Origin: Clostridiales bacterium CCNA10
Lineage (GTDB): Bacteria; Bacillota; Clostridia; Oscillospirales; Oscillospiraceae
Assembly: GCA_003573975.1 (NCBI GenBank)
Contig: AP018533.1
Span: 1,054,001 to 1,118,000 of the forward strand
Length of the DNA: 64,000 bases
Direction of reading: 5' to 3'
In this document: positions 1 through 64,000 of the stretch, piece after piece
Layout: each line of letters opens with the position of its first letter
Position numbering within the stretch: position 1 is the stretch's first letter
Made by a program: the position numbers and the translations under genes
Notes under the pieces: generated by a model
The model's input: the letters and a program-made list of their open reading frames with translations, nothing else
What the model was told of the DNA's origin: nothing
The model's database searches: none

Positions 1-27
1 GGGGTTCAAGTCCGTCCGCCAGCTCCA
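1..27 (+). tRNA. tRNA 3' end (partial, specificity unknown)
   Basis: The window opens inside a tRNA: a T-loop TTCAAGT, the acceptor 3' strand CGCCAGC, a discriminator T and an encoded CCA. The anticodon is outside the window. It shows that the tRNA cluster extends further left. Confidence 0.75.
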
Positions 28-38
28 CAATGAATGAA

Positions 39-669
39 CCTTGATAAATCAATATCTGAATCATGCTTATTATTAACTCAGTGAACAAAGCGTGTCAGCG
101 CTCTGAGACGCACAGTAATTTCCGTTTGGTTGAATAGGGATACCTGTTCGATTGCGCGGCTATGGTATAGTGATATACTGTAGGGAGGCGGAAACCACCA
201 ACAAAAATGTGTGTTGCCAAGAGTTGTCGCTGCAAAATGCACGGAACTTTCGGGCGTAACAATAGACGCTCCCAGTGGGAGAATAAGCCTAAGGGGTTAT
301 GGCGTGGCAACCATAATGACAGAGGTAGGCCAACAATACGCTCCGTCTTGAAGCAGAAGAAATTCTGCTATAACGAAAGTCGCCGGTTAAAGTAGCCGTA
401 TGACGGGTTTGAAGATGATCTTTTCTATATCAAATATGGATTTTGTAAAAGAAAATTTCTGAAAGAACGGTGAAATTTGCGGGTAAGCATTCCCGCACAG
501 GTTTATGTACGCAATATGGCTTAGCCTGTTGCGATACTGGGGTAAGAAGTTAGGGGTCGCTCCCCGAAGCTCAGACTTATCTTCCTGGTGGCAGAATATT
601 GTAAGAAGACAATGGAGGTAGGGTGAAGACCCAGTGATAGGTATGATTGAGCTATTGATTTTTTCAAGG
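39..669 (+). ncRNA. Large structured non-coding RNA (ROOL/GOLLD-like candidate)
   Basis: About 630 nt with no convincing gene. The two ends form a long closing helix: 39-64 pairs with 643-669 at about 23 positions, with two mismatches and one small internal loop. Inside are several local hairpins: 269-273/277-281 (loop AGT), 297-302/311-316, 353-358/363-368 (GAAA loop), 478-483/492-497, 553-556/562-565, 598-602/609-613 and 621-624/629-632. It starts 11 nt after a tRNA and sits beside a phage tRNA cluster. ROOL and GOLLD RNAs are known large structured RNAs of phages often found next to tRNA genes, and ROOL is close to this size. Assignment to either family is inference; the fold is visible. 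A 62-codon ORF (207-395) runs through the hairpins and is unlikely to be real. Confidence 0.7.
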
Positions 670-690
670 AATTAGTTAATCAATTTTAAG
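666..690 (+). repeat. Intergenic motif AGGAATWAGTTAA, copy 1
   Basis: AGGAATTAGTTAATCAATTT lies between the large RNA and the ribosome-binding site of the remote DGR target. Near-identical copies occur at 13424, 20892 and 33571, each in a gap just upstream of a late gene. The first bases overlap the 3' strand of the RNA closing helix. Confidence 0.6.
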
Positions 691-703
691 GGAGAGCGGT
701 TCT

Positions 704-1516
704 ATGAAGATCAGTATCAGAGAGAAAGACATTGGTATGATTAAGGATATCGATGTATCATGCAAGGATGGCGTGATTGTTCTCAACTTTGATTGCGCCA
801 ATGGTGGGGTGCCTATGGTAAATAGTAGGCCGATTATCCCAGTTCCAATGGCGTATCCGCTGAAGGATCTTAACCATCTTACATGGAGTGAGATTGAGGC
901 GATTGGTGCTGCGGGGAAGGCTCGTGAGACATTTGCGCTTGGTGCCACAAAGAAAGACCATATGAAAAACGGCTATGATGCGGAATGGAAAATCATTGGA
1001 TTTGACCATGACGATCTGGCAGACGGGAGCGGCAAGGCACCGATTTCGTGGGATATGGTTAGGGCTTACAAAGATGAGTGGGCTATGAATGACGAGGCCA
1101 CAAATGCAGGTGGCTGGGATCAGTGCAAGGCAAGAAAGCGGATGGATGGAGAACTGTTGTCTCTTTGTTCTGATGAGCTACAAGCTATTGTAAAGCCTGT
1201 TATCAAGTTGACGAGTGCAGGCAGTTGCAGTAAGGATATTGTCAAGAGTATCTGTAAGCTGTGGCTGAAGAGCGAAAAGGAACTGTTTGGCCGTTGTGTT
1301 TACTCTGCACCAGGGGAGGGACACTGGTATGAGTATTATCGTCAGGAGGATGTTCCGTATTTTGCACTTGACGAAAATGGAGACCGTGTGTGTCAGTGGC
1401 TCCGCTCCGCCAGTTACAACGGTTACAACGGTTTCTGCCGTGTCGGCACGGATGGCTCGGCCACCGCTAGCGATGCTTACTGGTCGTGTGCGTTGCTGCC
1501 CGGCTTTAGTTGCTAA
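704..1516 (+). CDS. Remote DGR target protein, C-type-lectin-like variable C-terminus
   Basis: A 270-aa protein with ATG at 704, preceded by the purine-rich GGGAGAG (689-695). The N-terminal two thirds is not recognised. The C-terminus is a DUF6273/C-type-lectin-like fold ending WLRSASYNGYNGFCRVGTDG and then WSCALLPGFSC, which is nearly the same as the end of the large tail-region target at 39346. Its last 112 bases (1396-1507) match the DGR template repeat except at template adenines, so this is a diversified ligand-binding domain although it lies about 41 kb from the reverse transcriptase. It lies just upstream of the tRNA cluster, away from the tail genes. It may be a second receptor-binding or surface protein; the role of the N-terminus is open. 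Confidence 0.85.
   Translation: MKISIREKDIGMIKDIDVSCKDGVIVLNFDCANGGVPMVNSRPIIPVPMAYPLKDLNHLTWSEIEAIGAAGKARETFALGATKKDHMKNGYDAEWKIIGFDHDDLADGSGKAPISWDMVRAYKDEWAMNDEATNAGGWDQCKARKRMDGELLSLCSDELQAIVKPVIKLTSAGSCSKDIVKSICKLWLKSEKELFGRCVYSAPGEGHWYEYYRQEDVPYFALDENGDRVCQWLRSASYNGYNGFCRVGTDGSATASDAYWSCALLPGFSC
1396..1507 (+). repeat. DGR variable repeat VR1
   Basis: Homologous to the template repeat at 42325. Codon-by-codon comparison finds 18 substituted bases, all at positions where the template has A (for example AAT to GGT, CGT or GCT; AAC to TAC or GGC). Non-adenine positions are identical from GTGGCTCCGCTCCGCC through TTGCTGCCCGG. Confidence 0.95.
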
Positions 1517-1534
1517 TCTTTTATCTAATTTGCT

Positions 1535-1554
1535 TCCGCCTCGAAAGGGGCGGA
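1535..1554 (+). promoter_or_regulatory. DGR target-site hairpin after VR1
   Basis: An 8-bp stem (1535-1542 with 1547-1554, one T-G pair) with a GAAA tetraloop, 28 bp after the end of VR1. BPP-1 DGR retrohoming needs an 8-bp hairpin with a GRNA loop just downstream of its variable repeat, and this matches in size, loop and position. Outer bases 1530-1558 can extend the stem with a bulge. It could also act as a transcription terminator, but no U-tract follows. Confidence 0.65.
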
Positions 1555-1561
1555 GCAACAT

Positions 1562-1637
1562 GGGGCTGTAGCTCAGCTGGGAGAGCACCTGCCTTGCAAG
1601 CAGGGGGTCGTGGGTTCAACTCCCATCAGTTCCACCA
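1562..1637 (+). tRNA. tRNA-Ala (TGC)
   Basis: Full cloverleaf with acceptor GGGGCTG/CAGTTCC, anticodon loop CTTGCAA and encoded CCA. Start of the main tRNA cluster, just after the VR1 hairpin. Confidence 0.95.
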
Positions 1638-1749
1638 GTAATCTGTGTTGGTTATGTTGACGCTTGAGTGGTTCAGTTCATTACTTGACTGCTATCCCAG
1701 TCAAAAACCTATCGGCCATGGACGAGGTTCTTCGGACGCACAGTAATTT

Positions 1750-1825
1750 CGAGACATAGCTCAGTTGGTAGAGCGCACGACTGATAATCGTGAGGTCGAA
1801 AGTTCAATTCTTTCTGTCTCGACCA
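1750..1825 (+). tRNA. tRNA-Ile (GAT)
   Basis: Acceptor CGAGACA/TGTCTCG, anticodon loop CTGATAA, T-arm GAAAG/CTTTC, encoded CCA. The spacer before it ends in GACGCACAGTAATTTC (1735-1750), a 16-base string also present at 107-122 inside the large RNA. Confidence 0.95.
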
Positions 1826-1836
1826 CAATTTAATAT

Positions 1837-2241
1837 GGGGCAGTAATGGGTTCGACGGGGTTTTGAGAGTGCAAAACACGCAGGAATGATACCGCCTAAA
1901 GGGTCGAAACAAAATTAAACGACGATACTGTTGTAATGATTCACCCTGCTATTGCCGCTTTCGTGGCAAATCGGGTTGCTGCTTGAACTAATTTAAGCAT
2001 CCAAAACGGCGCACTTGGCCTGGTAAGCGCTTGAGGGTAAAAGAAGAGGTCATTTGGTTTCCTTGTTCCCCTTACACAAACAAGGTGGTGGAGGCGATAC
2101 CGATCCGGTACGCCCTGGGTAAGATAAGCCGACATCGTGGCACCCGCCGACAAGCAAACGCTTAAAAGCCGGCTATTGCGTAAGAATGTTTTGCTCATGT
2201 AGGAATTTCGGACGCGGGTTCGATTCCCGCCTGCTCCACCA
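1837..2241 (+). ncRNA. ssrA: tmRNA (ssrA), phage-encoded
   Basis: Begins GGGGCAGTAATGGGTTCGAC, the standard tmRNA 5' signature, and ends with the tRNA-like half CGGGTTCGATTCCCG then CTGCTCCACCA. GGGGCAG pairs with CTGCTCC to close the acceptor. A plausible tag frame runs from about 1916 to TGA near 1988 and ends FVANRVAA. It contains NDD near its start and the two final alanines expected of a degradation tag. At about 23 residues the tag would be longer than most, and the exact resume codon is not certain. It lies inside the phage tRNA cluster, so it could supply ribosome rescue during infection. Confidence 0.93.
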
Positions 2242-2245
2242 TATA

Positions 2246-2322
2246 TCTGGGTGTACGCCAATTGGTAGACGGCGTGATTTGGGGTCACGAGGCTGTGGGT
2301 TCGAGTCCCACCACTCAGACCA
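2246..2322 (+). tRNA. tRNA-Pro (TGG)
   Basis: Acceptor TCTGGGT/ACTCAGA, anticodon loop TTTGGGG, encoded CCA; five bases after the tmRNA. Confidence 0.93.
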
Positions 2323-2325
2323 TTT

Positions 2326-2386
2326 AAGGCGCTAACAGCAACAATTCTTGTATTCTTGCCATTTTTAAGAAGATAAGATGTGCCTT
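2326..2386 (+). ncRNA. Stem-closed ACAGCAA module, copy A
   Basis: A 7-bp stem (AAGGCGC 2326-2332 with GTGCCTT 2380-2386, one G-T pair) encloses 47 nt beginning TA-ACAGCAA. One of six modules with the same layout but different, still complementary, stem sequences in this tRNA cluster. Function unknown. Confidence 0.6.
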
Positions 2387-2393
2387 GGAAGTT

Positions 2394-2492
2394 GAGACGC
2401 TTACAGCAACATACTCAATCAAATAAATACAAAAGATGATTTGGATTTATCTTCAATAAGTGAAAGCTTAGATTTTTTGAATGATGCGTCTC
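2394..2492 (+). ncRNA. Stem-closed ACAGCAA module, copy B
   Basis: GAGACGC (2394-2400) pairs perfectly with GCGTCTC (2486-2492). ACAGCAA sits at 2403-2409, followed by an AT-rich interior. The longest of the six copies at 99 nt; it starts seven bases after copy A ends. Confidence 0.6.
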
Positions 2493-2504
2493 GCGGTGTG
2501 ATAT

Positions 2505-2580
2505 TGGTTCGTAGCTCAATTGGTAGAGCATCCGGCTGTTAACCGGAGGGTTGGCGGTTCGAGTCCCGCCGTGCCAGCCA
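2505..2580 (+). tRNA. tRNA-Asn (GTT)
   Basis: Anticodon loop CTGTTAA, acceptor TGGTTCG/CGTGCCA with one mismatch, G73, encoded CCA. The T-stem pairs imperfectly unless one base is bulged. Confidence 0.88.
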
Positions 2581-2622
2581 GACTAAAAAGCAGGATAGAG
2601 AGCTTTTATAGCGTGATCGCAG

Positions 2623-2684
2623 AAGGACACTCACAGCAACTTTACTACACATAATTTGGGCTTATGAATGTATTAAAGTGTCTT
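2623..2684 (+). ncRNA. Stem-closed ACAGCAA module, copy C
   Basis: GACACT (2626-2631) pairs with AGTGTC (2677-2682), extended outward by AAG/CTT with one bulged G. ACAGCAA sits at 2633-2639. Same design as the other five modules. Confidence 0.6.
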
Positions 2685-2717
2685 GGCGAACTGCTATTTT
2701 TGGAACTATCCATATAT

Positions 2718-2793
2718 TGCGGGGTAGAGAAGCGGCTATCTCGTCAGCCTCATGAGCTGAAGATCACAGGTTCGAGTCCTGTCCCCGCAACCA
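2718..2793 (+). tRNA. tRNA with CAT anticodon (Met, or Ile2)
   Basis: Acceptor TGCGGGG/CCCCGCA, anticodon loop CTCATGA, encoded CCA. The paired first base argues against an initiator tRNA. A lysidine-modified Ile2 cannot be excluded. Confidence 0.9.
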
Positions 2794-2949
2794 TGCCCGC
2801 CCAACGAATAGAGCAGAGACTATAAACGGAATTGGGAATTGAAACCTTTGCATCTGGCAGCAATGAAGTTCAGCAGGTTTTTGATGAAACCGCCGCATTT
2901 GGATAGCGAATATCTGAAGGTATGGCCGATACCTTGAATCGGTCAGTAT

Positions 2950-3025
2950 GCTCGATTAGCTCAGCAGGGAGAGCGCGTCCCTTACAAGGATGAGGTCGGC
3001 GGTTCGATCCCGTCATCGAGCACCA
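2950..3025 (+). tRNA. tRNA-Val (TAC)
   Basis: Acceptor GCTCGAT/ATCGAGC, anticodon loop CTTACAA, encoded CCA. The gap before it (2794-2949) holds no ORF, only a small GGTAT/ATACC hairpin at about 2921-2935. Confidence 0.94.
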
Positions 3026-3028
3026 CAT

Positions 3029-3103
3029 GTAGGTATAGTGTTAGCGGTAGCATATCGGTCTTCCAAACCGAGGGGGCGGGTTCAAATCCCGCTATCTACT
3101 CCA
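3029..3103 (+). tRNA. tRNA-Gly (TCC)
   Basis: Acceptor GTAGGTA/TATCTAC, anticodon loop CTTCCAA, encoded CCA; three bases after tRNA-Val. Confidence 0.94.
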
Positions 3104-3325
3104 TTAGGCGCACTTGTGACTATCTACTTGACAGGTTGTTGCCAAAGATGCTTTGATCGCGGGCATCTATAAAAATAATAGTCGAGCCTTTGGGGAGTTG
3201 GTGAATCCCTCGGTAGCCCACAGCCCGTTAGTGATGTAGAGCCAAGTGGGATATACCCTGGCATTTCTATTGGACGCTTTAGAAGTGGCTGCGGGCGACG
3301 GCCTAACGCTATGCCAGGTTTATAT
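3104..3325 (+). other. Intergenic gap with a large hairpin, no gene seen
   Basis: 222 nt without an ORF of note. CCTGGCAT (3257-3264) pairs perfectly with ATGCCAGG (3311-3318) around a 46-nt interior, so part of the gap may be another structured RNA. It lacks the ACAGCAA core of the neighbouring modules. Confidence 0.4.
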
Positions 3326-3410
3326 GCGGGTATGGCGGAATTGGCAGACGCGCCAGACTTAGGATCTGGTGGGCTATCCTGTGCAGGTTCGACCCCTGTT
3401 ACCCGTACCA
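3326..3410 (+). tRNA. tRNA-Leu (TAG)
   Basis: Class II tRNA with a long variable arm, anticodon loop CTTAGGA, acceptor GCGGGTA/TACCCGT, encoded CCA. Confidence 0.94.
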
Positions 3411-3413
3411 TAA

Positions 3414-3479
3414 AGAGCACATACAGCAATTTTATATATGGAATCAACTTTTAACTGATCAAACCAAACAAGGTGCTCT
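3414..3479 (+). ncRNA. Stem-closed ACAGCAA module, copy D
   Basis: AGAGCAC (3414-3420) pairs perfectly with GTGCTCT (3473-3479); ACAGCAA at 3423-3429. It lies between two tRNA-Leu genes. Confidence 0.62.
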
Positions 3480-3489
3480 GTGAAAATTA

Positions 3490-3575
<86 letters not shown>

Positions 3576-3580
3576 ACTAT

Positions 3581-3654
3581 GATACCGTAGCCAGGTGGTA
3601 AGGCACTGGGCTGCAACCCCAGGATCATAGGTTCGAGTCCTATCGGTATCTCCA
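3581..3654 (+). tRNA. tRNA-Cys (GCA)
   Basis: Acceptor GATACCG/CGGTATC, anticodon loop CTGCAAC, encoded CCA. Confidence 0.94.
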
Positions 3655-3657
3655 TAT

Positions 3658-3734
3658 GCGCCAGTAGCTCAATTGGATAGAGCATAGGACTTCTAATCCT
3701 AAGGCTGGGGGTTCGATTCCTCTCTGGCGTACCA
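3658..3734 (+). tRNA. tRNA-Arg (TCT)
   Basis: Acceptor GCGCCAG/CTGGCGT, anticodon loop CTTCTAA, encoded CCA. Reads AGA, a common codon in AT-leaning phage genes. Confidence 0.94.
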
Positions 3735-3859
3735 TCCGTGTGGTAGTAAAAGTACGATCAATAAAATAACTACGCTCGTTTGTTTCTGCCATAAAGGGCT
3801 GGATGGTATGGCCTGGTCAGCGAGAGATCCTGTTTGGAGAATCGGGAGTGCAGGCACGG

Positions 3860-3887
3860 AAAAATAAAACCCCGCCTTTCGGCGGGG
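3860..3887 (-). terminator. Intrinsic terminator of the minus-strand mini unit
   Basis: Stem CCCCGCC/GGCGGGG (3870-3876 with 3881-3887) followed, reading on the minus strand, by a T-rich run (complement of 3860-3869). It lies just past the stop of the small minus-strand ORF. Confidence 0.85.
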
Positions 3888-3895
3888 CAAGCGGA

Positions 3896-4096
3896 TCAAA
3901 GTTTAATGCCAAGTTTTTCAGCCATTTCTTCTGGAGTCATGTTGGCAGAAGCTTCTTCGATAATCTTTTTCATCTTAGCGGGGCGAAGAAGTTCTTGCTT
4001 CTTTGCTTCAAGAGCTGCAATCTTTGCGTCGATTTCTGCAATTCTGTCTTCCACAGTGCGACGAGTGCGTTTTGCTTTTTCTTCAGCCTAATACAT
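3896..4096 (-). pseudogene. Small coiled-coil ORF with amber stop at codon 3
   Basis: On the minus strand, ATG at 4096 has GGAGGC (4098-4103) one base upstream and reads ATG TAT TAG. The same frame then continues for 63 codons of ordinary protein, rich in Ala, Glu and Lys (KAKRTRRTVEDRIAEIDAKI, ending EEMAEKLGIKL), to TGA at 3896. It is flanked by a good promoter and a terminator, so the unit is complete apart from the amber codon. No CTA-anticodon suppressor tRNA is visible in the cluster. Either the gene is freshly broken, TAG is read through, or translation starts weakly downstream (GTG at codon 15). The only clear minus-strand gene in the phage part. Confidence 0.6.
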
Positions 4097-4122
4097 TGCC
4101 TCCAATCGATTTGGTTATTACA

Positions 4123-4151
4123 TTTATACCATACTTTGATACAGAATGCAA
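4123..4151 (-). promoter_or_regulatory. Sigma-A-type promoter, minus strand
   Basis: Reading on the minus strand: TTGCAT (-35; 4146-4151), a 17-nt spacer, TATAAA (-10; 4123-4128). It is correctly placed upstream of the small minus-strand ORF. Confidence 0.7.
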
Positions 4152-4169
4152 CATCCAATAAGAAAATAT

Positions 4170-4244
4170 TGGGGTATCGCCAAGTGGTAAGGCACGGGAC
4201 TTTGACTCCCGTATTCGCTGGTTCGAGTCCAGCTACCCCAGCCA
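4170..4244 (+). tRNA. tRNA-Gln (TTG)
   Basis: Acceptor TGGGGTA/TACCCCA, anticodon loop CTTTGAC, G73, encoded CCA. Confidence 0.94.
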
Positions 4245-4306
4245 ACTATCATAAGACGCTGGTTCTGTTTTGTGTAAAATAGATGTCACACCAAGTTAAA
4301 ACTATA

Positions 4307-4387
4307 AATGCTCCCATCCTCTAATCGGAATAGGAGGCTGGCCTCTCAAGCCGGAGTTTGCGGGTTCAATCCCCGCCGGCATCACCA
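4307..4387 (+). tRNA. tRNA-Glu (CTC), weak acceptor ends
   Basis: Anticodon arm CTGGC/GCCGG with loop CTCTCAA, T-arm GCGGG/CCCGC, encoded CCA. The acceptor stem pairs only in its middle (positions 2-6); base pairs 1-72 and 7-66 are mismatched and the D-stem is 3 bp. The Glu call rests on the anticodon. Confidence 0.72.
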
Positions 4388-4406
4388 TGAAGAAAGGGAG
4401 ATATTT

Positions 4407-4649
4407 GTGCCAAGAAAATATTTGACAGAAAATGTAGGAAGTAAACAGAGAATAGTACGAAAAATTCCGTCCTCAGAAAACGGATTGGGCGTACATTGTA
4501 CGACAAAATGCGGACAAGAATTTCAGATTAGCCAGAACAACGAAAAGAGAAAACATACGCTATGGAAAATTGTTCCTGGTGGATTTGAGAAGATTGCCAC
4601 AGGGGATTCACCGTATGATCTATATGATAAAATCCCTTGGGACAAGTAA
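4407..4649 (+). CDS. Hypothetical 80-aa protein
   Basis: GTG start at 4407 chosen because AAAGGGAG (4393-4400) sits six bases upstream; an ATG further left lies inside the tRNA. The product begins MPRKYLTENVGSKQRIVRKI and ends DLYDKIPWDK. It has two cysteines (VHCTTKCGQEF) but no recognised domain. It sits between tRNA-Glu and tRNA-Leu, like other small cargo ORFs in phage tRNA clusters. Confidence 0.6.
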   Translation: MPRKYLTENVGSKQRIVRKIPSSENGLGVHCTTKCGQEFQISQNNEKRKHTLWKIVPGGFEKIATGDSPYDLYDKIPWDK

Positions 4650-4654
4650 TGAAT

Positions 4655-4740
4655 GCCGTTATGGTGGAATGGCAGACACGCCAGCTTGAGGGGCTGGTGG
4701 AAGTAATCTCGTATGGGTTCAAGTCCCATTGACGGCACCA
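4655..4740 (+). tRNA. tRNA-Leu (GAG)
   Basis: Class II tRNA, acceptor GCCGTTA/TGACGGC, anticodon loop TTGAGGG, encoded CCA. The third Leu tRNA in the cluster. Confidence 0.94.
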
Positions 4741-4744
4741 GTAT

Positions 4745-4821
4745 GGCTCCATAGTTCAGAAGAGTAGAACGCCGGCCTGTCACGCCGGAGGTCACGGGTT
4801 CAAGTCCCGTTGGAGTCGCCA
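4745..4821 (+). tRNA. tRNA-Asp (GTC)
   Basis: Acceptor GGCTCCA/TGGAGTC, anticodon loop CTGTCAC, G73, encoded CCA. Confidence 0.94.
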
Positions 4822-4825
4822 ATAT

Positions 4826-4899
4826 AGGGGTTTGGTGCAATGGTAGCATGACGGTCTCCAAAACCGTTGATGAGGGTTCGAGTCCTTCAGCCCCTGCCA
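4826..4899 (+). tRNA. tRNA-Trp (CCA)
   Basis: Acceptor AGGGGTT/AGCCCCT, anticodon loop CTCCAAA, G73, encoded CCA. Confidence 0.94.
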
Positions 4900-4902
4900 A
4901 TA

Positions 4903-4987
4903 AAGACACATACAGCAATATCACATATTTTAAGTATTCTTTCAAACCATCTCCTTTCTTTCTACCTCCCTTTCTCTATTGTGTCTT
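4903..4987 (+). ncRNA. Stem-closed ACAGCAA module, copy E
   Basis: AAGACACA (4903-4910) pairs perfectly with TGTGTCTT (4980-4987), 8 bp; ACAGCAA at 4912-4918. The interior is pyrimidine-rich. Confidence 0.62.
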
Positions 4988-5002
4988 GTTATGGCTTTCC
5001 AT

Positions 5003-5095
5003 GCCGGTATAGCTCAATTGGCAGAGCAGCGGATTTATGCCCCGTAGCGCCAGATAAGCGGCAGGTTGCAGGTTCGACTCCTACTACCGGCACCA
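5003..5095 (+). tRNA. Atypical tRNA, probable TAT anticodon, long variable arm
   Basis: Acceptor GCCGGTA/TACCGGC, a normal D-arm and encoded CCA are clear. The anticodon arm is GCGGA-TTTATGC-CCCGT (4 good pairs), giving TAT (Ile, AUA codons). The variable region is then 22 nt (AGCGCCAGATAAGCGGC plus AGGTT), which is class II length and not expected for Ile. An inserted segment or a mis-set anticodon is possible. Confidence 0.6.
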
Positions 5096-5191
5096 TGCGC
5101 CACGGTTAATGGCTAAAATTCTACCGGCAAATAAACAATAGAAGCCCCGCATAATGAAAGCGATTTAATAGGGTGTTCGGCGCTAACACAT

Positions 5192-5278
5192 AGGGGAGCG
5201 CCAGAGTCGGAGAGCTGGGGCAGTCTGTAAAACTGTTGCTTTCGAGCTGAGTGGGTTCGACTCCCACCTCCCCTACCA
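5192..5278 (+). tRNA. tRNA-Tyr (GTA)
   Basis: Class II tRNA, acceptor AGGGGAG/CTCCCCT, anticodon loop CTGTAAA, long variable arm, encoded CCA. Confidence 0.94.
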
Positions 5279-5316
5279 ATTGAGATTATGGAGGATTAGG
5301 TATAGAAAGATATTGT

Positions 5317-5691
5317 GTGAATTGTGGGTGTAAAATTTGCAGAGAAAACACATCTGGATATTGTATCGATTGTCTTAGAGCCAAAAGAAAAAGAGAAAAG
5401 ATAGAAAGATGGCTTAAAATAGGAGATGCAAACATAGGTGTATCAACAACATTAAGAGGGTGTATCAGACAATATATTCTGGACGATCAGAATGGTAGAT
5501 GTGCTATATGTGGTATAGATAATTTTTGGAATGGAGAGCGTTTGAATTTTATTTTAGACCATATAGACGGGGACGCATCAAATAATTTTAGAAATAATTT
5601 GAGACTGATTTGCCCTAATTGCGATAGTCAGCTTCCTACATATAAATCCAGAAATAAGAATTCTGCGAGGGTGTATCGTAGAGCTTCTTAA
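5317..5691 (+). CDS. HNH endonuclease in the tRNA cluster
   Basis: About 124 aa. An N-terminal Cys-rich part (CGCKIC, then CIDC) and an HNH core: CAICG, LDHIDGDASNNFRNNLRLIC and CPNCDSQ, with the typical DHIDGD...NN...LICPNC spacing of phage HNH nucleases. It cuts DNA and may promote its own spread or that of the tRNA cluster. The GTG at 5317 is used; the frame is open back to 5284, and GGAGGA at 5290-5295 would suit a rare ATA start at 5302 that adds one more Cys, so the start is uncertain. It sits between tRNA-Tyr and tRNA-Ser. Confidence 0.85.
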   Translation: MNCGCKICRENTSGYCIDCLRAKRKREKIERWLKIGDANIGVSTTLRGCIRQYILDDQNGRCAICGIDNFWNGERLNFILDHIDGDASNNFRNNLRLICPNCDSQLPTYKSRNKNSARVYRRAS

Positions 5692-5696
5692 CATAC

Positions 5697-5787
5697 GGCG
5701 GAATACCGAAGTGGTCATAACGGCGCAGTCTTGAAAACTGATGTGAGCTAACTACTCCCGTGGGTTCGAGTCCTACTTCCGCCGCCA
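5697..5787 (+). tRNA. tRNA-Ser (TGA)
   Basis: Class II tRNA, acceptor GGCGGAA/TTCCGCC, anticodon loop CTTGAAA, G73, encoded CCA. Confidence 0.94.
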
Positions 5788-5819
5788 TACTCCATATACC
5801 ATGTTGTATATTGGAGCCA

Positions 5820-5848
5820 GGGAAATCGTATGGCGATTTCCCTCTTAT
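5820..5848 (+). terminator. Strong hairpin, terminator-like
   Basis: A perfect 9-bp stem GGGAAATCG/CGATTTCCC (5820-5828 with 5834-5842) followed by TCTTATAT. The U-tract is weak, so it may instead be an RNA-processing hairpin between tRNA-Ser and tRNA-Phe. Confidence 0.45.
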
Positions 5849-5850
5849 AT

Positions 5851-5927
5851 GGAACGATAGCTTACGAGGTCTGAGCGGCGGTTTGAAAAACCGCAGGATG
5901 ATGGATCGTTACCATCTCGTTCCACCA
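5851..5927 (+). tRNA. tRNA-Phe (GAA)
   Basis: Acceptor GGAACGA/TCGTTCC, anticodon loop TTGAAAA, encoded CCA. The T-loop reads ATCGTTA instead of TTC..., a mild oddity. Confidence 0.9.
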
Positions 5928-5935
5928 TAATAAAA

Positions 5936-5998
5936 AAGACATGAACAGCAATTTTATCTATGGCTACATAAAAGCACATTGCCGTGTGCGCATGTCTT
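5936..5998 (+). ncRNA. Stem-closed ACAGCAA module, copy F
   Basis: AAGACATG (5936-5943) pairs perfectly with CATGTCTT (5991-5998), 8 bp; ACAGCAA at 5945-5951. Compared with copy E the stem changes at both strands together, so pairing is kept. Confidence 0.62.
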
Positions 5999-6068
5999 GT
6001 GCCTAAAGGGAGTCACCAACTGGCGTTAAATAAGTGGGGCAACCGTGCAAACCGGGTAAACTTAATAT

Positions 6069-6144
6069 GCGCTCATAACTCAGTTGGTAGAGTAGCTGCC
6101 TTTTAAGCAGCGAGTCGTGGGTTCGAGTCCCGCTGAGCGCACCA
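6069..6144 (+). tRNA. tRNA-Lys (TTT)
   Basis: Acceptor GCGCTCA/TGAGCGC, anticodon loop CTTTTAA, encoded CCA. Last tRNA of the cluster. Confidence 0.95.
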
Positions 6145-6149
6145 TTCTA

Positions 6150-6178
6150 CGACACACTTTTTGTGTGTCGCTTTTTTA
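6150..6178 (+). terminator. Intrinsic terminator ending the tRNA cluster
   Basis: CGACACAC/GTGTGTCG (6150-6157 with 6163-6170), then CTTTTTTA. It separates the tRNA operon from the terminase operon. Confidence 0.9.
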
Positions 6179-6202
6179 TTATTGCCGAAAGGAGGAAATG
6201 GA

Positions 6203-7168
6203 GTGGCAAATGATTTGAAAAAGGGAGCCGCAGCAAAAACGCAGCGCCCTGAACGAATGAATTTGGAGAACGACGACAAATACCCGTATCATTGCAGCGC
6301 ATGTGGTAAGGGATATATGCGACAGAAGGATAATTTTAATGTCACCCCGTCTCCTTATTATGCAGGTAATGGCGGTTATCTTACGATTTGCAGAAGGTGC
6401 CTGGATAAATCCTTTGAATACTATCGTGATGAGGTGTTTGACGGAGACCAGGATAAAGCGATGGAGCTTTTGTGCGCGACGATTAACACCTGCTTTGATG
6501 AAGGAGCATGGGCAAATGCCAAAAAGCACCCGTCTCCAAACAGAAGTAAGGTAAGCCAATATTTTTCCAAGTTGAATTTGGCGCAGACAAAGGGAGCGTC
6601 TTATGCAGATACAATTCTTTACCGCAGAGCAAATAAAGTCGAAAACGCAGAGACAATTCAAGCGGTAAAAGATAATCCCAAAATTATGACTCCGATTGAG
6701 ACCATCCAATTGTTCGGTCTTGGATTCAGCGACCAGGATTATGAAACGCTACAATATGAGTACGATGATTGGGTAAAGAAATACGGTGATCCTGAGGATA
6801 AGCGTCAGGATGAGCTATATAAGAGCCTTTGCTATTTGAAATTACAGTTGCAGAAGTCCGTGCAGAATGGAGACTCTGGAATTGGAGCATTGGCAAAGAC
6901 CTACAAAGAATACATCAATGCGGCGACGACTGAGCTGGAGGATCGCCGGCAGAAGAAGGAAGAGTCCGTCCAGTTGAATCCTCTTGGCCTATGGGCAAGG
7001 GATATTGAAAAGTATACCCCGGCGGAATTCTACAAGGACAAAAAGTTGTTTAAGGACTTTGATGATATAGGAAGTTATTGTTCTCGCTTTATTTTTAGAC
7101 CTCTGAAAAACCTCCTGACCGGATCAAAAGAGCTTGATAAGGAATACAAGCTTTCCCAGGAGGAATGA
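6203..7168 (+). CDS. terS: Terminase small subunit (zinc-ribbon type)
   Basis: 321 aa from GTG 6203, chosen because AAAGGAGG (6188-6195) lies seven bases upstream; earlier in-frame starts fall in the terminator. The N-terminus has a Cys4 zinc-binding site, CSACGKGY (about residue 30) and CRRCLDKS (about 65), seen in a group of Firmicutes phage small terminases. The middle is helical and charged. It should bind the phage packaging site and hand DNA to the large subunit, which follows with an overlap of the ORF ends. The small-subunit call rests on the zinc pattern and on position, as the family is poorly conserved. Confidence 0.75.
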   Translation: MANDLKKGAAAKTQRPERMNLENDDKYPYHCSACGKGYMRQKDNFNVTPSPYYAGNGGYLTICRRCLDKSFEYYRDEVFDGDQDKAMELLCATINTCFDEGAWANAKKHPSPNRSKVSQYFSKLNLAQTKGASYADTILYRRANKVENAETIQAVKDNPKIMTPIETIQLFGLGFSDQDYETLQYEYDDWVKKYGDPEDKRQDELYKSLCYLKLQLQKSVQNGDSGIGALAKTYKEYINAATTELEDRRQKKEESVQLNPLGLWARDIEKYTPAEFYKDKKLFKDFDDIGSYCSRFIFRPLKNLLTGSKELDKEYKLSQEE

Positions 7169-7172
7169 TGTG

Positions 7173-8969
7173 ATGAACTATGATGTTTTAATGGATGAGC
7201 GGCAAAAGCATTTGCACGAACATTTCCCGTCTACGCACTATTTGCACAAAGTAGAAAATGTTCAGCGTGTACTTTTGTGGCTCACTTTTTATAGGAGAAA
7301 CCCATCGAGGTTTGTAGAGCACTACTTTGGGATTGTTCTTCATCTATATCAGCATATCATTCTTTATCTGATGGAGTATTTTCCAAGCTTCTGCATTGTA
7401 GCCGCCCGTTCCGCAGCAAAGTCTTTCCTTATTGCCGTGTTCGCCTGTAAAGAGGCAATCCTACGGCCTGGGGCAAGGATCGTTGTGGCATCGGCTACCA
7501 AGAAACAGGCGAGACTCATCGTGTCAGAAAAGATAAAAAAGGAGCTTTTGCCAAAGTCGCCGCTGCTTGAAGCGGAGATAGACAGTTTTAAGGACAACCA
7601 GAATGAGATTGAGGTTATTTTTAAGAACGGAAGTTCTATTGTAGTTGTTGCCGCTAATGAGAACGCTCGTGGTTATCGTGCGACCGTTATGATCTACGAA
7701 GAGTTCCGTATGATTGCGAAGAATATCATTGACAGTGTTCTTTCTCCGTTCCTATTTGTTCGGCAAGCAGACTATTTGAAGCAAGAAGAGTATGCCGGGA
7801 TGCAGGAAGAGCCTAAGGAAGTGTATATCAGCTCCGCATGGTATCAGAACCACTGGATGTGGAATCTAATTCAGACATTTACAAAGGATATGCTGTCTGG
7901 TGGTACATCGTGTGTTATTGCGATGGACTACAGCATTGCTTTGAAACACAACATTAAAACCAGGAACTTCCTAATTAAAGAGCGAAAGAAACTCGATCCG
8001 ATGTCCTGGGCAATTGAGTACGAGAACCAGATGATTGCGGAAAATGCCAGGTCTTTCTTTAACTATGATCAGTTGAACCGAAACAGAAGACTAAAGCGGG
8101 CGTTTTATCCGCGCAGAAATGATGAAGCTCTTTTGAAGCAAAAGAACAAATACGATATTCCAAAACAGGTGGGGGAAATCAGAGTATTGTCTTGTGATAT
8201 TGCAATGGAGGGCGGAAACGATACGGATAACTCTATCTTCTCCTGCATCAGACTTTTGCCAGAAAGCCAGGAGCATAAGGTGATGGACACAGCCGGCGAG
8301 CATATTACGGTTAAAAGAGGATATCGCCGTCAGGTTGTCTATATGGAGTCTATTCATGGAGGGGAGACCACTAAGCAGGCTATCCGCATCAAACAATTGT
8401 ATACGGATTTTAACGCCGACTATTGCGTTCTCGACGGACGTAACGCCGGTATTTCCGTTTATGACATGCTCGCAAAGGTTTTGTTTGATGAAGAGAGAAA
8501 CATTGAATACAAACCATGGAAATGTATGAACGACGAAAAGGTTGCGAACAGAATTCAGATTGCCGGCGCTGAAGAGAATGTATATGTCATTAAGGCACAA
8601 CTCGAAACGAACAGCAATATTGCTGAGTCCATGCGTAATGCTCTGAATTCTGGGATGATCGACTTGCTGATCAGCAATACTGAGGCGGTTGATGAGATTT
8701 CTAATTTTATCCCAGAATATGCGACTGCTGATGTTGAAGCGCAGCTATTCTTTGAAAGACCCTATATAGAAACGGTTGCTTTAATCAATGAGATGATCAA
8801 TCTTGAATATGAGCGAGGCGATCAGACTGGGTTGATTAAAATTATGAACAACAATGACCGTAAGGACAGATACACCTCTGTTTCTTACGGTAATTATTTT
8901 GCCCAAATGCTTGAACATGATTTGTTGTCCGATACGGCGGAGTACGAATATGTTCCACTATTTAACTGA
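7173..8969 (+). CDS. terL: Terminase large subunit
   Basis: 598 aa, the DNA-packaging motor and nuclease. ATG 7173 follows AGGAGG (7158-7163). The ATPase half has a variant Walker A near residues 77-84 (VAARSAAK-S) and Walker B MIYEEF (173-178). The nuclease half shows acidic clusters expected of an RNase H fold: SCDIAMEGGNDTDNS and VLDGRNAG, then a later EAVDEIS. It threads phage DNA into proheads through the portal protein encoded just downstream. Confidence 0.92.
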   Translation: MNYDVLMDERQKHLHEHFPSTHYLHKVENVQRVLLWLTFYRRNPSRFVEHYFGIVLHLYQHIILYLMEYFPSFCIVAARSAAKSFLIAVFACKEAILRPGARIVVASATKKQARLIVSEKIKKELLPKSPLLEAEIDSFKDNQNEIEVIFKNGSSIVVVAANENARGYRATVMIYEEFRMIAKNIIDSVLSPFLFVRQADYLKQEEYAGMQEEPKEVYISSAWYQNHWMWNLIQTFTKDMLSGGTSCVIAMDYSIALKHNIKTRNFLIKERKKLDPMSWAIEYENQMIAENARSFFNYDQLNRNRRLKRAFYPRRNDEALLKQKNKYDIPKQVGEIRVLSCDIAMEGGNDTDNSIFSCIRLLPESQEHKVMDTAGEHITVKRGYRRQVVYMESIHGGETTKQAIRIKQLYTDFNADYCVLDGRNAGISVYDMLAKVLFDEERNIEYKPWKCMNDEKVANRIQIAGAEENVYVIKAQLETNSNIAESMRNALNSGMIDLLISNTEAVDEISNFIPEYATADVEAQLFFERPYIETVALINEMINLEYERGDQTGLIKIMNNNDRKDRYTSVSYGNYFAQMLEHDLLSDTAEYEYVPLFN

Positions 8970-8983
8970 AGGAGGTGATGAAG

Positions 8984-10636
8984 TTGCAGAGTGAAAAGAA
9001 ATGGTATCAGTTCTGGAAACGAGACCGTGTGTACGAGGAAAATGCTGTCGTTAAGGCTGAAGATCATACCCACGAGTTCAATACAAGTATTGGAAGCGCA
9101 TATATCAATATGCTTTGCGGGTCAAGCGAATCTCCATATACCATTCAGGAGATCCGTGCTTTTACGAAAAACCCAATGAACCATATTACGGAGCTGCGCA
9201 GAATGGCAAAGTGGGCTTACCGAACGAATGGCGTTGTGTCTGGCGCAATCGACTATATGAAGTCAATGCACACATTAGATGGTGTTATTGTTTCTAAGTC
9301 ACGCCGGCCAGATGGCAGAAAGCCAAGAAATTATCGTTCCAATAAAGCAAAAATGGAAGGTACACTAAGCACCATTCGATACAAGCAAATTATCCGCGAT
9401 GGTATTTTCAAGAATGCCAATGATGGTATGTATGTCGCTTACTTTGAAACTGCTGCGACCACACCAGACTATAGAATGGCGCTGACTGATTATGAAATCC
9501 AGAATATAACGGAAATCAATGCGCTTGGAATCAATGCAATGGTAATCCCTCTTCCTGTTGAATATGTGCGGATCATTGGAAGAAAGAACAACAGTTATGT
9601 TGTCGCATTTGATTTGAAGTATTTTGATTATTTCACGGAGGATGCAAGGAAGAAAAAGCTTGCCGGCTTTCCAAAAGAGATCCAGGATGGATGGCTGAAA
9701 AAGATGAATGGGGAGCTGAACGCAGATTGGCTTGTTCTTGATAATACAAAGACAATTGTAACGAAAATCAAGAGCGAGATTTCTGAACCATACGGAATCC
9801 CATTTTCTATTGCGGCTCTCGACGATATTAGCTACGCTCAATATTTTATTGATACGAAGCGAAATGTTCTGGACTCTGTAAACAACCAAATTGTGTATGA
9901 GACATTCCCTGAGGGCAAAGATAAGGGGACATCTGCTCTGAGCGAAAAACAGCAGAGACAGCAGCATGATTTGGTCAAGAACGCACTTTCCAGCAAGAGC
10001 AGAAACGGCAGCAGTACATCATTTTTCTCTCTTGCGAGTGGGACAAAGCTTGACAAGATTTCGTTGGATGTTTCTTTGCTTGATGAAAAGAACGAAAATT
10101 CGATTGTAGATTCTGTAAACAAGGATATCAGTGTGAGCGCCAGCGCTCTTGACGGCAGCAGCACTGGGAACTACTCTACAGCGACATTGAATTTAGAGCT
10201 TGTCGCAGCAAATGTGTATTCCTGGATTGAGGATATTGTGGACGAGCTGAATAAGTGCATCAATAAAAATATCATTAAAGATCCAAGTTGCAGAGTCGAG
10301 TTTTATATCCTGCCAATTACGATGGTAAATCGTGATCAGATGGTAGGGTATATGTCTGATCTCTATGCAAGAGGAAAGGGAAGCCTATACGCATGGATTG
10401 CGTCTACTGGAATTAACCCGGACAACTATGTTGCGTTGATGGACTATGAGCTGGATGAAGACTTTGAGAATAAGTACCCAGTGCATAGGACTTCTTTCAC
10501 CGTGACCGGTAAAGATGATCCTGAATTTGAGGATCACAACAAAGGCGGCAGACCACCAACTAATAGCGAAGATCCTGCTGCCGTGCAGCAAAAGACAAAC
10601 GGTGGTAACAATATGCCGAAGCCGTCAACGGGGTAA
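8984..10636 (+). CDS. Portal protein
   Basis: About 550 aa. AAGGAGGTG (8969-8977) is best spaced for TTG 8984; ATG 8978 is in frame but only two bases from the Shine-Dalgarno. A typical portal position (after terL, before protease). A C-terminal stretch SSTGNYSTATLNLELVAANV resembles the helical region of SPP1/HK97-class portals, where subunits pack around the channel. The last 40 residues are polar and low complexity. It forms the dodecameric ring at the capsid vertex for packaging and tail joining. Called on position, length and this motif. Confidence 0.85.
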   Translation: MQSEKKWYQFWKRDRVYEENAVVKAEDHTHEFNTSIGSAYINMLCGSSESPYTIQEIRAFTKNPMNHITELRRMAKWAYRTNGVVSGAIDYMKSMHTLDGVIVSKSRRPDGRKPRNYRSNKAKMEGTLSTIRYKQIIRDGIFKNANDGMYVAYFETAATTPDYRMALTDYEIQNITEINALGINAMVIPLPVEYVRIIGRKNNSYVVAFDLKYFDYFTEDARKKKLAGFPKEIQDGWLKKMNGELNADWLVLDNTKTIVTKIKSEISEPYGIPFSIAALDDISYAQYFIDTKRNVLDSVNNQIVYETFPEGKDKGTSALSEKQQRQQHDLVKNALSSKSRNGSSTSFFSLASGTKLDKISLDVSLLDEKNENSIVDSVNKDISVSASALDGSSTGNYSTATLNLELVAANVYSWIEDIVDELNKCINKNIIKDPSCRVEFYILPITMVNRDQMVGYMSDLYARGKGSLYAWIASTGINPDNYVALMDYELDEDFENKYPVHRTSFTVTGKDDPEFEDHNKGGRPPTNSEDPAAVQQKTNGGNNMPKPSTG

Positions 10637-10648
10637 GGGGGTGAGAAA

Positions 10649-11800
10649 ATGAATAGATGTATTCCGACTGGTAGAATTTTTGAACTCTCTAATGAACGCC
10701 AGATCACGGGAAGAAGAAAAATCAAGGTAGTTCTTCACGAGATTTTCTCTAACCATGATGAGTGGCAGGAGAACGGTATTTCCTGGGATGAGACCTATAC
10801 ACAGCAGACGATTGACTCCGTTTCTAATATGTCTTTGTGTGTTGAATTTATCAGCGAAGACAGGACGCTACCATATGGGCATGGGCTAACTGAGATTGCC
10901 GATATGCCTTATATGGAAGATGCGACTGTCGTTGGACACTTCGAGCGCGGTTATATTGACGATATCGAAATTGACGGTGTTACAAAAAGGGTTTTGGTTG
11001 CAGATGGATATGTTGATGAAATGAGATACCCTAAGTTTGTAGCATGGTTGAAAGATCGGCTTGAACATGGAACGGTCAAAGGTTCTGTGGAAATTGTAGG
11101 TAGACCAGAAAATGAAAATCGTATTATTTACGATGGCGGTTACAAAGAGAAAGGAAGAATCCCGCAAATCTATGATTATAGCGGGTATGCCATTCTTGGT
11201 ATCAGACCGGCAGATGATACGGCAATCGTCATGGAGTTAAATAATAAATCACAAGAACATAAGGAGGAAACAGGTATGGATGAGAAGATGATGAGCCAGG
11301 CAGTTGAGCTTATCAAGTCTTCTGTAACTCAGACCATTAACGAGTTGAATAATAAGAGTGGCGAGTATGAGAAGAAGATTGCTGAGCTGAACGATGCGGT
11401 GGCCGCAAAAGACGCTGAGATTGCAGAGCTGAACGAGAAGTTGAACACTGCCAATGCGTCTGTTGCTGAGAAAGACCAGGCTATTGAGAGCCAGACCAAT
11501 GAGCTGAATAGTCTGAAAGAGGCCAATGCCGCGCTGGAGAAAGAAAAGAAGATTGCTGAGCTGAATTCTGCTCTGGCGGAGTTTAGCCAGGAAGAGCAGG
11601 ATCTTGCCAAGGCTGAGATCGAGGCATTTAAGGCCGATCCTATGTCAGTTGAGATTAACAGCATCACAAGCAAGATTTGCGTGGAGATGGTTCGTAAGAA
11701 CAAAGAGACACGCACAGTCGAATTGAACAACTCTGCTCCCGACATTTTCGGCGGTGTGAACTCCCCTGAAGATGACGGCGATGTAGACATTTTTGGCTAA
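10649..11800 (+). CDS. Prohead protease with C-terminal scaffold
   Basis: 383 aa. Residues about 1-190 look like an XkdF/prohead serine protease: VVGHFERG supplies a likely catalytic His, and GTVKGSVEIVG a likely Ser. From about residue 210 the protein becomes a long coiled coil (KKIAELNDAVAAKDAEIAEL and similar heptads), as in scaffolding proteins, ending in an acidic tail. An internal in-frame ATG at 11276 has its own AAGGAGG (11261-11267), so the scaffold can also be made alone, as with the lambda C/Nu3 pair. Capsid assembly needs the scaffold; the protease then removes it. Confidence 0.85.
   Translation: MNRCIPTGRIFELSNERQITGRRKIKVVLHEIFSNHDEWQENGISWDETYTQQTIDSVSNMSLCVEFISEDRTLPYGHGLTEIADMPYMEDATVVGHFERGYIDDIEIDGVTKRVLVADGYVDEMRYPKFVAWLKDRLEHGTVKGSVEIVGRPENENRIIYDGGYKEKGRIPQIYDYSGYAILGIRPADDTAIVMELNNKSQEHKEETGMDEKMMSQAVELIKSSVTQTINELNNKSGEYEKKIAELNDAVAAKDAEIAELNEKLNTANASVAEKDQAIESQTNELNSLKEANAALEKEKKIAELNSALAEFSQEEQDLAKAEIEAFKADPMSVEINSITSKICVEMVRKNKETRTVELNNSAPDIFGGVNSPEDDGDVDIFG
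11276..11800 (+). CDS. Nested scaffold protein (internal start)
   Basis: The in-frame ATG at 11276 is codon 210 of the protease gene and is preceded by AAGGAGG at 11261-11267, eight bases away. Translation here would give a 174-aa coiled-coil scaffold lacking the protease. A Shine-Dalgarno this good inside a gene, exactly at the domain border, argues for real use. Phage lambda Nu3 is the known parallel. No separate scaffold gene is seen before the capsid gene. Confidence 0.65.
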   Translation: MDEKMMSQAVELIKSSVTQTINELNNKSGEYEKKIAELNDAVAAKDAEIAELNEKLNTANASVAEKDQAIESQTNELNSLKEANAALEKEKKIAELNSALAEFSQEEQDLAKAEIEAFKADPMSVEINSITSKICVEMVRKNKETRTVELNNSAPDIFGGVNSPEDDGDVDIFG

Positions 11801-11818
11801 TTAAGGAGGGTTAAAGGA

Positions 11819-12280
11819 ATGAAATACAAGACTATTGGTGCATTTAAGAATGTGCAGAATATCCCATATTGCAAGGCAACTGAGGATATGAAAGTAGGTA
11901 TGGGCGTTGTGCTTGACCGCGCCGCAAAGACCGCATCTTTGGCAGAGGATGATACCGCTGCAAAGGCTATTGTTCACATTGTCACCAACATCAATGATAA
12001 GCCTGAGCTTCACAACAGCCCTGAGACTTATGTGGTGAACGCCGGCGAGTATGTACGCGCTGATGATCTGAGAACCGTGAACGGACTTGAGATTGAGTTC
12101 GCTGCGTTTGAGATTGACGGTGGGACTGATGGCCTGGTCGCTGGCGATGCTTTGGTATTTACCACATCTGGCCTGGTGAAGAAGGTTGCTGACGCAACTG
12201 GCTATGCAGTTTCCTTTAAGGTAATTGCTAAGACCGCATATATGGATGATGGCATTCTTGCTGAAATCGTTGCTCAGTAA
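11819..12280 (+). CDS. Capsid decoration-like protein
   Basis: 153 aa, ATG 11819 after AAGGAGG. Beta-rich sequence (KYKTIGAFKNVQNIPYCKA, then EYVRADDL) with little charge clustering, set between the scaffold and the major capsid gene. In this position phages of similar layout encode small head-decoration or capsid-stabilising proteins. There is no diagnostic motif, so the function is inferred from place and size. Confidence 0.55.
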   Translation: MKYKTIGAFKNVQNIPYCKATEDMKVGMGVVLDRAAKTASLAEDDTAAKAIVHIVTNINDKPELHNSPETYVVNAGEYVRADDLRTVNGLEIEFAAFEIDGGTDGLVAGDALVFTTSGLVKKVADATGYAVSFKVIAKTAYMDDGILAEIVAQ

Positions 12281-12313
12281 GAATTTTTGTTTCTAAAAGG
12301 AGGATAGAAGATA

Positions 12314-13423
12314 ATGGATAAGATTTTTGAGCTTAACACAGTCAACAATGTGAAAGACTCTGTTGTTGGTTCCAAGGTAAAGGCCACTTCTCCAATCGTA
12401 GAGGTGTTCTCTGCTCTGGCACAGGGTAAAAACCCCGCTGTTGACGGTAAGGTAGTAGATAAGGCTGTTGCCTATATCAAGGAGTTGGCTGGCCGCGCAA
12501 TCGACGGCGATCATCAGGCAGTATCTGAGCTGAACGCAATTCAGCGTTTTACCATTGAGCCTAAGCTGATCGAGGCTATCAAGATTTTTAACTTCATGGG
12601 TACATACAGATCCCTTCCTTACGACACCGTGCCTATGATGAAGACCTATAAGTATGAGAGCATTGATTCTCGCTTCCAGGCTTCAAGCGGCGATGTGCCT
12701 TTCGCTACCCACAGCTTCCGTGAGTACCCAATTGCAACACAGACCATTTCTGCCGGTTATGCGGTGGACTATCGTGAGTTGCAGAGCGGAAACTTTGACG
12801 GAACTGTTGCTGAGGGTATGGCTCAGGTACAGACTGACATGCAGAATAAGGCTGTGTACTATGTTATCGCAAAGCTTTATGATGCGCTGAAGAACGCAAA
12901 AGGCGTAAAGCACTTCGCTGAGAGTTCTGGTATTACCCAGACTGCCGTTGACGATATGCTGAAGGTAATGCGTCGGTACGGCAAGACCAATATCTGCGGC
13001 GATTACGCTGTAGTTTCTCAGTTGAATGATTTCGCTGGTTATAAGACTTTCGGTGCTTCCACCATTCCGTTTGGCGCTGATGCGGTTGCCGAAGAGATTC
13101 GTAAGACCGGTTTGCTCAGCTTCTACAACGGTTCTAATGTGGTGGAGCTGCCAAACGCTCTTGACTACACCCGTTTGAATGAGGACAAGACTTCCTATGA
13201 GCTTTATATGCCTCAAGGTTTGCTGTTCTTCATTCCTCAGGGCAACATCGCACCTCTCCAGATCTTCCGTCGTGGCGGACTGACCACTATGACTGGTGAC
13301 GATATCGTAACCCGTCAGCACCTGACCCGTTTCGATATGGAGATTGGTGCCGGCGTAGCAGAGGGCATGGAGGATCAGATTGGTCTTCTGTCTGATACCA
13401 ATTTCGAGGTTCCTACTCTTTAA
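12314..13423 (+). CDS. Major capsid protein
   Basis: 369 aa, ATG 12314 with AGGAGG upstream. Follows scaffold and decoration genes, is followed by a strong terminator, and uses optimised codons, all as expected for the most abundant virion protein. The sequence (RRYGKTNICGDYAVVSQLND, ITSAGY-type beta segments, ending LLSDTNFEVPTL) is compatible with an HK97-like fold. The N-terminal 90 residues could be the part removed by the protease. Confidence 0.85.
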   Translation: MDKIFELNTVNNVKDSVVGSKVKATSPIVEVFSALAQGKNPAVDGKVVDKAVAYIKELAGRAIDGDHQAVSELNAIQRFTIEPKLIEAIKIFNFMGTYRSLPYDTVPMMKTYKYESIDSRFQASSGDVPFATHSFREYPIATQTISAGYAVDYRELQSGNFDGTVAEGMAQVQTDMQNKAVYYVIAKLYDALKNAKGVKHFAESSGITQTAVDDMLKVMRRYGKTNICGDYAVVSQLNDFAGYKTFGASTIPFGADAVAEEIRKTGLLSFYNGSNVVELPNALDYTRLNEDKTSYELYMPQGLLFFIPQGNIAPLQIFRRGGLTTMTGDDIVTRQHLTRFDMEIGAGVAEGMEDQIGLLSDTNFEVPTL

Positions 13424-13449
13424 TAGGAATTAGTTAAGTTATCTAAAAG
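13424..13449 (+). repeat. Intergenic motif AGGAATWAGTTAA, copy 2
   Basis: AGGAATTAGTTAAGTTATCT directly after the capsid stop codon; its last bases enter the terminator stem. See copies at 666, 20892 and 33571. Confidence 0.6.
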
Positions 13450-13480
13450 GGGAGGGAAATACTCTCCCCTTAATCTTTTT
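13447..13480 (+). terminator. Intrinsic terminator after the capsid gene
   Basis: AAGGGGAG/CTCCCCTT (13447-13454 with 13464-13471), then TAATCTTTTT. Confidence 0.85.
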
Positions 13481-13499
13481 ATAAGGAGCGAAAGAAAAT

Positions 13500-13976
13500 A
13501 TGGAATTAACAGATAAGGTTGCAATCAACAATCTGTGTAGCTGGGCGCTTTATTTTAAGCGTGAAAATGGAGTGGGTGATATCCGCATCCCCGCAAATGC
13601 AAAGAATTTTTCCCAGTTGGATGTAGCTGAGGTTCAGATGCAGATTCAGCGCGGCAATCCTCTGTTTGTAGGGGATGGCAGATCCAATCAGGGGGATCAC
13701 GCTCGTTTGTTTATCGTGGACGATAAGCAGCGTAAGGAGCTTCTTGGATATGGAGAAGAGTCTGCCCAGGATGCGGTTGTTCTCAACGAGGAATCTGTAA
13801 AGGCTCTTCTGGCGATTCGTGGGAAAGACGCATTTCATGCAAAGCTGAATGAGCTTGTAACCACGCCGGCAGAAAAGAAGATGATTGTCCAGATTGCAAA
13901 GGAGTGCGGCGGAGACGATGTAGCCGCATGGAAGATGGCTGCAATTAACGAGCTTGCCGACACAAACACCATTTAA
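13500..13976 (+). CDS. Hypothetical head-completion protein
   Basis: 158 aa, ATG 13500 after AAGGAG. First gene after the capsid terminator, in the head-tail joining block. The C-terminal half is helical (EKKMIVQIAKECGGDDVAAW) and the N-terminal half mixed (ALYFKRENGVGDIRIPANAK). No domain recognised. It may be a virion accessory or connector protein. Confidence 0.6.
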   Translation: MELTDKVAINNLCSWALYFKRENGVGDIRIPANAKNFSQLDVAEVQMQIQRGNPLFVGDGRSNQGDHARLFIVDDKQRKELLGYGEESAQDAVVLNEESVKALLAIRGKDAFHAKLNELVTTPAEKKMIVQIAKECGGDDVAAWKMAAINELADTNTI

Positions 13977-13992
13977 GTAAGGAGGATGAGGT

Positions 13993-14391
13993 ATGGATCA
14001 GCCTACTACTTTTACGGATATTGAAACAAGTTTTCACTCCATGCCTCTAACGAAATATAGGATCGATCCTGGCCTGGAGAAACAGTGGTTAGAAACTGCG
14101 ATTGCAGATTACGAACTCGATCTAAGCACTGTGCTTGAATACGACAGTGAAAGCGGGTCGTTTGCAAATAAGCTTGATCGCCCTACAGTTCGCATTCTTG
14201 CTTTGATGATGTATGTCAGTTACCTTCAAAGAGAACTTAGCCGCGTTATGGCTCTCAACGGTATTTATGCCAAAGATATTCAGGTTACTGGAGCAGACGG
14301 AACAAAGCGGGTGACGAAGCAAGAGCTTGATAGTGAGCTTAGCAGAGTGAACACAATGCTTCATAAACTCAAAAATAACTGCTTTGATTAA
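13993..14391 (+). CDS. Putative head-tail connector protein
   Basis: 132 aa, ATG 13993 after AAGGAGG. Predominantly helical (ALMMYVSYLQRELSRVMALN; LDSELSRVNTMLHKLKNN). Position and size fit an adaptor that docks on the portal. Called from synteny; there is no motif that settles it. Confidence 0.5.
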   Translation: MDQPTTFTDIETSFHSMPLTKYRIDPGLEKQWLETAIADYELDLSTVLEYDSESGSFANKLDRPTVRILALMMYVSYLQRELSRVMALNGIYAKDIQVTGADGTKRVTKQELDSELSRVNTMLHKLKNNCFD

Positions 14392-14403
14392 GGAGGGGTT
14401 GCA

Positions 14404-15444
14404 ATGCCAGAATCATGGTATTTAATGTCCCAACCTTTGTTTAACAGCGGTTTTGAGGGCGATGAATTCTCTGCATTTGCACAAGGGGGATTTGAAGAAA
14501 TTTTGGATTCTCCCCTTGCGGATGAAATAGAGATTTATGAGAAAACTCTGTCTGCTACTCCGGTTTCTGCACGTGCGATTATACAAGGTGTGACAGCGGA
14601 CAATTATAACAATAGTGTGATGCGTCAATTTCTTTGTAAGATTGGGACACTTCGGAGCGGACAGTATATCAAGGCAAGAGGCCAAATGTGGCTTGTTTAT
14701 TCGCTCCCTGATAACAATAAGATGTACGAAAAAGCGATTGCTTGGCAGTGCAAATATTCAATCAAGTTTGTTTCACCGACCAGCGGAGAAATTGTTGAGT
14801 ATCCTGTTTATGATATCAATAGTACGCAGTATGGCTCTGGTGAAACATCTGAAGACCATTTGACGCTTGGCACATCGCAGCACTTAATTTACATCCCATA
14901 TAACGAAGAGACGATAAAGCTTGACAGTGGGTTTAGGTTCCTCATTGATAAAAACCGTGATAACCCAACTGCATATCGTCTGGCGCAGGTTGACCCTGGC
15001 GGATATTCCTGTGGGAAAGATGACGGCCTGATTCAATGGACAATTGTTGAAAGCCAATTTGACGAGAAGACGGATAGCAAAGAATTGATGGTGGCTGACT
15101 ATTTTGGCAAATCGGAGTTGTCTAAGCCAGAACAACCGTCAGAGATTGGTTATTCAATTCGCGTTAATCCAGATGGTGGAGACGCATCTATCATATTTGG
15201 AGAAACACTAAAATCTTCCGTTATTATTTGCAAAGACGGTGTAGCTCAGAGCGGATTGCCATTTGATGTAACAATCACCGATGGCGCAGAGTTTGGAACA
15301 ATTCAGTCTGTTGATCAAAATGGCTTTGTGCTGTATGCGCTGAACAACCGTGATTTTATTGGACAAGAGATTACAGTTGAAATCACAAGCTCTGAATGCG
15401 AAGCATCGAGCAAAACAGTATTTACGGTTAGGGGGTGGTATTGA
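14404..15444 (+). CDS. Structural protein with C-terminal Ig-like domain, head-tail region
   Basis: 346 aa, ATG 14404 after AAGGAGG. The first 150 residues (VSARAIIQGVTADNYNNSVM, KARGQMWLVYS) resemble a head-closure or stopper-type beta barrel. The last 100 residues (YSIRVNPDGGDASIIFGETL, FDVTITDGAEFGTIQSVDQN) look like an Ig-like fold. Ig domains are common accessory modules on phage virion proteins. It overlaps the next gene by TGATG coupling. Confidence 0.55.
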   Translation: MPESWYLMSQPLFNSGFEGDEFSAFAQGGFEEILDSPLADEIEIYEKTLSATPVSARAIIQGVTADNYNNSVMRQFLCKIGTLRSGQYIKARGQMWLVYSLPDNNKMYEKAIAWQCKYSIKFVSPTSGEIVEYPVYDINSTQYGSGETSEDHLTLGTSQHLIYIPYNEETIKLDSGFRFLIDKNRDNPTAYRLAQVDPGGYSCGKDDGLIQWTIVESQFDEKTDSKELMVADYFGKSELSKPEQPSEIGYSIRVNPDGGDASIIFGETLKSSVIICKDGVAQSGLPFDVTITDGAEFGTIQSVDQNGFVLYALNNRDFIGQEITVEITSSECEASSKTVFTVRGWY

Positions 15445-15899
15445 TGTATTTTGAACAAGTCCCTGAATACAGAGATACCATCATGGAGAGCATTTGTAAG
15501 TGCGATGCCATAATTGATTTGATTCGGCCAACTGAAGCCCCAGAGATGAGTGCAAAGGAAATGGCCTACAAATATATTTTCCCTTATGATTTCATTGTGG
15601 GGAAGACATCTGAAGTTGGAACTTATATTTGCTTTGATGTTATCGCCCCAAGAATTATCAATCGCTCATTCTCAGATTTCAATATCTATATTTGGATTAT
15701 TGCCCATGAAAGGACTATGAGAACCCCGAAAGGTCTTGTGACAGACCTACTGACAACTGAGGTTGACAAGCTGATTAACGGGAGCAATGGGTTCGGCCTT
15801 GGTCGTGTGGAGCTTAAATCGTGGGATAGATTTACGCCGGCTGAGGATTTTCATGGGAGAACACTTGTGTATCGCACAGTGGATTTCAATAGGAAATAA
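15444..15899 (+). CDS. Putative tail-completion / head-tail joining protein
   Basis: 151 aa. ATG 15444 overlaps the previous stop (TGATG), so translation is coupled; GGGGGTGG lies just upstream. The motif-poor sequence (FNIYIWIIAHERTMRTPKGL, GFGLGRVELKSWDRF) resembles small tail-terminator proteins encoded before the tail tube gene. Function inferred from place. Confidence 0.5.
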   Translation: MYFEQVPEYRDTIMESICKCDAIIDLIRPTEAPEMSAKEMAYKYIFPYDFIVGKTSEVGTYICFDVIAPRIINRSFSDFNIYIWIIAHERTMRTPKGLVTDLLTTEVDKLINGSNGFGLGRVELKSWDRFTPAEDFHGRTLVYRTVDFNRK

Positions 15900-15901
15900 C
15901 A

Positions 15902-16630
15902 TTGGAATCAAGAGATCTTGATCTGAGATTGTGCGCAAAAGATCCTATTTTTGTTGACGGAGTTCCTATCTACCCAATTTCAATTAAGGAAATTTCTCGT
16001 ATTGGCTATACAAAGTACAATACTGATATCCGCTTTATGTCTTTGAATGAAAGCGATATCGGCGCTTTGCTTGGCAGGGACATATCCGATATAGGCTCAT
16101 TTAATTATCTGGTCGGCAATGCGATTCATGATAAAGAGACTATGCAAATGATGTTGTTTTGGCTTTCCAAAATCACACATAGTAAGATTACCTTTTCTGG
16201 GAAGAGGCTTTCTTTTGTCGGAGATGGGTTCGAGATCACAAAAGATAATTTTGATGAAATCCAATCTATTGTTAGACTCAGAAATGGCTTACAAGGGATA
16301 GAAGAAGAGGAAGAAAATCCAGATAACGAGGCTGCTCGTAGGGTCTTGCAGCGGAGAAAAGAAGAGCGATTGAAAAGGCGGAAAGCAAAGAGCGGCGGAG
16401 ATGAATCCTCTTTGACGCTTGCTGATCTGGTCAGTATATTGGCAAGTGGAATGGGAATGACGATGGATGAAATCATGGAGTATGATTTGTACCAATTCAA
16501 TGATCAGTTCAATCGTCTGAAAATCATGGAGGATTATGAAGTTAATGTCCAAGCGCTTTTACATGGCGCTAAAAAAGAAGATGTAAAACTCACGCACTGG
16601 ATCACCAAGATCAAGCGCGAAGAAGAGTAG
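15902..16630 (+). CDS. Putative tail assembly protein
   Basis: 242 aa from TTG 15902, two bases after the previous stop, with AGGAAAT upstream. N-terminal part VDGVPIYPISIKEISRIGYT, a highly charged linker (EEEEENPDNEAARRVLQRRK), and a C-terminus WITKIKREEE. Set just before the tail tube gene and closed by a terminator. It could be a tail assembly chaperone-like factor; not recognised with certainty. Uses TAG, rare among genes of this phage. Confidence 0.45.
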   Translation: MESRDLDLRLCAKDPIFVDGVPIYPISIKEISRIGYTKYNTDIRFMSLNESDIGALLGRDISDIGSFNYLVGNAIHDKETMQMMLFWLSKITHSKITFSGKRLSFVGDGFEITKDNFDEIQSIVRLRNGLQGIEEEEENPDNEAARRVLQRRKEERLKRRKAKSGGDESSLTLADLVSILASGMGMTMDEIMEYDLYQFNDQFNRLKIMEDYEVNVQALLHGAKKEDVKLTHWITKIKREEE

Positions 16631-16635
16631 TTTGG

Positions 16636-16670
16636 AACAGTCTGGGAAACCAGGCTGTTTAGTTTTTTTT
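16636..16670 (+). terminator. Intrinsic terminator before the tail tube gene
   Basis: AACAGTCTGG/CCAGGCTGTT (16636-16645 with 16650-16659, GAAA loop), then a run of eight T. Confidence 0.92.
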
Positions 16671-16685
16671 AAGGAGGTATTGTAA

Positions 16686-17477
16686 ATGTCTAACGCAAAA
16701 TTTGGCGCAAAAGAAGTCATGGACGTTGTGCTCTATGATATGGAGACAAACAAGCCTGTTATCCAGTTTGACAGCTTGAAGACTTCTTCAATTAGCGTAA
16801 CTTCTGAGAAAGTATACGCAAGAGGCGGTAAGGGCAACCCTAAGCTGATTACATGGGAAATCAATAAGGAGGCCACTCTGACCATTGAGGACGCTCTGAT
16901 TTCTCCGAAGTCCCTGGAACTTATCTCTGGCATTGCTCGTAAGGTTGGCGTACAGACCATTCGTATGAGACAGACTACAGAGTATGATGAGAACGGCGTA
17001 AATAAGGGCAGCATGTATCCGCTGAAGGCTGATTCCACCGGTAAGATTACTCTGGCATTTGAGCCTAACACCACAGCAGATAAGATCTTGGTGTACCCTT
17101 ATGATTCTGACTGCGAAGAGACTGCCCTGTACGACATGGAGGGCGCTCAGCTTTCAGGCAAGGAGCTTACGGTTACTGCGGCTAAGGATCAGCGTGTTGT
17201 AGTGTACTACGACTATGACAGTGAAGAGACCGCCGAGACCTATGTGATCGACGCAGAGCATTTCAGCGGTACATACAAGCTTGTTGGAGATACCGTGCTC
17301 CGCAACCAGAAGACCGGTAAGGATGAGGCATTCCAGGTTACTATTCCGAACCTGAAGTTTACCTCTAACCTTGAGCTTGGTTTTGCTGCCGAGGGCGATC
17401 CTTCTACCACCACATTTGAATGCGAGATCATGCGCGACTCTGATACTGGCACCATGATTCAAATGGTGAAGTATTAA
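16686..17477 (+). CDS. Major tail tube protein
   Basis: 263 aa, ATG 16686 after AAGGAGG. The N-terminus (GAKEVMDVVLYDMETNKPVI, then SLKTSSISVTSEKVYARGG) is typical of Firmicutes siphophage tail tube proteins. The middle (KELTVTAAKDQRVVVYYDYD) looks like an inserted Ig-like domain, followed by a return to the tube fold. It stands between two strong terminators, suggesting high separate expression. Polymerises around the tape measure to form the tail. Confidence 0.85.
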   Translation: MSNAKFGAKEVMDVVLYDMETNKPVIQFDSLKTSSISVTSEKVYARGGKGNPKLITWEINKEATLTIEDALISPKSLELISGIARKVGVQTIRMRQTTEYDENGVNKGSMYPLKADSTGKITLAFEPNTTADKILVYPYDSDCEETALYDMEGAQLSGKELTVTAAKDQRVVVYYDYDSEETAETYVIDAEHFSGTYKLVGDTVLRNQKTGKDEAFQVTIPNLKFTSNLELGFAAEGDPSTTTFECEIMRDSDTGTMIQMVKY

Positions 17478-17496
17478 GAGTTATAGATTTGAATAT

Positions 17497-17526
17497 AGGG
17501 AGGGCGAAAGCTCTCCCTTATTCTTT
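17497..17526 (+). terminator. Intrinsic terminator after the tail tube gene
   Basis: AGGGAG/CTCCCT around a GAAA-containing loop, followed by TATTCTTT. Confidence 0.8.
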
Positions 17527-17543
17527 GAAAATGGTTTGGAGGT

Positions 17544-17795
17544 ATGGCAATGAGATATAAGATTTATGTGAAAGATGTTCTTTCCACTGATAGCGGTCTA
17601 TGTGTTGTAATTGCCATTCTGAATGGTAAAGACACTCAAATTTGTCTTCCTAAAGATTGCGGAATCGAAAAGTACATTGGAGAAGAGGTGTATTATGAGA
17701 TTAAGGGCAAAAAGGTTCGTATCTCAAAAGCGCATCAGCCGCAAGTCTGTGTAGAGACTCCTATTGATGAAGAAGACGAGAAAGGGGAGGAATAA
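17544..17795 (+). CDS. Hypothetical 83-aa protein
   Basis: ATG 17544 after TTGGAGG. Beta-rich with an acidic C-terminus (DEEDEKGEE). Resembles no family that I can name. The stop overlaps a terminator hairpin. It sits between the tail tube gene and the RuvC-like gene. Confidence 0.6.
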   Translation: MAMRYKIYVKDVLSTDSGLCVVIAILNGKDTQICLPKDCGIEKYIGEEVYYEIKGKKVRISKAHQPQVCVETPIDEEDEKGEE

Positions 17796-17811
17796 CCTCT
17801 CCTTTTTCTTT
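17781..17811 (+). terminator. Intrinsic terminator overlapping a gene end
   Basis: AAAGGGGAGG/CCTCTCCTTT (17781-17790 with 17796-17805), then TTCTTTG. The 5' arm encodes the last residues of the upstream gene. Confidence 0.85.
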
Positions 17812-17825
17812 GTTTGGAACGGAGG

Positions 17826-18383
17826 ATGGTTTTTATTAAAATCCTGGCTATTGACCAGGCAAGAAATGGAGCGTGGGCGATATTTAACTACGACACAAAA
17901 GAACTTGAAACATATGGGACATTTTCGTTTGGAAACAAGAAATACACTTACGCAAAGGCGATTCTTGCCATAGAAACATTAGTTGACGAACTGATAAAAG
18001 AGCATGATATATCCGCTGTGTTTATCGAGGATATTCAATTGCGTGTAAATGTTCAGTCGTTCAAAAAACTTGCTCAGCTACAGGGCGTCCTCGTTAATCT
18101 ATTTGAGAAAAACGAATACCTGTATAGCTTTGTTGCTCCTACGCAGTGGCAGAATTATTGTAAAGCACGTGGTAGGACTTCAAAGGAAGTAAAAGAAAAA
18201 ATAAAGACCCTCGAAAATGCTGGCAAGAAAGAATCTAAAATTTTATCGATCCAGTTTGTAAAAGAAAAATTCCATATAGATACAGACAACGATAACTTGT
18301 CTGACGCTATATGTATCGGCCATTATGCCGTAAATCATTTTGAGATAGAAGGGAAGACGCTTCATGTCAAAGAAAAACAATAA
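17826..18383 (+). CDS. RuvC-like Holliday junction resolvase
   Basis: About 185 aa with the RuvC/RNase H-fold acidic residues in order: D10 (KILAIDQARNG), E68 (AVFIEDIQL) and the DNLSDAICIG pair near 156-160. Likely resolves branched replication or recombination DNA before packaging. The start is awkward: GGAGG (17821-17825) is directly followed by ATG 17826, too close for ideal use, so TTG 17814 or a rare downstream codon is possible. The 3' end overlaps the next gene by 20 bases. A DNA enzyme set among tail genes. Confidence 0.85.
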   Translation: MVFIKILAIDQARNGAWAIFNYDTKELETYGTFSFGNKKYTYAKAILAIETLVDELIKEHDISAVFIEDIQLRVNVQSFKKLAQLQGVLVNLFEKNEYLYSFVAPTQWQNYCKARGRTSKEVKEKIKTLENAGKKESKILSIQFVKEKFHIDTDNDNLSDAICIGHYAVNHFEIEGKTLHVKEKQ

Positions 18384-18987
18384 GATTTCCATTAACGCAT
18401 TGGAAAAATACTGCGGACAATTCAATACAGAGCCGCAGGATATTGAGATCCATTATGGGGAAGATGAAGTGTTTACTTTTACAGTAAAGCCACTTTTGAC
18501 CATGGATGAGTCAGTGAGGTTTATTGAAGAGGTCGTGCGGGAGTGCATCATGCCAGATGACATGCTGATTGTGCCAATTGCCCGCGATTTTATCACAAAA
18601 AAGAACCTGATGACATATTACGCAAACTTTACTATGCCGGAGTCGCAAAGCAAAACCTATGACCTGGTTATGGCATCGACTGGAATTATCAATGCAATTT
18701 TGGACAATATCGACATTGATCAGTTTACTATGATCCAGCGGTCAATTGATGAGCGGATTGCATTTGAAGAGCAGAAGATGATCGCAGAGCAGCAAAGCAA
18801 TGTTCGGAAGATTACTGAGGATGTTTCTGAATTTGTTTCTAAGATGTCTTCATTGTTTGACGGCATTGATCCAGAGCAGATGGATGGGTTTATGACCAGC
18901 GTAAGCAAAATGGCACAAAATACTGAGATCTCTGCTCAAAGCTTAGCGAGTGCGTTTTTGGAGAGCAGAAACAGTAAAGAAGACTAA
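18364..18987 (+). CDS. Putative tail assembly chaperone
   Basis: 207 aa, ATG 18364 overlapping the RuvC-like gene by 20 bases. The N-terminus (EDEVFTFTVKPLLTMDESVR) resembles phage tail assembly chaperones. The C-terminal half is helical and acidic (FVSKMSSLFDGIDPEQMDGF). No slippery frameshift extension is evident. It lies downstream of the tail tube and upstream of the tape measure, as expected, though two enzymes intervene. Confidence 0.55.
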   Translation: MSKKNNKISINALEKYCGQFNTEPQDIEIHYGEDEVFTFTVKPLLTMDESVRFIEEVVRECIMPDDMLIVPIARDFITKKNLMTYYANFTMPESQSKTYDLVMASTGIINAILDNIDIDQFTMIQRSIDERIAFEEQKMIAEQQSNVRKITEDVSEFVSKMSSLFDGIDPEQMDGFMTSVSKMAQNTEISAQSLASAFLESRNSKED

Positions 18988-19004
18988 AACACTTGGAGGC
19001 GCTT

Positions 19005-19631
19005 ATGAAGAAAGCATTTCTTGAAGATGAATTTATGGATGTTGAAGATCTGATGGAGACAACACTACCCCCCCCTACATTACTTGAGTATTATAGGAGA
19101 TTAAAAGATCGTGAGATTTTGTGGAATGACTTAATCGACGATGGCATGATCGACATTCCTATGTATATTTTGAAATGGAATAAGGAGGATTCTGGATTGC
19201 CAGTTGAAAAGCGAAAGCCAATCAAAATCTATATCAATTCTGATGGCGGAGCTGCAAATGTGACTTTGTATACAGCGAATGTTATTTCACTCTCCAAAAC
19301 ACCAGTTATTACTATCGGAATGGGAAGAGCTTACAGCAGCGGTGGGCTTTTGCTCATGGCAGGCCATAAGAGATATATCTTTGACTCAACCTCTATTTTG
19401 ATTCACGATGGCTCGACTGGAGCGGTAGGTGATACGGGCAAGGTGTTGGACAACCTGGAATTTACAAAAGAGTTCGAGGCAAAAGTGCGGCAGTTTATTT
19501 TGACGCACACAAATATTCCAGAAGACCTAATTGATCGCAACTATCGTAGAGATTGGTTTATGTTCAGCGATGAAGCAATCAAGTATGGGGTTGCAGATAA
19601 AATTGTTACAGATCTTGACGAAATTATTTAG
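19005..19631 (+). CDS. ClpP-like serine protease
   Basis: 208 aa from ATG 19005 (TTGGAGGCG upstream). A ClpP-fold core: IKIYINSDGGAANV (oxyanion strand), Ser111 in GRAYSSGGLLLMAG, His134 in SILIHDG, and a later acidic residue. Phage ClpP-like proteins often serve as prohead proteases. Here an XkdF-type protease already sits by the scaffold, and this gene lies in the tail block beside PhoH. Its target may be a tail protein or a host protein. Uses a TAG stop. Confidence 0.85.
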   Translation: MKKAFLEDEFMDVEDLMETTLPPPTLLEYYRRLKDREILWNDLIDDGMIDIPMYILKWNKEDSGLPVEKRKPIKIYINSDGGAANVTLYTANVISLSKTPVITIGMGRAYSSGGLLLMAGHKRYIFDSTSILIHDGSTGAVGDTGKVLDNLEFTKEFEAKVRQFILTHTNIPEDLIDRNYRRDWFMFSDEAIKYGVADKIVTDLDEII

Positions 19632-19642
19632 GAGGCCACTTC

Positions 19643-20356
19643 ATGGCGCGAAAGAATACTATTTCATATCCAATTAAGCCACAGCCGCCAACTACCCTGG
19701 ATGATAACCCATTCTATGGTATTCAGTGCGACGAATATCAAAAGCAGTTTCGTGATGCAATTTGGAACCCAGAAAAGCTGATTGTGTTTTGTAATGCGAA
19801 AGCCGGAACTGGAAAAACAACGATTGCCACCGCGACTGCAAACTTGCTCTGTGAATATGGGCTTTATGATGGAATCATCTATATCGCTTCCCCGACACAA
19901 GAGCAAAAGCAGGGTTATCTTGCAGGATCTATCGAAGAGAAGTCAGAGCCATATTTTGAGCCATTTTATGAGGCTTTACAAAAGATTGGCGTTAATCTGA
20001 ATACGGTACTTTTTGATAACATTCTTAATGAGAAGAATGGGACAGCTTATATCAGATGCTTAACGCACACATTTTTGCGTGGGGTCAACTTTGAGAATAA
20101 AGTGATCATAATCGATGAGGCTCAGAATTATTATTTTGACGAACTGATGAAAGTTTTAACTCGAATCCACGATAATTGTAAGGTAATTGTGATTGGGCAT
20201 GATGGTCAGATTGACCTATACAAAAATCCAGAGCGCACGGGCTTTGTACGATACATGAAATGGTTTGCAGAAGACGACAGATGTGCTGTGTGCGAGCTGA
20301 AGAAGAATTATCGAGGATGGATCAGCGAACACGCAGATAATTTGAAATACTTTTAA
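19643..20356 (+). CDS. phoH: PhoH-like P-loop ATPase
   Basis: 237 aa, ATG 19643 after AGGAGG. Walker A NAKAGTGKT (51-59) and Walker B VIIIDEAQN (154-162), plus a sensor region GHDGQIDL, as in PhoH ATPases and SF1 helicase-like proteins. PhoH genes are frequent in phages; roles in RNA or nucleotide metabolism are suspected. A strong terminator follows. Confidence 0.88.
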   Translation: MARKNTISYPIKPQPPTTLDDNPFYGIQCDEYQKQFRDAIWNPEKLIVFCNAKAGTGKTTIATATANLLCEYGLYDGIIYIASPTQEQKQGYLAGSIEEKSEPYFEPFYEALQKIGVNLNTVLFDNILNEKNGTAYIRCLTHTFLRGVNFENKVIIIDEAQNYYFDELMKVLTRIHDNCKVIVIGHDGQIDLYKNPERTGFVRYMKWFAEDDRCAVCELKKNYRGWISEHADNLKYF

Positions 20357-20360
20357 CTGA

Positions 20361-20386
20361 AAGGCGGAATCCCGCCTTTTATTATT
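20361..20386 (+). terminator. Intrinsic terminator after the PhoH-like gene
   Basis: AAGGCGG/CCGCCTT (20361-20367 with 20372-20378), then TTATTATTTT. Confidence 0.9.
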
Positions 20387-20401
20387 TTGCGAGGTGGGAT
20401 T

Positions 20402-20884
20402 ATGCCAAAATTCAAAAGCACAAAAGAGCTTGTGGCGTATCTACAAAAAACTGTAGACAGAGTTCTTACAGAAGATGTGTTCCCGGTTATACAACAAGAG
20501 GAAGTACAGGCGGTTGATGATGTCGTTTACAGTATGCCGACATCTGGATACTACCAAAGAAGATACGATTATGAGGGTATTGGAGATCCAGATAATATCG
20601 TGATAAAGGGCGGAGCCGCAAAGAATGGCATTATGGCTGTTGTAAACGAAACAGATCCGAACCCATATTTGAATGGTAGAAGTGGGGCAAGGGCTACTGT
20701 AAATAAAAGCTTGCCATATGTTATTGAGTATGGAATTGGTCAACCTGGAGATCCAGGGTATGATTATTGGGCTGGAAAACCAAGACGGTTTACAGCAACT
20801 ACAATTGATCGTCTGGATGCGTCTGGGGCGCATGTGATTTCTTTGAAAAACGGGTTAAGAAAGCACGGAATTAAAGTGCGATAA
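20402..20884 (+). CDS. HK97 gp10-like tail component (putative)
   Basis: 160 aa from ATG 20402 (GAGGTGGG upstream). The pattern VVYSMPTSGYYQRRY...VNETDPNPYLNG...LPYVIEYGIG matches small tail or head-tail joining proteins of the gp10 type, with a conserved YVIEYG near the C-terminus. Such proteins help form the neck or tail terminator. It precedes the tape measure gene. Confidence 0.55.
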   Translation: MPKFKSTKELVAYLQKTVDRVLTEDVFPVIQQEEVQAVDDVVYSMPTSGYYQRRYDYEGIGDPDNIVIKGGAAKNGIMAVVNETDPNPYLNGRSGARATVNKSLPYVIEYGIGQPGDPGYDYWAGKPRRFTATTIDRLDASGAHVISLKNGLRKHGIKVR

Positions 20885-20891
20885 ATTTCAA

Positions 20892-20917
20892 AAGGAATAA
20901 GTTAATTTACTTTTAAG
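20892..20917 (+). repeat. Intergenic motif AGGAATWAGTTAA, copy 3
   Basis: AGGAATAAGTTAATTTACTT just upstream of the tape measure ribosome-binding site. Confidence 0.6.
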
Positions 20918-20931
20918 TGAGGTGATTGTGC

Positions 20932-23900
20932 GTGGATGAACTGCAAATTCTGCTGAAAGCGATCATTGATGGCGATAGCGTCACATCGCTTGACTCTCAG
21001 TTGTCCAATATTGTTAAATCTCTGAGCGCATCGCACGAAGTAAAGCTGAAAGTAGCCGTTGATGAGACTTCCATCAGAACCACGCAGAGCCAGCTACAAT
21101 CAATCGCTAAGCAGGTTTCTTCTGCTGGAAATAGCGGGAGACAGGTACAACTCAAAGTCTTTGACGCTGCGCAATTACAGGCGGACGGTCAGAGATATTT
21201 TACTGGTGTAAGAGATATTGTTTCTCGTGTCCAAAAACAATTCAGTAAGCTTGGCAGTGTAGATGTTGTCAATGTGTTTAAGGACGCACAGGGCGATATT
21301 CAGAGTTTTACCGCAAGTGTGACTAAGGCTGATGGAGTTGTAGAAAGATTTAATTTTAACCTTTCTAAAATTCGTCATGGCTCAAGGACATACAGCGGCT
21401 TTGTGCAGGAAAACTCTATTTTGTCTGATAAAAATGCTGGTACAAATCTTCAGAAAACACTTGATTATCTGAACCGAATTGATAACAAGATTGCGGATAT
21501 TACCAGTAGGACTCTCTCCAATACGGCAAAGCCACTGCTTGCCGATATGGAGCAGTATAATCAGTATCAAACAAAGCTGACACAAGTAAAAAGTAGAATT
21601 GATGAACTCCGTAAGGCGAATACTACGTTGTCTGCGGATCATAAACGAGAAATCAATTCTATGGTGGCTGATTTGCAAAGATACGCACGGGAACTTCAAA
21701 CCTCTGCGTATGCGGCAACCGATTTGAATGCAGCCACATTTACAAATAAAAAGGCCGAACTTCAAGCTGCCTTGCAAACTGACATCCAGCGTTGGCAAAA
21801 CTCTGGTTTGTTCGGCGCTGATTTCAAGGCGGCTGTAAACGATGCGAAGCGAATGCTTGACGAGGCGCTCGATCCAACCGATCTTGATGCGTACAGACAC
21901 CAGTTGTCGTTGCTGAATCAGCAATTTAAGCAGATGAAGCTTCAAAATACTGCGTCTGGTAAAATCCTTGACGCAGATAGGCTGACTTCAAATATTCAGA
22001 CTGCGCAGTTGCGTATTCAGAATCTGAAGAATACTTATAGCTCATTTGTAAATGATCCAAATCTGTTGGCAAAATGGCAACAGCTCTTTGACGAATCAAA
22101 GATGATCAGCAGCAGTAAAGAGCTGACAAATCTTAACGCTAAAATTCGTCTGTTTGAGCAAGAGCTGATCAGCGCCGGTAAACACAGCAGATCGCTTTGG
22201 GATGACCTAAAGGCAAATGCCGCAAAGATGGGTTCATGGATGGTGCTGGGCGGCGTAATCGCCGGCGTTATGCGCGGTGTAACCGGCCTGTATGACGCAG
22301 TGGTTCAGCTTGACAGTGCTATGACAGAGCTGATGAAAGTAACGGATGAAACCGACGCTTCATACGAAGCATTTTTGTCCGACGCTGCTGACAAGGCGGT
22401 ACAGATTGGTACTACATATGCCGATTTTGTAGACTCTACAGCATCATTTGCACGTCTCGGATATAATATGGAAGATGCCTCTCAGCTTTCTGAGGTTGCC
22501 AATATCTATGCTGTAGTAGGCGATGAGGTAGATGGCATTGAAGGTGCTACCAACTCTATCATTTCTACTATGAAAGCGTTTGGTATTGAGGTTGACGACA
22601 CTATGAGTATCGTTGATAAGTTCAACGAGGTGGGCAACCGATTTGCCATTTCGTCTGGCGGCATTGGCGAGGCCATGATGCGAAGCGCATCCGCTATGGC
22701 AGAGGCAAACAACACCATCGACGAGTCAATCGCTCTGATCGTAGCCGCCAACAATGTTATCCAAGACCCGGATGTTGTTGGTACAATGTGGAAGACGGTT
22801 TCTATGCGTATTCGTGGTGCGAAGACGGAGCTTGAAGAAGCCGGCCTTGAAACGGAGTATATGGCTGAAACAACCGCTTCGCTGCGCAAAAAGATCCTTG
22901 GACTGACCAATGTTGACGGCGGCGGTGGATTTGATATCATGCTGGACGAAGAGACGTTCAAGAGCACCTATGATATCATGCTTGGGATCAGCGAAGTTTG
23001 GGAAGATATGAGCGATATCGACCAGGCTGCTTTGCTGGAGCTATTGGCTGGTAAGCGGCAAGGTAACGCCCTGGCTGCGGCCATTACCAATATGGGCGAC
23101 GCTGTTAAGGTTATGGACACCTCGCTGAATGCTGAGGGGTCTGCCGTTAGAGAGCATGAGAAATGGATGGACAGCATTCAGGCCAAGCAGCAACAGTTCC
23201 AGGCTCAATATGAGGTGTTTGCAAACACTATTTTGAGCAGTGATTTGATCAAAGGTGTCTTTGACGCTGGTACTGGTTTGCTTGGGTGGCTTACGACATT
23301 GGTAGATACGGTTGGCGCATTACCCGCCGTTTTCGCTACTGTAATGCCATTTTTGGATAAGCTCAATTTGTTCCGAACAACAGATCAGAAAAACTGGGGC
23401 GGCTCTGGAACAGGCATTGCGTTTGCATGGAACGCCCAAAAGCTTGAACTTGATAACGATATTAAGCTTTTGGATGAATATAATAGTAAGATTGCAAATC
23501 TCGGAACATCTACGGGAGATCTAACTCAACGGCAAATTGTATGGAATGATACAATTGGAAAAGGCAGTGATAGGCTGCGCAGTGCCGTAAAGGTTTCTGA
23601 CGATGCGGCGGTGTCTTCTAAGGCATATGCCTCTTCAATGGAGCAGGCAAGCATAAAGACTACCCTTATGGGTGTTAAGTCTAAGGCCGCTGCAATTGGT
23701 GTTCAGGTACTTAATACAGCGCTTAATGCGCTGATCGGTCTTGGTATTGGTCTTGCTATTAACGCAATTATTTCTGGTATCACTTCTCTTGTCAACAAAT
23801 CAAAAGAGGCTCGTGAAGCAGCTTTGGAAGCTGGATCTGCCGCAGTTCAGAGTTCAACCGAATTGTATGATCTGGCATCCTCTTATCTTGAGATGAGCTA

Positions 23901-26900
23901 TGCTGTTGAGGCTGGAACCGCATCCCAAGAGGATTTGATGAGCATTCAGGATGAGCTTGTTGCTTATCTGGAAACACAAGGTATTGCAGTACAGAACCTT
24001 TCTGGCGATTACGATACTCTAAGACAGTCTATTGTTGAAGCCGCAAGGGAGCAGATGCGCACAAATATTTCCCAAGGTATTCGCGCTGCTGATATTGCGA
24101 AAGAAGATGCAATCGGAGAGCTTGAAACATGGCTTGGCGGAAACAGTCTGTATTCATCTGCTAAAGAGGGAGCAAAAGAGGCTTTTGATTATCTCGACAG
24201 CCTTGGTTTTTCAGGTATAGATACTGGTACAAAGGGTGGAACTCTTGTACTTCCAAATAGTACAACCACGGATTTGTTCAGCGACATAACCTTTGACCAG
24301 TTGATGGAGAACTATCGTTATCTCGAAGACGCGATGAATGCGGTGAGAGACGAATATGGTTCTGAAAACCCCGTCTTCACAATTCTGGCCGACGCTTTCA
24401 ATACTTATGACGAAGCATTAAAAGACGCTATCGAGCAGATTGATAATGCGAACCAGATGATTGCGCAAGACGCTCTTCTGGCTGCACAAGCGCTTGATCA
24501 ACCTACCACGGTTGAAGAGTTTGAAGAGTTCAGAAGCCAGATGATTCAGAATATTGAAAACACATCTGGTTTTGATGATGACGGTACATATACTGCTGAG
24601 CAGTTGGCAGATAATGTTCTTGGTTCAGATGAGCGCTATGCTGATCTTCTTGCAGAATTGCAGGAGAGGGAAGCTTCTGCCGAAGCCGTCAATGAGAAGA
24701 TGCGAGAAATCGCAGAAAAGCTTGTTCCAAAAACATATGAGGAACTTACCCCAGGCACTTCCGCACACTTCCATGCACTGGATGCGTGGAGCGCTGAGGT
24801 AGAGGGCGTTAAGGACAAGTTGGAAGCCCTTTCCGATGAGGAATTTGAAATCGCATACAATGCGGTTATCAATGAGGGCGCAACCACCTGGGAAGACATT
24901 ACTGCCGCTATTGAAGAATACAATAGCGAGCAGGCCGTAGCAACAAGAAATGCTGAGAACTTACAGCGCAGCATTCGTGGTATGTGGGATTCGGAAGATT
25001 TCTCCGATACCAAAGAAGAGCTGATTGCAATGTCCCAGGCGGTGGACGGCATTACCCCACGGAATATCGAAGAGCTTGCTTCTGAGAGCAGCGTCCTTGC
25101 AAGTATTTTGGAAGAGGACGGGATGAACGCTCAGTTCCTATCCCAAATCCTACAGAATATGGCCGAGGGCGGGGATGGCGTGTCCCTTGTCACCGCTGAG
25201 GCTTTGAAACTGAATGACGCTCTGGATGGAATGGTGGACAAGTTCGACCAGGTGACGGACGCAAAATCTCGCTATGATGCGGCCATGGCTGTGGAAGAGA
25301 AGGACACCGACTTCCGTTCTTATGCAGAGGCGTTTGAAGAGCTGAACGCTCAGTTCGAGGCCGGCACCACCAACAGTAATGCGTTCTGGGCTGCTGCTGA
25401 ATTCCTATTCGGTAGCGAACAGTTGAACACATGGGGCTGGAGCGACGGTCTTGATGAAATCTACGACGCAATGCAGCGCAATAAAGGTGTCTTTGAGGAC
25501 GCTGAGAGTGCAGGCGCTGGGTTTATTGAGCGGCTCTATGAGATGTCAGAGGCAGGCCAGTTGGTCAATGACGAGGGCGAAAAGCTCATCGAGATCAGTA
25601 GGGATGCCAGTGGTGCATATGATTTTGATGTTGACCCAGAAAATCTTGAAGAGATTGCAGAGAAGATGGGTATTACAGAAGAGGCGGTTATCGCCTGCTT
25701 TGAAGCCCTATCTATGTGGGGAGACATTGACTTCTATGACCTGACCGAAGTATCAGAGGTTATTGACGAAATCGGCCTTTCTGCTGAGACGGCGGCTGGT
25801 AAGGCAATCAATGTGGATCGCCTAACTGAGCAGTTGATGACGCTGGGCAAAACGGATAAGGAAATCTATGATGTTTTGTCTGCTCTACAAGGACTTGATG
25901 GCGTACAGTTGTTCAGTGTGTCAGGTGATATTGACGCAGTTACCACCAGTTTGCAAAACCTTGGTCTTGCTACCAGCGACGATTATACTATCACCATCAA
26001 TTATGAGGGACTTGGAGATCTGCTCGCCAACCTTGGTTACACCAAGGAAGAGGCCGAGGGACTGATCACCAAACTTGGTGAAGCAGACGGCATCACCCTG
26101 GCAAATGCAGATGGTGAGGTTAAAGATGTCAGCGATGCTCTTGCTTATATCGATACTATTACCTTCACCAATGTTACAACCTCCATCAATGGAGTTGAAA
26201 CGGCAATTGATGATGTAGATAATTCTACAACAGACAACGCTGTTTCAGAGATTGATGGTATTGGCTCTGCCGCCGAAGATGCTGCGACTAAGGTTTACAG
26301 CATCGGGACAGCTATTGACAGTGTAAACGGAAGAACCGCTACAGTATATTATAATGTGCAGCGTAAGGGCGGACTTCTTGGAACAATTGGTAATTTGCTT
26401 GGGTTTGCAAAAGGTACATCGAGTGCGCCGGCTGGCGAAGCGCTCCTTGGTGATGAATACTCTCCAGATGGATCTCCAAAACCAGAATTGGTTGTGTCGG
26501 ATGGTCGAGCATACCTCGCCGGTCTGAACGGCCCGGAAATTGCCAACTTAAATGCTGGAGACCAGGTTTATACTGCGTCTGAAACGAAACGGATTCTAAG
26601 CCGTTCTGGTAAGCGTATTACCGGCACAATCCCAGCATATGCAAGTGGACGTATTACCACAAGCGGTCTGCGTGTTGAGACGGATAAGACTGGTTCAACA
26701 GGCACACCATATACGCCAACCACAACTGCTACCGTTACGGTGGAGGCTGAGGTTGACGATGAGCAGCTTTCAGAAGAGATGGAAGATGCCATTAAGGAAA
26801 TCCAGGATGAGCTTGACGAAATCCTTGGAAACTATGAGCACGACATCTTTATGCTGGAAAGAAACGACGGTACTCCAGAAGAAATCATTGCTGTATACAA

Positions 26901-28791
26901 AAGGATGCAGGACACCGTTCACCAGTATGCGGAGAAATACCGTTCTATGGGATTGGACGAGAATAATGACTACATCCAAGAGCTTGGGAAGCAATGGTGG
27001 GAGTATCAGGACGAGATCGATGAAATCTTGCATGGTATTTATTCTGACGCTGTTGAAGCGCATGAAAATACCATTGAACTTTTGCAGCACCAGTATGATG
27101 GCCTAAGCGATAGCAAAAATTATCGTGATATGGCTACCAATCTGGAACGGCAGCGTCAAGAGCAACTGAGAATCCAGGAGCTTGCCCATGAGGAAGCACA
27201 GCGGTTAAGAGCGCTTGGTGTGGACGAGAACGATGAGGCAATTCAGGAGTGTATTGACGCATGGTGGGATGCTGAAGACGATATCAAGGAAATCAATGAA
27301 TCTATCGTTGATAATGTCCTTGAACCGTTTGATGAGTTTATCGAATATGCGGATGACTTTGACCTTTGGGATCGGTTTGATTTCACAAAAGTAGATTACC
27401 TAAGGCAAAAGATCACCGCACTGAATCGGTTGCTTGAACAGGGCGTTCTAACTCTAAGGGAGTACACGGAGCTTTTGCGCGAAACTCAACTCGATATTTA
27501 TAATGAGCAGAAAGACGCTATTACAGAAATCATTGAAAAGACAATGGAGCTGGTGCGTCAGGAAGCCGAAGATAAAATCGACGCTCTGGAAGAACAGATT
27601 GATGACTACCAGAAAATCATTGATTTGAAGAAGGAGTCTCTTGAAGTAGCCAGAGATGAAGAGGACTATGAGCGTGAGGTTGCAGAGCGCGTTGCCGAAA
27701 TTGCAAAGGTGCAGGAAAAGATCAATCAGCTGAGTCGCGATGATAGTCGTGAGGCTAATGCAGAGCGACAGCAGTTGGAACAGGAGCTTGCCGAACTTCA
27801 AAATGATCTTGCCGATTACCAGGCAGACTATGCGTATGATGCACAGGTCGATGCTTTGGATAAGGAAGCTGACAAGTTTGAAGAAACCAAGGACAACGAA
27901 ATCGCCAAGGTAGAGGCCAGCGTTGACACTGAGGAAGAGGTGTATAGAGCCGCTATTGACCGTATCAATGCAGACTGGGATCAGCTATACCAAGATTTGA
28001 TTGCTTGGAATAGACAGTATGGAGATATGATCGATGGGGAAGATTCAATTACATCTGCTTGGCAGACTGCTATGCAGGCAGCTCAAGAGTATGGAGATAT
28101 TGTATCCGCTCTAAATGGTATCAATAATGATATCGCCAATGAGCAGCAAGGTATCTTGGATCAACAGCGGGAAGACGCTGAAATCAGTGCAATTATGTCT
28201 GAGATGTATGCAAATGGTCAGGCGTGGGGGTCTGCCTCTGATGAAGAGAAGCAACGCCTCGCTGACGAAAACCTACGGCTTGGCAGATTGCTTGCCCCGT
28301 ATGGTATTAACGCAGTCCGTGGTGATGACGGTGTATGGTATGTAGATCGCGTTGGTGGAGAGCAACTATTCCAAAAATATAGACAGTACATTTATCACGA
28401 TGGAGGAATTGTCGGAGAAGACTCATTGAAGAGCAACGAAGTTTTTGCCAAGTTGCAAAAGGGAGAGGCTGTGTTTACCAGTAAGCAATATAAAAATCTG
28501 TTTAGTCAGATTGGTGATACGATTACTGGTGTTGTAGATTCCGTTGTGCGTAGTCTTGCAACAGCAAAAGATACCACAGCGGCTGCAATTCAGTCTGTAA
28601 CCAACAATGAGAACACAGACAATTCTATGGGAGAGATCCGTATTGAAAACCACTTCGAGGTTAAGAATGCGGATGAGAAATCGGCAAGGGAGCTTGCAGA
28701 ATATTATTCTGATCGCACTATTGATAAGCTTATGACCGCTGCAAAGCGAAAGGGCATGAAGAATAGTATTGGAAGTCACATGCTCCGATAA
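20932..28791 (+). CDS. Tail tape measure protein
   Basis: 2619 aa. GTG 20932 fits the GAGGTGA Shine-Dalgarno best. Coiled coils fill residues 1-430. A tape-measure core follows (AVVQLDSAMTELMKVTDETD, ISSGGIGEAMMRSASAMAEA, ELLAGKRQGNALAAAI), then hydrophobic segments (LNALIGLGIGLAINAIISGI near 925) that may enter the host membrane. Residues about 2000-2330 are long coiled coil, and the last 170 include HDGGIVGEDSLKSNEVFAKL. Using about 1.5 angstrom per residue as known for tape measures, the tail would be very long, near 390 nm. No lytic domain was recognised. Confidence 0.93.
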   Translation: MDELQILLKAIIDGDSVTSLDSQLSNIVKSLSASHEVKLKVAVDETSIRTTQSQLQSIAKQVSSAGNSGRQVQLKVFDAAQLQADGQRYFTGVRDIVSRVQKQFSKLGSVDVVNVFKDAQGDIQSFTASVTKADGVVERFNFNLSKIRHGSRTYSGFVQENSILSDKNAGTNLQKTLDYLNRIDNKIADITSRTLSNTAKPLLADMEQYNQYQTKLTQVKSRIDELRKANTTLSADHKREINSMVADLQRYARELQTSAYAATDLNAATFTNKKAELQAALQTDIQRWQNSGLFGADFKAAVNDAKRMLDEALDPTDLDAYRHQLSLLNQQFKQMKLQNTASGKILDADRLTSNIQTAQLRIQNLKNTYSSFVNDPNLLAKWQQLFDESKMISSSKELTNLNAKIRLFEQELISAGKHSRSLWDDLKANAAKMGSWMVLGGVIAGVMRGVTGLYDAVVQLDSAMTELMKVTDETDASYEAFLSDAADKAVQIGTTYADFVDSTASFARLGYNMEDASQLSEVANIYAVVGDEVDGIEGATNSIISTMKAFGIEVDDTMSIVDKFNEVGNRFAISSGGIGEAMMRSASAMAEANNTIDESIALIVAANNVIQDPDVVGTMWKTVSMRIRGAKTELEEAGLETEYMAETTASLRKKILGLTNVDGGGGFDIMLDEETFKSTYDIMLGISEVWEDMSDIDQAALLELLAGKRQGNALAAAITNMGDAVKVMDTSLNAEGSAVREHEKWMDSIQAKQQQFQAQYEVFANTILSSDLIKGVFDAGTGLLGWLTTLVDTVGALPAVFATVMPFLDKLNLFRTTDQKNWGGSGTGIAFAWNAQKLELDNDIKLLDEYNSKIANLGTSTGDLTQRQIVWNDTIGKGSDRLRSAVKVSDDAAVSSKAYASSMEQASIKTTLMGVKSKAAAIGVQVLNTALNALIGLGIGLAINAIISGITSLVNKSKEAREAALEAGSAAVQSSTELYDLASSYLEMSYAVEAGTASQEDLMSIQDELVAYLETQGIAVQNLSGDYDTLRQSIVEAAREQMRTNISQGIRAADIAKEDAIGELETWLGGNSLYSSAKEGAKEAFDYLDSLGFSGIDTGTKGGTLVLPNSTTTDLFSDITFDQLMENYRYLEDAMNAVRDEYGSENPVFTILADAFNTYDEALKDAIEQIDNANQMIAQDALLAAQALDQPTTVEEFEEFRSQMIQNIENTSGFDDDGTYTAEQLADNVLGSDERYADLLAELQEREASAEAVNEKMREIAEKLVPKTYEELTPGTSAHFHALDAWSAEVEGVKDKLEALSDEEFEIAYNAVINEGATTWEDITAAIEEYNSEQAVATRNAENLQRSIRGMWDSEDFSDTKEELIAMSQAVDGITPRNIEELASESSVLASILEEDGMNAQFLSQILQNMAEGGDGVSLVTAEALKLNDALDGMVDKFDQVTDAKSRYDAAMAVEEKDTDFRSYAEAFEELNAQFEAGTTNSNAFWAAAEFLFGSEQLNTWGWSDGLDEIYDAMQRNKGVFEDAESAGAGFIERLYEMSEAGQLVNDEGEKLIEISRDASGAYDFDVDPENLEEIAEKMGITEEAVIACFEALSMWGDIDFYDLTEVSEVIDEIGLSAETAAGKAINVDRLTEQLMTLGKTDKEIYDVLSALQGLDGVQLFSVSGDIDAVTTSLQNLGLATSDDYTITINYEGLGDLLANLGYTKEEAEGLITKLGEADGITLANADGEVKDVSDALAYIDTITFTNVTTSINGVETAIDDVDNSTTDNAVSEIDGIGSAAEDAATKVYSIGTAIDSVNGRTATVYYNVQRKGGLLGTIGNLLGFAKGTSSAPAGEALLGDEYSPDGSPKPELVVSDGRAYLAGLNGPEIANLNAGDQVYTASETKRILSRSGKRITGTIPAYASGRITTSGLRVETDKTGSTGTPYTPTTTATVTVEAEVDDEQLSEEMEDAIKEIQDELDEILGNYEHDIFMLERNDGTPEEIIAVYKRMQDTVHQYAEKYRSMGLDENNDYIQELGKQWWEYQDEIDEILHGIYSDAVEAHENTIELLQHQYDGLSDSKNYRDMATNLERQRQEQLRIQELAHEEAQRLRALGVDENDEAIQECIDAWWDAEDDIKEINESIVDNVLEPFDEFIEYADDFDLWDRFDFTKVDYLRQKITALNRLLEQGVLTLREYTELLRETQLDIYNEQKDAITEIIEKTMELVRQEAEDKIDALEEQIDDYQKIIDLKKESLEVARDEEDYEREVAERVAEIAKVQEKINQLSRDDSREANAERQQLEQELAELQNDLADYQADYAYDAQVDALDKEADKFEETKDNEIAKVEASVDTEEEVYRAAIDRINADWDQLYQDLIAWNRQYGDMIDGEDSITSAWQTAMQAAQEYGDIVSALNGINNDIANEQQGILDQQREDAEISAIMSEMYANGQAWGSASDEEKQRLADENLRLGRLLAPYGINAVRGDDGVWYVDRVGGEQLFQKYRQYIYHDGGIVGEDSLKSNEVFAKLQKGEAVFTSKQYKNLFSQIGDTITGVVDSVVRSLATAKDTTAAAIQSVTNNENTDNSMGEIRIENHFEVKNADEKSARELAEYYSDRTIDKLMTAAKRKGMKNSIGSHMLR

Positions 28792-28797
28792 GTTAAT

Positions 28798-28828
28798 GCG
28801 GCCACCAATTACGGTGGCCGCTTATTTT
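28798..28828 (+). terminator. Intrinsic terminator after the tape measure
   Basis: GCGGCCACC/GGTGGCCGC (28798-28806 with 28813-28821), then TTATTTTA. Confidence 0.9.
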
Positions 28829-28850
28829 ATAAAAGAAGGAGGCTTTAGAC

Positions 28851-31800
28851 ATGGTTGTTGATTTTGCAAAGGTCAATGTAAAAGAGCAGCCTCTACTTAT
28901 TTTGCAAAACATGGATGATACGCCGATTGGTGTTCTGAAGTATGCTTTTAATGTGGAAGCAGATCTTTGCTATAACGAGGTGTCAACGCTATCGTTTGAG
29001 CTTCCTGGTTATGTGGACGGCAAACAAACTCCAAACTACGAAAAAGTGGTTGGAATGAGAATCATTGATCTAAAGGACTACGGAAGATTCCTTCTGGTAG
29101 ATCCTAAAACAGAGAGCGATGGAGTTCGAGAGGTTAAGAGCTGCACCGCTTATTCTTTGGAGTATGAGTTTACTTTCAAGAAACTTGTGCTTACAGCCGG
29201 CACATATAACCTATGGAACCCGATTGCGCCAAATGATACGATTATTGGAATGATACTTGACCTTATGCCATCGTGGAAAATTGGTCAAGTAGATGCAACA
29301 CTAATCGATAAATACCGCACATTTGACGATAGCGGAGACCAGAATATATATAACTTCATTAAGTCAGATTTGCAAGAATCCTATGGTTGTGTCTTTGACT
29401 TTGACACATATAATCGTCTGATCTATGTTCGTGATATTGCGAATGAGCCAGAGACAACGCCGGTGTTATTCTCAATGGACAATCTCATTAAAGAAGTCTC
29501 TGTTGAGGAAGACACAGAGAGCATCGTTACGCAGCTGAGTGTGTACGGGGCGGACAATGTTGATATTAGAAGCGTCAACCCAATGGGTACAACAAGCTTA
29601 ATTAACCTGGATTATTTTATGACGCATGATTACTTCTCACAGGATATTATCAATAAGTATGACGATTGGAAAGAGACATTTCAATCATATCAGAGGTCTT
29701 ATTTTAATCTTACTGTAGAAGAGGCGTTGAAGACTGCTCAACTACTCACGGAACAGGCCGCTATTACAACGCTTGAAGGAGAGCTGAAAAGCCTTGAGAA
29801 TATCCAGGCGACAACAATCCAAGCAATTGCCCAAGGAATGAAAAGTCAAAGCGATCTGAACAAGGTGAATCAGGATATCTCCGCTAAGAAGAGTGAAATT
29901 ACTGCAAAACAGAATAAGCTCGAAGATATTCGGGCAGAGGTAGACGAGCTTGATGAAAAGATGCAGGATATCAATGAAAAGACAAAACTGAGCGCATTTT
30001 TCACAGAAGACGAGTATAAAATCATTGATCGGTACTTGAAAGAGGATTCTATTTCTGAAGACTCTTTTGTCGCCATTGAAGTCGATTCATTTGATAGCGC
30101 TGGAGAAAGCATTCCTGCAACTGGTTCAATCTTCAATATTATGGACGCTACAGTTACTAAGGTAACAAATGAAGCTGGAAAAGATATTTACTCTATTGTT
30201 GGAGGCAAGATCGGATGCTCGACTTCTGGATTTGTATTGAATGCGGATATCATTCGAGCGTCACTTGATTTTGATGAAAACCACGATCTACTTTTCACTG
30301 CAAGACTGTCAGCTGGTACATTAAATGGAGAAACATTCCCAAGCGGCTGTGTCTCTGTTGCAGGAACTGGTAGCACTGTTACATCAAATGTCGTACCAGA
30401 TTCCAGTGTCGGTGGCGCAATCGAAGAGGGAAGCACTATCTCCTTTAAGATTGGCGATGCGGATCTATACTTCACTCGAAGCACAACGGAATATGAAAAA
30501 CGAGCTGTTGAGTGGGATTTGCTGGACTATGGTGTGGAGCTGATGGAAAGAGTGTCTTATCCATCCTATACATGCAGTCTGGATCTGGCGAATTTTCTTG
30601 CGATGTCAGAGTTTGAACCATTCAAAAACAACCTTATCTTAGGCAGTAGATTGTACTGGCAGAAATCAAGTGGAGAGGTTATGCGTCCATATTTGATTTC
30701 TGTAAGAATCCCGTTTGAAGATTTGACGGGTTTTGAGGTTGAGCTGTCAAGTAAGTATTATGCAAATGGGGATGGGTTTAACTACATCGATCTGATTGAA
30801 GACAGCAATACCGCAGGGAAAACATTGGATAGTGGCAAATGGACATATAGCCAGTTTGTAAATAGTGGTGCGGAAACAAGCCTCAGCAAATTTACAAAAG
30901 AGGCGCTTGATATTGCCAAGAATAACATTCTGTCTTCTTCTGGTCAAGATATTTCCTGGAGTGAATCTGGCTTACGGTTACGCAAAAGAAAAGAGAACAA
31001 TCCAGAAGAATATGAGCCTTATGAGATCTGGATGAATAACGGCCAAATCATGTTTACAACAGATAACTGGGCAACCGCTAATCTCGCTATTGGTCAAATG
31101 AAAACAGAAGACGGCGGGATTATGAGCGGTGTAATTGCAGACAGTTTGATTGGTAAATTATTGGCTGGAAGCAGTCTCATCATCGAAAGCGCAAAAAAAG
31201 ACGGCGACATTTCTGTGTTCCGCGTGGATGGGAACGGTGCGTCTTTGCACAATGCTATTTTTGATATTTACAATGGCAATCAAGTGCAGATCACTCTAAA
31301 CCCATATTCAGGATTTGCGATTGGTAAGTACCCACTGTACTCAGGAGACGAGTATACAATTGATGAAGATAATGCAAGCTTCTGGGTAGATATCAATGGA
31401 AATGTTCATATCAAAGGAACACTTGAGGGGTGTGATGGAAAGTTCAGCGGTGAGCTTGTTGCTGCAAGTGGCCGTTTCAAAGGTGTTGTACAGGCTTCTG
31501 ATTACCAGGATTTGAATGGCAGAAGTATGCTGACTTCAAGCTATAAATTCTCTCCTACATACCTGGAGCTAAGGGGGCTTACTATCAGCAATGGCAGCAA
31601 GAATACCCTTGTCATTGATAGCGCCGGCAATATTACAATGGATGGAAATATCACACTTGGCTCTGGCTCTCGTATTAACTGGAATACGGTCACGCAGCTT
31701 GGCACTAATCCGCAGATTTCAAATCTGGAAGACGATATGGATTACCGCCTAACGCGGATCAATACGCAGCTCGACGGCGTATATGAAGAGATTGATTGGC

Positions 31801-32156
31801 TTTCAGAGAATATGTGGACTGAAAGAGAAATTAGAAATATTTCGTCCACAGTGATCACAGACGAGCTTGTGTCAGCTCCCAATATTAAAGGCGCATATAT
31901 TCAGGGCGGAACGATTCAGGGTTGCGACTTTTTGTTTGGAGATTATGGAGTTATCTATGATGGATATGGTAGCGACGGTGTGAGCAGAACGGATTTGGTG
32001 TACATTGAGTCTACAAGAGGAATTGCGATTGTTGCAGATGAAGGTATGGCGCTTAGAGCCGGGAATGGTATCTGGATTCCAGACGATGTTCATATCATGG
32101 TAAATGGAGATTATGTGAATTTGGGAAGCGTCATTGAAGATTTACTTGCAAAATAA
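28851..32156 (+). CDS. Tail hub / tail-associated structural protein
   Basis: 1101 aa, ATG 28851 after AAGGAGG. Residues 1-370 resemble the gp27/Tal-like hub of siphophage tail tips (CYNEVSTLSFELPGYVDGKQ, YNFIKSDLQESYGCVFDFD). A coiled coil follows (about 305-385), then a large beta-rich region with repeated short turns (KFSGELVAASGRFKGVVQAS) typical of triangulated beta-helix shafts. The C-terminal part contains SRTDLVYIESTRGIAIVADE. Likely forms the baseplate hub and central spike. The order hub then Dit is reversed relative to many siphophages. Confidence 0.8.
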   Translation: MVVDFAKVNVKEQPLLILQNMDDTPIGVLKYAFNVEADLCYNEVSTLSFELPGYVDGKQTPNYEKVVGMRIIDLKDYGRFLLVDPKTESDGVREVKSCTAYSLEYEFTFKKLVLTAGTYNLWNPIAPNDTIIGMILDLMPSWKIGQVDATLIDKYRTFDDSGDQNIYNFIKSDLQESYGCVFDFDTYNRLIYVRDIANEPETTPVLFSMDNLIKEVSVEEDTESIVTQLSVYGADNVDIRSVNPMGTTSLINLDYFMTHDYFSQDIINKYDDWKETFQSYQRSYFNLTVEEALKTAQLLTEQAAITTLEGELKSLENIQATTIQAIAQGMKSQSDLNKVNQDISAKKSEITAKQNKLEDIRAEVDELDEKMQDINEKTKLSAFFTEDEYKIIDRYLKEDSISEDSFVAIEVDSFDSAGESIPATGSIFNIMDATVTKVTNEAGKDIYSIVGGKIGCSTSGFVLNADIIRASLDFDENHDLLFTARLSAGTLNGETFPSGCVSVAGTGSTVTSNVVPDSSVGGAIEEGSTISFKIGDADLYFTRSTTEYEKRAVEWDLLDYGVELMERVSYPSYTCSLDLANFLAMSEFEPFKNNLILGSRLYWQKSSGEVMRPYLISVRIPFEDLTGFEVELSSKYYANGDGFNYIDLIEDSNTAGKTLDSGKWTYSQFVNSGAETSLSKFTKEALDIAKNNILSSSGQDISWSESGLRLRKRKENNPEEYEPYEIWMNNGQIMFTTDNWATANLAIGQMKTEDGGIMSGVIADSLIGKLLAGSSLIIESAKKDGDISVFRVDGNGASLHNAIFDIYNGNQVQITLNPYSGFAIGKYPLYSGDEYTIDEDNASFWVDINGNVHIKGTLEGCDGKFSGELVAASGRFKGVVQASDYQDLNGRSMLTSSYKFSPTYLELRGLTISNGSKNTLVIDSAGNITMDGNITLGSGSRINWNTVTQLGTNPQISNLEDDMDYRLTRINTQLDGVYEEIDWLSENMWTEREIRNISSTVITDELVSAPNIKGAYIQGGTIQGCDFLFGDYGVIYDGYGSDGVSRTDLVYIESTRGIAIVADEGMALRAGNGIWIPDDVHIMVNGDYVNLGSVIEDLLAK

Positions 32157-32168
32157 TATGGAGGTCGT

Positions 32169-32360
32169 ATGAAAGAAATCATTAAGAAAATTGATGCTGC
32201 TGTCCGCGTCTTAAATAATATCGAGGTTAAACAGAAGCAAAATTTGTTGAATATGGGTGGGGTCATCGACCTTCTGGAGAGTGTTATCGTAGATCTTCAG
32301 AAGATGGATATTGAGGCGACGCTCAATAAGGAAAATGCTGAAGGAGAAGAAAAAGAATAA
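32169..32360 (+). CDS. Small helical protein, 63 aa
   Basis: ATG 32169 after TATGGAGG. Entirely helical with hydrophobic heptads (IDLLESVIVDLQKM) and an acidic tail. It lies between hub and Dit genes, so a baseplate accessory or assembly role is plausible. Not recognised. Confidence 0.6.
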   Translation: MKEIIKKIDAAVRVLNNIEVKQKQNLLNMGGVIDLLESVIVDLQKMDIEATLNKENAEGEEKE

Positions 32361-32384
32361 TATATATCCTCAGGAGGTGGTGCA

Positions 32385-33191
32385 ATGGCTTTTTGGGGTG
32401 ATTATTTCGTCTATGATGGGATACCATGTACGGAGTTTGGCCTAAGGCTTTATGAGGTGAATGGCGTTACGCCTGGGGAGGCGAAGTTCTCTGTGGCCTC
32501 CGATATTTCCGAGGACAGAGTTTCAAGCAGATACCGCCCGTTGTTTTATGGTGTTACACAAAATGAACCTCTTTCGTTTAAGATGGTTTTTGGAGCCGAC
32601 AAAGAGCTTGCGAACAGCGGAGGTTTTTTTGACGCTTGGGATAGAGAAGCAATCAGCTCATGGTTATCGCCATTGGATGGATACAAATGGCTTGAAATTG
32701 AACAGGATGACATGGAGCAGGTTCGCTATCGTTGCATCATCGAAGAGTTAGAGATGGTGGAGATTGGCAATCTGCCCATTGCTTTTTCTTGCACTGTGAG
32801 ATGTGATTCCCCGTTTGCATATCAGTATCCAGTGACATACTCCTATACATGCCAGGGCAACACCAATATTTTGCTTAGGAATCTTGGTAGTTATAGGGGA
32901 GGATATCAACCAAAGCTCAAAATCACAACGAATGGTACAGATAGTATCAAAATTATTAACCATTCAGACAATGATAGAACTTTTGAATTTACAGGACTTC
33001 CTCAATCCTATTTCTTGGAAATAGAAGTGGATAATGAAAATGGGGTTATCACAAATAATATGGATCTTAATTTATATCCATATTTCAATTTTGAATTTTT
33101 CAAACTTATTTGCGGAGACAATTCATTAGAAGTTGTTGGCGATTGTAAGCTTGAAATCACATGTGAATTCCCGGTTAGCGTAGGAGGATAA
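32385..33191 (+). CDS. Distal tail protein (Dit-like)
   Basis: 268 aa, ATG 32385 after CAGGAGG. The N-terminal part (FVYDGIPCTEFGLRLYEVNG) and the pair LEIEQDDMEQVRYRCII then CTVRCDSPFAYQ are typical of the siphophage Dit family, whose hexameric ring joins tail tube to tip. The C-terminal half (about 150-268) is a galectin-like beta domain by position. Small size argues against inserted carbohydrate-binding modules. Confidence 0.85.
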   Translation: MAFWGDYFVYDGIPCTEFGLRLYEVNGVTPGEAKFSVASDISEDRVSSRYRPLFYGVTQNEPLSFKMVFGADKELANSGGFFDAWDREAISSWLSPLDGYKWLEIEQDDMEQVRYRCIIEELEMVEIGNLPIAFSCTVRCDSPFAYQYPVTYSYTCQGNTNILLRNLGSYRGGYQPKLKITTNGTDSIKIINHSDNDRTFEFTGLPQSYFLEIEVDNENGVITNNMDLNLYPYFNFEFFKLICGDNSLEVVGDCKLEITCEFPVSVGG

Positions 33192-33196
33192 GCAAA

Positions 33197-33565
33197 ATGA
33201 TTAGTAAAGTTTATAATCTGCCTGAGATTTCATTTGTTGGCGGAGAGACACATGATCTGCGCTTTCATTTGTTTACGGACACAGGCAGAGTTTTTAATGC
33301 CTCTGGCGCAAAAGCGACATTCTCAATTGTGTATTCGGTAAATCGAACAGGAGCACCAGTGCTATCAAAAGCAATGAGTGTTATAGCCGATGATGATGGA
33401 ATTGAAAGTATTCTTGCCGTTACACTGCTCCCAAAAGAGACTGTCGATTTGTACGGGAAGTACATCTACCAGATTACGATCCAAGACATGTCTGGGGAAA
33501 CGGATATCCCAAGCCAGGGTATTTTGGGAATCACCAATAACATTGATAAATCGGTGATTCGTTAA
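33197..33565 (+). CDS. BppU-like baseplate protein (putative)
   Basis: 122 aa, ATG 33197 just after the Dit stop. The layout FVGGETHDLRFHLFTDTGRV...ATFSIVYSVNRTGAPVLSKA resembles the N-terminal domain of upper baseplate proteins, which read as a single Ig-like fold. It would attach fibres to the Dit ring. Only this domain is present, so it may be an adaptor. Confidence 0.6.
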   Translation: MISKVYNLPEISFVGGETHDLRFHLFTDTGRVFNASGAKATFSIVYSVNRTGAPVLSKAMSVIADDDGIESILAVTLLPKETVDLYGKYIYQITIQDMSGETDIPSQGILGITNNIDKSVIR

Positions 33566-33570
33566 TTTAT

Positions 33571-33596
33571 TAGGAATAAGTTAATCTATTTGCAAG
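33571..33596 (+). repeat. Intergenic motif AGGAATWAGTTAA, copy 4
   Basis: AGGAATAAGTTAATCTATTT between the BppU-like gene and the next baseplate gene. A weaker relative, GATTAGTTAG, occurs at about 34014. Confidence 0.6.
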
Positions 33597-33607
33597 GAGG
33601 ATATGAA

Positions 33608-34009
33608 ATGAACACTACATACTTTCTGAATCAAGTGATGGGAAATTTGTTTAAGACAAAGGAAACTCCTGCACTTCCAAGCGAGTATTACATTGGCCTA
33701 AGTTCTACCGCTCCAAATATCAGTGGCGGTAATGTCACAGAGCCTCTTTCAAACTCTGGATATAAAAGAGTGAAGCTTGAGAATTTGAGTGAGCCGGCAG
33801 ATGGTGTAATTACAAATGAGCAGGCCATTTCTTTTGATGAGTCAACTGCAAACTGGGGAACAATGTCCCACTTTGTTATTTATGATGCGCTGGAGGCCGG
33901 AAATCTACTTATGTATGACACCCTATCCACCCCTCGTAATGTTGAGGCCGCAACTATCGTAACGATTAAGGCAAACAGCCTGACTTTGACTTTGAGCAAC
34001 CCAGCTTAA
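33608..34009 (+). CDS. Tail-tip / fibre-base protein
   Basis: 133 aa from ATG 33608, seven bases after AAGGAGG. The sequence LPSEYYIGLSSTAPN, then NWGTMSHFVIYDALEAGNLL and MYDTLSTPRNVEA, is a recurrent pattern in baseplate proteins of Firmicutes phages that pair with fibres. Exact role unknown. It sits between BppU-like and fibre genes. Confidence 0.55.
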   Translation: MNTTYFLNQVMGNLFKTKETPALPSEYYIGLSSTAPNISGGNVTEPLSNSGYKRVKLENLSEPADGVITNEQAISFDESTANWGTMSHFVIYDALEAGNLLMYDTLSTPRNVEAATIVTIKANSLTLTLSNPA

Positions 34010-34034
34010 TTACGATTAGTTAGGCGGTGGAGAG

Positions 34035-34955
34035 ATGGCGCAAACATACAACATTTATCTCCGAAAAAGACTAACTGAATTTGACCTGATTATTAGGAAT
34101 TTGCCATATCGTGACGGCCTCGTGATTTACAACCGCATGTATCTTGACGCAATGGTGAACTATCTATATTTGCAAAAGTTTATTGTTGGCGATACGGATA
34201 CGAAGCTTGTATCAGAAATTGATAATTTGTTAGAACGAGTCTTCAATATCTTTTCAAGCGGGATGGAACTTGGTGCAGAACTTGAGTTGTTCGCAGCAAA
34301 ACCAACTGGCGGTTCAACAGAGCTGGTTTTAACTACAGGTAAAGCCAATATTGGTGAAGAAAGCTTTAACACATTCCAAAATGTCACACAGCTTTTGACA
34401 AACACACTGAAGTACGATATCGCAAAATCTCTTGGGTCTGGATCAACGGAAATGGAGCTAAGGACAGCTCCAGCGTCTACTTTGAAAGAAGCGTTAGAGA
34501 AGTTTAAGAACACTATGCTCTTAGACTCTGACGCTTCTACCTCCGCTATTACCCATGGTGAAGCAGAGACCGATATGGTTCTGACTACAAACGATTTTGA
34601 TATCTTCTACATGCTGTCTGTAGAAGGAGAAGCAATGATGAATTTGCTTTTCTCTGCTGACTTTGAGATGTGGTATACGCTTGGGACAGGCGATAGTTCG
34701 ATGTGCTTGACGGTTGAGAATAGCGGTGTGCAATCTAAAAAGTTTATGACGTATGAAAGCTTCCTCAATCTTGTTTTGGAGATAGGGAATATTTTGCAGT
34801 GTTTTATCTTCCCGGATGAGAGCGGATCTCTTCTATCTTCCGAACTAAACATCGGAATGAAAAGACATAGGTTGCTTTCTGAAATGGATAACTTAACACT
34901 GTCTGAGCATGACGATATTACATTAGAAGAATTAGACTATGTGATTTTGGCGTGA
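34035..34955 (+). CDS. Tail-region structural protein, unknown
   Basis: 306 aa, ATG 34035. Contains repeated beta hairpin-like units: GSTELVLTTGKANIG, GSTEMELRTAPAST, GEAETDMVLTTNDFD and GDSSMCLTVENSG, each about 50-60 residues apart. This internal repeat suggests a modular fibre or baseplate scaffold. The N-terminus (YNIYLRKRLTEFDLIIRNLP) is helical. No family recognised. Confidence 0.55.
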   Translation: MAQTYNIYLRKRLTEFDLIIRNLPYRDGLVIYNRMYLDAMVNYLYLQKFIVGDTDTKLVSEIDNLLERVFNIFSSGMELGAELELFAAKPTGGSTELVLTTGKANIGEESFNTFQNVTQLLTNTLKYDIAKSLGSGSTEMELRTAPASTLKEALEKFKNTMLLDSDASTSAITHGEAETDMVLTTNDFDIFYMLSVEGEAMMNLLFSADFEMWYTLGTGDSSMCLTVENSGVQSKKFMTYESFLNLVLEIGNILQCFIFPDESGSLLSSELNIGMKRHRLLSEMDNLTLSEHDDITLEELDYVILA

Positions 34956-34979
34956 CGAAAGAAGAAAGGAGTTTTCGAT

Positions 34980-35273
34980 ATGTCAAAAGGTACTCTTGGT
35001 AGTTTTAATGGTACTACTACTGCCAATGTAAATATGCTTGATATTTTTAAGCAAAATGAGATGGCGGCACATGAAAATAGTACACTTGCGTTTACCGATC
35101 ATATGGTAATCAAAAAGATTGGAATTCAATGTGAGGCGGGAACGGAAGTAATTATCAATGGATGCGAGATCCCTATTGTGTCTGGAGTATTCGAGCTTGG
35201 TTTTGGTCAAGTGGATATTACAAGTCTCGTGTTCAAAGAAGAGAAGTCAGTGAACATCTACTACATGTATTAA
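34980..35273 (+). CDS. Small tail-region protein, 97 aa
   Basis: ATG 34980 after AAAGGAG. Beta-rich, GSFNGTTTANVNMLDIFKQN then IIDGCEIP-like turn and a hydrophobic end (KSVNIYYMY). It resembles small fibre-associated proteins but matches no family I can name. The following gene begins 15 bases later. Confidence 0.55.
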   Translation: MSKGTLGSFNGTTTANVNMLDIFKQNEMAAHENSTLAFTDHMVIKKIGIQCEAGTEVIINGCEIPIVSGVFELGFGQVDITSLVFKEEKSVNIYYMY

Positions 35274-35287
35274 GGAGGTGCTTTTCA

Positions 35288-35614
35288 ATGGCCGATTTGC
35301 CGTTCTTCGGCAACTCTTCTTTTGGAGGCGGCGGAGGCATTATTTCTGGAAATCCAGTTGTAGATGCTGAGCTTGCAGAAAATGGCGACATGATTTTGAA
35401 GATGAGTGATGGAACAGAAAAGAACATCGGAAGTGTCGCCGGAGAAGATGGTGCTGTATACGTCCCACATATTTCGGAGCAAAAAATCCTAAGCTTTACA
35501 ATTGAAGATGAGCCTGGTGATGTGCCAGACCCAGTTGATCTTAACCCGCATGATGAGTGGTCTGATATTGATGACAGTGAGATTGTTTCTGACTATGTGT
35601 GGGAGAAAATGTAA
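35288..35614 (+). CDS. Small tail-region protein with Gly-rich N-terminus
   Basis: 108 aa from ATG 35288 (AAGGAGG upstream). Begins MADLPFFGNSSFGGGGGIIS, a Gly/Ser-rich opening also seen in the first residues of the DGR target at 39346 (FPSGGGSGGGGLQL). The C-terminus is acidic. Such Gly-rich openings may be flexible linkers to the baseplate. Confidence 0.55.
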   Translation: MADLPFFGNSSFGGGGGIISGNPVVDAELAENGDMILKMSDGTEKNIGSVAGEDGAVYVPHISEQKILSFTIEDEPGDVPDPVDLNPHDEWSDIDDSEIVSDYVWEKM

Positions 35615-35617
35615 CGC

Positions 35618-35651
35618 TATATAAACTCTTAGAGAGTGTTTATATATTTTG
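35618..35651 (+). terminator. Intrinsic terminator
   Basis: TATATAAAC/GTTTATATA (35618-35626 with 35638-35646), then TTTTG. Confidence 0.8.
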
Positions 35652-35678
35652 ATTCTATTGTAAAGGAGGGAAATCGAA

Positions 35679-36917
35679 TTGGCTAATGTAATTTTTAAGG
35701 TCGGTACAAAGGCGCTCTTTGATGCGCTGGAGCAGAAAGACACAAATACTTTGTACTGGCTGGAAGATGTGCAGGAACTCTACAAGGGCAATCTTCTGTT
35801 TGCTACTGGTAAGACAGCATCTGAAACCGCTGCCGGCCTGATGTCTGCTGATGACAAAATTAAGCTTGACAGTCTTTCTCCTGGTACATTGACTGGGCTT
35901 ACTCCAGTAGATGCGTCAGTCATTATTGCTGATGGTGAAGACGGAAAGACAATCGGCGTACAGCTATCTAAAGAAGCTGGCAATAGCATTGTACTGAAAA
36001 CTGACGGTTTGTTTGCCGCAGGCACTCAAGCCCCAGAGTTTGCGATTGAGAAGCAAGGAGAAGCAACAGAAGGATACGCTGCAACTTATCGTCTAAAGAG
36101 AACTTTGGGAGATGAAACCACATATGTTGGCGACTCAATCAACATCCCAAAAGATTTGGTTGTGCAAAGTGGTTCAGTCAAAACAGTAACTGAAGCAGAT
36201 CAGCCATATGAAGGGGCTGAAGTTGGGGATACCTATATTGACTTGCAGCTGAATGATAGCGCGTCTTCTCACATTTATATTCCAGCTAAAGGCTTGATTG
36301 ACACCAGCGATTTTGTGGTTCAGGTAATTGAAAGCCAGAATGGAGAAGCAATTATCCAGAACGAGCCTACTGGCGGCGGTGCAAAATTCCATCATACTGA
36401 TGGCACAGAGTCATTTGTTGGAGTAAACGATGGCGGCGAGAACGGTATGGTTGCCCAGATTTATGCTGATAAGAATGTAGATGGCAACTGGATTGGCTCT
36501 CGTATCAATGTGTATCAGAAGGGTATTTTCTATCATAATGCGGAGGACAAGGCATCCGCTGATTATGTGGCTGATGATCCTGAGCATGAGATTGCAACTA
36601 TCGGGGATATCCCTGATGTATCTGGGGTGCAGGAAGTTATCGACTCTATGCCAGATGAAATCCTCAGTGAAATTGTAAATGTACAACGCACTGAAACCAC
36701 TAATACCGCAGAGATCCGTATTTTTACGAAACAGGAAGACGGGACATATTCCCCCAATGTCCAGCATGGAGTTCTTACTTTGATTGGAGCTGGATATGGA
36801 GCAGATGGAAAGTCTGCTGCCGGCTTGATGTCTCTTGCAGACAAACAAAAGCTTGACTCTATTGATCCAGAGAAGATTGAGAGCATTTCTGAAAGCCTTG
36901 AATGGGGAACAATGTAA
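35679..36917 (+). CDS. Tail fibre protein 1
   Basis: 412 aa from TTG 35679 (AAAGGAGGG upstream). The N-terminal head (KVGTKALFDALEQKDTNTLY) is shared in style with the next gene (VAFKKGLLAALPSTYAEGTF) and likely docks the fibre. It carries two copies of a trimeric fibre repeat, AAGLMSADDKIKLDSLSPG and AAGLMSLADKQKLDSIDPE, common in phage fibres. The middle is beta-rich. Confidence 0.75.
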   Translation: MANVIFKVGTKALFDALEQKDTNTLYWLEDVQELYKGNLLFATGKTASETAAGLMSADDKIKLDSLSPGTLTGLTPVDASVIIADGEDGKTIGVQLSKEAGNSIVLKTDGLFAAGTQAPEFAIEKQGEATEGYAATYRLKRTLGDETTYVGDSINIPKDLVVQSGSVKTVTEADQPYEGAEVGDTYIDLQLNDSASSHIYIPAKGLIDTSDFVVQVIESQNGEAIIQNEPTGGGAKFHHTDGTESFVGVNDGGENGMVAQIYADKNVDGNWIGSRINVYQKGIFYHNAEDKASADYVADDPEHEIATIGDIPDVSGVQEVIDSMPDEILSEIVNVQRTETTNTAEIRIFTKQEDGTYSPNVQHGVLTLIGAGYGADGKSAAGLMSLADKQKLDSIDPEKIESISESLEWGTM

Positions 36918-36950
36918 ATTTTGATATGAAAAAAAAGGAGTGATTAAATA

Positions 36951-38390
36951 ATGGCTACTGTTGCTTTTAAGAAAGGTCTATTGGCTGCTTTGCCCTCCAC
37001 TTATGCAGAGGGTACTTTCTATGTAACTACTGATGAGCGGGCTATTTATTTGGATGTTGACGGCTCTACCCGCATCCGTATTGGAGACTTTCAGGAGTTC
37101 GCAACCCTGCAAGCTCTTCAGGCCAACACCAATCCCAGCACAACCGCTCTGTACTACATTACCGAGCTGAATGTGCTGGCAAAGTGGAACGGTACAAGCT
37201 ATGTACAGATCAACCTTGACACTGGTGCTACCAGCATTGAGGTTGTTGGCGACGGCAATGCCGTGACTGCCGCTTCTTACGACCCTGCTACTCGAAAGAT
37301 CACTTTGACCAAGGGCGCTACTTACACCACTGCTGACGATGTGGATTCCGCTATTGGCTTGGCTATCGGTGAGCTGGGTAATAAGGAGGGCGATACCCCT
37401 TATGCCAATGTGAAAGACTATGTGGATACTAAGATTGCCGATGTGGTGGCTGGCTCTATCGAGGGGCTGGGCGCTCTGGCCTCAAAGGACAAGGTTGCTG
37501 AGTCTGATCTGGAGGCCACTCTTGCGACCAAGATTAACGGAAAGGCCAATGTTGGTACTGCTGATGATACTTCTGACATGGATACCCTAAAGGGTGCTAA
37601 GAAGTACGCCGATGAAAAGGCGGCTGCTGTACAGACTGAGGTTGACGCGCTGGAGGCCAAAGTTGGTACTGTTCCCGAGAGCAAGACCGTCGTTCAGATG
37701 ATTGAAGAGGCTCAAGAGGCCGCTACCTATGATGATACCGAGATCAAGAGCAAAGTTCAGGCCAACACTGATGCAATCGGTGTGCTGAATGGCGAGGCAA
37801 CCGTCGAGGGTTCCGTGAAGAAGACCGTTGCCGACGAGATCGCCAAGGTGGTTGCCGGCGCTCCTGAGTCCTTTGACACTCTGAAGGAGCTGTCTGACTG
37901 GATCGCAACTCACGGTCAGGATGCTGCCGAAATGAACTCTGCTATTGTGGCATTGCAGAACATTTTGGATGGTATCGGTGATACCGACTCTGGCGAGAAA
38001 GCCACTGTGGTTGCTTATGTGACCGATGCGATTGCCGCCCTGAACATTGGTGACTACGCCACTGCCGCTCAGCTGACTGCTTTGGCTGGCCGTGTGACTA
38101 CCCTGGAGGGCGCAAGTCACACCCATGCAAACAAGGCTCTGCTGGATACCTACACCCAGACTGAGGCTAACCTGGCTGATGCTGTGGCTAAGAAGCACGT
38201 TCACGCAAATGCTACCGAGCTTGACAAGATCGCTGACGGCGACAAGGCGAAGTGGGATGCCATGGAGCAGAACGCTAAGGACTATGCCGATGGCCTGGCT
38301 TCCAACTATGATGCCGCTGGTTCTGCCGCTGGTGCTCTTGCAGATGCCAAGGAGTACACCGATACTGCTTTGACCTGGGGTAGCTTCTAA
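36951..38390 (+). CDS. Tail fibre protein 2
   Basis: 479 aa, ATG 36951 after AAAGGAG. The docking head resembles fibre protein 1. The shaft is Ala-rich coiled coil and repeats (TLKGAKKYADEKAAAVQTEV). It has HxH motifs SHTHANKALLD and KHVHANATELD; HxH triads bind metal in trimeric phage fibres such as T4 gp12. Highly optimised codons suggest strong expression. Ends AKEYTDTALTWGSF; a terminator follows. Confidence 0.75.
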   Translation: MATVAFKKGLLAALPSTYAEGTFYVTTDERAIYLDVDGSTRIRIGDFQEFATLQALQANTNPSTTALYYITELNVLAKWNGTSYVQINLDTGATSIEVVGDGNAVTAASYDPATRKITLTKGATYTTADDVDSAIGLAIGELGNKEGDTPYANVKDYVDTKIADVVAGSIEGLGALASKDKVAESDLEATLATKINGKANVGTADDTSDMDTLKGAKKYADEKAAAVQTEVDALEAKVGTVPESKTVVQMIEEAQEAATYDDTEIKSKVQANTDAIGVLNGEATVEGSVKKTVADEIAKVVAGAPESFDTLKELSDWIATHGQDAAEMNSAIVALQNILDGIGDTDSGEKATVVAYVTDAIAALNIGDYATAAQLTALAGRVTTLEGASHTHANKALLDTYTQTEANLADAVAKKHVHANATELDKIADGDKAKWDAMEQNAKDYADGLASNYDAAGSAAGALADAKEYTDTALTWGSF

Positions 38391-38423
38391 TCGCAGATAG
38401 ACAATTTCAGATTTCCCATATTT

Positions 38424-38452
38424 GGGGGCGGGGTAACACCCGCCCTCTTTTC
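38424..38452 (+). terminator. Intrinsic terminator after fibre 2
   Basis: GGGCGGG/CCCGCCC (38426-38432 with 38439-38445), then TCTTTTC. Confidence 0.88.
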
Positions 38453-38484
38453 ATTTCTCTGTAGAACGGAGGTAAGGAAAAAGA

Positions 38485-38907
38485 ATGGCTCTTTTTAAGA
38501 TTTTGAAAGGCGACAGCTCCCGTATCTCAACAGATGTAACGCCTTTCCATGACGGGTGGGCGTATTTTACCCCAGACGATGGAGGCTTTTATATCGACTC
38601 TGAGGATAACGGGGAGCAGAAGAGACATCGCATCAACCCAAACACAGGAGGCGGTAGCTCGGATGTTTCCGCTACTCTGCTTGCGTCTGCATGGAGTGCC
38701 GGCCAACAGACTGTGGCGATTGAGGGCATGACCGCAGATACAGACGGTGTTGTTGGCATTAGCCAGCTGATTTCCGACGCGGAGTTGGAAGCTGTAAAGA
38801 GCGCTGAACTCTATGTATGTGGTCAGGGCGATGGCACATTGACGATTGCGGCATTTGGTGATGTACCGACTTGTGATATTCCAATCGTAGTAATTTTGCT
38901 TCATTGA
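38485..38907 (+). CDS. Fibre-associated protein a (paralogue pair)
   Basis: 140 aa, ATG 38485. The N-terminus (LFKILKGDSSRISTDVTPFH) resembles a short docking domain. The C-terminal 80 residues (TLLASAWSAGQQTVAIEGMT...TLTIAAFGDVPTCDIPIVVI) align with those of the next gene, so the two are paralogues with different heads. Likely small fibre tips or collar proteins. Confidence 0.65.
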   Translation: MALFKILKGDSSRISTDVTPFHDGWAYFTPDDGGFYIDSEDNGEQKRHRINPNTGGGSSDVSATLLASAWSAGQQTVAIEGMTADTDGVVGISQLISDAELEAVKSAELYVCGQGDGTLTIAAFGDVPTCDIPIVVILLH

Positions 38908-38924
38908 GAAAGGGGTGTTGACCA

Positions 38925-39329
38925 ATGAGTGAGACCCCTAATTATGGGCTTTATTTGGAAGACGATGCTTCTGCACGATTCCAGGATTGGCGCGAAAAAA
39001 TCAATGGAACTGACAATTCCAATATGGTCAAGATCGACACTGCTCTTGGGACGATGGCTCAGAAAAGCGGAAAGGCGACTGGGACTCTACTTGCATCTGC
39101 ATGGAGCGGGATTGATTCTCCGTTCACGCAGACTTTGGCCGTAGAGGGGCTTGGCGCAGATCAAAACGGAAATATTTCGGTGGCGCAAAATGCAACGATT
39201 GAACAACGGGACGCAGCACGTATGGCGATGCTTTCTGTCATTGGACAGAGCGAAGGACAGCTTACTATCGCCGCTGATGGTGAAATGCCAGACGTAGACA
39301 TCCCGATTGTAGTGATTCTATTAGGATAA
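38925..39329 (+). CDS. Fibre-associated protein b (paralogue pair)
   Basis: 134 aa, ATG 38925. The N-terminus differs from its paralogue (YGLYLEDDASARFQDWREKI), while the C-terminal domain (TLLASAWSGIDSPFTQTLAV ... LTIAADGEMPDVDIPIVVIL) is the same type. It lies directly before the DGR target and could carry or chaperone it. Confidence 0.65.
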   Translation: MSETPNYGLYLEDDASARFQDWREKINGTDNSNMVKIDTALGTMAQKSGKATGTLLASAWSGIDSPFTQTLAVEGLGADQNGNISVAQNATIEQRDAARMAMLSVIGQSEGQLTIAADGEMPDVDIPIVVILLG

Positions 39330-39345
39330 AAGGAGGGACATCTAA

Positions 39346-41355
39346 ATGCCTATTATTTCTAACTTTCCATCTGGTGGCGGAAGTGGCGGCGGTGGACTTC
39401 AACTGGCCGCTGTCTCTGGCATCGTCACTAAGGTTTCGCATGGGAAGGTATATGTAAAGTGGACTGATCCTGAAGACCTGGTTGTTGCTGAATCTACCCT
39501 TGCTGAATGGGCGGGCACTCTGCTTGTTCGTAAGGCCGGCTCTATGCCTGTCAGCAGACGTGACGGCACGGTAGTCGTGGACAGCAAGGTACGCAATCAG
39601 TATCAGAACCAGTATTTTTGCGATAGCGGTTTGACCGATGGCACGGTCTACTACTACAAATTCTTCCCATATACAACGACAAATACTTATACCGAGAACG
39701 AGGATTGTGAGTTTACTGCGACTCCTAACGCCCCAACAATGGGCAATGTGTCCGGTATGAGCGCAACCCCTGCTGGTAATGGAAAGCTTGCAATCAAGTG
39801 GACTGATCCAGCAGCTACCATCGTAGACGATGGGCTTACCCTGGCAACCTGGGAGAAGACCGTTGTTGTGGTCAAGGAGGGCGGCTACGCCACTTCTCCA
39901 GACGATGAGGATGCGGCATATAGTTACACCAGTACCACACGGAACGCCCATGCAAGCGCTCCGCTGACCGTGACAGGGCTTACAAACGGCACGACCTATT
40001 ATGTGTCTTTCTTCCCGGTATCTACGGATGGTGTGGTAAATGTAAACGCAAGTAATAGAATCACTGGAGAAGCTAACCGCATGGTGATCGCTACGGTTCC
40101 TTCTCAAAGTGAATCTCTTACTTATAACGGGAGTGCCCAGACTCCTACATTTAGCAACTATGACACAAACAAGATGACTTTGAGCGTCACTGGGCAAACC
40201 AATGCCGGCACTTATAACGCCTCCTTTACTCCAAAGGATGACTATATGTGGAGTGACGAGACTACGGCTGCAAAGACTGTCAACTGGACGATCAATAAGG
40301 CCGCAGGCAGCTTGAGTGTGAGTCCGCAAACGGTCACATTGGACATGGAACACCCAACTGCTCAGATTACCGTTACACGGCCTGGTAATGGCGCGATTAC
40401 CGCAGTGTCAAATAACACTGGTATCGTTACGGTCAGCGTAAGCGGGAATGTTATCACCGTGAACAATGTCAATCAGACAAGTGGTGACACCACTATTACG
40501 GTTAAGGTGGCCGCTGGTACAAACTATACTGCCCCTGCAAATAAGACTGTTACGGTCAACGCAGAGTTCGTCAGTGATATTCTGAACGAGAACTCCTGGG
40601 CGGTTATCAAGGCTGTTTCTGATAGTGGGCAGGGAGATAATTACTGGGATGTTGGTGATACAAAAACCATCGTGATCAACGGTAAGGTTGGTGCCACAAC
40701 ATTTAGCAATTTGTCCATCGATGCTTTCATTATTGGTTTCCATCACAATGCGTCAAGAGAGGGTAACAATCGTATTCACTTCCAGCTCGGCAAGATTGGC
40801 GGAAAGATGGTTGGCCTGGTTGATAGCAGATATAACAACAGCTATTCAAACGGAAACTTCTGTATGAACACCAGTAGCACAAACTCTGGTGGTTGGAACA
40901 ACAGCTATATGCGTAGAACCATTTTGGGCAATACCAATACTCCGACAAATCCGTTGGCAAATAGCCTCATGGCGGCTCTGCCAGCCGATTTGAGAGCGGT
41001 TATGAAGTCCGTAACCAAGTATACGGACAATACTGCTAACGGTGGCGGAAACCAGAGTTCTTATGTGACAGCGACTACGGATTATCTATGGCTACTTGCA
41101 GAGTTCGAGGTGCAAGGCGCTCGTACCTATGCCAACTCTTACGAACAGAACTATCAGGCGCAATACCAGTATTACAAGTCTGGTAACAGCAAGGTTGCGT
41201 ATAGACACAACGCTACCGGCAGCACGGCTTACTGGTGGCTCCGCTCCGCCCTTTGCAACAGTAGCAACCGTTTCTGCCGTGTCGGCACGGATGGCTCGGC
41301 CAACACTTACTATGCTTGCTGGTCGTATGCGTTGCTGCCCGGCTTTGCCGCCTAA
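39346..41355 (+). CDS. Main DGR target: receptor-binding tail protein
   Basis: 669 aa, ATG 39346 after AAGGAGG. In order: a Gly-rich opening; two fibronectin-III-like domains (VYVKWTDPEDLVV... and LAIKWTDPAATIV...); an MBG/Ig-like domain (SLTYNGSAQTPTFSNYDTNK); a BIG2-like domain; and a DUF6273/C-type-lectin domain from about 420 with the variable end WWLRSALCNSSNRFCRVGTD...CWSYALLPGFAA. The last 120 bases (41226-41346) are the variable repeat. This architecture fits a virion-surface ligand binder whose tip is diversified to follow changing host receptors. Confidence 0.92.
   Translation: MPIISNFPSGGGSGGGGLQLAAVSGIVTKVSHGKVYVKWTDPEDLVVAESTLAEWAGTLLVRKAGSMPVSRRDGTVVVDSKVRNQYQNQYFCDSGLTDGTVYYYKFFPYTTTNTYTENEDCEFTATPNAPTMGNVSGMSATPAGNGKLAIKWTDPAATIVDDGLTLATWEKTVVVVKEGGYATSPDDEDAAYSYTSTTRNAHASAPLTVTGLTNGTTYYVSFFPVSTDGVVNVNASNRITGEANRMVIATVPSQSESLTYNGSAQTPTFSNYDTNKMTLSVTGQTNAGTYNASFTPKDDYMWSDETTAAKTVNWTINKAAGSLSVSPQTVTLDMEHPTAQITVTRPGNGAITAVSNNTGIVTVSVSGNVITVNNVNQTSGDTTITVKVAAGTNYTAPANKTVTVNAEFVSDILNENSWAVIKAVSDSGQGDNYWDVGDTKTIVINGKVGATTFSNLSIDAFIIGFHHNASREGNNRIHFQLGKIGGKMVGLVDSRYNNSYSNGNFCMNTSSTNSGGWNNSYMRRTILGNTNTPTNPLANSLMAALPADLRAVMKSVTKYTDNTANGGGNQSSYVTATTDYLWLLAEFEVQGARTYANSYEQNYQAQYQYYKSGNSKVAYRHNATGSTAYWWLRSALCNSSNRFCRVGTDGSANTYYACWSYALLPGFAA
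41226..41346 (+). repeat. DGR variable repeat VR2
   Basis: Aligned with the template repeat, all 17 substituted bases are at template adenines (AAT to CTT, CGT, ACT or TAT; AAC to GGC, TAC or TGC). All other bases match from GGCTTACTGGTGG to TTGCTGCCCGG. Confidence 0.96.
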
Positions 41356-41381
41356 TCCACCGCAGTGTATCCAGGATCTAT

Positions 41382-41403
41382 CCCGCCCACGACAGTGGGC
41401 GGG
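41382..41403 (+). promoter_or_regulatory. DGR target-site hairpin after VR2
   Basis: A perfect 9-bp stem CCCGCCCAC/GTGGGCGGG with loop GACA (a GRNA tetraloop), 35 bp after VR2. Same geometry as the hairpin after VR1. Only TTCT follows, so it is a poor terminator, which favours a DGR role. Confidence 0.65.
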
Positions 41404-41443
41404 TTCTCCGATAGGAGAGCCAACGGAAGAGACAGGATATAAA

Positions 41444-41475
41444 CGGCGGCGCGAAGCGCCGCCGCGATTTTTTAT
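41444..41475 (+). terminator. Intrinsic terminator after the DGR target
   Basis: CGGCGGCGC/GCGCCGCCG (41444-41452 with 41456-41464, GAA loop), then CGATTTTTTTA. Confidence 0.9.
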
Positions 41476-41584
41476 AATTTTCCTCTATTCTCTAAAGTGC
41501 TATCACTTGACAGGTTTATGACTGCATACAAAAGCTAATAATAATCCTAAAATAATAGCAAGTCATAGAGATGGAGGTTCCAAT

Positions 41585-41785
41585 ATGCCAACAAACAAAC
41601 GAGTATTTACGCTGCGTCTTTCAGATGAAGTTTTCGATAAAATAGGGGCGCTTGCGGCTCGTGAACACCGCTCCATGACAAATTACATCGAGTATGTCCT
41701 TCTCAAGCATTTGGAGGAAGTCGAGAAAGAAGGGGCGGATCATATCGAGGAAGAAAATCTGAATAAGCGTAAATCCAGCAATTAA
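41585..41785 (+). CDS. Ribbon-helix-helix DNA-binding protein
   Basis: 66 aa, ATG 41585 after ATGGAGG. The N-terminal strand KRVFTLRLSDEVFDKIGALA followed by two helices (REHRSMTNYIEYVLLKHLEE) is a classic Arc/MetJ fold; the remainder is acidic. As first gene of the DGR cassette it may regulate the cassette or help target DNA. Small RHH-type genes are known neighbours of some DGRs. Confidence 0.75.
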   Translation: MPTNKRVFTLRLSDEVFDKIGALAAREHRSMTNYIEYVLLKHLEEVEKEGADHIEEENLNKRKSSN

Positions 41786-41798
41786 AAGAGGTGAAATA

Positions 41799-42266
41799 TT
41801 GTCTGTACTAAAAGCAAAGAGAACGGTTAGTAAAGCTGAATTTGTCAATACGGCAAATCAGATTTATGTTGAAACACTCAACTTTCTAACGAGAATGTCT
41901 GCCAGGTATGCCCGGCTTCTGGCTGAACCAGTTGCTAAATTGGCCGGCGAGGTAGTTGACCACTGTGAAAAGGCCAACAGCATCTTTCCGTCTGATGAGC
42001 AGCGTATCAATTTAAGAAAGGCACATTTGTTAGAGGCAAGAGCATCTCTGAAAGCGCTGGATGTGAGGCTTACCCACTGCTATACCGTGATGATGCAAAA
42101 TCCAGAAGGGTGTTTTACAACAAGCAGTGGTAGGCAGGTAGGCTCGAAACAGGCCATTGAAAAGCTTGACCGCATGGCGGCAAATCTTGGTGAGATGATT
42201 GACCATGAGGACGAGCTGATCAAGGGCAATATCAAGTCTGTTGGACAATCAAAAGCAAAGCAATAA
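41799..42266 (+). CDS. avd: DGR accessory protein, Avd-like
   Basis: 155 aa from TTG 41799, with AAAAGAGGTG upstream. Predicted four-helix bundle with a strongly basic N-terminus (VLKAKRTVSKAEFVNTANQI) and a helical, charged C-terminus. Length, helicity and location directly before the template repeat fit Avd, the pentameric protein that binds the RT and template RNA in DGRs. Sequence similarity to Avd is low in general, so the call leans on context. RT and Avd are expected to be co-expressed; the template lies between their genes. Confidence 0.75.
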   Translation: MSVLKAKRTVSKAEFVNTANQIYVETLNFLTRMSARYARLLAEPVAKLAGEVVDHCEKANSIFPSDEQRINLRKAHLLEARASLKALDVRLTHCYTVMMQNPEGCFTTSSGRQVGSKQAIEKLDRMAANLGEMIDHEDELIKGNIKSVGQSKAKQ

Positions 42267-42324
42267 CTAAATTATTGGGTGTATGTCTGTAAAGGAGACT
42301 GTCTCTTGTTGACGCTCGACTGTA

Positions 42325-42445
42325 GGCTTACTGGTGGCTCCGCTCCGCCAATTACAACAATAACAACAATTTCTGCAATGTCAACACGGATGGCTCGGCC
42401 AACAATAACAATGCTAACTGGTCGTATGCGTTGCTGCCCGGATTT
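42325..42445 (+). repeat. DGR template repeat (TR)
   Basis: Starts GGCTTACTGGTGG and ends TTGCTGCCCGGATTT. Read in the target frame it encodes an Asn-rich version of the variable region (NYNNNNNF, then NNNNANWSYALLPGF) because variable sites are AAC/AAT. One constant difference, GGA in TR against GGC in both VRs, lies at the IMH end and may mark IMH versus IMH*. It lies 59 bp after the Avd-like gene and 220 bp before the RT. Confidence 0.96.
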
Positions 42446-42664
42446 TGCGATGCGAGGTCACATGTAGTAACCGTAAGGTGAACGAAGACCTTCGCAAAAG
42501 GAGACGTACTTCCCTGGGTGAAAGTCCTTAAAACTGCCTTACGACGATCACACACGGACGCTGCTTGCATGGCGAAGAATTGCGCTACCTTCGTTTCATG
42601 TGTGGGATCAAAGTAGTTTAGATGCGCACCTACAAAACAACTATGCGAAAGGCGAAAACTTATT
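42446..42664 (+). ncRNA. Structured TR-RT spacer, likely part of the DGR RNA
   Basis: 219 nt without a gene. Visible helices: GCGAGGTC (42452-42459) with GACCTTCGC (42487-42495, one bulge); CGAAG/CTTCG around 42573-42594; and a longer pairing between ATCACACAC and GTGTGGGAT near 42547 and 42600. In BPP-1 the RNA 3' of TR forms the RT/Avd-binding part of the template RNA, so this spacer is a good candidate for the same role. The RT ribosome-binding site is at its end. Confidence 0.6.
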
Positions 42665-43825
42665 ATGACAAGCGAAGAGCGCCACGAGGCGCGTTACCGT
42701 CGCAGAAAACGAAAGCGACAAATGAAACGATGGATGCGAAGCCAAGCTGTTGGGACACTTGAAGAAGTATTTAATTACCGCGATATGTTTTATTGGGGTA
42801 AGAAGTGCTGCAACGGTGTAAGGTGGAAGCAATCAACTCAAAATTTTGAGCTTCACTTGCTTTCTGGAACAGCAAAAAGAAGACGGCTTATTTTAGAGGG
42901 AAAGTGGAAGCCAAGAAAATGCGCTCATTTTACACTACATGAGCGTGGTAAGATCAGACCAATCGACGCACCGCATATTGAAGACCGGCAAATCCATAAG
43001 CTGGAGAATAATAAGGTTTTGTCCCCGCTGTATGCCCCAAGTATGATTTATGATAATGGAGCAAGTCAAAAGGGCAAAGGATTACACTGGCATTTCAAAC
43101 GGCTGAAGAAACAGCTTTCTTGGCATTACCGCAGGTATGGTAGGGAAGGGGCTGTATTCTTACTCGATCTCAAAGGGTTCTTCCCAAATGCCAACCGCAG
43201 CCTAATCTATCAACGGCATAAGAAGTTTATCATGGATGATAGGTTGAGAGCGCTTGCGGATCTGATCGTTACGGAATCGCCGTGTACTGCTCCTGGTAGG
43301 GGAATGCCGCTTGGAGTTGAGCCAAGTCAGCAGGAGATGGTATTTCTACCCAGTGACATTGATAACTTCATCAAATGCCAGCTTGGGATTCATTGTGTCG
43401 GCCACTATATGGACGATTACTACATCATCCTACAGGATGTCGAAGAGCTTAAAAGAATTGCCAGAATTATTATTAAGCGCTTTGAGATGGCCGGCATTAT
43501 GGTCAATAAGAGGAAGTGTAAAATCATTCCTCTGACAAAGCCGTTTAGGTTCTGTAAGGCGAGATTTACTTTGACCGAAACTGGTAAAATCAAAGTCAAC
43601 GGATGCAGAGATGGTGTGAAGAGGGCGCGTAGAAAATTGAAGTTGTTCCATCGTCAATTCCTTGAAGGAAAGAGAACGCTTCAAGAAATCGATCAGTTTA
43701 TGGAGTCTCAAACTGCGTATTATCGCACCTTTGATGACCATGGGAGACTCCTACGGTTGAGAAGAATGCACTACGCTATTTTCAACAAATACCGTGAAGC
43801 TGCTCCGCTGAAGATGGCGGGATAA
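42665..43825 (+). CDS. DGR reverse transcriptase
   Basis: 386 aa, ATG 42665. The N-terminus is very basic (RYRRRKRKRQMKRWMRSQA). RT motifs: LLDLKGFFPN (166-175, catalytic Asp), GVEPSQ (217-222, the GxxxSQ form typical of DGR enzymes in place of the usual QG), YMDDYY (248-253, catalytic Asp pair), and a thumb-like C-terminus rich in Lys/Arg. It copies the TR RNA with errors at adenines; the cDNA then replaces VR in the two targets. Intact by motif inspection. Confidence 0.96.
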   Translation: MTSEERHEARYRRRKRKRQMKRWMRSQAVGTLEEVFNYRDMFYWGKKCCNGVRWKQSTQNFELHLLSGTAKRRRLILEGKWKPRKCAHFTLHERGKIRPIDAPHIEDRQIHKLENNKVLSPLYAPSMIYDNGASQKGKGLHWHFKRLKKQLSWHYRRYGREGAVFLLDLKGFFPNANRSLIYQRHKKFIMDDRLRALADLIVTESPCTAPGRGMPLGVEPSQQEMVFLPSDIDNFIKCQLGIHCVGHYMDDYYIILQDVEELKRIARIIIKRFEMAGIMVNKRKCKIIPLTKPFRFCKARFTLTETGKIKVNGCRDGVKRARRKLKLFHRQFLEGKRTLQEIDQFMESQTAYYRTFDDHGRLLRLRRMHYAIFNKYREAAPLKMAG

Positions 43826-43890
43826 GGCTTCTACATTATACCTACCGACTGAGGCAGGTTATAATTAACCTAATTTCATATTAAATTTTG

Positions 43891-43931
43891 GAAACACTCA
43901 GAGTTTTATGCTTTGGGTGTTTTCTCTATTT
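43891..43931 (+). terminator. Terminator after the DGR cassette
   Basis: AAACACTCA/TGGGTGTTT (43892-43900 with 43914-43922, one G-T pair) followed by TCTCTATTTT. The 43826-43890 gap has nothing else recognisable. Confidence 0.65.
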
Positions 43932-43944
43932 TGGAGGGTTTTTA

Positions 43945-44355
43945 GTGGAACATAAAACTTATATCACAAACAGACGCGCTAAGGTTCAGGGCATTGGCGG
44001 GTATGTCAATCTCCCATATGGTACAGAGGTATCCGTGGAGGGAAGATTTCTCTATTATCAGGGAAGACCGATTTGCTCTGTTACCAGCAACAATGCACAC
44101 ACCTACTTTTCTCAGAATGACGATGGGAACGGAGTTCGGCGCGGAAATCTTGTGAGAGCAATCAAGAACACGCTTGAGCGTAGGGATTCTAACTATCAGA
44201 GCCGTTGGGACAAAGTGTGGGAGGATACGCTTTGCCAGAAGTATAAGAAACCTGAGCACGAGGACTATTGGCTTTGGAACCACGATTTCTACAATGCTGA
44301 TATCGAAGACTTGAAGTATATTGCAAATCTGATTGGTGCAAAGGAGGGGCGTTGA
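43945..44355 (+). CDS. Hypothetical 136-aa phage protein
   Basis: GTG 43945, six bases after GGAGGG (43933-43938). Basic protein (YITNRRAKVQGIGGYVNLPY; RRGNLVRAIKNTLERRDSNY) with no known domain. It opens an operon of three coupled genes after the DGR. The stop overlaps the next start (TGATG). Confidence 0.6.
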   Translation: MEHKTYITNRRAKVQGIGGYVNLPYGTEVSVEGRFLYYQGRPICSVTSNNAHTYFSQNDDGNGVRRGNLVRAIKNTLERRDSNYQSRWDKVWEDTLCQKYKKPEHEDYWLWNHDFYNADIEDLKYIANLIGAKEGR

Positions 44356-44633
44356 TGTATCGAATTATTAAAGTGTCAGATGGTACGGAGATTGGTGTAA
44401 CTGATACCATCGAATTTATCCGGTATGGGAAAAGCGGGTGTTTTGTACCTGCTGCCCAGGACGAGGCTATTGGTGTGGCCTATAACTGTGTTCCATATAA
44501 TCTAATCGGTCACGACAAGATTGAGGGAGCTGATACAGTCGTTGTCTCTGAGATCGACGGGGGCGCTGTTCTGGCAAAGCAAGGTGGTCTTGTAGATGAT
44601 CTTATTCTTTCTGCATTGGGGGTGCAAAACTAA
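44355..44633 (+). CDS. Hypothetical 92-aa phage protein
   Basis: ATG 44355 overlaps the preceding stop, AAGGAGG upstream. Beta-rich, begins MYRIIKVSDGTEIGVTDTIE; resembles short proteins of phage late operons with no known role. Its stop overlaps the next start by one base, so the three genes are translationally coupled. Confidence 0.6.
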   Translation: MYRIIKVSDGTEIGVTDTIEFIRYGKSGCFVPAAQDEAIGVAYNCVPYNLIGHDKIEGADTVVVSEIDGGAVLAKQGGLVDDLILSALGVQN

Positions 44634-45223
44634 TGAAAGAAAAGCTAAGAAATATGTATGAGGAAAGTTTGATTGATACTACAGCCCTTTTGAATGCAGT
44701 TGCAAAGAATTGGATTACGATTGCGGATGTTATTGAAATCGTAGGCGAGGACAACGCACTGTCTGTTGTGATGTCCGCAAAACTGTCTGAGATTTCTAAT
44801 GCTTGCAATGCAGTTATCGTGAATGGCGTAGACATCAAGTTCGGAGAAGAGACGGTTCATTTTAACTTGAGCATTGAGGATCAGAGCAATATCAATAACC
44901 TATTCCGCGTCGTTGAGCTGGGTGGTACAGAGTTCCCTTATCAGGCCGATGGAGGCGTTTGCCGTATTTATACCGCTGCTGAGATTTCAGCTATTTATAT
45001 TGCGGCACAGACGCTTATTACAACTCAGACTACCTATCACAATGAACTGAAGCAGTATGTTCAGACACTGACGGATGTAGAAGAGGTATCTGCTGTTCAA
45101 TATGGCATGACATTGCCAGAGCCGTACCTGACAGAGATGAATGAGAAACTGTCTGTGGCACAGCAACAGATGCAGGCGATTGTAGGCAGAATGCAGCAGG
45201 CCGCAGCAACCAATCAAGCGTGA
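44633..45223 (+). CDS. DUF4376-like fibre-associated protein
   Basis: 196 aa, ATG 44633. The middle segment (VHFNLSIEDQSNINNLFRVV, FPYQADGGVCRIYTAAEISA) follows the DUF4376 pattern found near phage tail fibres, with a helical C-terminus (LSVAQQQMQAIVGRMQQAAA). A role in fibre assembly or as a fibre tip partner is possible. Confidence 0.55.
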   Translation: MKEKLRNMYEESLIDTTALLNAVAKNWITIADVIEIVGEDNALSVVMSAKLSEISNACNAVIVNGVDIKFGEETVHFNLSIEDQSNINNLFRVVELGGTEFPYQADGGVCRIYTAAEISAIYIAAQTLITTQTTYHNELKQYVQTLTDVEEVSAVQYGMTLPEPYLTEMNEKLSVAQQQMQAIVGRMQQAAATNQA

Positions 45224-45229
45224 TAGCTT

Positions 45230-45652
45230 ATGAGTGCTCGATTTGCCATTAAAGAAGCGATCCTCGCTATTATCGGAGGGATTACCTATGTAATTATTGA
45301 ATTGATATGGAGAGGGCATAGCCATATTTCTATGTTTATTCTTGGCGGGATTTGCTTCGTGGTCATCGGGCTAATCAATGAAGTGTTTCCATGGGATTTT
45401 GGTTTATTATGGCAATCTTTAATCGGATCTGTCATTATAACTGTCTGTGAATTTATCACTGGTGTCATTGTGAATATCTGGCTTGGTTTGGGAGTGTGGG
45501 ATTATTCTACACTCCCTTTTAATATCCTTGGACAAATCTGTTTACCTTTTTCACTCCTATGGATAATCATTTCATGCTTAGCGATTATTCTCGATGATTA
45601 TTTAAGATATTGGATTTTCAATGAAGAAAAGCCGCATTACAAATTTGTGTAA
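45230..45652 (+). CDS. CmpB-like four-helix membrane protein
   Basis: 140 aa, ATG 45230. Four hydrophobic helices. The motifs RGHSHISMFILGGICFVVIG, then EFITGVIVNIWLGLGVWDYS and PFNILGQICLPFSLLW match the putative ABC-transporter type IV/CmpB family of Firmicutes membrane proteins. In a phage lysis region it might act as a holin or lysis modulator, which is inference. Confidence 0.75.
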   Translation: MSARFAIKEAILAIIGGITYVIIELIWRGHSHISMFILGGICFVVIGLINEVFPWDFGLLWQSLIGSVIITVCEFITGVIVNIWLGLGVWDYSTLPFNILGQICLPFSLLWIIISCLAIILDDYLRYWIFNEEKPHYKFV

Positions 45653-45667
45653 CAGGAGGATTTCTTT

Positions 45668-45871
45668 ATGGATAACAAAACAAAACCTGCGCTGAACATG
45701 CGTTATTACAACAAAGAAATTGATGATGATCTACCCTATGTTGGTCATCTTGATTACGATGAAGAGACCGGATTTATCTACGACGAAGAGGGAGACGTTG
45801 TAGATGAGGATACCATTGCAAAATTTTGCGAGGGTGATGGTAAGGGCGGCGATGAGGATGAATTTGAATAA
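45668..45871 (+). CDS. Small acidic protein, 67 aa
   Basis: ATG 45668 after CAGGAGG. Very acidic (DEETGFIYDEEGDVVDEDTI, ending GGDEDEFE). No domain known. It lies between the CmpB-like and endolysin genes. Confidence 0.6.
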   Translation: MDNKTKPALNMRYYNKEIDDDLPYVGHLDYDEETGFIYDEEGDVVDEDTIAKFCEGDGKGGDEDEFE

Positions 45872-45898
45872 CCTTTGTTTTTATCGGGAGGTGCAAAA

Positions 45899-47434
45899 AT
45901 GGCAAACGATAAAACAATTTGGGAGTTCTTGAAATCGCAAGGTCTGAATGATTATGGGGTTGCTGGGCTTATGGGCAATTTATATGCTGAGTCTGGTCTT
46001 TCTCCAACAAATCTTCAGAACACATATAACAATAAGTTCGGCATGACGGACGATGAGTATACGGCTGATGTTGACGCTGGACGCTATGGAAATTTTGTTC
46101 ACGATAGCGCCGGATATGGTCTTGCGCAATGGACTTTCTGGAGCAGAAAGCAAGGTCTTTACGACTATGCAAAATCCACTGGAAGATCTATTGGGGATCT
46201 CACAATGCAGCTGGAATTTTTATTTCAAGAGCTAAGTTCTGGATATAAGAGTGTTTTGTCTACATTGAAGTCTGCGACCTCTGTGTTGCAGGCTTCTAAT
46301 TCTGTACTGCTGCAATTTGAGAGGCCAGCTGATCAAAGTGTATCTGTACAGAACAAACGAGCTTCTTACGGCCAGAACTATTACAACCAATTTGCGGGCG
46401 CAGCCCAGGAAGGAGGGAGTGTTGGAATGAGCAACAGTCCACTTGTAGAATACACAAGAATTTCACCAAACAGATCATCTCCAAGAAAGAATGCGATTGA
46501 CAGAATTTCAATTCACTGCGTAGTTGGTCAGTGTAGTATTCAGTCTCTTGGAAGTATTTTTGCTCCGTCTTCAAGGCAAGCTTCTTCAAACTATGGCATT
46601 GGATATGACGGAAGAGTTGGCATGTATGTAGAAGAGAAAGACCGCTCATGGTGTACTTCTTCAGCGGCAAATGACAATAGAGCTGTTACTATCGAAGTGG
46701 CAAGCGACACTACTGACCCATACGCAGTAACCGAAGCCGCTTATGCTGGACTACTGAATTTGGTGACAGATATTTGTAAGCGTAACGGTAAAAACAAAGT
46801 AGTCTGGTTTGGCGATAAAAATACCACTTTGAATTACACGCCTAAATCAAATGAGATGGTTTTGACCGTACATAGATGGTTTGCAAATAAAGCTTGCCCA
46901 GGTAATTACCTCTATAATTTGCATCCGCAAATTGTAGCAGAGGTAAACAGACGCTTGGCAGGCGGAAGCGTAGACACTGGCACAGCTGTAAGCTACCAGG
47001 TAAAAGTTACAGCCGATGCCGGACTAAATTGTAGAACCGCCCCTATTAACGGAACCGTCATTATGGCCTATGAAAAAGGAACCATCTTGAATATTTCTAA
47101 GGAGCAATCTGGATGGGGCTTTACAGGAACCGGATGGGTTTCTCTTGAATGGACAGAGAAGATCGCATCCACGACACCAGTAACGGAGGATGATGAAGAT
47201 ATGACTTTGGATACATTTAAGAAATTGATGAATGAGTATCGTGCAGAACTGAGAGACAACGATTGCGGAGATTGGAGCAAAGCTGCTCGTGATTGGGCAA
47301 CATCTACTGGGCTATTTGCTGGTAGTGGCAATCTGCCAGATGGAACACCAAATTATATGTGGGCTGATATGCTGACCCGTGAGCAGGCCGCGCAGTTGTT
47401 CTATAACTTTGCTCAGAAGAACGGATTGGCGTAA
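45899..47434 (+). CDS. Endolysin: lysozyme-like plus amidase
   Basis: 511 aa from ATG 45899 (GGGAGGTG upstream). Residues 1-150 resemble the phage tail lysozyme fold (GVAGLMGNLYAESGLSPTNL, GYGLAQWTFWSRKQGLYDYA). Residues about 185-355 are an N-acetylmuramoyl-L-alanine amidase (IDRISIHCVVGQCS; zinc site His in HRWFANKACPGNYL). An SH3-like cell-wall-binding domain follows (VTADAGLNCRTAPINGT), then a helical C-terminus (FKKLMNEYRAELRDN). Two catalytic domains cut glycan and peptide bonds for lysis. Confidence 0.9.
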   Translation: MANDKTIWEFLKSQGLNDYGVAGLMGNLYAESGLSPTNLQNTYNNKFGMTDDEYTADVDAGRYGNFVHDSAGYGLAQWTFWSRKQGLYDYAKSTGRSIGDLTMQLEFLFQELSSGYKSVLSTLKSATSVLQASNSVLLQFERPADQSVSVQNKRASYGQNYYNQFAGAAQEGGSVGMSNSPLVEYTRISPNRSSPRKNAIDRISIHCVVGQCSIQSLGSIFAPSSRQASSNYGIGYDGRVGMYVEEKDRSWCTSSAANDNRAVTIEVASDTTDPYAVTEAAYAGLLNLVTDICKRNGKNKVVWFGDKNTTLNYTPKSNEMVLTVHRWFANKACPGNYLYNLHPQIVAEVNRRLAGGSVDTGTAVSYQVKVTADAGLNCRTAPINGTVIMAYEKGTILNISKEQSGWGFTGTGWVSLEWTEKIASTTPVTEDDEDMTLDTFKKLMNEYRAELRDNDCGDWSKAARDWATSTGLFAGSGNLPDGTPNYMWADMLTREQAAQLFYNFAQKNGLA

Positions 47435-47454
47435 TCTGAAAAGGTGGTGTTGGT

Positions 47455-47832
47455 ATGGCGGTTTCGAGCACCAGGGGGAGAAGAGTTAGACGAAAAGAGA
47501 AAAAGGGGTTGTTTGCCCATCTAAAAAACCTTGGGTCCACAAATCGCCTTGCTCTCTACATCATGGTATTTCTTGCCGCTGGTTTGGCCGGCGGCTTTTA
47601 TCTTGCGGTGAAAAGCATCGCAACAGGGTACACAGGAGCGCTTACATGTTGGACTGTAGTTTTCACACCGATTGGAACTGCGTGTAGCATTGTTTTAGCT
47701 CGGATTGTAGATAAGAGCCGTGCTGAAAATACGAGCGCAGACGGTGAAGGAATAAAATATGCGGCAGCAAAAGCAAATCGCTTTGTCGCAAATACATCTG
47801 ATTTGGGAAGCGTAGATAGTCCTTCCATTTGA
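47455..47832 (+). CDS. Holin-like membrane protein 1
   Basis: 125 aa, ATG 47455 after AAGGTGG. A strongly basic N-terminus (RGRRVRRKEKKGLFAHLKNL) and two hydrophobic helices (LALYIMVFLAAGLAGGFYLA; GALTCWTVVFTPIGTACSIV), a common holin layout. Directly after the endolysin. Could alternatively be an antiholin. Confidence 0.6.
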   Translation: MAVSSTRGRRVRRKEKKGLFAHLKNLGSTNRLALYIMVFLAAGLAGGFYLAVKSIATGYTGALTCWTVVFTPIGTACSIVLARIVDKSRAENTSADGEGIKYAAAKANRFVANTSDLGSVDSPSI

Positions 47833-47836
47833 TATA

Positions 47837-47876
47837 AGCAACAGTATTCTGCCGGATGCTGTTGCTCTTTATTTTA
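47837..47876 (+). terminator. Intrinsic terminator in the lysis region
   Basis: AGCAACAG/CTGTTGCT (47837-47844 with 47859-47866), then CTTTATTTTA. Confidence 0.8.
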
Positions 47877-47892
47877 TAAGGAGGAAAAGGTT

Positions 47893-48234
47893 ATGGAGTT
47901 GAATTGGGTAGAGATTGTAATCTCCATTCTTACTGGACTTGCCGCAGCTATTCCGCTGGTTGTAAAGCTTGTGGAATATGTGCAAAAGGCAGTAAAAGAA
48001 AAGAATTGGAATAAGATGCTCGATATGGTCATGGACTTGATGCAAACAGCTGAGGGTATGTTTGAAAAGGGCGCAGATCGAAAAGAATGGGTGCTTGCTA
48101 TGGTTAAAGGATCTGCGGATAGTATTAACTACGATATTGACATCGAAGCAATCAGTCAGTTAATTGATAGTCTATGTGACATGAGTAAGGTTGTAAATAA
48201 CTCAGAAGCCCCAACTGAAACACCTACTGAATAA
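47893..48234 (+). CDS. Holin-like membrane protein 2
   Basis: 113 aa, ATG 47893 after AAGGAGG. One N-terminal hydrophobic helix (IVISILTGLAAAIPLVVKLV) followed by a soluble helical part (KKNWNKMLDMVMDLMQTAEG), resembling LLH-type phage holins. It probably forms membrane lesions for endolysin release. Confidence 0.7.
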   Translation: MELNWVEIVISILTGLAAAIPLVVKLVEYVQKAVKEKNWNKMLDMVMDLMQTAEGMFEKGADRKEWVLAMVKGSADSINYDIDIEAISQLIDSLCDMSKVVNNSEAPTETPTE

Positions 48235-48251
48235 AGGTTGGGTGTTCAAGA

Positions 48252-48866
48252 ATGCTTGATTACATTGAATATTTGAACATTCCAGTAAAGGTGGCAATCG
48301 TTCTGATTGGTGCCTTTCTTATTATGCAGTTGGTAGGGGAGATTTTAGAGTTCAAAGGGAAGGTTGTACCTGAGTTTGTCAAAGTACGCAAAATCTTTAC
48401 TCGTCGTAAAAAAGAGCGAGAGATGATGCAGAAAATGGAAAAGACTCTTGATCGGGTGCAGGCCACCATGGACGAACTCAATCAGCATTACAGTACGGAT
48501 AATATTCAGATGCGCGACGAGTGGATCAAGAGGGTAAATTCTAAGCTTGACCAATATGATGCAAGCATGGCCGAACTTGATAGAAAGCTGGACAAAAACA
48601 ATAGCGACACGCTTTCCATCCTCGTTGACAATAAACGTAATGCGATTATTAGTTTTGCGTCTATGGTTATTGATGAAACAAAGCCAGTGACGAAAGAACA
48701 GTTCAATCGTATCTTTAAGCTGTACGAAGAGTATGAGGCGATTATCAGTGCAAATGGTATGACGAATGGAGAGGTTGACATTGCTATTAGAATTATCAGA
48801 GAGGCATATGAAAATCATTTAAGGAACCATTCGTTTATTGAAGATATTCGTGGATACGGTGTATAA
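48252..48866 (+). CDS. Membrane-anchored coiled-coil protein, lysis region
   Basis: 204 aa, ATG 48252. One N-terminal transmembrane helix (VKVAIVLIGAFLIMQLVGEI), a long basic coiled coil (FTRRKKEREMMQKMEKTLDR), then a globular end (AIRIIREAYENHLRNHSF). Might link holin action to the wall or act at the membrane during lysis. Last phage gene before the junction. Confidence 0.6.
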   Translation: MLDYIEYLNIPVKVAIVLIGAFLIMQLVGEILEFKGKVVPEFVKVRKIFTRRKKEREMMQKMEKTLDRVQATMDELNQHYSTDNIQMRDEWIKRVNSKLDQYDASMAELDRKLDKNNSDTLSILVDNKRNAIISFASMVIDETKPVTKEQFNRIFKLYEEYEAIISANGMTNGEVDIAIRIIREAYENHLRNHSFIEDIRGYGV

Positions 48867-48872
48867 TGAATA

Positions 48873-48905
48873 GGGGAGGGGCTTAAAACTCTCCCCACAT
48901 TTTTA
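48873..48905 (+). terminator. Intrinsic terminator at the phage late-operon end
   Basis: GGGGAG/CTCCCC (48873-48878 with 48891-48896), then ACATTTTT. Confidence 0.8.
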
Positions 48906-48915
48906 CGCTGTGGAT

Positions 48916-48944
48916 TTGACAGAGCAGGCCGTGTGATATATAAT
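48916..48944 (+). promoter_or_regulatory. Consensus sigma-A promoter
   Basis: TTGACA (48916-48921), a 17-nt spacer, TATAAT (48939-48944). Both boxes are perfect. No intact gene follows: a 44-codon ORF starts at 48943, then the gene remnant at 49031. It may drive a lost gene or an RNA across the junction. Confidence 0.85.
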
Positions 48945-49030
48945 GGCAAAAGATGTGGCTATTATTATATGGCATAGGCTTTTTGCGCTGCGGTATCCAG
49001 ATTACCACAAATTCTACCACATTTGCTTAA

Positions 49031-49165
49031 CACAAGACGCAACAAGACGAACTCAAAATACTGAGAAAAGTTCTTGATTTCGTGTCTGAAAGGCGGAAAT
49101 CACACATGATGAACAATGATGAAGTATACGGTGTGAAGTTCCCCACGATGAAGCCCCTCGATTGA
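49031..49165 (+). pseudogene. 3' remnant of a truncated gene at the phage-ICE junction
   Basis: A frame open from 49031 to TGA 49163 reads as a natural C-terminus: KTQQDELKILRKVLDFVSER, then NNDEVYGVKFPTMKPLD. It has no start or upstream body; the frame is closed by TAA at 49028. The simplest reading is that prophage integration or a deletion removed the 5' part. The protein family is not recognised; an ICE recombinase or regulator is possible. Confidence 0.5.
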
Positions 49166-49170
49166 GAAAC

Positions 49171-49284
49171 CCTTGCAGCGCAAGGGGTTGCAGGCTTTTT
49201 CAACACAAGGAAGGCCGGTTTTACCCCCGTTTTACCCCCATTGACTGAAAAGAGGGGGCGGTTTTACCCCCAGAATTTACCCCC
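49171..49284 (+). repeat. TTTTACCCCC repeat cluster
   Basis: Four copies: 49219-49228, 49230-49239, 49262-49271 and 49275-49284 (ATTTACCCCC), with an inverted GGGGG between copies 2 and 3 (49252-49257 area). A hairpin AACCCTTG/CAAGGGGTT precedes them at about 49168-49189. Direct repeats of this size at an element end resemble arm-type sites of tyrosine recombinases. Confidence 0.5.
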
Positions 49285-49312
49285 AAACTAATTGAAGAGA
49301 ATGCCACATGAG

Positions 49313-49348
49313 AAATGCCCATGACGATTGAGTCATGGGCATTTTTTT
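49313..49348. terminator. Bidirectional intrinsic terminator
   Basis: AAATGCCCATGAC/GTCATGGGCATTT (49313-49325 with 49332-49344), T-run on the plus strand. On the minus strand it lies just past the small zinc-ribbon gene. Confidence 0.88.
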
Positions 49349-49403
49349 AGGAATTGCGTATAAGTATTCAACATGAGCGACATCGCGGATATTAAAACTG
49401 CGC

Positions 49404-49562
49404 CTATGTTTCGTCCATCCATAGATTCTCGTTTGAGCGGTTTTCGAAATCTTCTTGTTCTGCCGGTGTTGCTGGACGGACCATAGTCTTCCCGCAATCA
49501 GGACAGGCCACCACATTTGTTTCAGAAAAGAGATAATGGCAATTATCACACGCATAAATCAT
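49404..49562 (-). CDS. Small zinc-ribbon protein
   Basis: 52 aa on the minus strand, starting MIYACDNCHYLFSE with a second pair CPDCGKTM: two CxxC knuckles of a rubredoxin-like zinc ribbon. The C-terminus (PAEQEDFENRSNENLWMDET) is acidic. It has its own promoter (49591-49619) and a terminator (49313-49348). Small zinc-ribbon proteins of this type are common in clostridial genomes and ICEs; function unknown. Too short for usual ORF cut-offs. Confidence 0.75.
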   Translation of the reverse strand: MIYACDNCHYLFSETNVVACPDCGKTMVRPATPAEQEDFENRSNENLWMDET

Positions 49563-49590
49563 CCATATCAAGCCTCGCTTTCGTGACTAA

Positions 49591-49619
49591 AGTATAGCAC
49601 GGAGCGAGGCTTTTTTCAA
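49591..49619 (-). promoter_or_regulatory. Promoter of the zinc-ribbon gene
   Basis: On the minus strand: TTGAAA (49614-49619), 17-nt spacer, TATACT (49591-49596). On the plus strand the same DNA lies in the loop of an AAGCCTCGC/GCGAGGCTT hairpin followed by T6 (about 49570-49617), so promoter and opposing terminator overlap. Confidence 0.65.
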
Positions 49620-49644
49620 TTTAGACAGGAAGGAGGCCGGTGCG

Positions 49645-50736
49645 ATGAAATGCTTGCTCAAATATCAGTGGATCAAACTCCCCCGTAATCAACTACCGCC
49701 CGGAAAGGGCATCATGGGCATATGGGCTCGCCTGGCTTCCAGGGCCGCCTTCCGAAGTGGGAAGGCAACCTACTGCGGCTATATCAACGAAGTGACGGTT
49801 GGAACCTGGGCTGGCGGTATTGTAGGCCTTAAAAGCATCATGGGGATGAAGCGGCGGCAGCAGGCTTTGGAGATGATGGACCGTCTCGCAGATCTTTCCT
49901 ATATTGGGTACACACTGGATCCAAAATCGAAGAAACTTACATACAAGATCACAGATTGGGTTGTAAGGTGCTCTGGAGAGCCCTGTACGGGCCGTGAGGC
50001 CGTTTACGTGACAGAGGGGTATGGTTTCCTATGCATGCCCAGAAACGTCACACAGCGCCTTGTAGAGCAAGGCTATTCATTTGATGAGTCAGACGCATGG
50101 CTGGACCTTTGGTGCCACACGGTATGGCAGGAGCCGAGCAATGTGTTCTCTCATATGGCGCCGTCAGTCCAATTTGGGCAGTACGGTGCGGTTTTGACCT
50201 TGGAGTTCCTTGGCAGGCGTTGGAGATGGGAAAAGACGAAGGTCTGGCGCTTTTTCAGAAAACACGCGGATGCCTTCCCGCTGTATAAGCTGCCAGGTTC
50301 CTTTGGATGTCTGGTCTTCAATGCCGCTTATCCCACCGGTGAAAGAATACCGCAGCCCGCCATGGATCAAATAGAACGTATTTTGAGTGAAATACGTATT
50401 TTGGGCAGAAATGCGCGCAACAAAACATCAAGCGACCATGCCCAACTCTGCAAACTGGTTGCGTGGTATAGCCGTACCATTTTGCAGCAGGAGCAGACAA
50501 AAACTGGCCAAGCATCAGCGGTGGAGGGCCGTGTTGCACATTCGGACTGTAATAATACGCGTGCGTATTTTTCTCCGTGTAAGATTTTAGAGTATGTATG
50601 GGAGGACTGCCAAGGTGTCACTTCATGCATGGCGCGATTTGAATTTTTCCACAGTGTTTTGCCTCGGGCCGGACCTGTGGATCAGGATAACGGAGGTATT
50701 GAACATGACAGATTTGAAGGCATCCCCTTGTGGTGA
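49645..50736 (+). CDS. ICE conserved protein, replication/regulatory type
   Basis: 363 aa, ATG 49645 after AAGGAGG. Basic N-terminus (QWIKLPRNQLPPGKGIMGIW), a winged-helix-like region (ALEMMDRLADLSYIGYTLDP) and an Arg/Trp-rich middle (LEFLGRRWRWEKTKVWRFFR). It looks like a DNA-binding protein of the type found near the start of conjugative elements. The last 60 residues are atypical and overlap the next gene by 32 bases; they may reflect a frameshifted end. Confidence 0.55.
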   Translation: MKCLLKYQWIKLPRNQLPPGKGIMGIWARLASRAAFRSGKATYCGYINEVTVGTWAGGIVGLKSIMGMKRRQQALEMMDRLADLSYIGYTLDPKSKKLTYKITDWVVRCSGEPCTGREAVYVTEGYGFLCMPRNVTQRLVEQGYSFDESDAWLDLWCHTVWQEPSNVFSHMAPSVQFGQYGAVLTLEFLGRRWRWEKTKVWRFFRKHADAFPLYKLPGSFGCLVFNAAYPTGERIPQPAMDQIERILSEIRILGRNARNKTSSDHAQLCKLVAWYSRTILQQEQTKTGQASAVEGRVAHSDCNNTRAYFSPCKILEYVWEDCQGVTSCMARFEFFHSVLPRAGPVDQDNGGIEHDRFEGIPLW

Positions 50737-51331
50737 AATGTCAGATCAGGGACAAGGCCCTTCTCAAAAACTGCTGCGCGACCTTTTGGAACGCAGAGGG
50801 CTTATAGAAGACTCCAGCATCAGAAATGAGAAAGCGCGGGTAGCTGAAAAGGAACTGCGCCGGAATATGTACCACAACACGCAGGTTATGCTTAAAAACT
50901 ATCGTGATATCGTTTGGGCGCTGGAATGCTTTCCCGGTGAGATTGCCCAGGAACTGGAACAGCCTTTGAAGGATGTGGATGCGCTTCTCAGTGCGGTAGA
51001 CGCTCAGATTGCTATGGGAAATGCAAAACTGGAGCACCGCCTGCTCAGCATCCGTAAGTCACGGCTGCTTCTGGACCGAATCAACGAAGCGCTGACGGTG
51101 CTGCGCCATAAGCCTGGAAACGGAGAAATGCTGTACAATATCATTTTCCAGACCTTTATAACGCCGGACAAGCCTAGTCACTCGGAAATTCTGTATCGAT
51201 TGGATATCTCTGAACGTCACTACTACCGCCTGCGCCAGCAGGCAGTGAATATCCTCTCCATACGCCTGTGGACAGCTCCACAGGGGTGCCTAGACGCCTG
51301 GTTTGAGATCCTGACACTCTTGGAGGGCTGA
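50705..51331 (+). CDS. Putative ArpU/sigma-like helix-turn-helix regulator
   Basis: 208 aa from ATG 50705, seven bases after CGGAGGT. Mostly helical; the C-terminal segment SEILYRLDISERHYYRLRQQ is a helix-turn-helix like that of sigma-70 region 4 and ArpU-type phage regulators. It overlaps the previous gene by 32 bases. Possibly controls the transfer genes downstream. Confidence 0.6.
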   Translation: MTDLKASPCGEMSDQGQGPSQKLLRDLLERRGLIEDSSIRNEKARVAEKELRRNMYHNTQVMLKNYRDIVWALECFPGEIAQELEQPLKDVDALLSAVDAQIAMGNAKLEHRLLSIRKSRLLLDRINEALTVLRHKPGNGEMLYNIIFQTFITPDKPSHSEILYRLDISERHYYRLRQQAVNILSIRLWTAPQGCLDAWFEILTLLEG

Positions 51332-51443
51332 TGGCAGGAACGATGGCAGAAAAGTGGCGGAAAAATGGCAAGGTCGGTGCGGCTGACAGGAGGAGTACAA
51401 ATGTGCTATCCTGATATCGTCCAAAACTGGACCTGACGGCAAG

Positions 51444-51490
51444 AAGCCGCCTTGAAGTGATTTTACTGGTCGCTTTGAGGCGGCTTTTTT
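51444..51490 (+). terminator. Intrinsic terminator before the pilin gene
   Basis: AAGCCGCC/GGCGGCTT (51444-51451 with 51479-51486), then TTTTG. Confidence 0.85.
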
Positions 51491-51522
51491 GCTGTCAAAA
51501 CAAAAAATGAGGAGGTACGCAA

Positions 51523-51906
51523 ATGGCGAACGACGAGAAAAAACAAGATCAAAGGGACGGGATAGCCCATCGTTTGGGAGGCTGGGTCCACGTAGCGGTG
51601 ATTGCCTGCTATATGGCTGTGCTGTTCGTGCAGCCTGCTGCAGCGGCAGATGATATGTGGACGAGGTTTTCAAACATCATAGCAGATGTTTATGGCGAGT
51701 TGCTGGGCATATCCACCATTGTCGCCGTTACGGCAGCCGCGGTAGCCCTGCTGGTGCGTATGATCTCCCGCAATGAGCGGGCTGTTGCGGAGGCGACAAG
51801 TTGGCTGAAGCGGATTGTTGTGACATGGATTGTGCTGAATACTCTGGGATTCATCGTCGCTTATCTGCAGCCGCTGATCCAGGGCGGACAGTATACCCCC
51901 ACCTAA
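51523..51906 (+). CDS. VirB2/TrbC-like pilin
   Basis: 127 aa, ATG 51523 after GAGGAGG. A signal-like helix ending LFVQPAAAADD, then two membrane helices (GISTIVAVTAAAVALLVRMI; KRIVVTWIVLNTLGFIVAYL) separated by a short basic loop. This is the layout of VirB2-type pilins in Gram-positive ICEs. First structural gene of the transfer operon; the mini-element at 51914 inserted just after its stop. Confidence 0.7.
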   Translation: MANDEKKQDQRDGIAHRLGGWVHVAVIACYMAVLFVQPAAAADDMWTRFSNIIADVYGELLGISTIVAVTAAAVALLVRMISRNERAVAEATSWLKRIVVTWIVLNTLGFIVAYLQPLIQGGQYTPT

Positions 51907-51935
51907 TGATAAGTGACAAAATTACTGTACAATAG

Positions 51936-52053
51936 ACAAAATTATGCTCCTCAAAATTCCAAGCTGCACGAACCACCGTGGATTCCATGATGCTGCGAAT
52001 GGCACAAATCGCGTGGAATCATGGACTCGGCTTGCTGGTCATTGACGAGATAT
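51936..52053 (+). pseudogene. TnsC-like ATPase fragment
   Basis: A frame open from 51936 contains ARTTVDSMMLRMAQIAWNHG followed by LGLLVIDEI, the stretch around Walker B of TnsC/TniB transposition ATPases. After DEI the similarity ends and the frame runs into the element's right end. No start codon or Walker A remains, so this is an internal-deletion remnant. Confidence 0.65.
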
Positions 52054-52060
52054 TTTGTGA

Positions 52061-52096
52061 AAAGCAATCGACAGTGCATCGGTTGCTTTTTTATGG
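52061..52096 (+). terminator. Terminator inside the mini-element
   Basis: AAAGCAATCGA/TCGGTTGCTTT, an 11-bp stem with one T-G pair, then TTTTATGG. Probably the original transposon operon terminator. Confidence 0.8.
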
Positions 52097-52321
52097 AAAG
52101 GGGAATTTTTATGATTTATCATAGAAACTCAGTGTACAGTAATTTTGTAAGTTTACCACACGGACAGAAGAAGCACCCATCTTTACCAAGCCTCAGAAAC
52201 AGGCGCAGTGTATATAAATTTTGTAATAAAGCCTGCATATTTGAGGCAATCAGTGTACCTATTTTTTGTCACTGAACACCTAAACCAGCGCTACATCAAA
52301 CCGATTGAGGAGGACCTGTCA

Positions 52322-53293
52322 ATGAAGAAAAAAATCTTTTCCATCTCTGCATCACTTCTGCTTTTGACCATGTTGACCATTCCTGCCGGTGCTGCCAATG
52401 TGGATGTCACAGACCCGGATGCCATGCTACCGGTCGATATCATCCTTGACCAAGATAATCGGGAAATCAGGAAAGTGTACGATCTCTCCCCCAATACCGA
52501 TCCGTCCACATTGCCTATGCAGCAGTTTGAAAGGGATGGCCTCCTCTATGAATGCACAGATGTGTTGCGTGAGGTCATCATCGGCAGCGAAACGCAGGTG
52601 ATTACGCAGACGGAAACGGTGGAAAGCGACAAGAAAGATATGGAGACGATTTTATCGCTTCTGCCACAGGAAAAGGAAGTTACCACAGAGGAGGGCTTTT
52701 CCGGGACTCTGCACCTGGATTTGGACAGTATCAAAACTGAGCCAGCCGGATATGGAAGTTCTACCAAGCCGGTGACCGCTACGCGCACCTATCCAAACTT
52801 GGCAAGCCAAGATCTCAACCACCTGCCAAAGAGCATTACGGAGGGGGGCAGAACGCTCAATCTGCAAGATGTCCAATGGCAAACGGATAACACCTATAAC
52901 GCCGACGACTATGAGATTGGCGACCGCTTTACTGCGGTTTGTACCTATGGCGGCAGCAAAACAGTCAGCTATGTGACCGGCTATACCACAACGGCTGACT
53001 ATACGGGCGAGGTTTACCGCACTGGCGTCACGGTAATCCGTTATACGGTTATTTTCACAGGTACTCCGATTGAGCCGGTTTTATCAGAAGAAACGCAGGA
53101 TGCTGGGGAAATAACAAGTTGGCTGATGGTGTTACTGCCGGCACTGGGTGCTCTCGGCATTGGCGCAGGCGGAGCATATTTCTTTATGAAGCGGAAGGAG
53201 CGAAAAATGTATGAAGAACTGGGTGAGAACAATGGCGCTGTTGCTGGGCATCACGGCGATGATGATGACGCCGGCACTAGCGGCGGATTATGA
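52322..53293 (+). CDS. Secreted, membrane-anchored ICE protein
   Basis: 323 aa from ATG 52322 (GAGGAGG upstream). Signal peptide (KKKIFSISASLLLLTMLTIP...AGA), an extracellular beta-rich part, and a C-terminal membrane helix (WLMVLLPALGALGIGAGGAY) with basic KRKERK after it and a short cytosolic tail. This is a cell-surface protein of the transfer operon. Its end overlaps the sortase gene by 83 bases. Confidence 0.65.
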   Translation: MKKKIFSISASLLLLTMLTIPAGAANVDVTDPDAMLPVDIILDQDNREIRKVYDLSPNTDPSTLPMQQFERDGLLYECTDVLREVIIGSETQVITQTETVESDKKDMETILSLLPQEKEVTTEEGFSGTLHLDLDSIKTEPAGYGSSTKPVTATRTYPNLASQDLNHLPKSITEGGRTLNLQDVQWQTDNTYNADDYEIGDRFTAVCTYGGSKTVSYVTGYTTTADYTGEVYRTGVTVIRYTVIFTGTPIEPVLSEETQDAGEITSWLMVLLPALGALGIGAGGAYFFMKRKERKMYEELGENNGAVAGHHGDDDDAGTSGGL

Positions 53294-53996
53294 GTTTGAT
53301 GCACCGGACGGCGGCATGTACGCACCTCCCACCTCAGTTGACCAAGTGATCGTGGTCGGTGGAGGGGTGACTGAGAGCAGCAATATTGACCGCAGCAAGA
53401 ACACTGCTATCATCGCGCCGCCTTTTGGCAGCCCGGAATCCTACCAGCCCGGAGCTGGTACGGTTCTGATCCCACAGGCATCCACGGCAACAGGGAACAC
53501 GGGTGGCAGTGATACAGTCTACCTTCCCCCTGCATCTTATGTGGATGGTACTCCCACAGAGGACACGAGCCTGAGCAGCACCAAATTTACGCTTCCTGAT
53601 GGGCTCTACTATACAGATGGGAGCATTGGTCGGCTAAAAATCCCTGTTTTGGGGTTGTCCGTCAAAGTTTATGAGAATGAGAGTCTTGAGAACCTCGCCA
53701 AAGGGGCCGGCCACTTTAAGTCTACTTCCTGCTGGGATGGAAATGTGGGGCTTGCTGGTCATAATCGCGGTGTGGCAAACCATTTCGGAAAGATCCATAC
53801 TTTGGAGAACGGTGACAAAATCACCTATACCACCAAACTGGGCACCAGGACCTACGAGGTATTTTTTGTGGGGCAGATCGAGGAAACAGACTTTTCAAGA
53901 CTCGGTCGGACAAGCGAAAATATGATCACACTGATTACTTGCGTTCGGAATGTGCCGGAGATGCGCTGGTGTGTCCAGGCCCGGGAAATCACCTGA
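53211..53996 (+). CDS. Sortase
   Basis: 261 aa, ATG 53211, with GGAAGGAG upstream inside the previous gene. N-terminal signal/anchor, linker, then a sortase domain with His184 (GLAGHNRG), Cys244 (ITLITCVRN, the TLxTC motif) and downstream Arg (MRWCVQARE). It would join LPxTG-type substrates to the wall or to each other. The big adhesin downstream ends LPRTGY and is the obvious client. Confidence 0.85.
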   Translation: MKNWVRTMALLLGITAMMMTPALAADYEFDAPDGGMYAPPTSVDQVIVVGGGVTESSNIDRSKNTAIIAPPFGSPESYQPGAGTVLIPQASTATGNTGGSDTVYLPPASYVDGTPTEDTSLSSTKFTLPDGLYYTDGSIGRLKIPVLGLSVKVYENESLENLAKGAGHFKSTSCWDGNVGLAGHNRGVANHFGKIHTLENGDKITYTTKLGTRTYEVFFVGQIEETDFSRLGRTSENMITLITCVRNVPEMRWCVQAREIT

Positions 53997-54072
53997 CTAC
54001 CAAACTTTTGTTGTAAAATTCCTCTCTGTCCGGTAGAATATAAGCAAAGATACATGAGAGGAGGCAGTCAGT

Positions 54073-55218
54073 ATGAAAAAACTATGTTTGGTGGCTCTAA
54101 GCATCACCTTGGCCGTGGTACTCGCCTGTCCGGCCCTGGCAACGTCCTCAGAAGAGGAAATCGCAGCGGAATATCTGAAAGAACAGGGGATTCTGGAAGG
54201 AGACCAAAACGGAGACATGAACCTCGCGTCCGGTCTGACCCGGGCGCAGTTGGCCGCAGTCCTGACGCGACTAAATGGGAATCAGGAACATGTGCAGGCG
54301 GAACAGGAATTTTACATCAGCCAGTGCAAGTTCCTGGATGTCCCGGCATGGGCCAGACTCTATGTAGGCTATTGCTATTTCAACAGCCTGATGGTCGGCT
54401 ACGATACTGGGGGCTTTGGCGCTGATGACGGCGTGACCCCTGCTGCGGCTTGTACGGTTGTTCTACGGTACATGGATCTTCCAGATATTCAATGGGATTA
54501 CAACACCGCCTGCCAGACGGCTCTTGACCAAGGGCTGACCACAGCGGAGGCTGTGGCTAAAACTGAGATTACCCGCGGCGATTTGGCAATCATGCTCTAT
54601 CGGGCGCTGGGCAATACCGATTTTGAAGGTAGTACCGTTACGGAAGAACCGGAGGGAACAATCAGCAGGAACACAGATGGCTCCATCAATTTGCCAGCAG
54701 ACGGCTCTCAATATGTGCCTCAGGAAGGCGATGTGATCCGCTGCGACGATGGTACCAATTACACCATCACCGATGTAAGCCGGTGGGACAAAAATATGTT
54801 TGCTTCCGGACCAGTGGGCGAGTTGCCTGAGCCGACCTGTGATTGGTCTTTGATGCCCCAGGTTGAGTTGCCGGCACCAGAGGCCCGGCATTATTCCATC
54901 AATGATCATGAGTACCTTTTCGTGCGAAATCTCTATGAGACCCGACGAATGCTTTACACGCTTTATAACGCCATTGGGGATAATCCAGAGACATGGCAGA
55001 ACGGTGCGCCCGTGTCCCACCCAAGTGGGGCCCCAAAGGTACAAATCTATCTGAGTATTGACGATGGACTGAACCCGCGAGTGTTCTGGCCATGGCGCGC
55101 AAATCAAATCATTGACCTGTTCAACTCCTGTCCGCCGGGAACATACCGCATGGAGGCGTGGGATGTCTACAAGGACGGCATCTTCCAGCGGACGGAGTAC
55201 AACATCCATGTAAGATAG
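54073..55218 (+). CDS. SLH-domain surface protein
   Basis: 381 aa, ATG 54073. Signal peptide (KKLCLVALSITLAVVLACPA). Residues about 25-190 hold S-layer homology repeats (LTRAQLAAVLTRLNG; LDVPAWARLYVGYCYFNSLM; ITRGDLAIMLYRALG), which bind cell-wall polymers. The C-terminal half is unassigned. It could anchor the conjugation machine or adhesin to the wall. Confidence 0.8.
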   Translation: MKKLCLVALSITLAVVLACPALATSSEEEIAAEYLKEQGILEGDQNGDMNLASGLTRAQLAAVLTRLNGNQEHVQAEQEFYISQCKFLDVPAWARLYVGYCYFNSLMVGYDTGGFGADDGVTPAAACTVVLRYMDLPDIQWDYNTACQTALDQGLTTAEAVAKTEITRGDLAIMLYRALGNTDFEGSTVTEEPEGTISRNTDGSINLPADGSQYVPQEGDVIRCDDGTNYTITDVSRWDKNMFASGPVGELPEPTCDWSLMPQVELPAPEARHYSINDHEYLFVRNLYETRRMLYTLYNAIGDNPETWQNGAPVSHPSGAPKVQIYLSIDDGLNPRVFWPWRANQIIDLFNSCPPGTYRMEAWDVYKDGIFQRTEYNIHVR

Positions 55219-55245
55219 GCCGCTGTAACCAAGATTACAGCGGCC

Positions 55246-55277
55246 AAGCGGTATACGTGAGTATACCGCTTTTTTAA
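55246..55277 (+). terminator. Intrinsic terminator after the SLH gene
   Basis: AAGCGGTATAC/GTATACCGCTT (55246-55256 with 55261-55271), then TTTTAA. A second hairpin GCCGCTGTAA/TTACAGCGGC precedes it at about 55219-55244. Confidence 0.9.
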
Positions 55278-55368
55278 TTTCCAAAATAAATCAAAGAAGA
55301 ATGCCGTGAACCCGAATGCCATTGAGCCGGGGGCGCGGTTTTTTTCTGCCCATTTTTGGAGGAACAAC

Positions 55369-58300
55369 ATGAAAAAACGATTTCTAAGTATTCTGTTGGC
55401 CATGGTCATGGCTTTTTCAATTTTGCCGACGGCATCGCTGGCGGCGGGTTCGGTTGAGGAAGCCCTCGGAGAGATCGATATCTATAACGGCGGGCAGGAA
55501 CTTTCCTACCTGATGATCAATGGCCGCGTCCGAACCCTGATCTATACCTACTATAACTACGTCAACGCCAAAGGAGAAATTAAAGAGATTCCGGCCTACT
55601 GCGTCAATCCCAATACTACCGGTGTGCCGCAAACGGTTGACGTTGGGGAGAGCATCGAATACTTGGCTGAGGAGAAAACGTCGGATCCGAAAGTACTTGG
55701 CATTGTGGCCAATGGATATCCGACTCGTTCGCTGGAAGAACTGGGCCTTGAGAATAAATACCAAGGCTATTACGCGACTAAAATGGCGTTGTGGTGTTAT
55801 CTCCTCAGTAATTGGGATATCAACAACCTCAAGGTCAATTCGGCGCTCAGTGGCGTGGAACTGCAGCGCGCACAGAAGATGCTCGCTGCGGCAAAGGACA
55901 TCTATGCCCGCGGCACAGCATGGAATGAAGTCCTGTCCCCTGAAGTGACCTGTACGCCGGATCGGGATACTGCCTACGAGGTCACTATCGACGGCAAGCA
56001 GTACAAACAGCAGGTTTTTACATTCTGGTCAAAAACCTGGGTGTGTGATTATGCAGTTGAGGTTTCCTTTACTGACCCCGGTTCTGTTCCCCGGGGCACC
56101 CGTATCGTGGATATGAACAACCGGGACATCACCACAATTACCACTGAGGGTACTGGTGATGGCTATGCGGGCAAATTCAAGGTCCTGTATCCGCTAGAGA
56201 GCGTTGAAGGAGAAACCGGCAGCGTCCAACTCTCTTTCCGTACAGATGTCTATAAATACGCCGTATTTTATGCAATTTGCCAAGAGAAGGATGAATACGG
56301 TGAACTCCAAAATTATGTAGTCGATACGGACCCGACCACGGAAATGGACCTCTCCACTTTCAGCAACTACGCCGACCAGCCGGTAGAGGAATACGATACC
56401 GGGTTGCGGATCATCAAGTATGAAACGGGGACGGAAATCCCGATTAGTGGTGCTCGTTTCGAAGTCGTTGGTCCTGACGGCGATTCCGTCGGTACTTTTG
56501 TGACCAATGGGGACGGCCGCATCGAGATCCCCCTTAGCAAAAGCGGGAATTATACCGTAATTGAACGGGAAGCTCCACAGCATTATATGATCAGCGAGGA
56601 GCCTGCCCAGAATGTCACCGTCGTCTACGATGAAGTAGCCGAGGTGACATTTTTTAATGACCCCTACGGTACTCTGCGTATTGAGAAAAAATCCAACACC
56701 GGCATGAACCTGCCGGGGGCAGTCATCACCGTCGAGCATATTGAGTCGGGACAGACCTTTACCGCTACGACATCAAGTGCAGGCGTTGCTATTTTCGATG
56801 AGATTCCCTTGGGTGCATACCGGATTCAGGAGAAGACTGCCCCGGTGGGCTGGCAGTTGGATGATACCGTCTACACCGCCACGGTGGTTGCTGGCGAGAC
56901 CACTACAATCCCTATCATTAACGAGGAGTTACCGGGATTGCGGATCATCAAGTATGATCGAAAAAATATGGTCGCCATGCCCAATGTCACCTTCGCCGTC
57001 TATCGGGACGGCGAATTTTTAGGCAATTTCAAGACAGATCAATTTGGTGAAATCTTGATTGCCGATGCAGAGCCGGGGACTTACCGGGCGTTTGAGGTAG
57101 ATACCGGCGATGAAGGGCACATTCTGGACACCACCCCCCAGGAGGTGGAACTCCATGCTGGGGACGGCATTAAGGAGCTGTTGTTCTTCAACGATGTCAA
57201 GCCCGGATTGCGGCTGGTGAAGGTGGATTCAGATGACCCCTCCAAGGTCATCCCAAACGCTGTATTCGAGATCAAATCGGTGGAGGGGACCTATGGCCCT
57301 CAGGAGTTCCGGACGGACGAAAATGGAGAGATCGACCTTTCCATGCTCCCCCCTGGCTCCTATGTAGTGACTGAAAAATCCTGCGATGGCTATGTGATCG
57401 ACGAGGCCCAGCGTATCATCGAGCTGAAGCCCAATGAAGACGCCCAGTTCGTTTTCACCAATCATATCAAGCCCTCTTTGCAGCTCATCAAGCTGAGCAG
57501 CGATGGCTCCCGGCTGGCCGGTGTCACGTTCCGCATCGCCAAGATCGAGGATGGCAGCCACTACCTGGACCGCACCACCAGTTCCACAGGTGAGATCCTG
57601 GTATCCGATTTGGAGCCTGGCGTTTATTCTGTGCGTGAATTGTCCTCTGTGCAGGACCACATCCCGGACGATACCGAGCACCATGTAGAGCTGTTTCCCG
57701 GCCAGACCAGCACGATCACTCTGACTAACGACAAGCGCCCCAACCTCTATATCCATAAAACCGACGCCGACACCGGGGAGCCTATTGAGCACACGGTCTA
57801 TCTGGTGAAAGGTGCAGACGGCCACTCCATTGCGGAAGTGGAGACGGACGAAAACGGCGTCGCTGTGGTGGAGAACTTGCTGCCCGGCGTCGTGGAGGTC
57901 ATCGAAAAGTCAGTCCCGGAGCCCTACCTGCTGGCCGAGGATTCTCAGATGGTGACACTGTTCCCCAACCGGGATCGGGATGTCTATTTCCAAAATTATA
58001 AGCGCCCCACCATCGAGATCATCAAGGAAAATTCAATCACACATGATCGAATCGAAAATGTGCCGTTCCAGGTCTGGTATGCCTCCAACAACACTGCTAC
58101 CGGAGAGTACAACGACCTGGGCGTTTTCTACACCGATGAAGAGGGTCGTATCGTGCTCTCCGACCCGGACCTCTCCCTCCGTGATGGTTGGTTTCGGGTA
58201 AAGGAGCTGGAGCCGGCGCCGGGATTTGCTCTGGCGGACCCGGACACGCAGGAGGCGTTTATCGCCGCAGGCGAGGGGCACACATTCCGCTTTAGCAACC

Positions 58301-60585
58301 GGCCTCTCTCGGCCATTTCCGTATGGAAATATGACAGTGAGACCGGGGCCGCTATTGAGGGGGCTGTGTTCCAGGTCCGGTATCTCTCCGGCAACACCTC
58401 CGGCACCGGCGGAACGGTCATCGGTACCTACCGCACTTCGGTAAACGGCTCTTTCACCGTCACGGGCTGCAAGGCCGGCACTTACATCATCGAAGAGCTC
58501 TCCAGTGATGGCTCTCATGTGATCGACACCCCGCCTCAGACGGTGTACCTCTCCGGCGAAGATCAGGAGGTTGTTCAGGTCTATTTTGGCAACAGTCCCA
58601 AGGGCTCGCTGCTGATCAAAAAGGTGTCCAGTGCCGACAACTCTCCGATTTCTGATGTTCAGTTCTTTGTGACCGAAAGCGACGGAACGGTGGTGGGTGA
58701 CAGCAACGGCTATTTCACTACCGATTCCGCGGGGACCATCCTCATTGAGGGTATCGACCCCGGCACCACACTCGTGGTCAAAGAAACCCGGGCGAAAGAT
58801 GGGTTCCTTCTGGACGACACACCCCAGACTGCCCAAATTAAGGCCGGCCAAACTGTTACCCTCGAATTCCGGAATCAACCCACAGGACAGCTCATTATCC
58901 ACAAGCTCTCTGGTGATGACAGGAAAACGCCGCTTGAAGGGGTACAGTTCAAAATCACATACTCCGACGGAAGTTTTGTGGATGCCGACAGCGGGCAGCT
59001 TTCCAGCAACGGCCTGTATTGGAGCAACTCGGCAGGTCAGATTATTCTTTCCGGCCTCACAGGCACAGTGGTGGTAACGGAGGTGGAAAGCATCCCGGGC
59101 TATACGATTGACCCCAATACGCAGTCCCAAACCGTGGTGATCAATCCCAATGATACACAGGAGTTGTATTTTTACAACAACCCTATAGGCGGCATTGAAA
59201 TTATCAAGGTCAACGCAAGCAAGACATCCGAAAGAATTCCCGATACCACCTTTGAGATCCGCCGCATGGATGACGCTCTGGTGGATACCATCACCACAGA
59301 CCGGAACGGCAGGGCCTATCTCTCCCTGGAGGACGGCTCCTATTACGCGCTTGAAGTCGAGGCCAATCCGGACTTCGTATTGGATGATACCCCTCATTAC
59401 TTCGAGGTCAAAAACGGGGAAGTGACCACCCTGCGAATCAAAAATGAGGCCAATTCCGGTATTTTGATCCATAAGGTGGACACCTCCGGCGAGGGAATCT
59501 ATGGCGTCAAGTTCCTGCTCTACGACGAAGACCGTAATCCCATTGGGGAATTTACCTCTGATGACGAGGGGTGGGTCTATATCACAGCCGACGACCTGCC
59601 GGATGGTGCCAACACCAGTGGCCGGTTTTATCTGCGTGAACTGGAGGCTGCGGAGGGCTACATCTTAGACGAGGAGTATAAGACCGTCTATGTGCGCCCA
59701 GGCCGCACGGCGGAAATCGAGTGGGTCAATACGGCGATCACTGGACAGATCCAGATTTGGAAGAAGTCTGCTGACGATAATCCGATCAACGGTTTCCCTG
59801 CCGGTACTCCGTTGGAGGGTGCGGTATTTGGAATCTATAACAAGGCCAATGCCCTTGTAGACACCGTTGAGAGCGACAGCCGGGGCCTGGCGGTTTCAAA
59901 GCCGCTGCCTTTGGGCCGCTATACCGTGAAAGAGATTTCCAGCCCCCAGTTCTACTCGGTCAGCGATGAAGAGGTGACGGTCTATCTGGAGCATGAAGGC
60001 CAAATCGTGCAGGTTGAGTACCTGAATGAGAGCGTTTATACCAATGTGTCTATCAGCAAGAGCGGCTACACACAGGTCGTACCTGGCCAGGAGATCCGCT
60101 ATACCTTCAAGGATATCGGGAACAACTCCACAGTCCCGCTGGACAGCTTTTATTGGCGTGATACGCTGCCCACAGACGCCGTCCGGTTGGATAAGATCAT
60201 CACTGGCACCTACTCGGCCCGGCTGAACTACAAAGTCGTGTTCCAAACCAATTTGAACGATACGCAGCGCGTACTGGCCGACAACCTGAACACACAAAAG
60301 AACTATACGCTGGACGCCTCTCCTGCGGCTCTAGGACTTGCCTCCAATGAGTATGTGACTCAGGTCACCTTCCTGTTCGGGCGTGTCCCGGGCGGCTTCA
60401 AACAGGTGGAGACGCCCTATATTTACTGCGATGTCCTGTCCAGTCTATCTCACGAATACCGGTTTGCCAACAAATGCGATGTGGGCGGCATGTGGCAAAA
60501 CCAGTGGGTGCAGGCGACCGACCGCTGGGTGACTATCATCTACCGCGGCGGTCCTGTCCCCACTCTGCCCAGGACAGGCTATTGA
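55369..60585 (+). CDS. Giant Cna-B/SpaA repeat adhesin
   Basis: 1738 aa from ATG 55369 (TTGGAGG upstream). Signal peptide (LSILLAMVMAFSILPTASLA). An N-terminal domain with YCVNP and later TKMALWCYLLSNWDIN resembles a thioester (TQXA-type) adhesin head. About a dozen SpaA/Cna-B repeats follow from residue 360, each starting like GLRIIKYETGTEIPISGARF and ending near TVYDEVAEVTFFND. The C-terminus is VPTLPRTGY and then stop: a sortase motif with no hydrophobic anchor or basic tail. It probably stiffens as isopeptide-linked domains and mediates cell contact for transfer. Confidence 0.85.
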   Translation: MKKRFLSILLAMVMAFSILPTASLAAGSVEEALGEIDIYNGGQELSYLMINGRVRTLIYTYYNYVNAKGEIKEIPAYCVNPNTTGVPQTVDVGESIEYLAEEKTSDPKVLGIVANGYPTRSLEELGLENKYQGYYATKMALWCYLLSNWDINNLKVNSALSGVELQRAQKMLAAAKDIYARGTAWNEVLSPEVTCTPDRDTAYEVTIDGKQYKQQVFTFWSKTWVCDYAVEVSFTDPGSVPRGTRIVDMNNRDITTITTEGTGDGYAGKFKVLYPLESVEGETGSVQLSFRTDVYKYAVFYAICQEKDEYGELQNYVVDTDPTTEMDLSTFSNYADQPVEEYDTGLRIIKYETGTEIPISGARFEVVGPDGDSVGTFVTNGDGRIEIPLSKSGNYTVIEREAPQHYMISEEPAQNVTVVYDEVAEVTFFNDPYGTLRIEKKSNTGMNLPGAVITVEHIESGQTFTATTSSAGVAIFDEIPLGAYRIQEKTAPVGWQLDDTVYTATVVAGETTTIPIINEELPGLRIIKYDRKNMVAMPNVTFAVYRDGEFLGNFKTDQFGEILIADAEPGTYRAFEVDTGDEGHILDTTPQEVELHAGDGIKELLFFNDVKPGLRLVKVDSDDPSKVIPNAVFEIKSVEGTYGPQEFRTDENGEIDLSMLPPGSYVVTEKSCDGYVIDEAQRIIELKPNEDAQFVFTNHIKPSLQLIKLSSDGSRLAGVTFRIAKIEDGSHYLDRTTSSTGEILVSDLEPGVYSVRELSSVQDHIPDDTEHHVELFPGQTSTITLTNDKRPNLYIHKTDADTGEPIEHTVYLVKGADGHSIAEVETDENGVAVVENLLPGVVEVIEKSVPEPYLLAEDSQMVTLFPNRDRDVYFQNYKRPTIEIIKENSITHDRIENVPFQVWYASNNTATGEYNDLGVFYTDEEGRIVLSDPDLSLRDGWFRVKELEPAPGFALADPDTQEAFIAAGEGHTFRFSNRPLSAISVWKYDSETGAAIEGAVFQVRYLSGNTSGTGGTVIGTYRTSVNGSFTVTGCKAGTYIIEELSSDGSHVIDTPPQTVYLSGEDQEVVQVYFGNSPKGSLLIKKVSSADNSPISDVQFFVTESDGTVVGDSNGYFTTDSAGTILIEGIDPGTTLVVKETRAKDGFLLDDTPQTAQIKAGQTVTLEFRNQPTGQLIIHKLSGDDRKTPLEGVQFKITYSDGSFVDADSGQLSSNGLYWSNSAGQIILSGLTGTVVVTEVESIPGYTIDPNTQSQTVVINPNDTQELYFYNNPIGGIEIIKVNASKTSERIPDTTFEIRRMDDALVDTITTDRNGRAYLSLEDGSYYALEVEANPDFVLDDTPHYFEVKNGEVTTLRIKNEANSGILIHKVDTSGEGIYGVKFLLYDEDRNPIGEFTSDDEGWVYITADDLPDGANTSGRFYLRELEAAEGYILDEEYKTVYVRPGRTAEIEWVNTAITGQIQIWKKSADDNPINGFPAGTPLEGAVFGIYNKANALVDTVESDSRGLAVSKPLPLGRYTVKEISSPQFYSVSDEEVTVYLEHEGQIVQVEYLNESVYTNVSISKSGYTQVVPGQEIRYTFKDIGNNSTVPLDSFYWRDTLPTDAVRLDKIITGTYSARLNYKVVFQTNLNDTQRVLADNLNTQKNYTLDASPAALGLASNEYVTQVTFLFGRVPGGFKQVETPYIYCDVLSSLSHEYRFANKCDVGGMWQNQWVQATDRWVTIIYRGGPVPTLPRTGY

Positions 60586-60602
60586 TGGTATCCGACTTTG
60601 AT

Positions 60603-60636
60603 GGGGGCGGCCGATGGGCCGCCCCCACCCCTTTTG
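60603..60636 (+). terminator. Hairpin between adhesin and TrbL-like genes
   Basis: GGGGGCGGCC/GGCCGCCCCC (60603-60612 with 60617-60626), then ACCCCTTTT. A weak U-tract, so possibly an attenuator. Confidence 0.65.
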
Positions 60637-60649
60637 AGGTTACAAAAGC

Positions 60650-62797
60650 ATGTTAGATTGGATTTTTGAGGGGATAGCGAACTGGGTGGCCAGTGTGATG
60701 ACACAGATCATGGATGCTATATCCGGGGTGTTTCTTGACGCGCTTGGCACCGATATGACCGCAATGGAAGAGTACTTCCCGTTTGCCGTCAGTGCTTATA
60801 CGGTTATCCAATACACAGCGTGGGCAGTGCTTTTTCTGGTGGTGGTATGGCAGTTATTCCGTGCGTTCAGCGGTCCCCTGTCCGAAACAGAGGAGCCGCT
60901 CGCTCTGCTGGCCCGAGGTGCAATCTTTGCGATCCTGATTGGATATGCAAAGCCCATTTTCAGTCTCGTTCTGGACATTGCACGAGCGCCTTATACAGCG
61001 CTCATGGAAGAGACTATGGACCCGGGCGACTTTACATTTGCGGGAATCCAGCAGACTCTTACCAATGGGTTGGCTACCATCGTATCTGTAGCCACGGTGG
61101 TAGGACTGATTTTGTTGATCATTTTCATGATCGCATTGGCATGGAACTACTTTAAACTGCTGTTGGAAACCGTGGAGCGATATGTCCTGGTAGGCGTCCT
61201 TTGCTATACATCTCCGCTGGCATATTCGATGGGGGCTTCTAAGGCGACTTCCCGGGTCTTTCAAAGTTGGTGCCGAATGGTTGGCTCTCAACTTCTACTG
61301 CTGGTTCTGAATGTGTGGTTCCTACGGGCATTTGACTCGTCCGTTGGCCAATTCATTGCGAATGGTGGTGCTTTGAGCAGTGGTCAAGGCAGCGTCTTCT
61401 TGTGGCTTTTCTGCGCGCTGGCACTTCTGAAAATCGCCCAGAGATGCGACAGTTATCTGGCGGCTATGGGCCTATCTGTGGCACAGACGGGTAGCAGTAT
61501 GGGAATAGAGATGCTGATGGCTGCCCGGGCGCTGACTGGTTTCTCCAAAGGCGGCAGCAGCGCTGCCTCCGTGTTTGGAGGCGCGGCGAAGAGCGGGGCC
61601 GGGGCTGCCGCCGGTGCGGCTGGCGGTGTCACCACAGGCGGTATTTTGTCCGGCTTTATGAGCCACGTGAAGCCCAACAGTTTTGTGCGTGATGCCGTTG
61701 TGGACGGCGGAAAACGCATGGGAGTTGGTGGCGGTGTCGGCTTTGTTGGCCGGGTGTTCGGAGGAATGGCAGCCCGAAATGGTGCAACATTGACCCCGGA
61801 GTCGGTGTCATCAGTGGCAACACGGATGCCCAACGTATCCGGAACAATTGCAGGGGACATTGCCAATCGTAGCCTCAACAGTTATATGCCGCACCTGACA
61901 AGCGGCAAAGCCGCCGGGATGACCTACGCTGATACAGAGATTACTGGCGGCCACATCAGCACCAATGCAGTAGGACCGGATGGGCGGCAGGCCAAGGTGG
62001 ACTTTTACAACACGGCCCAGCATGATGTGCCCACCACCCCCCACACCGTTGTTACTGCTGCAGATGGGAGCCAATGGTATCAGGTGGCCTCTGGGGAGGG
62101 AATGGGTGCGTTCTATGCCACCCCCGCATTCACCGGAAATGTATCCGAGGCGGCGCAGGTGTCTGAAGCGTTCCCAAGCGCACCGGACGGCACTCTGCTG
62201 CGGCAGGTTGATGAGAGTACGCTGGAGGCCATTTACCCGGATGGCGGCAATAGTCTCTGGTACAACAGCGCCTATTTCCAGGAGCCGGATGCGCCCCATG
62301 AAACAATCCAGGGCGCCGACGGTTTGAGTTGGTATGCGATGACTCCTGCAGCATCTGTGCCGCAATTTGAGCCGGTACCAGATGGTGGAAGCGGAGCGGC
62401 GGAGCGGTACAACCAGGCGCTCTTTGGCCAGTTTATGCCTGGTTTTGACCAGCCAGTGGTGTCTGTGGATAGTTCCAGAGTTGGGGATGGTATTCTAGAG
62501 GTGCGGCATGAGGACGGAAGCGGTACCGCATTCTATGACCGCGCTGTTTATCAGGCTCCACGCGGCGACTACCATGTGTACGAAGACAGCGGTGGCAGCC
62601 AGTGGTATGCCATTCATGGCACTCCTGCCGTGGAGCGTCGGCCCGTCTATGAGGACGGGAAACCGCTCTATGAAAATGACAAACTTCAAACATTCACAGT
62701 GGAGACGGTACGCTACAAGTCTACTCCTGCCCGGTATTCCGAGCCGAAAAAGAGACCAGTCACAGAGCGTAAGCCGCCAAACAGGAAAAAACATTGA
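60650..62797 (+). CDS. VirB6/TrbL-like inner-membrane protein
   Basis: 715 aa, start ATG 60650. Residues 1-300 hold several membrane helices (YTAWAVLFLVVVWQLFRAFS; IVSVATVVGLILLIIFMIAL; LLLLVLNVWFLRAFDSSVGQ), as in VirB6/TrbL channel proteins of type IV secretion. A Gly/Ala-rich linker (about 305-390) leads to a long soluble tail with repeated units of about 100 residues (DGSQWYQVASGEGMGAFYAT; DGLSWYAMTPAASVPQF; SGGSQWYAIHGTPAVE). The C-terminus is basic. Likely the transfer channel core. Confidence 0.8.
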   Translation: MLDWIFEGIANWVASVMTQIMDAISGVFLDALGTDMTAMEEYFPFAVSAYTVIQYTAWAVLFLVVVWQLFRAFSGPLSETEEPLALLARGAIFAILIGYAKPIFSLVLDIARAPYTALMEETMDPGDFTFAGIQQTLTNGLATIVSVATVVGLILLIIFMIALAWNYFKLLLETVERYVLVGVLCYTSPLAYSMGASKATSRVFQSWCRMVGSQLLLLVLNVWFLRAFDSSVGQFIANGGALSSGQGSVFLWLFCALALLKIAQRCDSYLAAMGLSVAQTGSSMGIEMLMAARALTGFSKGGSSAASVFGGAAKSGAGAAAGAAGGVTTGGILSGFMSHVKPNSFVRDAVVDGGKRMGVGGGVGFVGRVFGGMAARNGATLTPESVSSVATRMPNVSGTIAGDIANRSLNSYMPHLTSGKAAGMTYADTEITGGHISTNAVGPDGRQAKVDFYNTAQHDVPTTPHTVVTAADGSQWYQVASGEGMGAFYATPAFTGNVSEAAQVSEAFPSAPDGTLLRQVDESTLEAIYPDGGNSLWYNSAYFQEPDAPHETIQGADGLSWYAMTPAASVPQFEPVPDGGSGAAERYNQALFGQFMPGFDQPVVSVDSSRVGDGILEVRHEDGSGTAFYDRAVYQAPRGDYHVYEDSGGSQWYAIHGTPAVERRPVYEDGKPLYENDKLQTFTVETVRYKSTPARYSEPKKRPVTERKPPNRKKH

Positions 62798-62866
62798 CCA
62801 TCGGGCGGGCATACCTGGGAACGGGTATGCCTGCCTTCGCATTTCGGTACAAGCGAGGTGATCTCT

Positions 62867-64000
62867 ATGTCTGATGACCGACAGTTTGGCGAAGGGCATG
62901 ACAACTACCTGCAGGGGATACGCAGTGCGGCAGAGGCGGCTAAACAAGCCGGTTCCGCCGCCGGTTCAGTTGGCACAGCGGCTGGCGAAGCAACGGCCAA
63001 CGCGGCCGCAGCTACAGTGCAAGCCGGTATGGAGACTGGCAAAGCGGCGTCAGAGATCGCCGTCGGAACGGCTGCTGGCGGGCCGTGGGGCGCCGTACTC
63101 TCAGCGGCGTGGTCTCTCCGCCACACGCTCTTTAAGGTCTTGGTGTTTCTCTGCTTGTTCCTGCTGTTCATTATCATTACCGTAGTGTCCCTGCCGTCCA
63201 TCGTATTCAATAATATCTTCCACACTGACCCGACTACCGTTGATCCAAATGGCCCAACTGAGATGACAGCCATCTTCGATGACCTCTCCGCTACTGTGGC
63301 CGATTGTATTCAGGCTGGGTATGATGCCGCCTTGGCGGAGGTAGATGAGATTATAGCCGATGGGGGCTATGACTATGACCTGTCCATGGAGGCATTGGTC
63401 AATAATGCCTTAGTATCTATGGACTACGATACCTGCTATATCCTGGCTGCCTACTCTGCCTCCATGGGCCAGCGCGGAACGACTAAGGCAGATCTGCAGA
63501 GTAAACTCAACGCCGTCACCGACCAAATGTATACCGTCACTTATGAGGTGAAGAGTACCCAAGTCCCGGTAGAGAATGAAGGGGGCGATGGGGAGACGCA
63601 GGAAACGGTGCAGTATGTGGCCTGTACGATCCACCCATTTGACCAGTCGATTATCCTGAAGGCCTTTGACGTGGACGTGGATGCTACATACGATCAGTTC
63701 CAGATCTCCTATGGGGATGCGATCCTCAATATGTCTAATGCGCTGAAGATGACTATGTATGGGACCGCCAGTAACGGGAGCGTGCCGCCTATCAGCGACG
63801 CGGAACTGAACTTGTTTCTGGCCAGCCTGGACTGCAGCGGGAAACGCAAGGAACTGATGCGCTGTGCCCTCTCACTGGTGGGCCGCGTCCCATATTTCTG
63901 GGGCGGGAAGAGCGCGCCAGGTTGGAATGAGGAGTGGAACACCCCCAAACTGGTCACTGCGGCGGGGTCCAGCAGCACAGGAACGATCCGCCCCTATGGA
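62867..64000 (+). CDS. NlpC/P60-type peptidase of the transfer system (partial)
   Basis: ATG 62867 after AGCGAGGTG; the frame is open to the window end (378 codons), so the gene is cut there. Ala-rich N-terminus (KQAGSAAGSVGTAAGEATAN), a membrane helix (KVLVFLCLFLLFIIITVVSL), an extracellular part, then LMRCALSLVGRVPYFWGGKS, the start of an NlpC/P60-like domain just before its expected catalytic Cys. In Gram-positive ICEs such proteins (VirB1-like) open the wall for the channel. Confidence 0.75.
   Translation, partial: MSDDRQFGEGHDNYLQGIRSAAEAAKQAGSAAGSVGTAAGEATANAAAATVQAGMETGKAASEIAVGTAAGGPWGAVLSAAWSLRHTLFKVLVFLCLFLLFIIITVVSLPSIVFNNIFHTDPTTVDPNGPTEMTAIFDDLSATVADCIQAGYDAALAEVDEIIADGGYDYDLSMEALVNNALVSMDYDTCYILAAYSASMGQRGTTKADLQSKLNAVTDQMYTVTYEVKSTQVPVENEGGDGETQETVQYVACTIHPFDQSIILKAFDVDVDATYDQFQISYGDAILNMSNALKMTMYGTASNGSVPPISDAELNLFLASLDCSGKRKELMRCALSLVGRVPYFWGGKSAPGWNEEWNTPKLVTAAGSSSTGTIRPYG

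Follow-up and report, generated by a model that had tools for sequence, protein, structure and literature searches.

A boxA-like element in the covarying closing helix of a prophage ROOL RNA, and its likeness to host rRNA operons

The stretch of DNA analyzed here, 64,000 nucleotides in full and hereafter called the window, carries near its left end a large structured RNA (35-669) that belongs to an already known family, ROOL, and the gene that encodes it likely has, to judge from sequence, the layout of an rRNA operon. The family itself being known, the new part would appear to be a boxA-like element in the 5' strand of the RNA. We are moderately confident that this boxA-bearing ROOL gene is arranged like host rRNA, and that its RNA is likely transcribed with Nus factors and likely cut at its closing helix, and is predicted to form a cage. 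The broader proposition, that ROOL genes imitate rRNA operons, with boxA and helix taken from the host lineage, the Nus and folding complex enlisted to help the RNA's two ends meet ahead of cage closure, and output at the level of rRNA, seems to us to have a little better than an even chance of being right.

The family assignment is supported by an Infernal search, the check that an earlier note on this DNA had proposed. The Rfam model RF03087 matches window 53-651 (+) with 403.5 bits against a cut-off of 99.1 (E 3.7e-93) and over its full length, model positions 1-574 of 574, which is the top score among all ROOL matches scored in the analysis. The earlier note had described a single large RNA domain and had wavered between ROOL, GOLLD and a new family; the domain proves to be a full-length ROOL closed by a covarying helix, and a GOLLD identity is rejected, since RF02032 has no match in the window at its gathering score and none in 1-760 at E up to 1. 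(The same GOLLD model gave 0 matches in 398 genomes of the phylum, a count uninformative on generality, as the control genomes also gave 0.) The minimum-energy fold of 28-700, at -216.8 kcal/mol, lies well below the mean of 20 shuffles (-177.2, sd 7.6; z -5.2) and includes the same closing stem. The extent first given, 39-669, stands as regards its helix, while the start moves to 35 once the boxA-like element is included; the structure and the family guess were likewise sound, and what they overlooked was this element and the likeness to the leader-trailer helices of host rRNA. That no credible gene lies here was also rightly seen: the 62-codon open reading frame at 207-395 falls inside the ROOL core, relatives carry indels that break its frame (in the alignment of 296-345 these are not multiples of three), and it is rejected as a gene.

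Because the window lies within a 3.56-Mb bacterial contig and encodes a terminase and a phage tail lysozyme, it is read as a prophage; a blastn search of the phage collection for its near relatives gave no match. Like other ROOLs, this one has tRNA genes close by on its prophage, ARAGORN placing tRNA-Thr upstream and a tRNA array downstream, as the earlier note had it. Such RNAs are rare among the host's relatives, being found, with its own genome counted, in 1 of 64 genus genomes, 2 of 300 sampled from the family and 4 of 394 sampled from the order.

Comparisons were made among 72 full-length ROOLs (40 + 21 + 11, the last 11 cut from pattern loci or from one further search), reduced to 50 non-redundant ones by shared 8-mers; the partial ROOLs L062 and L166 were left out, as was L052, the same record as L042. 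Records holding no ROOL numbered 3 of 44, 15 of 23 and 16 of 35 in the three scans. From the 70 pattern loci on genome contigs, 34 were picked by title and scanned, the other 36 being left out; 23 of the 34 hold 24 ROOLs, which after removal of 4 duplicates gave 20 not used before and, with the 50, a set of 70 for boxA. The loci were thinned yet remain related, so the ROOL counts below are not independent. Some records carry two ROOLs: on a 402-kb IMG/VR contig (G375) they lie far apart (6246-6837 and 209967-210580), in L175 they are in tandem with 36 bases between them (6735-7327 and 7364-7932), and L214 and L186 lie about 8 kb apart on the same Atopobiaceae contig.

The 23 pairs earlier proposed between 39-64 and 643-669 are present, and the helix extends inward to 74/633, for a total of 33 pairs, all standard with G-U included, in a base-by-base check. 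These fall into the segments 59-74/633-648, 56-57/650-651, 46-54/653-661 and 39-44/664-669, which are interrupted by mismatches at 58/649 and 55/652 and by a 1x2 loop at 45/662-663. The Rfam stem is the inner 16 pairs, and 17 lie beyond it. When each 5' arm is matched with its own 3' arm and with the 49 foreign ones, the own arm beats them all in 29 of 50 ROOLs, and at most two foreign arms do better in 38, the window (outdone by 2) among these. Outside the Rfam stem the own arms have a median of -14.5 kcal/mol, as opposed to -7.5 for swapped arms; here the own arm comes first in 15 of 50, no more than two foreign arms are better in 27, and the window is outdone by 3. In a 28-position register, at least 22 positions are paired for 27 of 50 own arms (26 positions in the window itself) and for 69 of 2450 swaps, and among 40 passing swaps listed most unite members of the window's clade. 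In those 27 ROOLs, which were selected because they pair, 94.8% of cells are paired in register, a share that drops to 41-45% when the register is shifted by 1-3 bases, and every one of the 28 positions shows at least three standard pair types. Compensatory changes, on which the earlier note had staked the helix, are thus present across the 50 non-redundant ROOLs, and the helix, its outer part included, is maintained by them. Given a full-length ROOL match together with arms that covary across homologues, the pairing is not chance, and the Rfam model ends short of a conserved outer helix.

The boxA-like element lies at the 5' base of this helix. Its score against a matrix built from 12 distinct rRNA sites, with ROOLs excluded, is equalled or exceeded in 0.028% of 7,027 background windows and ranks second on the window's + strand, although it is a moderate match, 14.64 as compared to 16.4-21.8 for the rRNA sites, with 12 of 15 consensus positions. 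With the same rRNA-only matrix, 30 of 70 ROOL 5' zones pass a threshold set at 0.1% of those background windows and 34 of 70 pass at a 1% rate; on the minus strand of ROOL loci, 8 of 7,295 windows pass the 0.1% threshold. In the 30 passing ROOLs a median of 13 of the 15 boxA bases is paired within the helix. Two consensus sequences, a first one of 15 positions and a stricter variant, had been applied as well. A score of at least 12 of 15 on the first is found in 24 of 50 ROOL 5' zones against 1.06% of 4,064 background windows, while 7 of the 50 zones and 0 of 4,064 windows score at least 14; a score of at least 12 on the stricter variant is found in 7 of 50 against 9 of 4,064. Among the 20 ROOLs not used before, 6 reach at least 12 on the first consensus, as do 45 of 2,963 background windows. 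Elsewhere in the window, the top boxA-like score on the + strand, 18.0, is at 33771-33785 among phage structural genes, a place not known to have an RNA role, which counts against the operon-like reading, and the third is the site before tRNA-Leu(CAA) listed in the table; boxA-like sites also lie directly before tmRNA in two other loci, L195 (at 1228, reverse-strand count) and L200 (at 4077). A literature search on ROOL and boxA, in which few subscription papers were covered, found no paper, and an earlier description may exist.

The boxA sequence differs between the phyla compared here. Of eight ROOLs on contigs titled Coriobacteriia, Coriobacteriaceae, Atopobiaceae or Eggerthellaceae, six have TTGAGA (L175 twice, L186, L208, L214 and L244) and two TTGAAA (L241 and L199), and none of the 24 first-set ROOL sites scoring at least 12 has TTGAGA. 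No 16S was found in any of the 12 genomes from which the Coriobacteriia-class ROOLs come. Of six actinobacterial genomes belonging to other classes, three have 16S and took their place; these are Gordonia, Marmoricola and Streptomyces, whose rRNA boxA has TTGAGAA, a match by lineage that supports the operon-like reading. (A separate search for rRNA found 16S in 6 of 12 genomes.)

The same arrangement is seen in the host itself, all three of whose rRNA operons carry boxA, as TGCACCTTGTAAATT in the 16S leader and as TGCACCTTGAAAACT in the 16S-23S spacer. In the one operon of the three from which the pairing layout was taken (L267), the boxA strand of the 16S leader is predicted to pair with the 16S trailer, just ahead of the spacer tRNAs, and that of 23S likewise with its own trailer. 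Judged by eye, these spacer tRNAs resemble Ile(GAT) and Ala(TGC), and genes for tRNA-Ala(TGC) and tRNA-Ile(GAT) come after the ROOL and the target gene in the phage. The ROOL gene, too, has a boxA sequence, albeit a moderate match, and a helix with boxA in its base.

Might this nonetheless be an ordinary ROOL, with a lengthened P1, a likeness to boxA that stems from A/T-rich stems or from descent, no part for Nus factors, transcription together with the tRNAs, and ends trimmed by tRNA enzymes? We consider this unlikely, though it is the alternative to be taken most seriously. Forty of 70 ROOLs fall below the 0.1% threshold, which means that boxA is unnecessary for being a ROOL and which, together with the middling score of the window's own site, slightly reduces our confidence; one ROOL (L169) has no boxA, although the rRNA of its genome (G493) carries one. 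A tRNA lies within 60 nt of a ROOL end in 27 of 50 loci and directly abuts or overlaps the Rfam edge of the RNA in eight (L057, L072, L076, L090, L096, L101, L105 and L158). The eight have weaker helices (median -14.6 vs -36.4 kcal/mol in the others, p 3e-4) and none has boxA, as compared to 24 of the 42 others (p 0.004), and the ends of these RNAs may be made by tRNA enzymes alone. The notion that an abutting tRNA takes the place of a long helix holds only in part, as seven loci (L094, L102-L104, L154, L159 and L160) have a weak helix and no abutting tRNA. Against an ordinary ROOL stand the boxA counts given above, with their same-locus and minus-strand backgrounds, and the position of the boxA-like site at the base of the helix, a layout shared with host rRNA.

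The features on either side of the RNA are in keeping with the operon-like reading that we prefer. Upstream the order is tRNA-Met, promoter and tRNA-Thr; the last ends at window base 27, and the ROOL unit with its boxA-like element begins at 35. Promoter sequences that score at least 11 of 12 and lie no more than 320 bases away occur in 10 of the 16 loci examined, as against 21 of 339 background stretches. They are found in all nine loci of the window's clade (L001, L071, L073, L084, L148, L077, L087, L095 and L167) and in L168; L036 has one of 10 of 12, and L107, L108, L163, L165 and L169 have none of at least 10 of 12 within that distance. In L087 and L095 the promoter lies 72-73 bases before the ROOL, with no upstream tRNA in the available stretch. 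The terminator pattern scan found 10 sites on both strands, with 5.6 expected, the other + strand site being at 3980. From promoter to terminator this would form one transcription unit of about 6 kb. For the L. salivarius ROOL, preliminary reporter data place a promoter 225-450 nt upstream (PMC5643018), a distance that fits a processed precursor. Arms of an inverted repeat bracket the promoter, by eye, in the window's copy (L109 9865-9945) and in L071, L073, L148, L077, L087, L095 and L167; the repeat comprises 17 perfect bases in L077 and is imperfect in the window's copy, and the sequence of its arms varies between phages with their complementarity kept. One might guess that it is the site of a regulator. 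In L073, L087 and L095, short near-identical direct repeats, again by eye, flank the segment of tRNA-Thr and ROOL.

How such a gene would work can be pictured with rRNA as the guide. In E. coli, formation of the complex requires boxA, which suffices by itself, a leader-trailer helix of more than 17 bp is critical for 30S formation, and, in a model partly tested there, boxC is anchored via boxA and NusB until the trailer emerges (PMC10250234). By analogy, a transcript running from the promoter through tRNA-Thr and ROOL, then on through the DGR target gene to the tRNA array, would expose a nascent boxA that recruits NusB-S10 and its partners, and polymerase could thereby cross some 6 kb of mostly untranslated RNA unstopped by Rho. 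As in the published model for 16S rRNA, the complex would keep the 5' strand close to where RNA leaves the polymerase as the approximately 560 bases of the core fold; the emerging 3' strand would then pair with the boxA strand, closing the helix and hiding boxA. The helix would be cut, probably by RNase III, and the flanks trimmed by tRNA enzymes, upon which monomers, as in the solved structures of other ROOLs, are predicted to unite via conserved loop contacts into a cage. The weakest step is the last, in which the cage likely encloses a cargo during infection, tRNA being the best candidate.

The closing of the helix over boxA also bears on a quite different proposal, that an abundant boxA RNA serves as a decoy that sequesters NusB-S10 and lowers host rRNA synthesis during infection. 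A boxA-like site is indeed present, and the L. salivarius ROOL is more abundant than 16S rRNA (PMC5643018), but in the finished RNA boxA is mostly paired within the helix and should be hidden, and we regard a decoy as quite improbable.

As regards assembly, studied ROOL members form hollow RNA cages (PMC12286853), the solved ones being octamers and that of L. salivarius a hexamer (PMC12286853, PMC12191101). The window has the conserved contact of loop and junction (305-308/329-332), which is complete in 37 of 50 ROOLs in 7 sequence types, with a mean of 12.7 and a maximum of 21 in 500 shuffles. In the work of Kretsch, such a contact (B4) joins subunits and loop L18 pairs with itself (PMC12286853); the contact in the window is, by our own mapping, a candidate for bridge B4 and is probably made between subunits, and the candidate L18 sequence TCGCT recurs in the aligned stretch of 31 of 50 ROOLs. 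The window ROOL is thus predicted, by analogy, to assemble into a hollow homo-oligomeric cage. The linker of a solved ROOL is disordered and seems to be located within the cage (PMC12286853), and a tRNA in this linker may therefore be tRNA-like cargo. Two of the 72 full-length ROOLs scanned with ARAGORN have such a tRNA (ROOL positions 355-428), tRNA-Phe(GAA) in L102 (IMG/VR 3300032038_000273) and an odd Tyr or Leu in L103 (IMG/VR 3300021399_000260), both with imperfect acceptor stems; a further scan found no others, and the linker of L104 retains an apparent T arm.

Table. Features of the window and its upstream flank (L109 coordinates where marked; all others are window positions).
Feature	Position	Strand	Basis or remark
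Predicted strong promoter, TTGACA-17-TATAGT	L109 9884-9912		117 to 89 bases before window; TG before second hexamer
tRNA-Thr(TGT), 3' end	1..27	+	ARAGORN; gene L109 9952-10027 begins before window
boxA-like element TGAACCTTGATAAAT	35..49	+	5' base of closing helix; rRNA-derived matrix 14.64
5' arm of closing (leader-trailer-like) helix	39..74	+	33 standard pairs, fold, covariation
ROOL RNA (Rfam model extent)	53..651	+	RF03087, full-length match
Loop TGGC	305..308	+	One side of conserved 4-bp loop contact
Junction GCCA	329..332	+	Other side of 4-bp loop contact
Variable linker	404..455 (approximate bounds)	+	Alignment
Loop TCGCT, candidate L18	557..561	+	Our mapping; pairs with itself in solved ROOLs
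3' arm (trailer strand) of closing helix	633..669	+	33 standard pairs, fold, covariation
DGR target gene (DUF6273)	704..1516	+	PF19789, E 1e-07; variable repeat
Variable repeat of ROOL-side target gene	1396..1507	+	18/18 differences at template A
Remaining tRNA array	1562..6144	+	20 tRNAs and one tmRNA (ARAGORN; tmRNA also Rfam)
Second boxA-like site	3474..3488	+	2 bases before tRNA-Leu(CAA); score 14.16
Terminator-like hairpin and T run	6150..6170	+	After last tRNA; pattern scan
DGR template repeat	42325..42445	+	
DGR reverse transcriptase	42665..43825	+	RVT_1, E 1.2e-12

The earlier note had placed the RNA directly upstream of a DGR target gene, and this holds up, given the adenine-specific differences in the variable repeat (18 of 112 positions differ from the template) and a reverse transcriptase near the template. 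A second target (39346-41355) differs at 17 of 121 positions of its variable repeat, again all template A, and in two relatives that share this gene order the ROOL-side gene, compared with the template adjoining the reverse transcriptase, has 23 of 24 differences at A (L071) and 22 of 22 (L078). The gene starts 35 bases past the last helix base, between ROOL and tRNA-Ala, and it holds that place in 4 of 50 non-redundant loci (L001, L071, L073 and L148), DUF6273 being confirmed in the window, in L075 (of the group of L073) and in L148. In L077, L087 and L095, tRNA-Ala follows the ROOL after 39-40 bases with no target gene between. Of 21 records, 5 carry a reverse transcriptase like that of the window, two of these having the ROOL-side gene and three lacking it; none of the 6 records in the L148 group carries one, though in both cases many records are fragments. 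Since the gene is present in so few loci, with tRNA-Ala in its place in relatives and the reverse transcriptase occurring both with and without it, it is a side insertion. That helix and ROOL are mainly a 5' leader controlling this gene, as its closeness to the helix and its being a real DGR target might suggest, is rejected on the same counts of loci and is very improbable indeed. A literature search on ROOL and diversity-generating elements, in which few subscription papers were covered, found no paper. Between the DGR template and the reverse transcriptase lies an RT-2 RNA (RF03077, 42453-42673), which is beside the reverse transcriptase in all five related loci scanned (L170-L174), directly after the template in L173 and L174, and is probably the spacer RNA of the window's type of DGR.

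A boxA within a covarying helix would provide a concrete route to rRNA-like levels of ROOL and to the origin of its ends. If the operon-like reading is right, rRNA antitermination also serves a class of non-coding RNAs from phages, and the rRNA-folding complex has a natural non-ribosomal substrate.

In comparison with known ROOLs (RF03087; Kretsch 2025, PMC12286853; Cousin 2017, PMC5643018), the window's RNA shares the full-length match, the closing stem, the loop contacts, the variable linker and a prophage site adjoining tRNAs, and differs from the Rfam ROOL in the 17 further pairs of its stem and in the boxA-like element. GOLLD RNA is likewise a large, cage-forming phage RNA near tRNAs (PMC12286853), but it is unlike the window ROOL in sequence and structure. 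A similar use of boxA outside rRNA operons is known for lambdoid nut sites and for the leader of suhB (Baniulyte 2017, PMC5725501); the cases described there regulate protein genes, non-coding RNAs lying outside that survey. The closest parallel is pre-rRNA, which has in common with the ROOL gene a promoter, boxA, an end-joining helix, a large stable RNA and tRNAs (Warner 2023, PMC10250234), the difference being that the RNA enclosed by the ROOL helix is not rRNA. In E. coli pre-rRNA, boxA lies 18-19 nt before boxC and outside the helix (PMC10250234), whereas in the host's own leader-trailer helix (L267) boxA lies within the base of the helix, as it does in ROOL.
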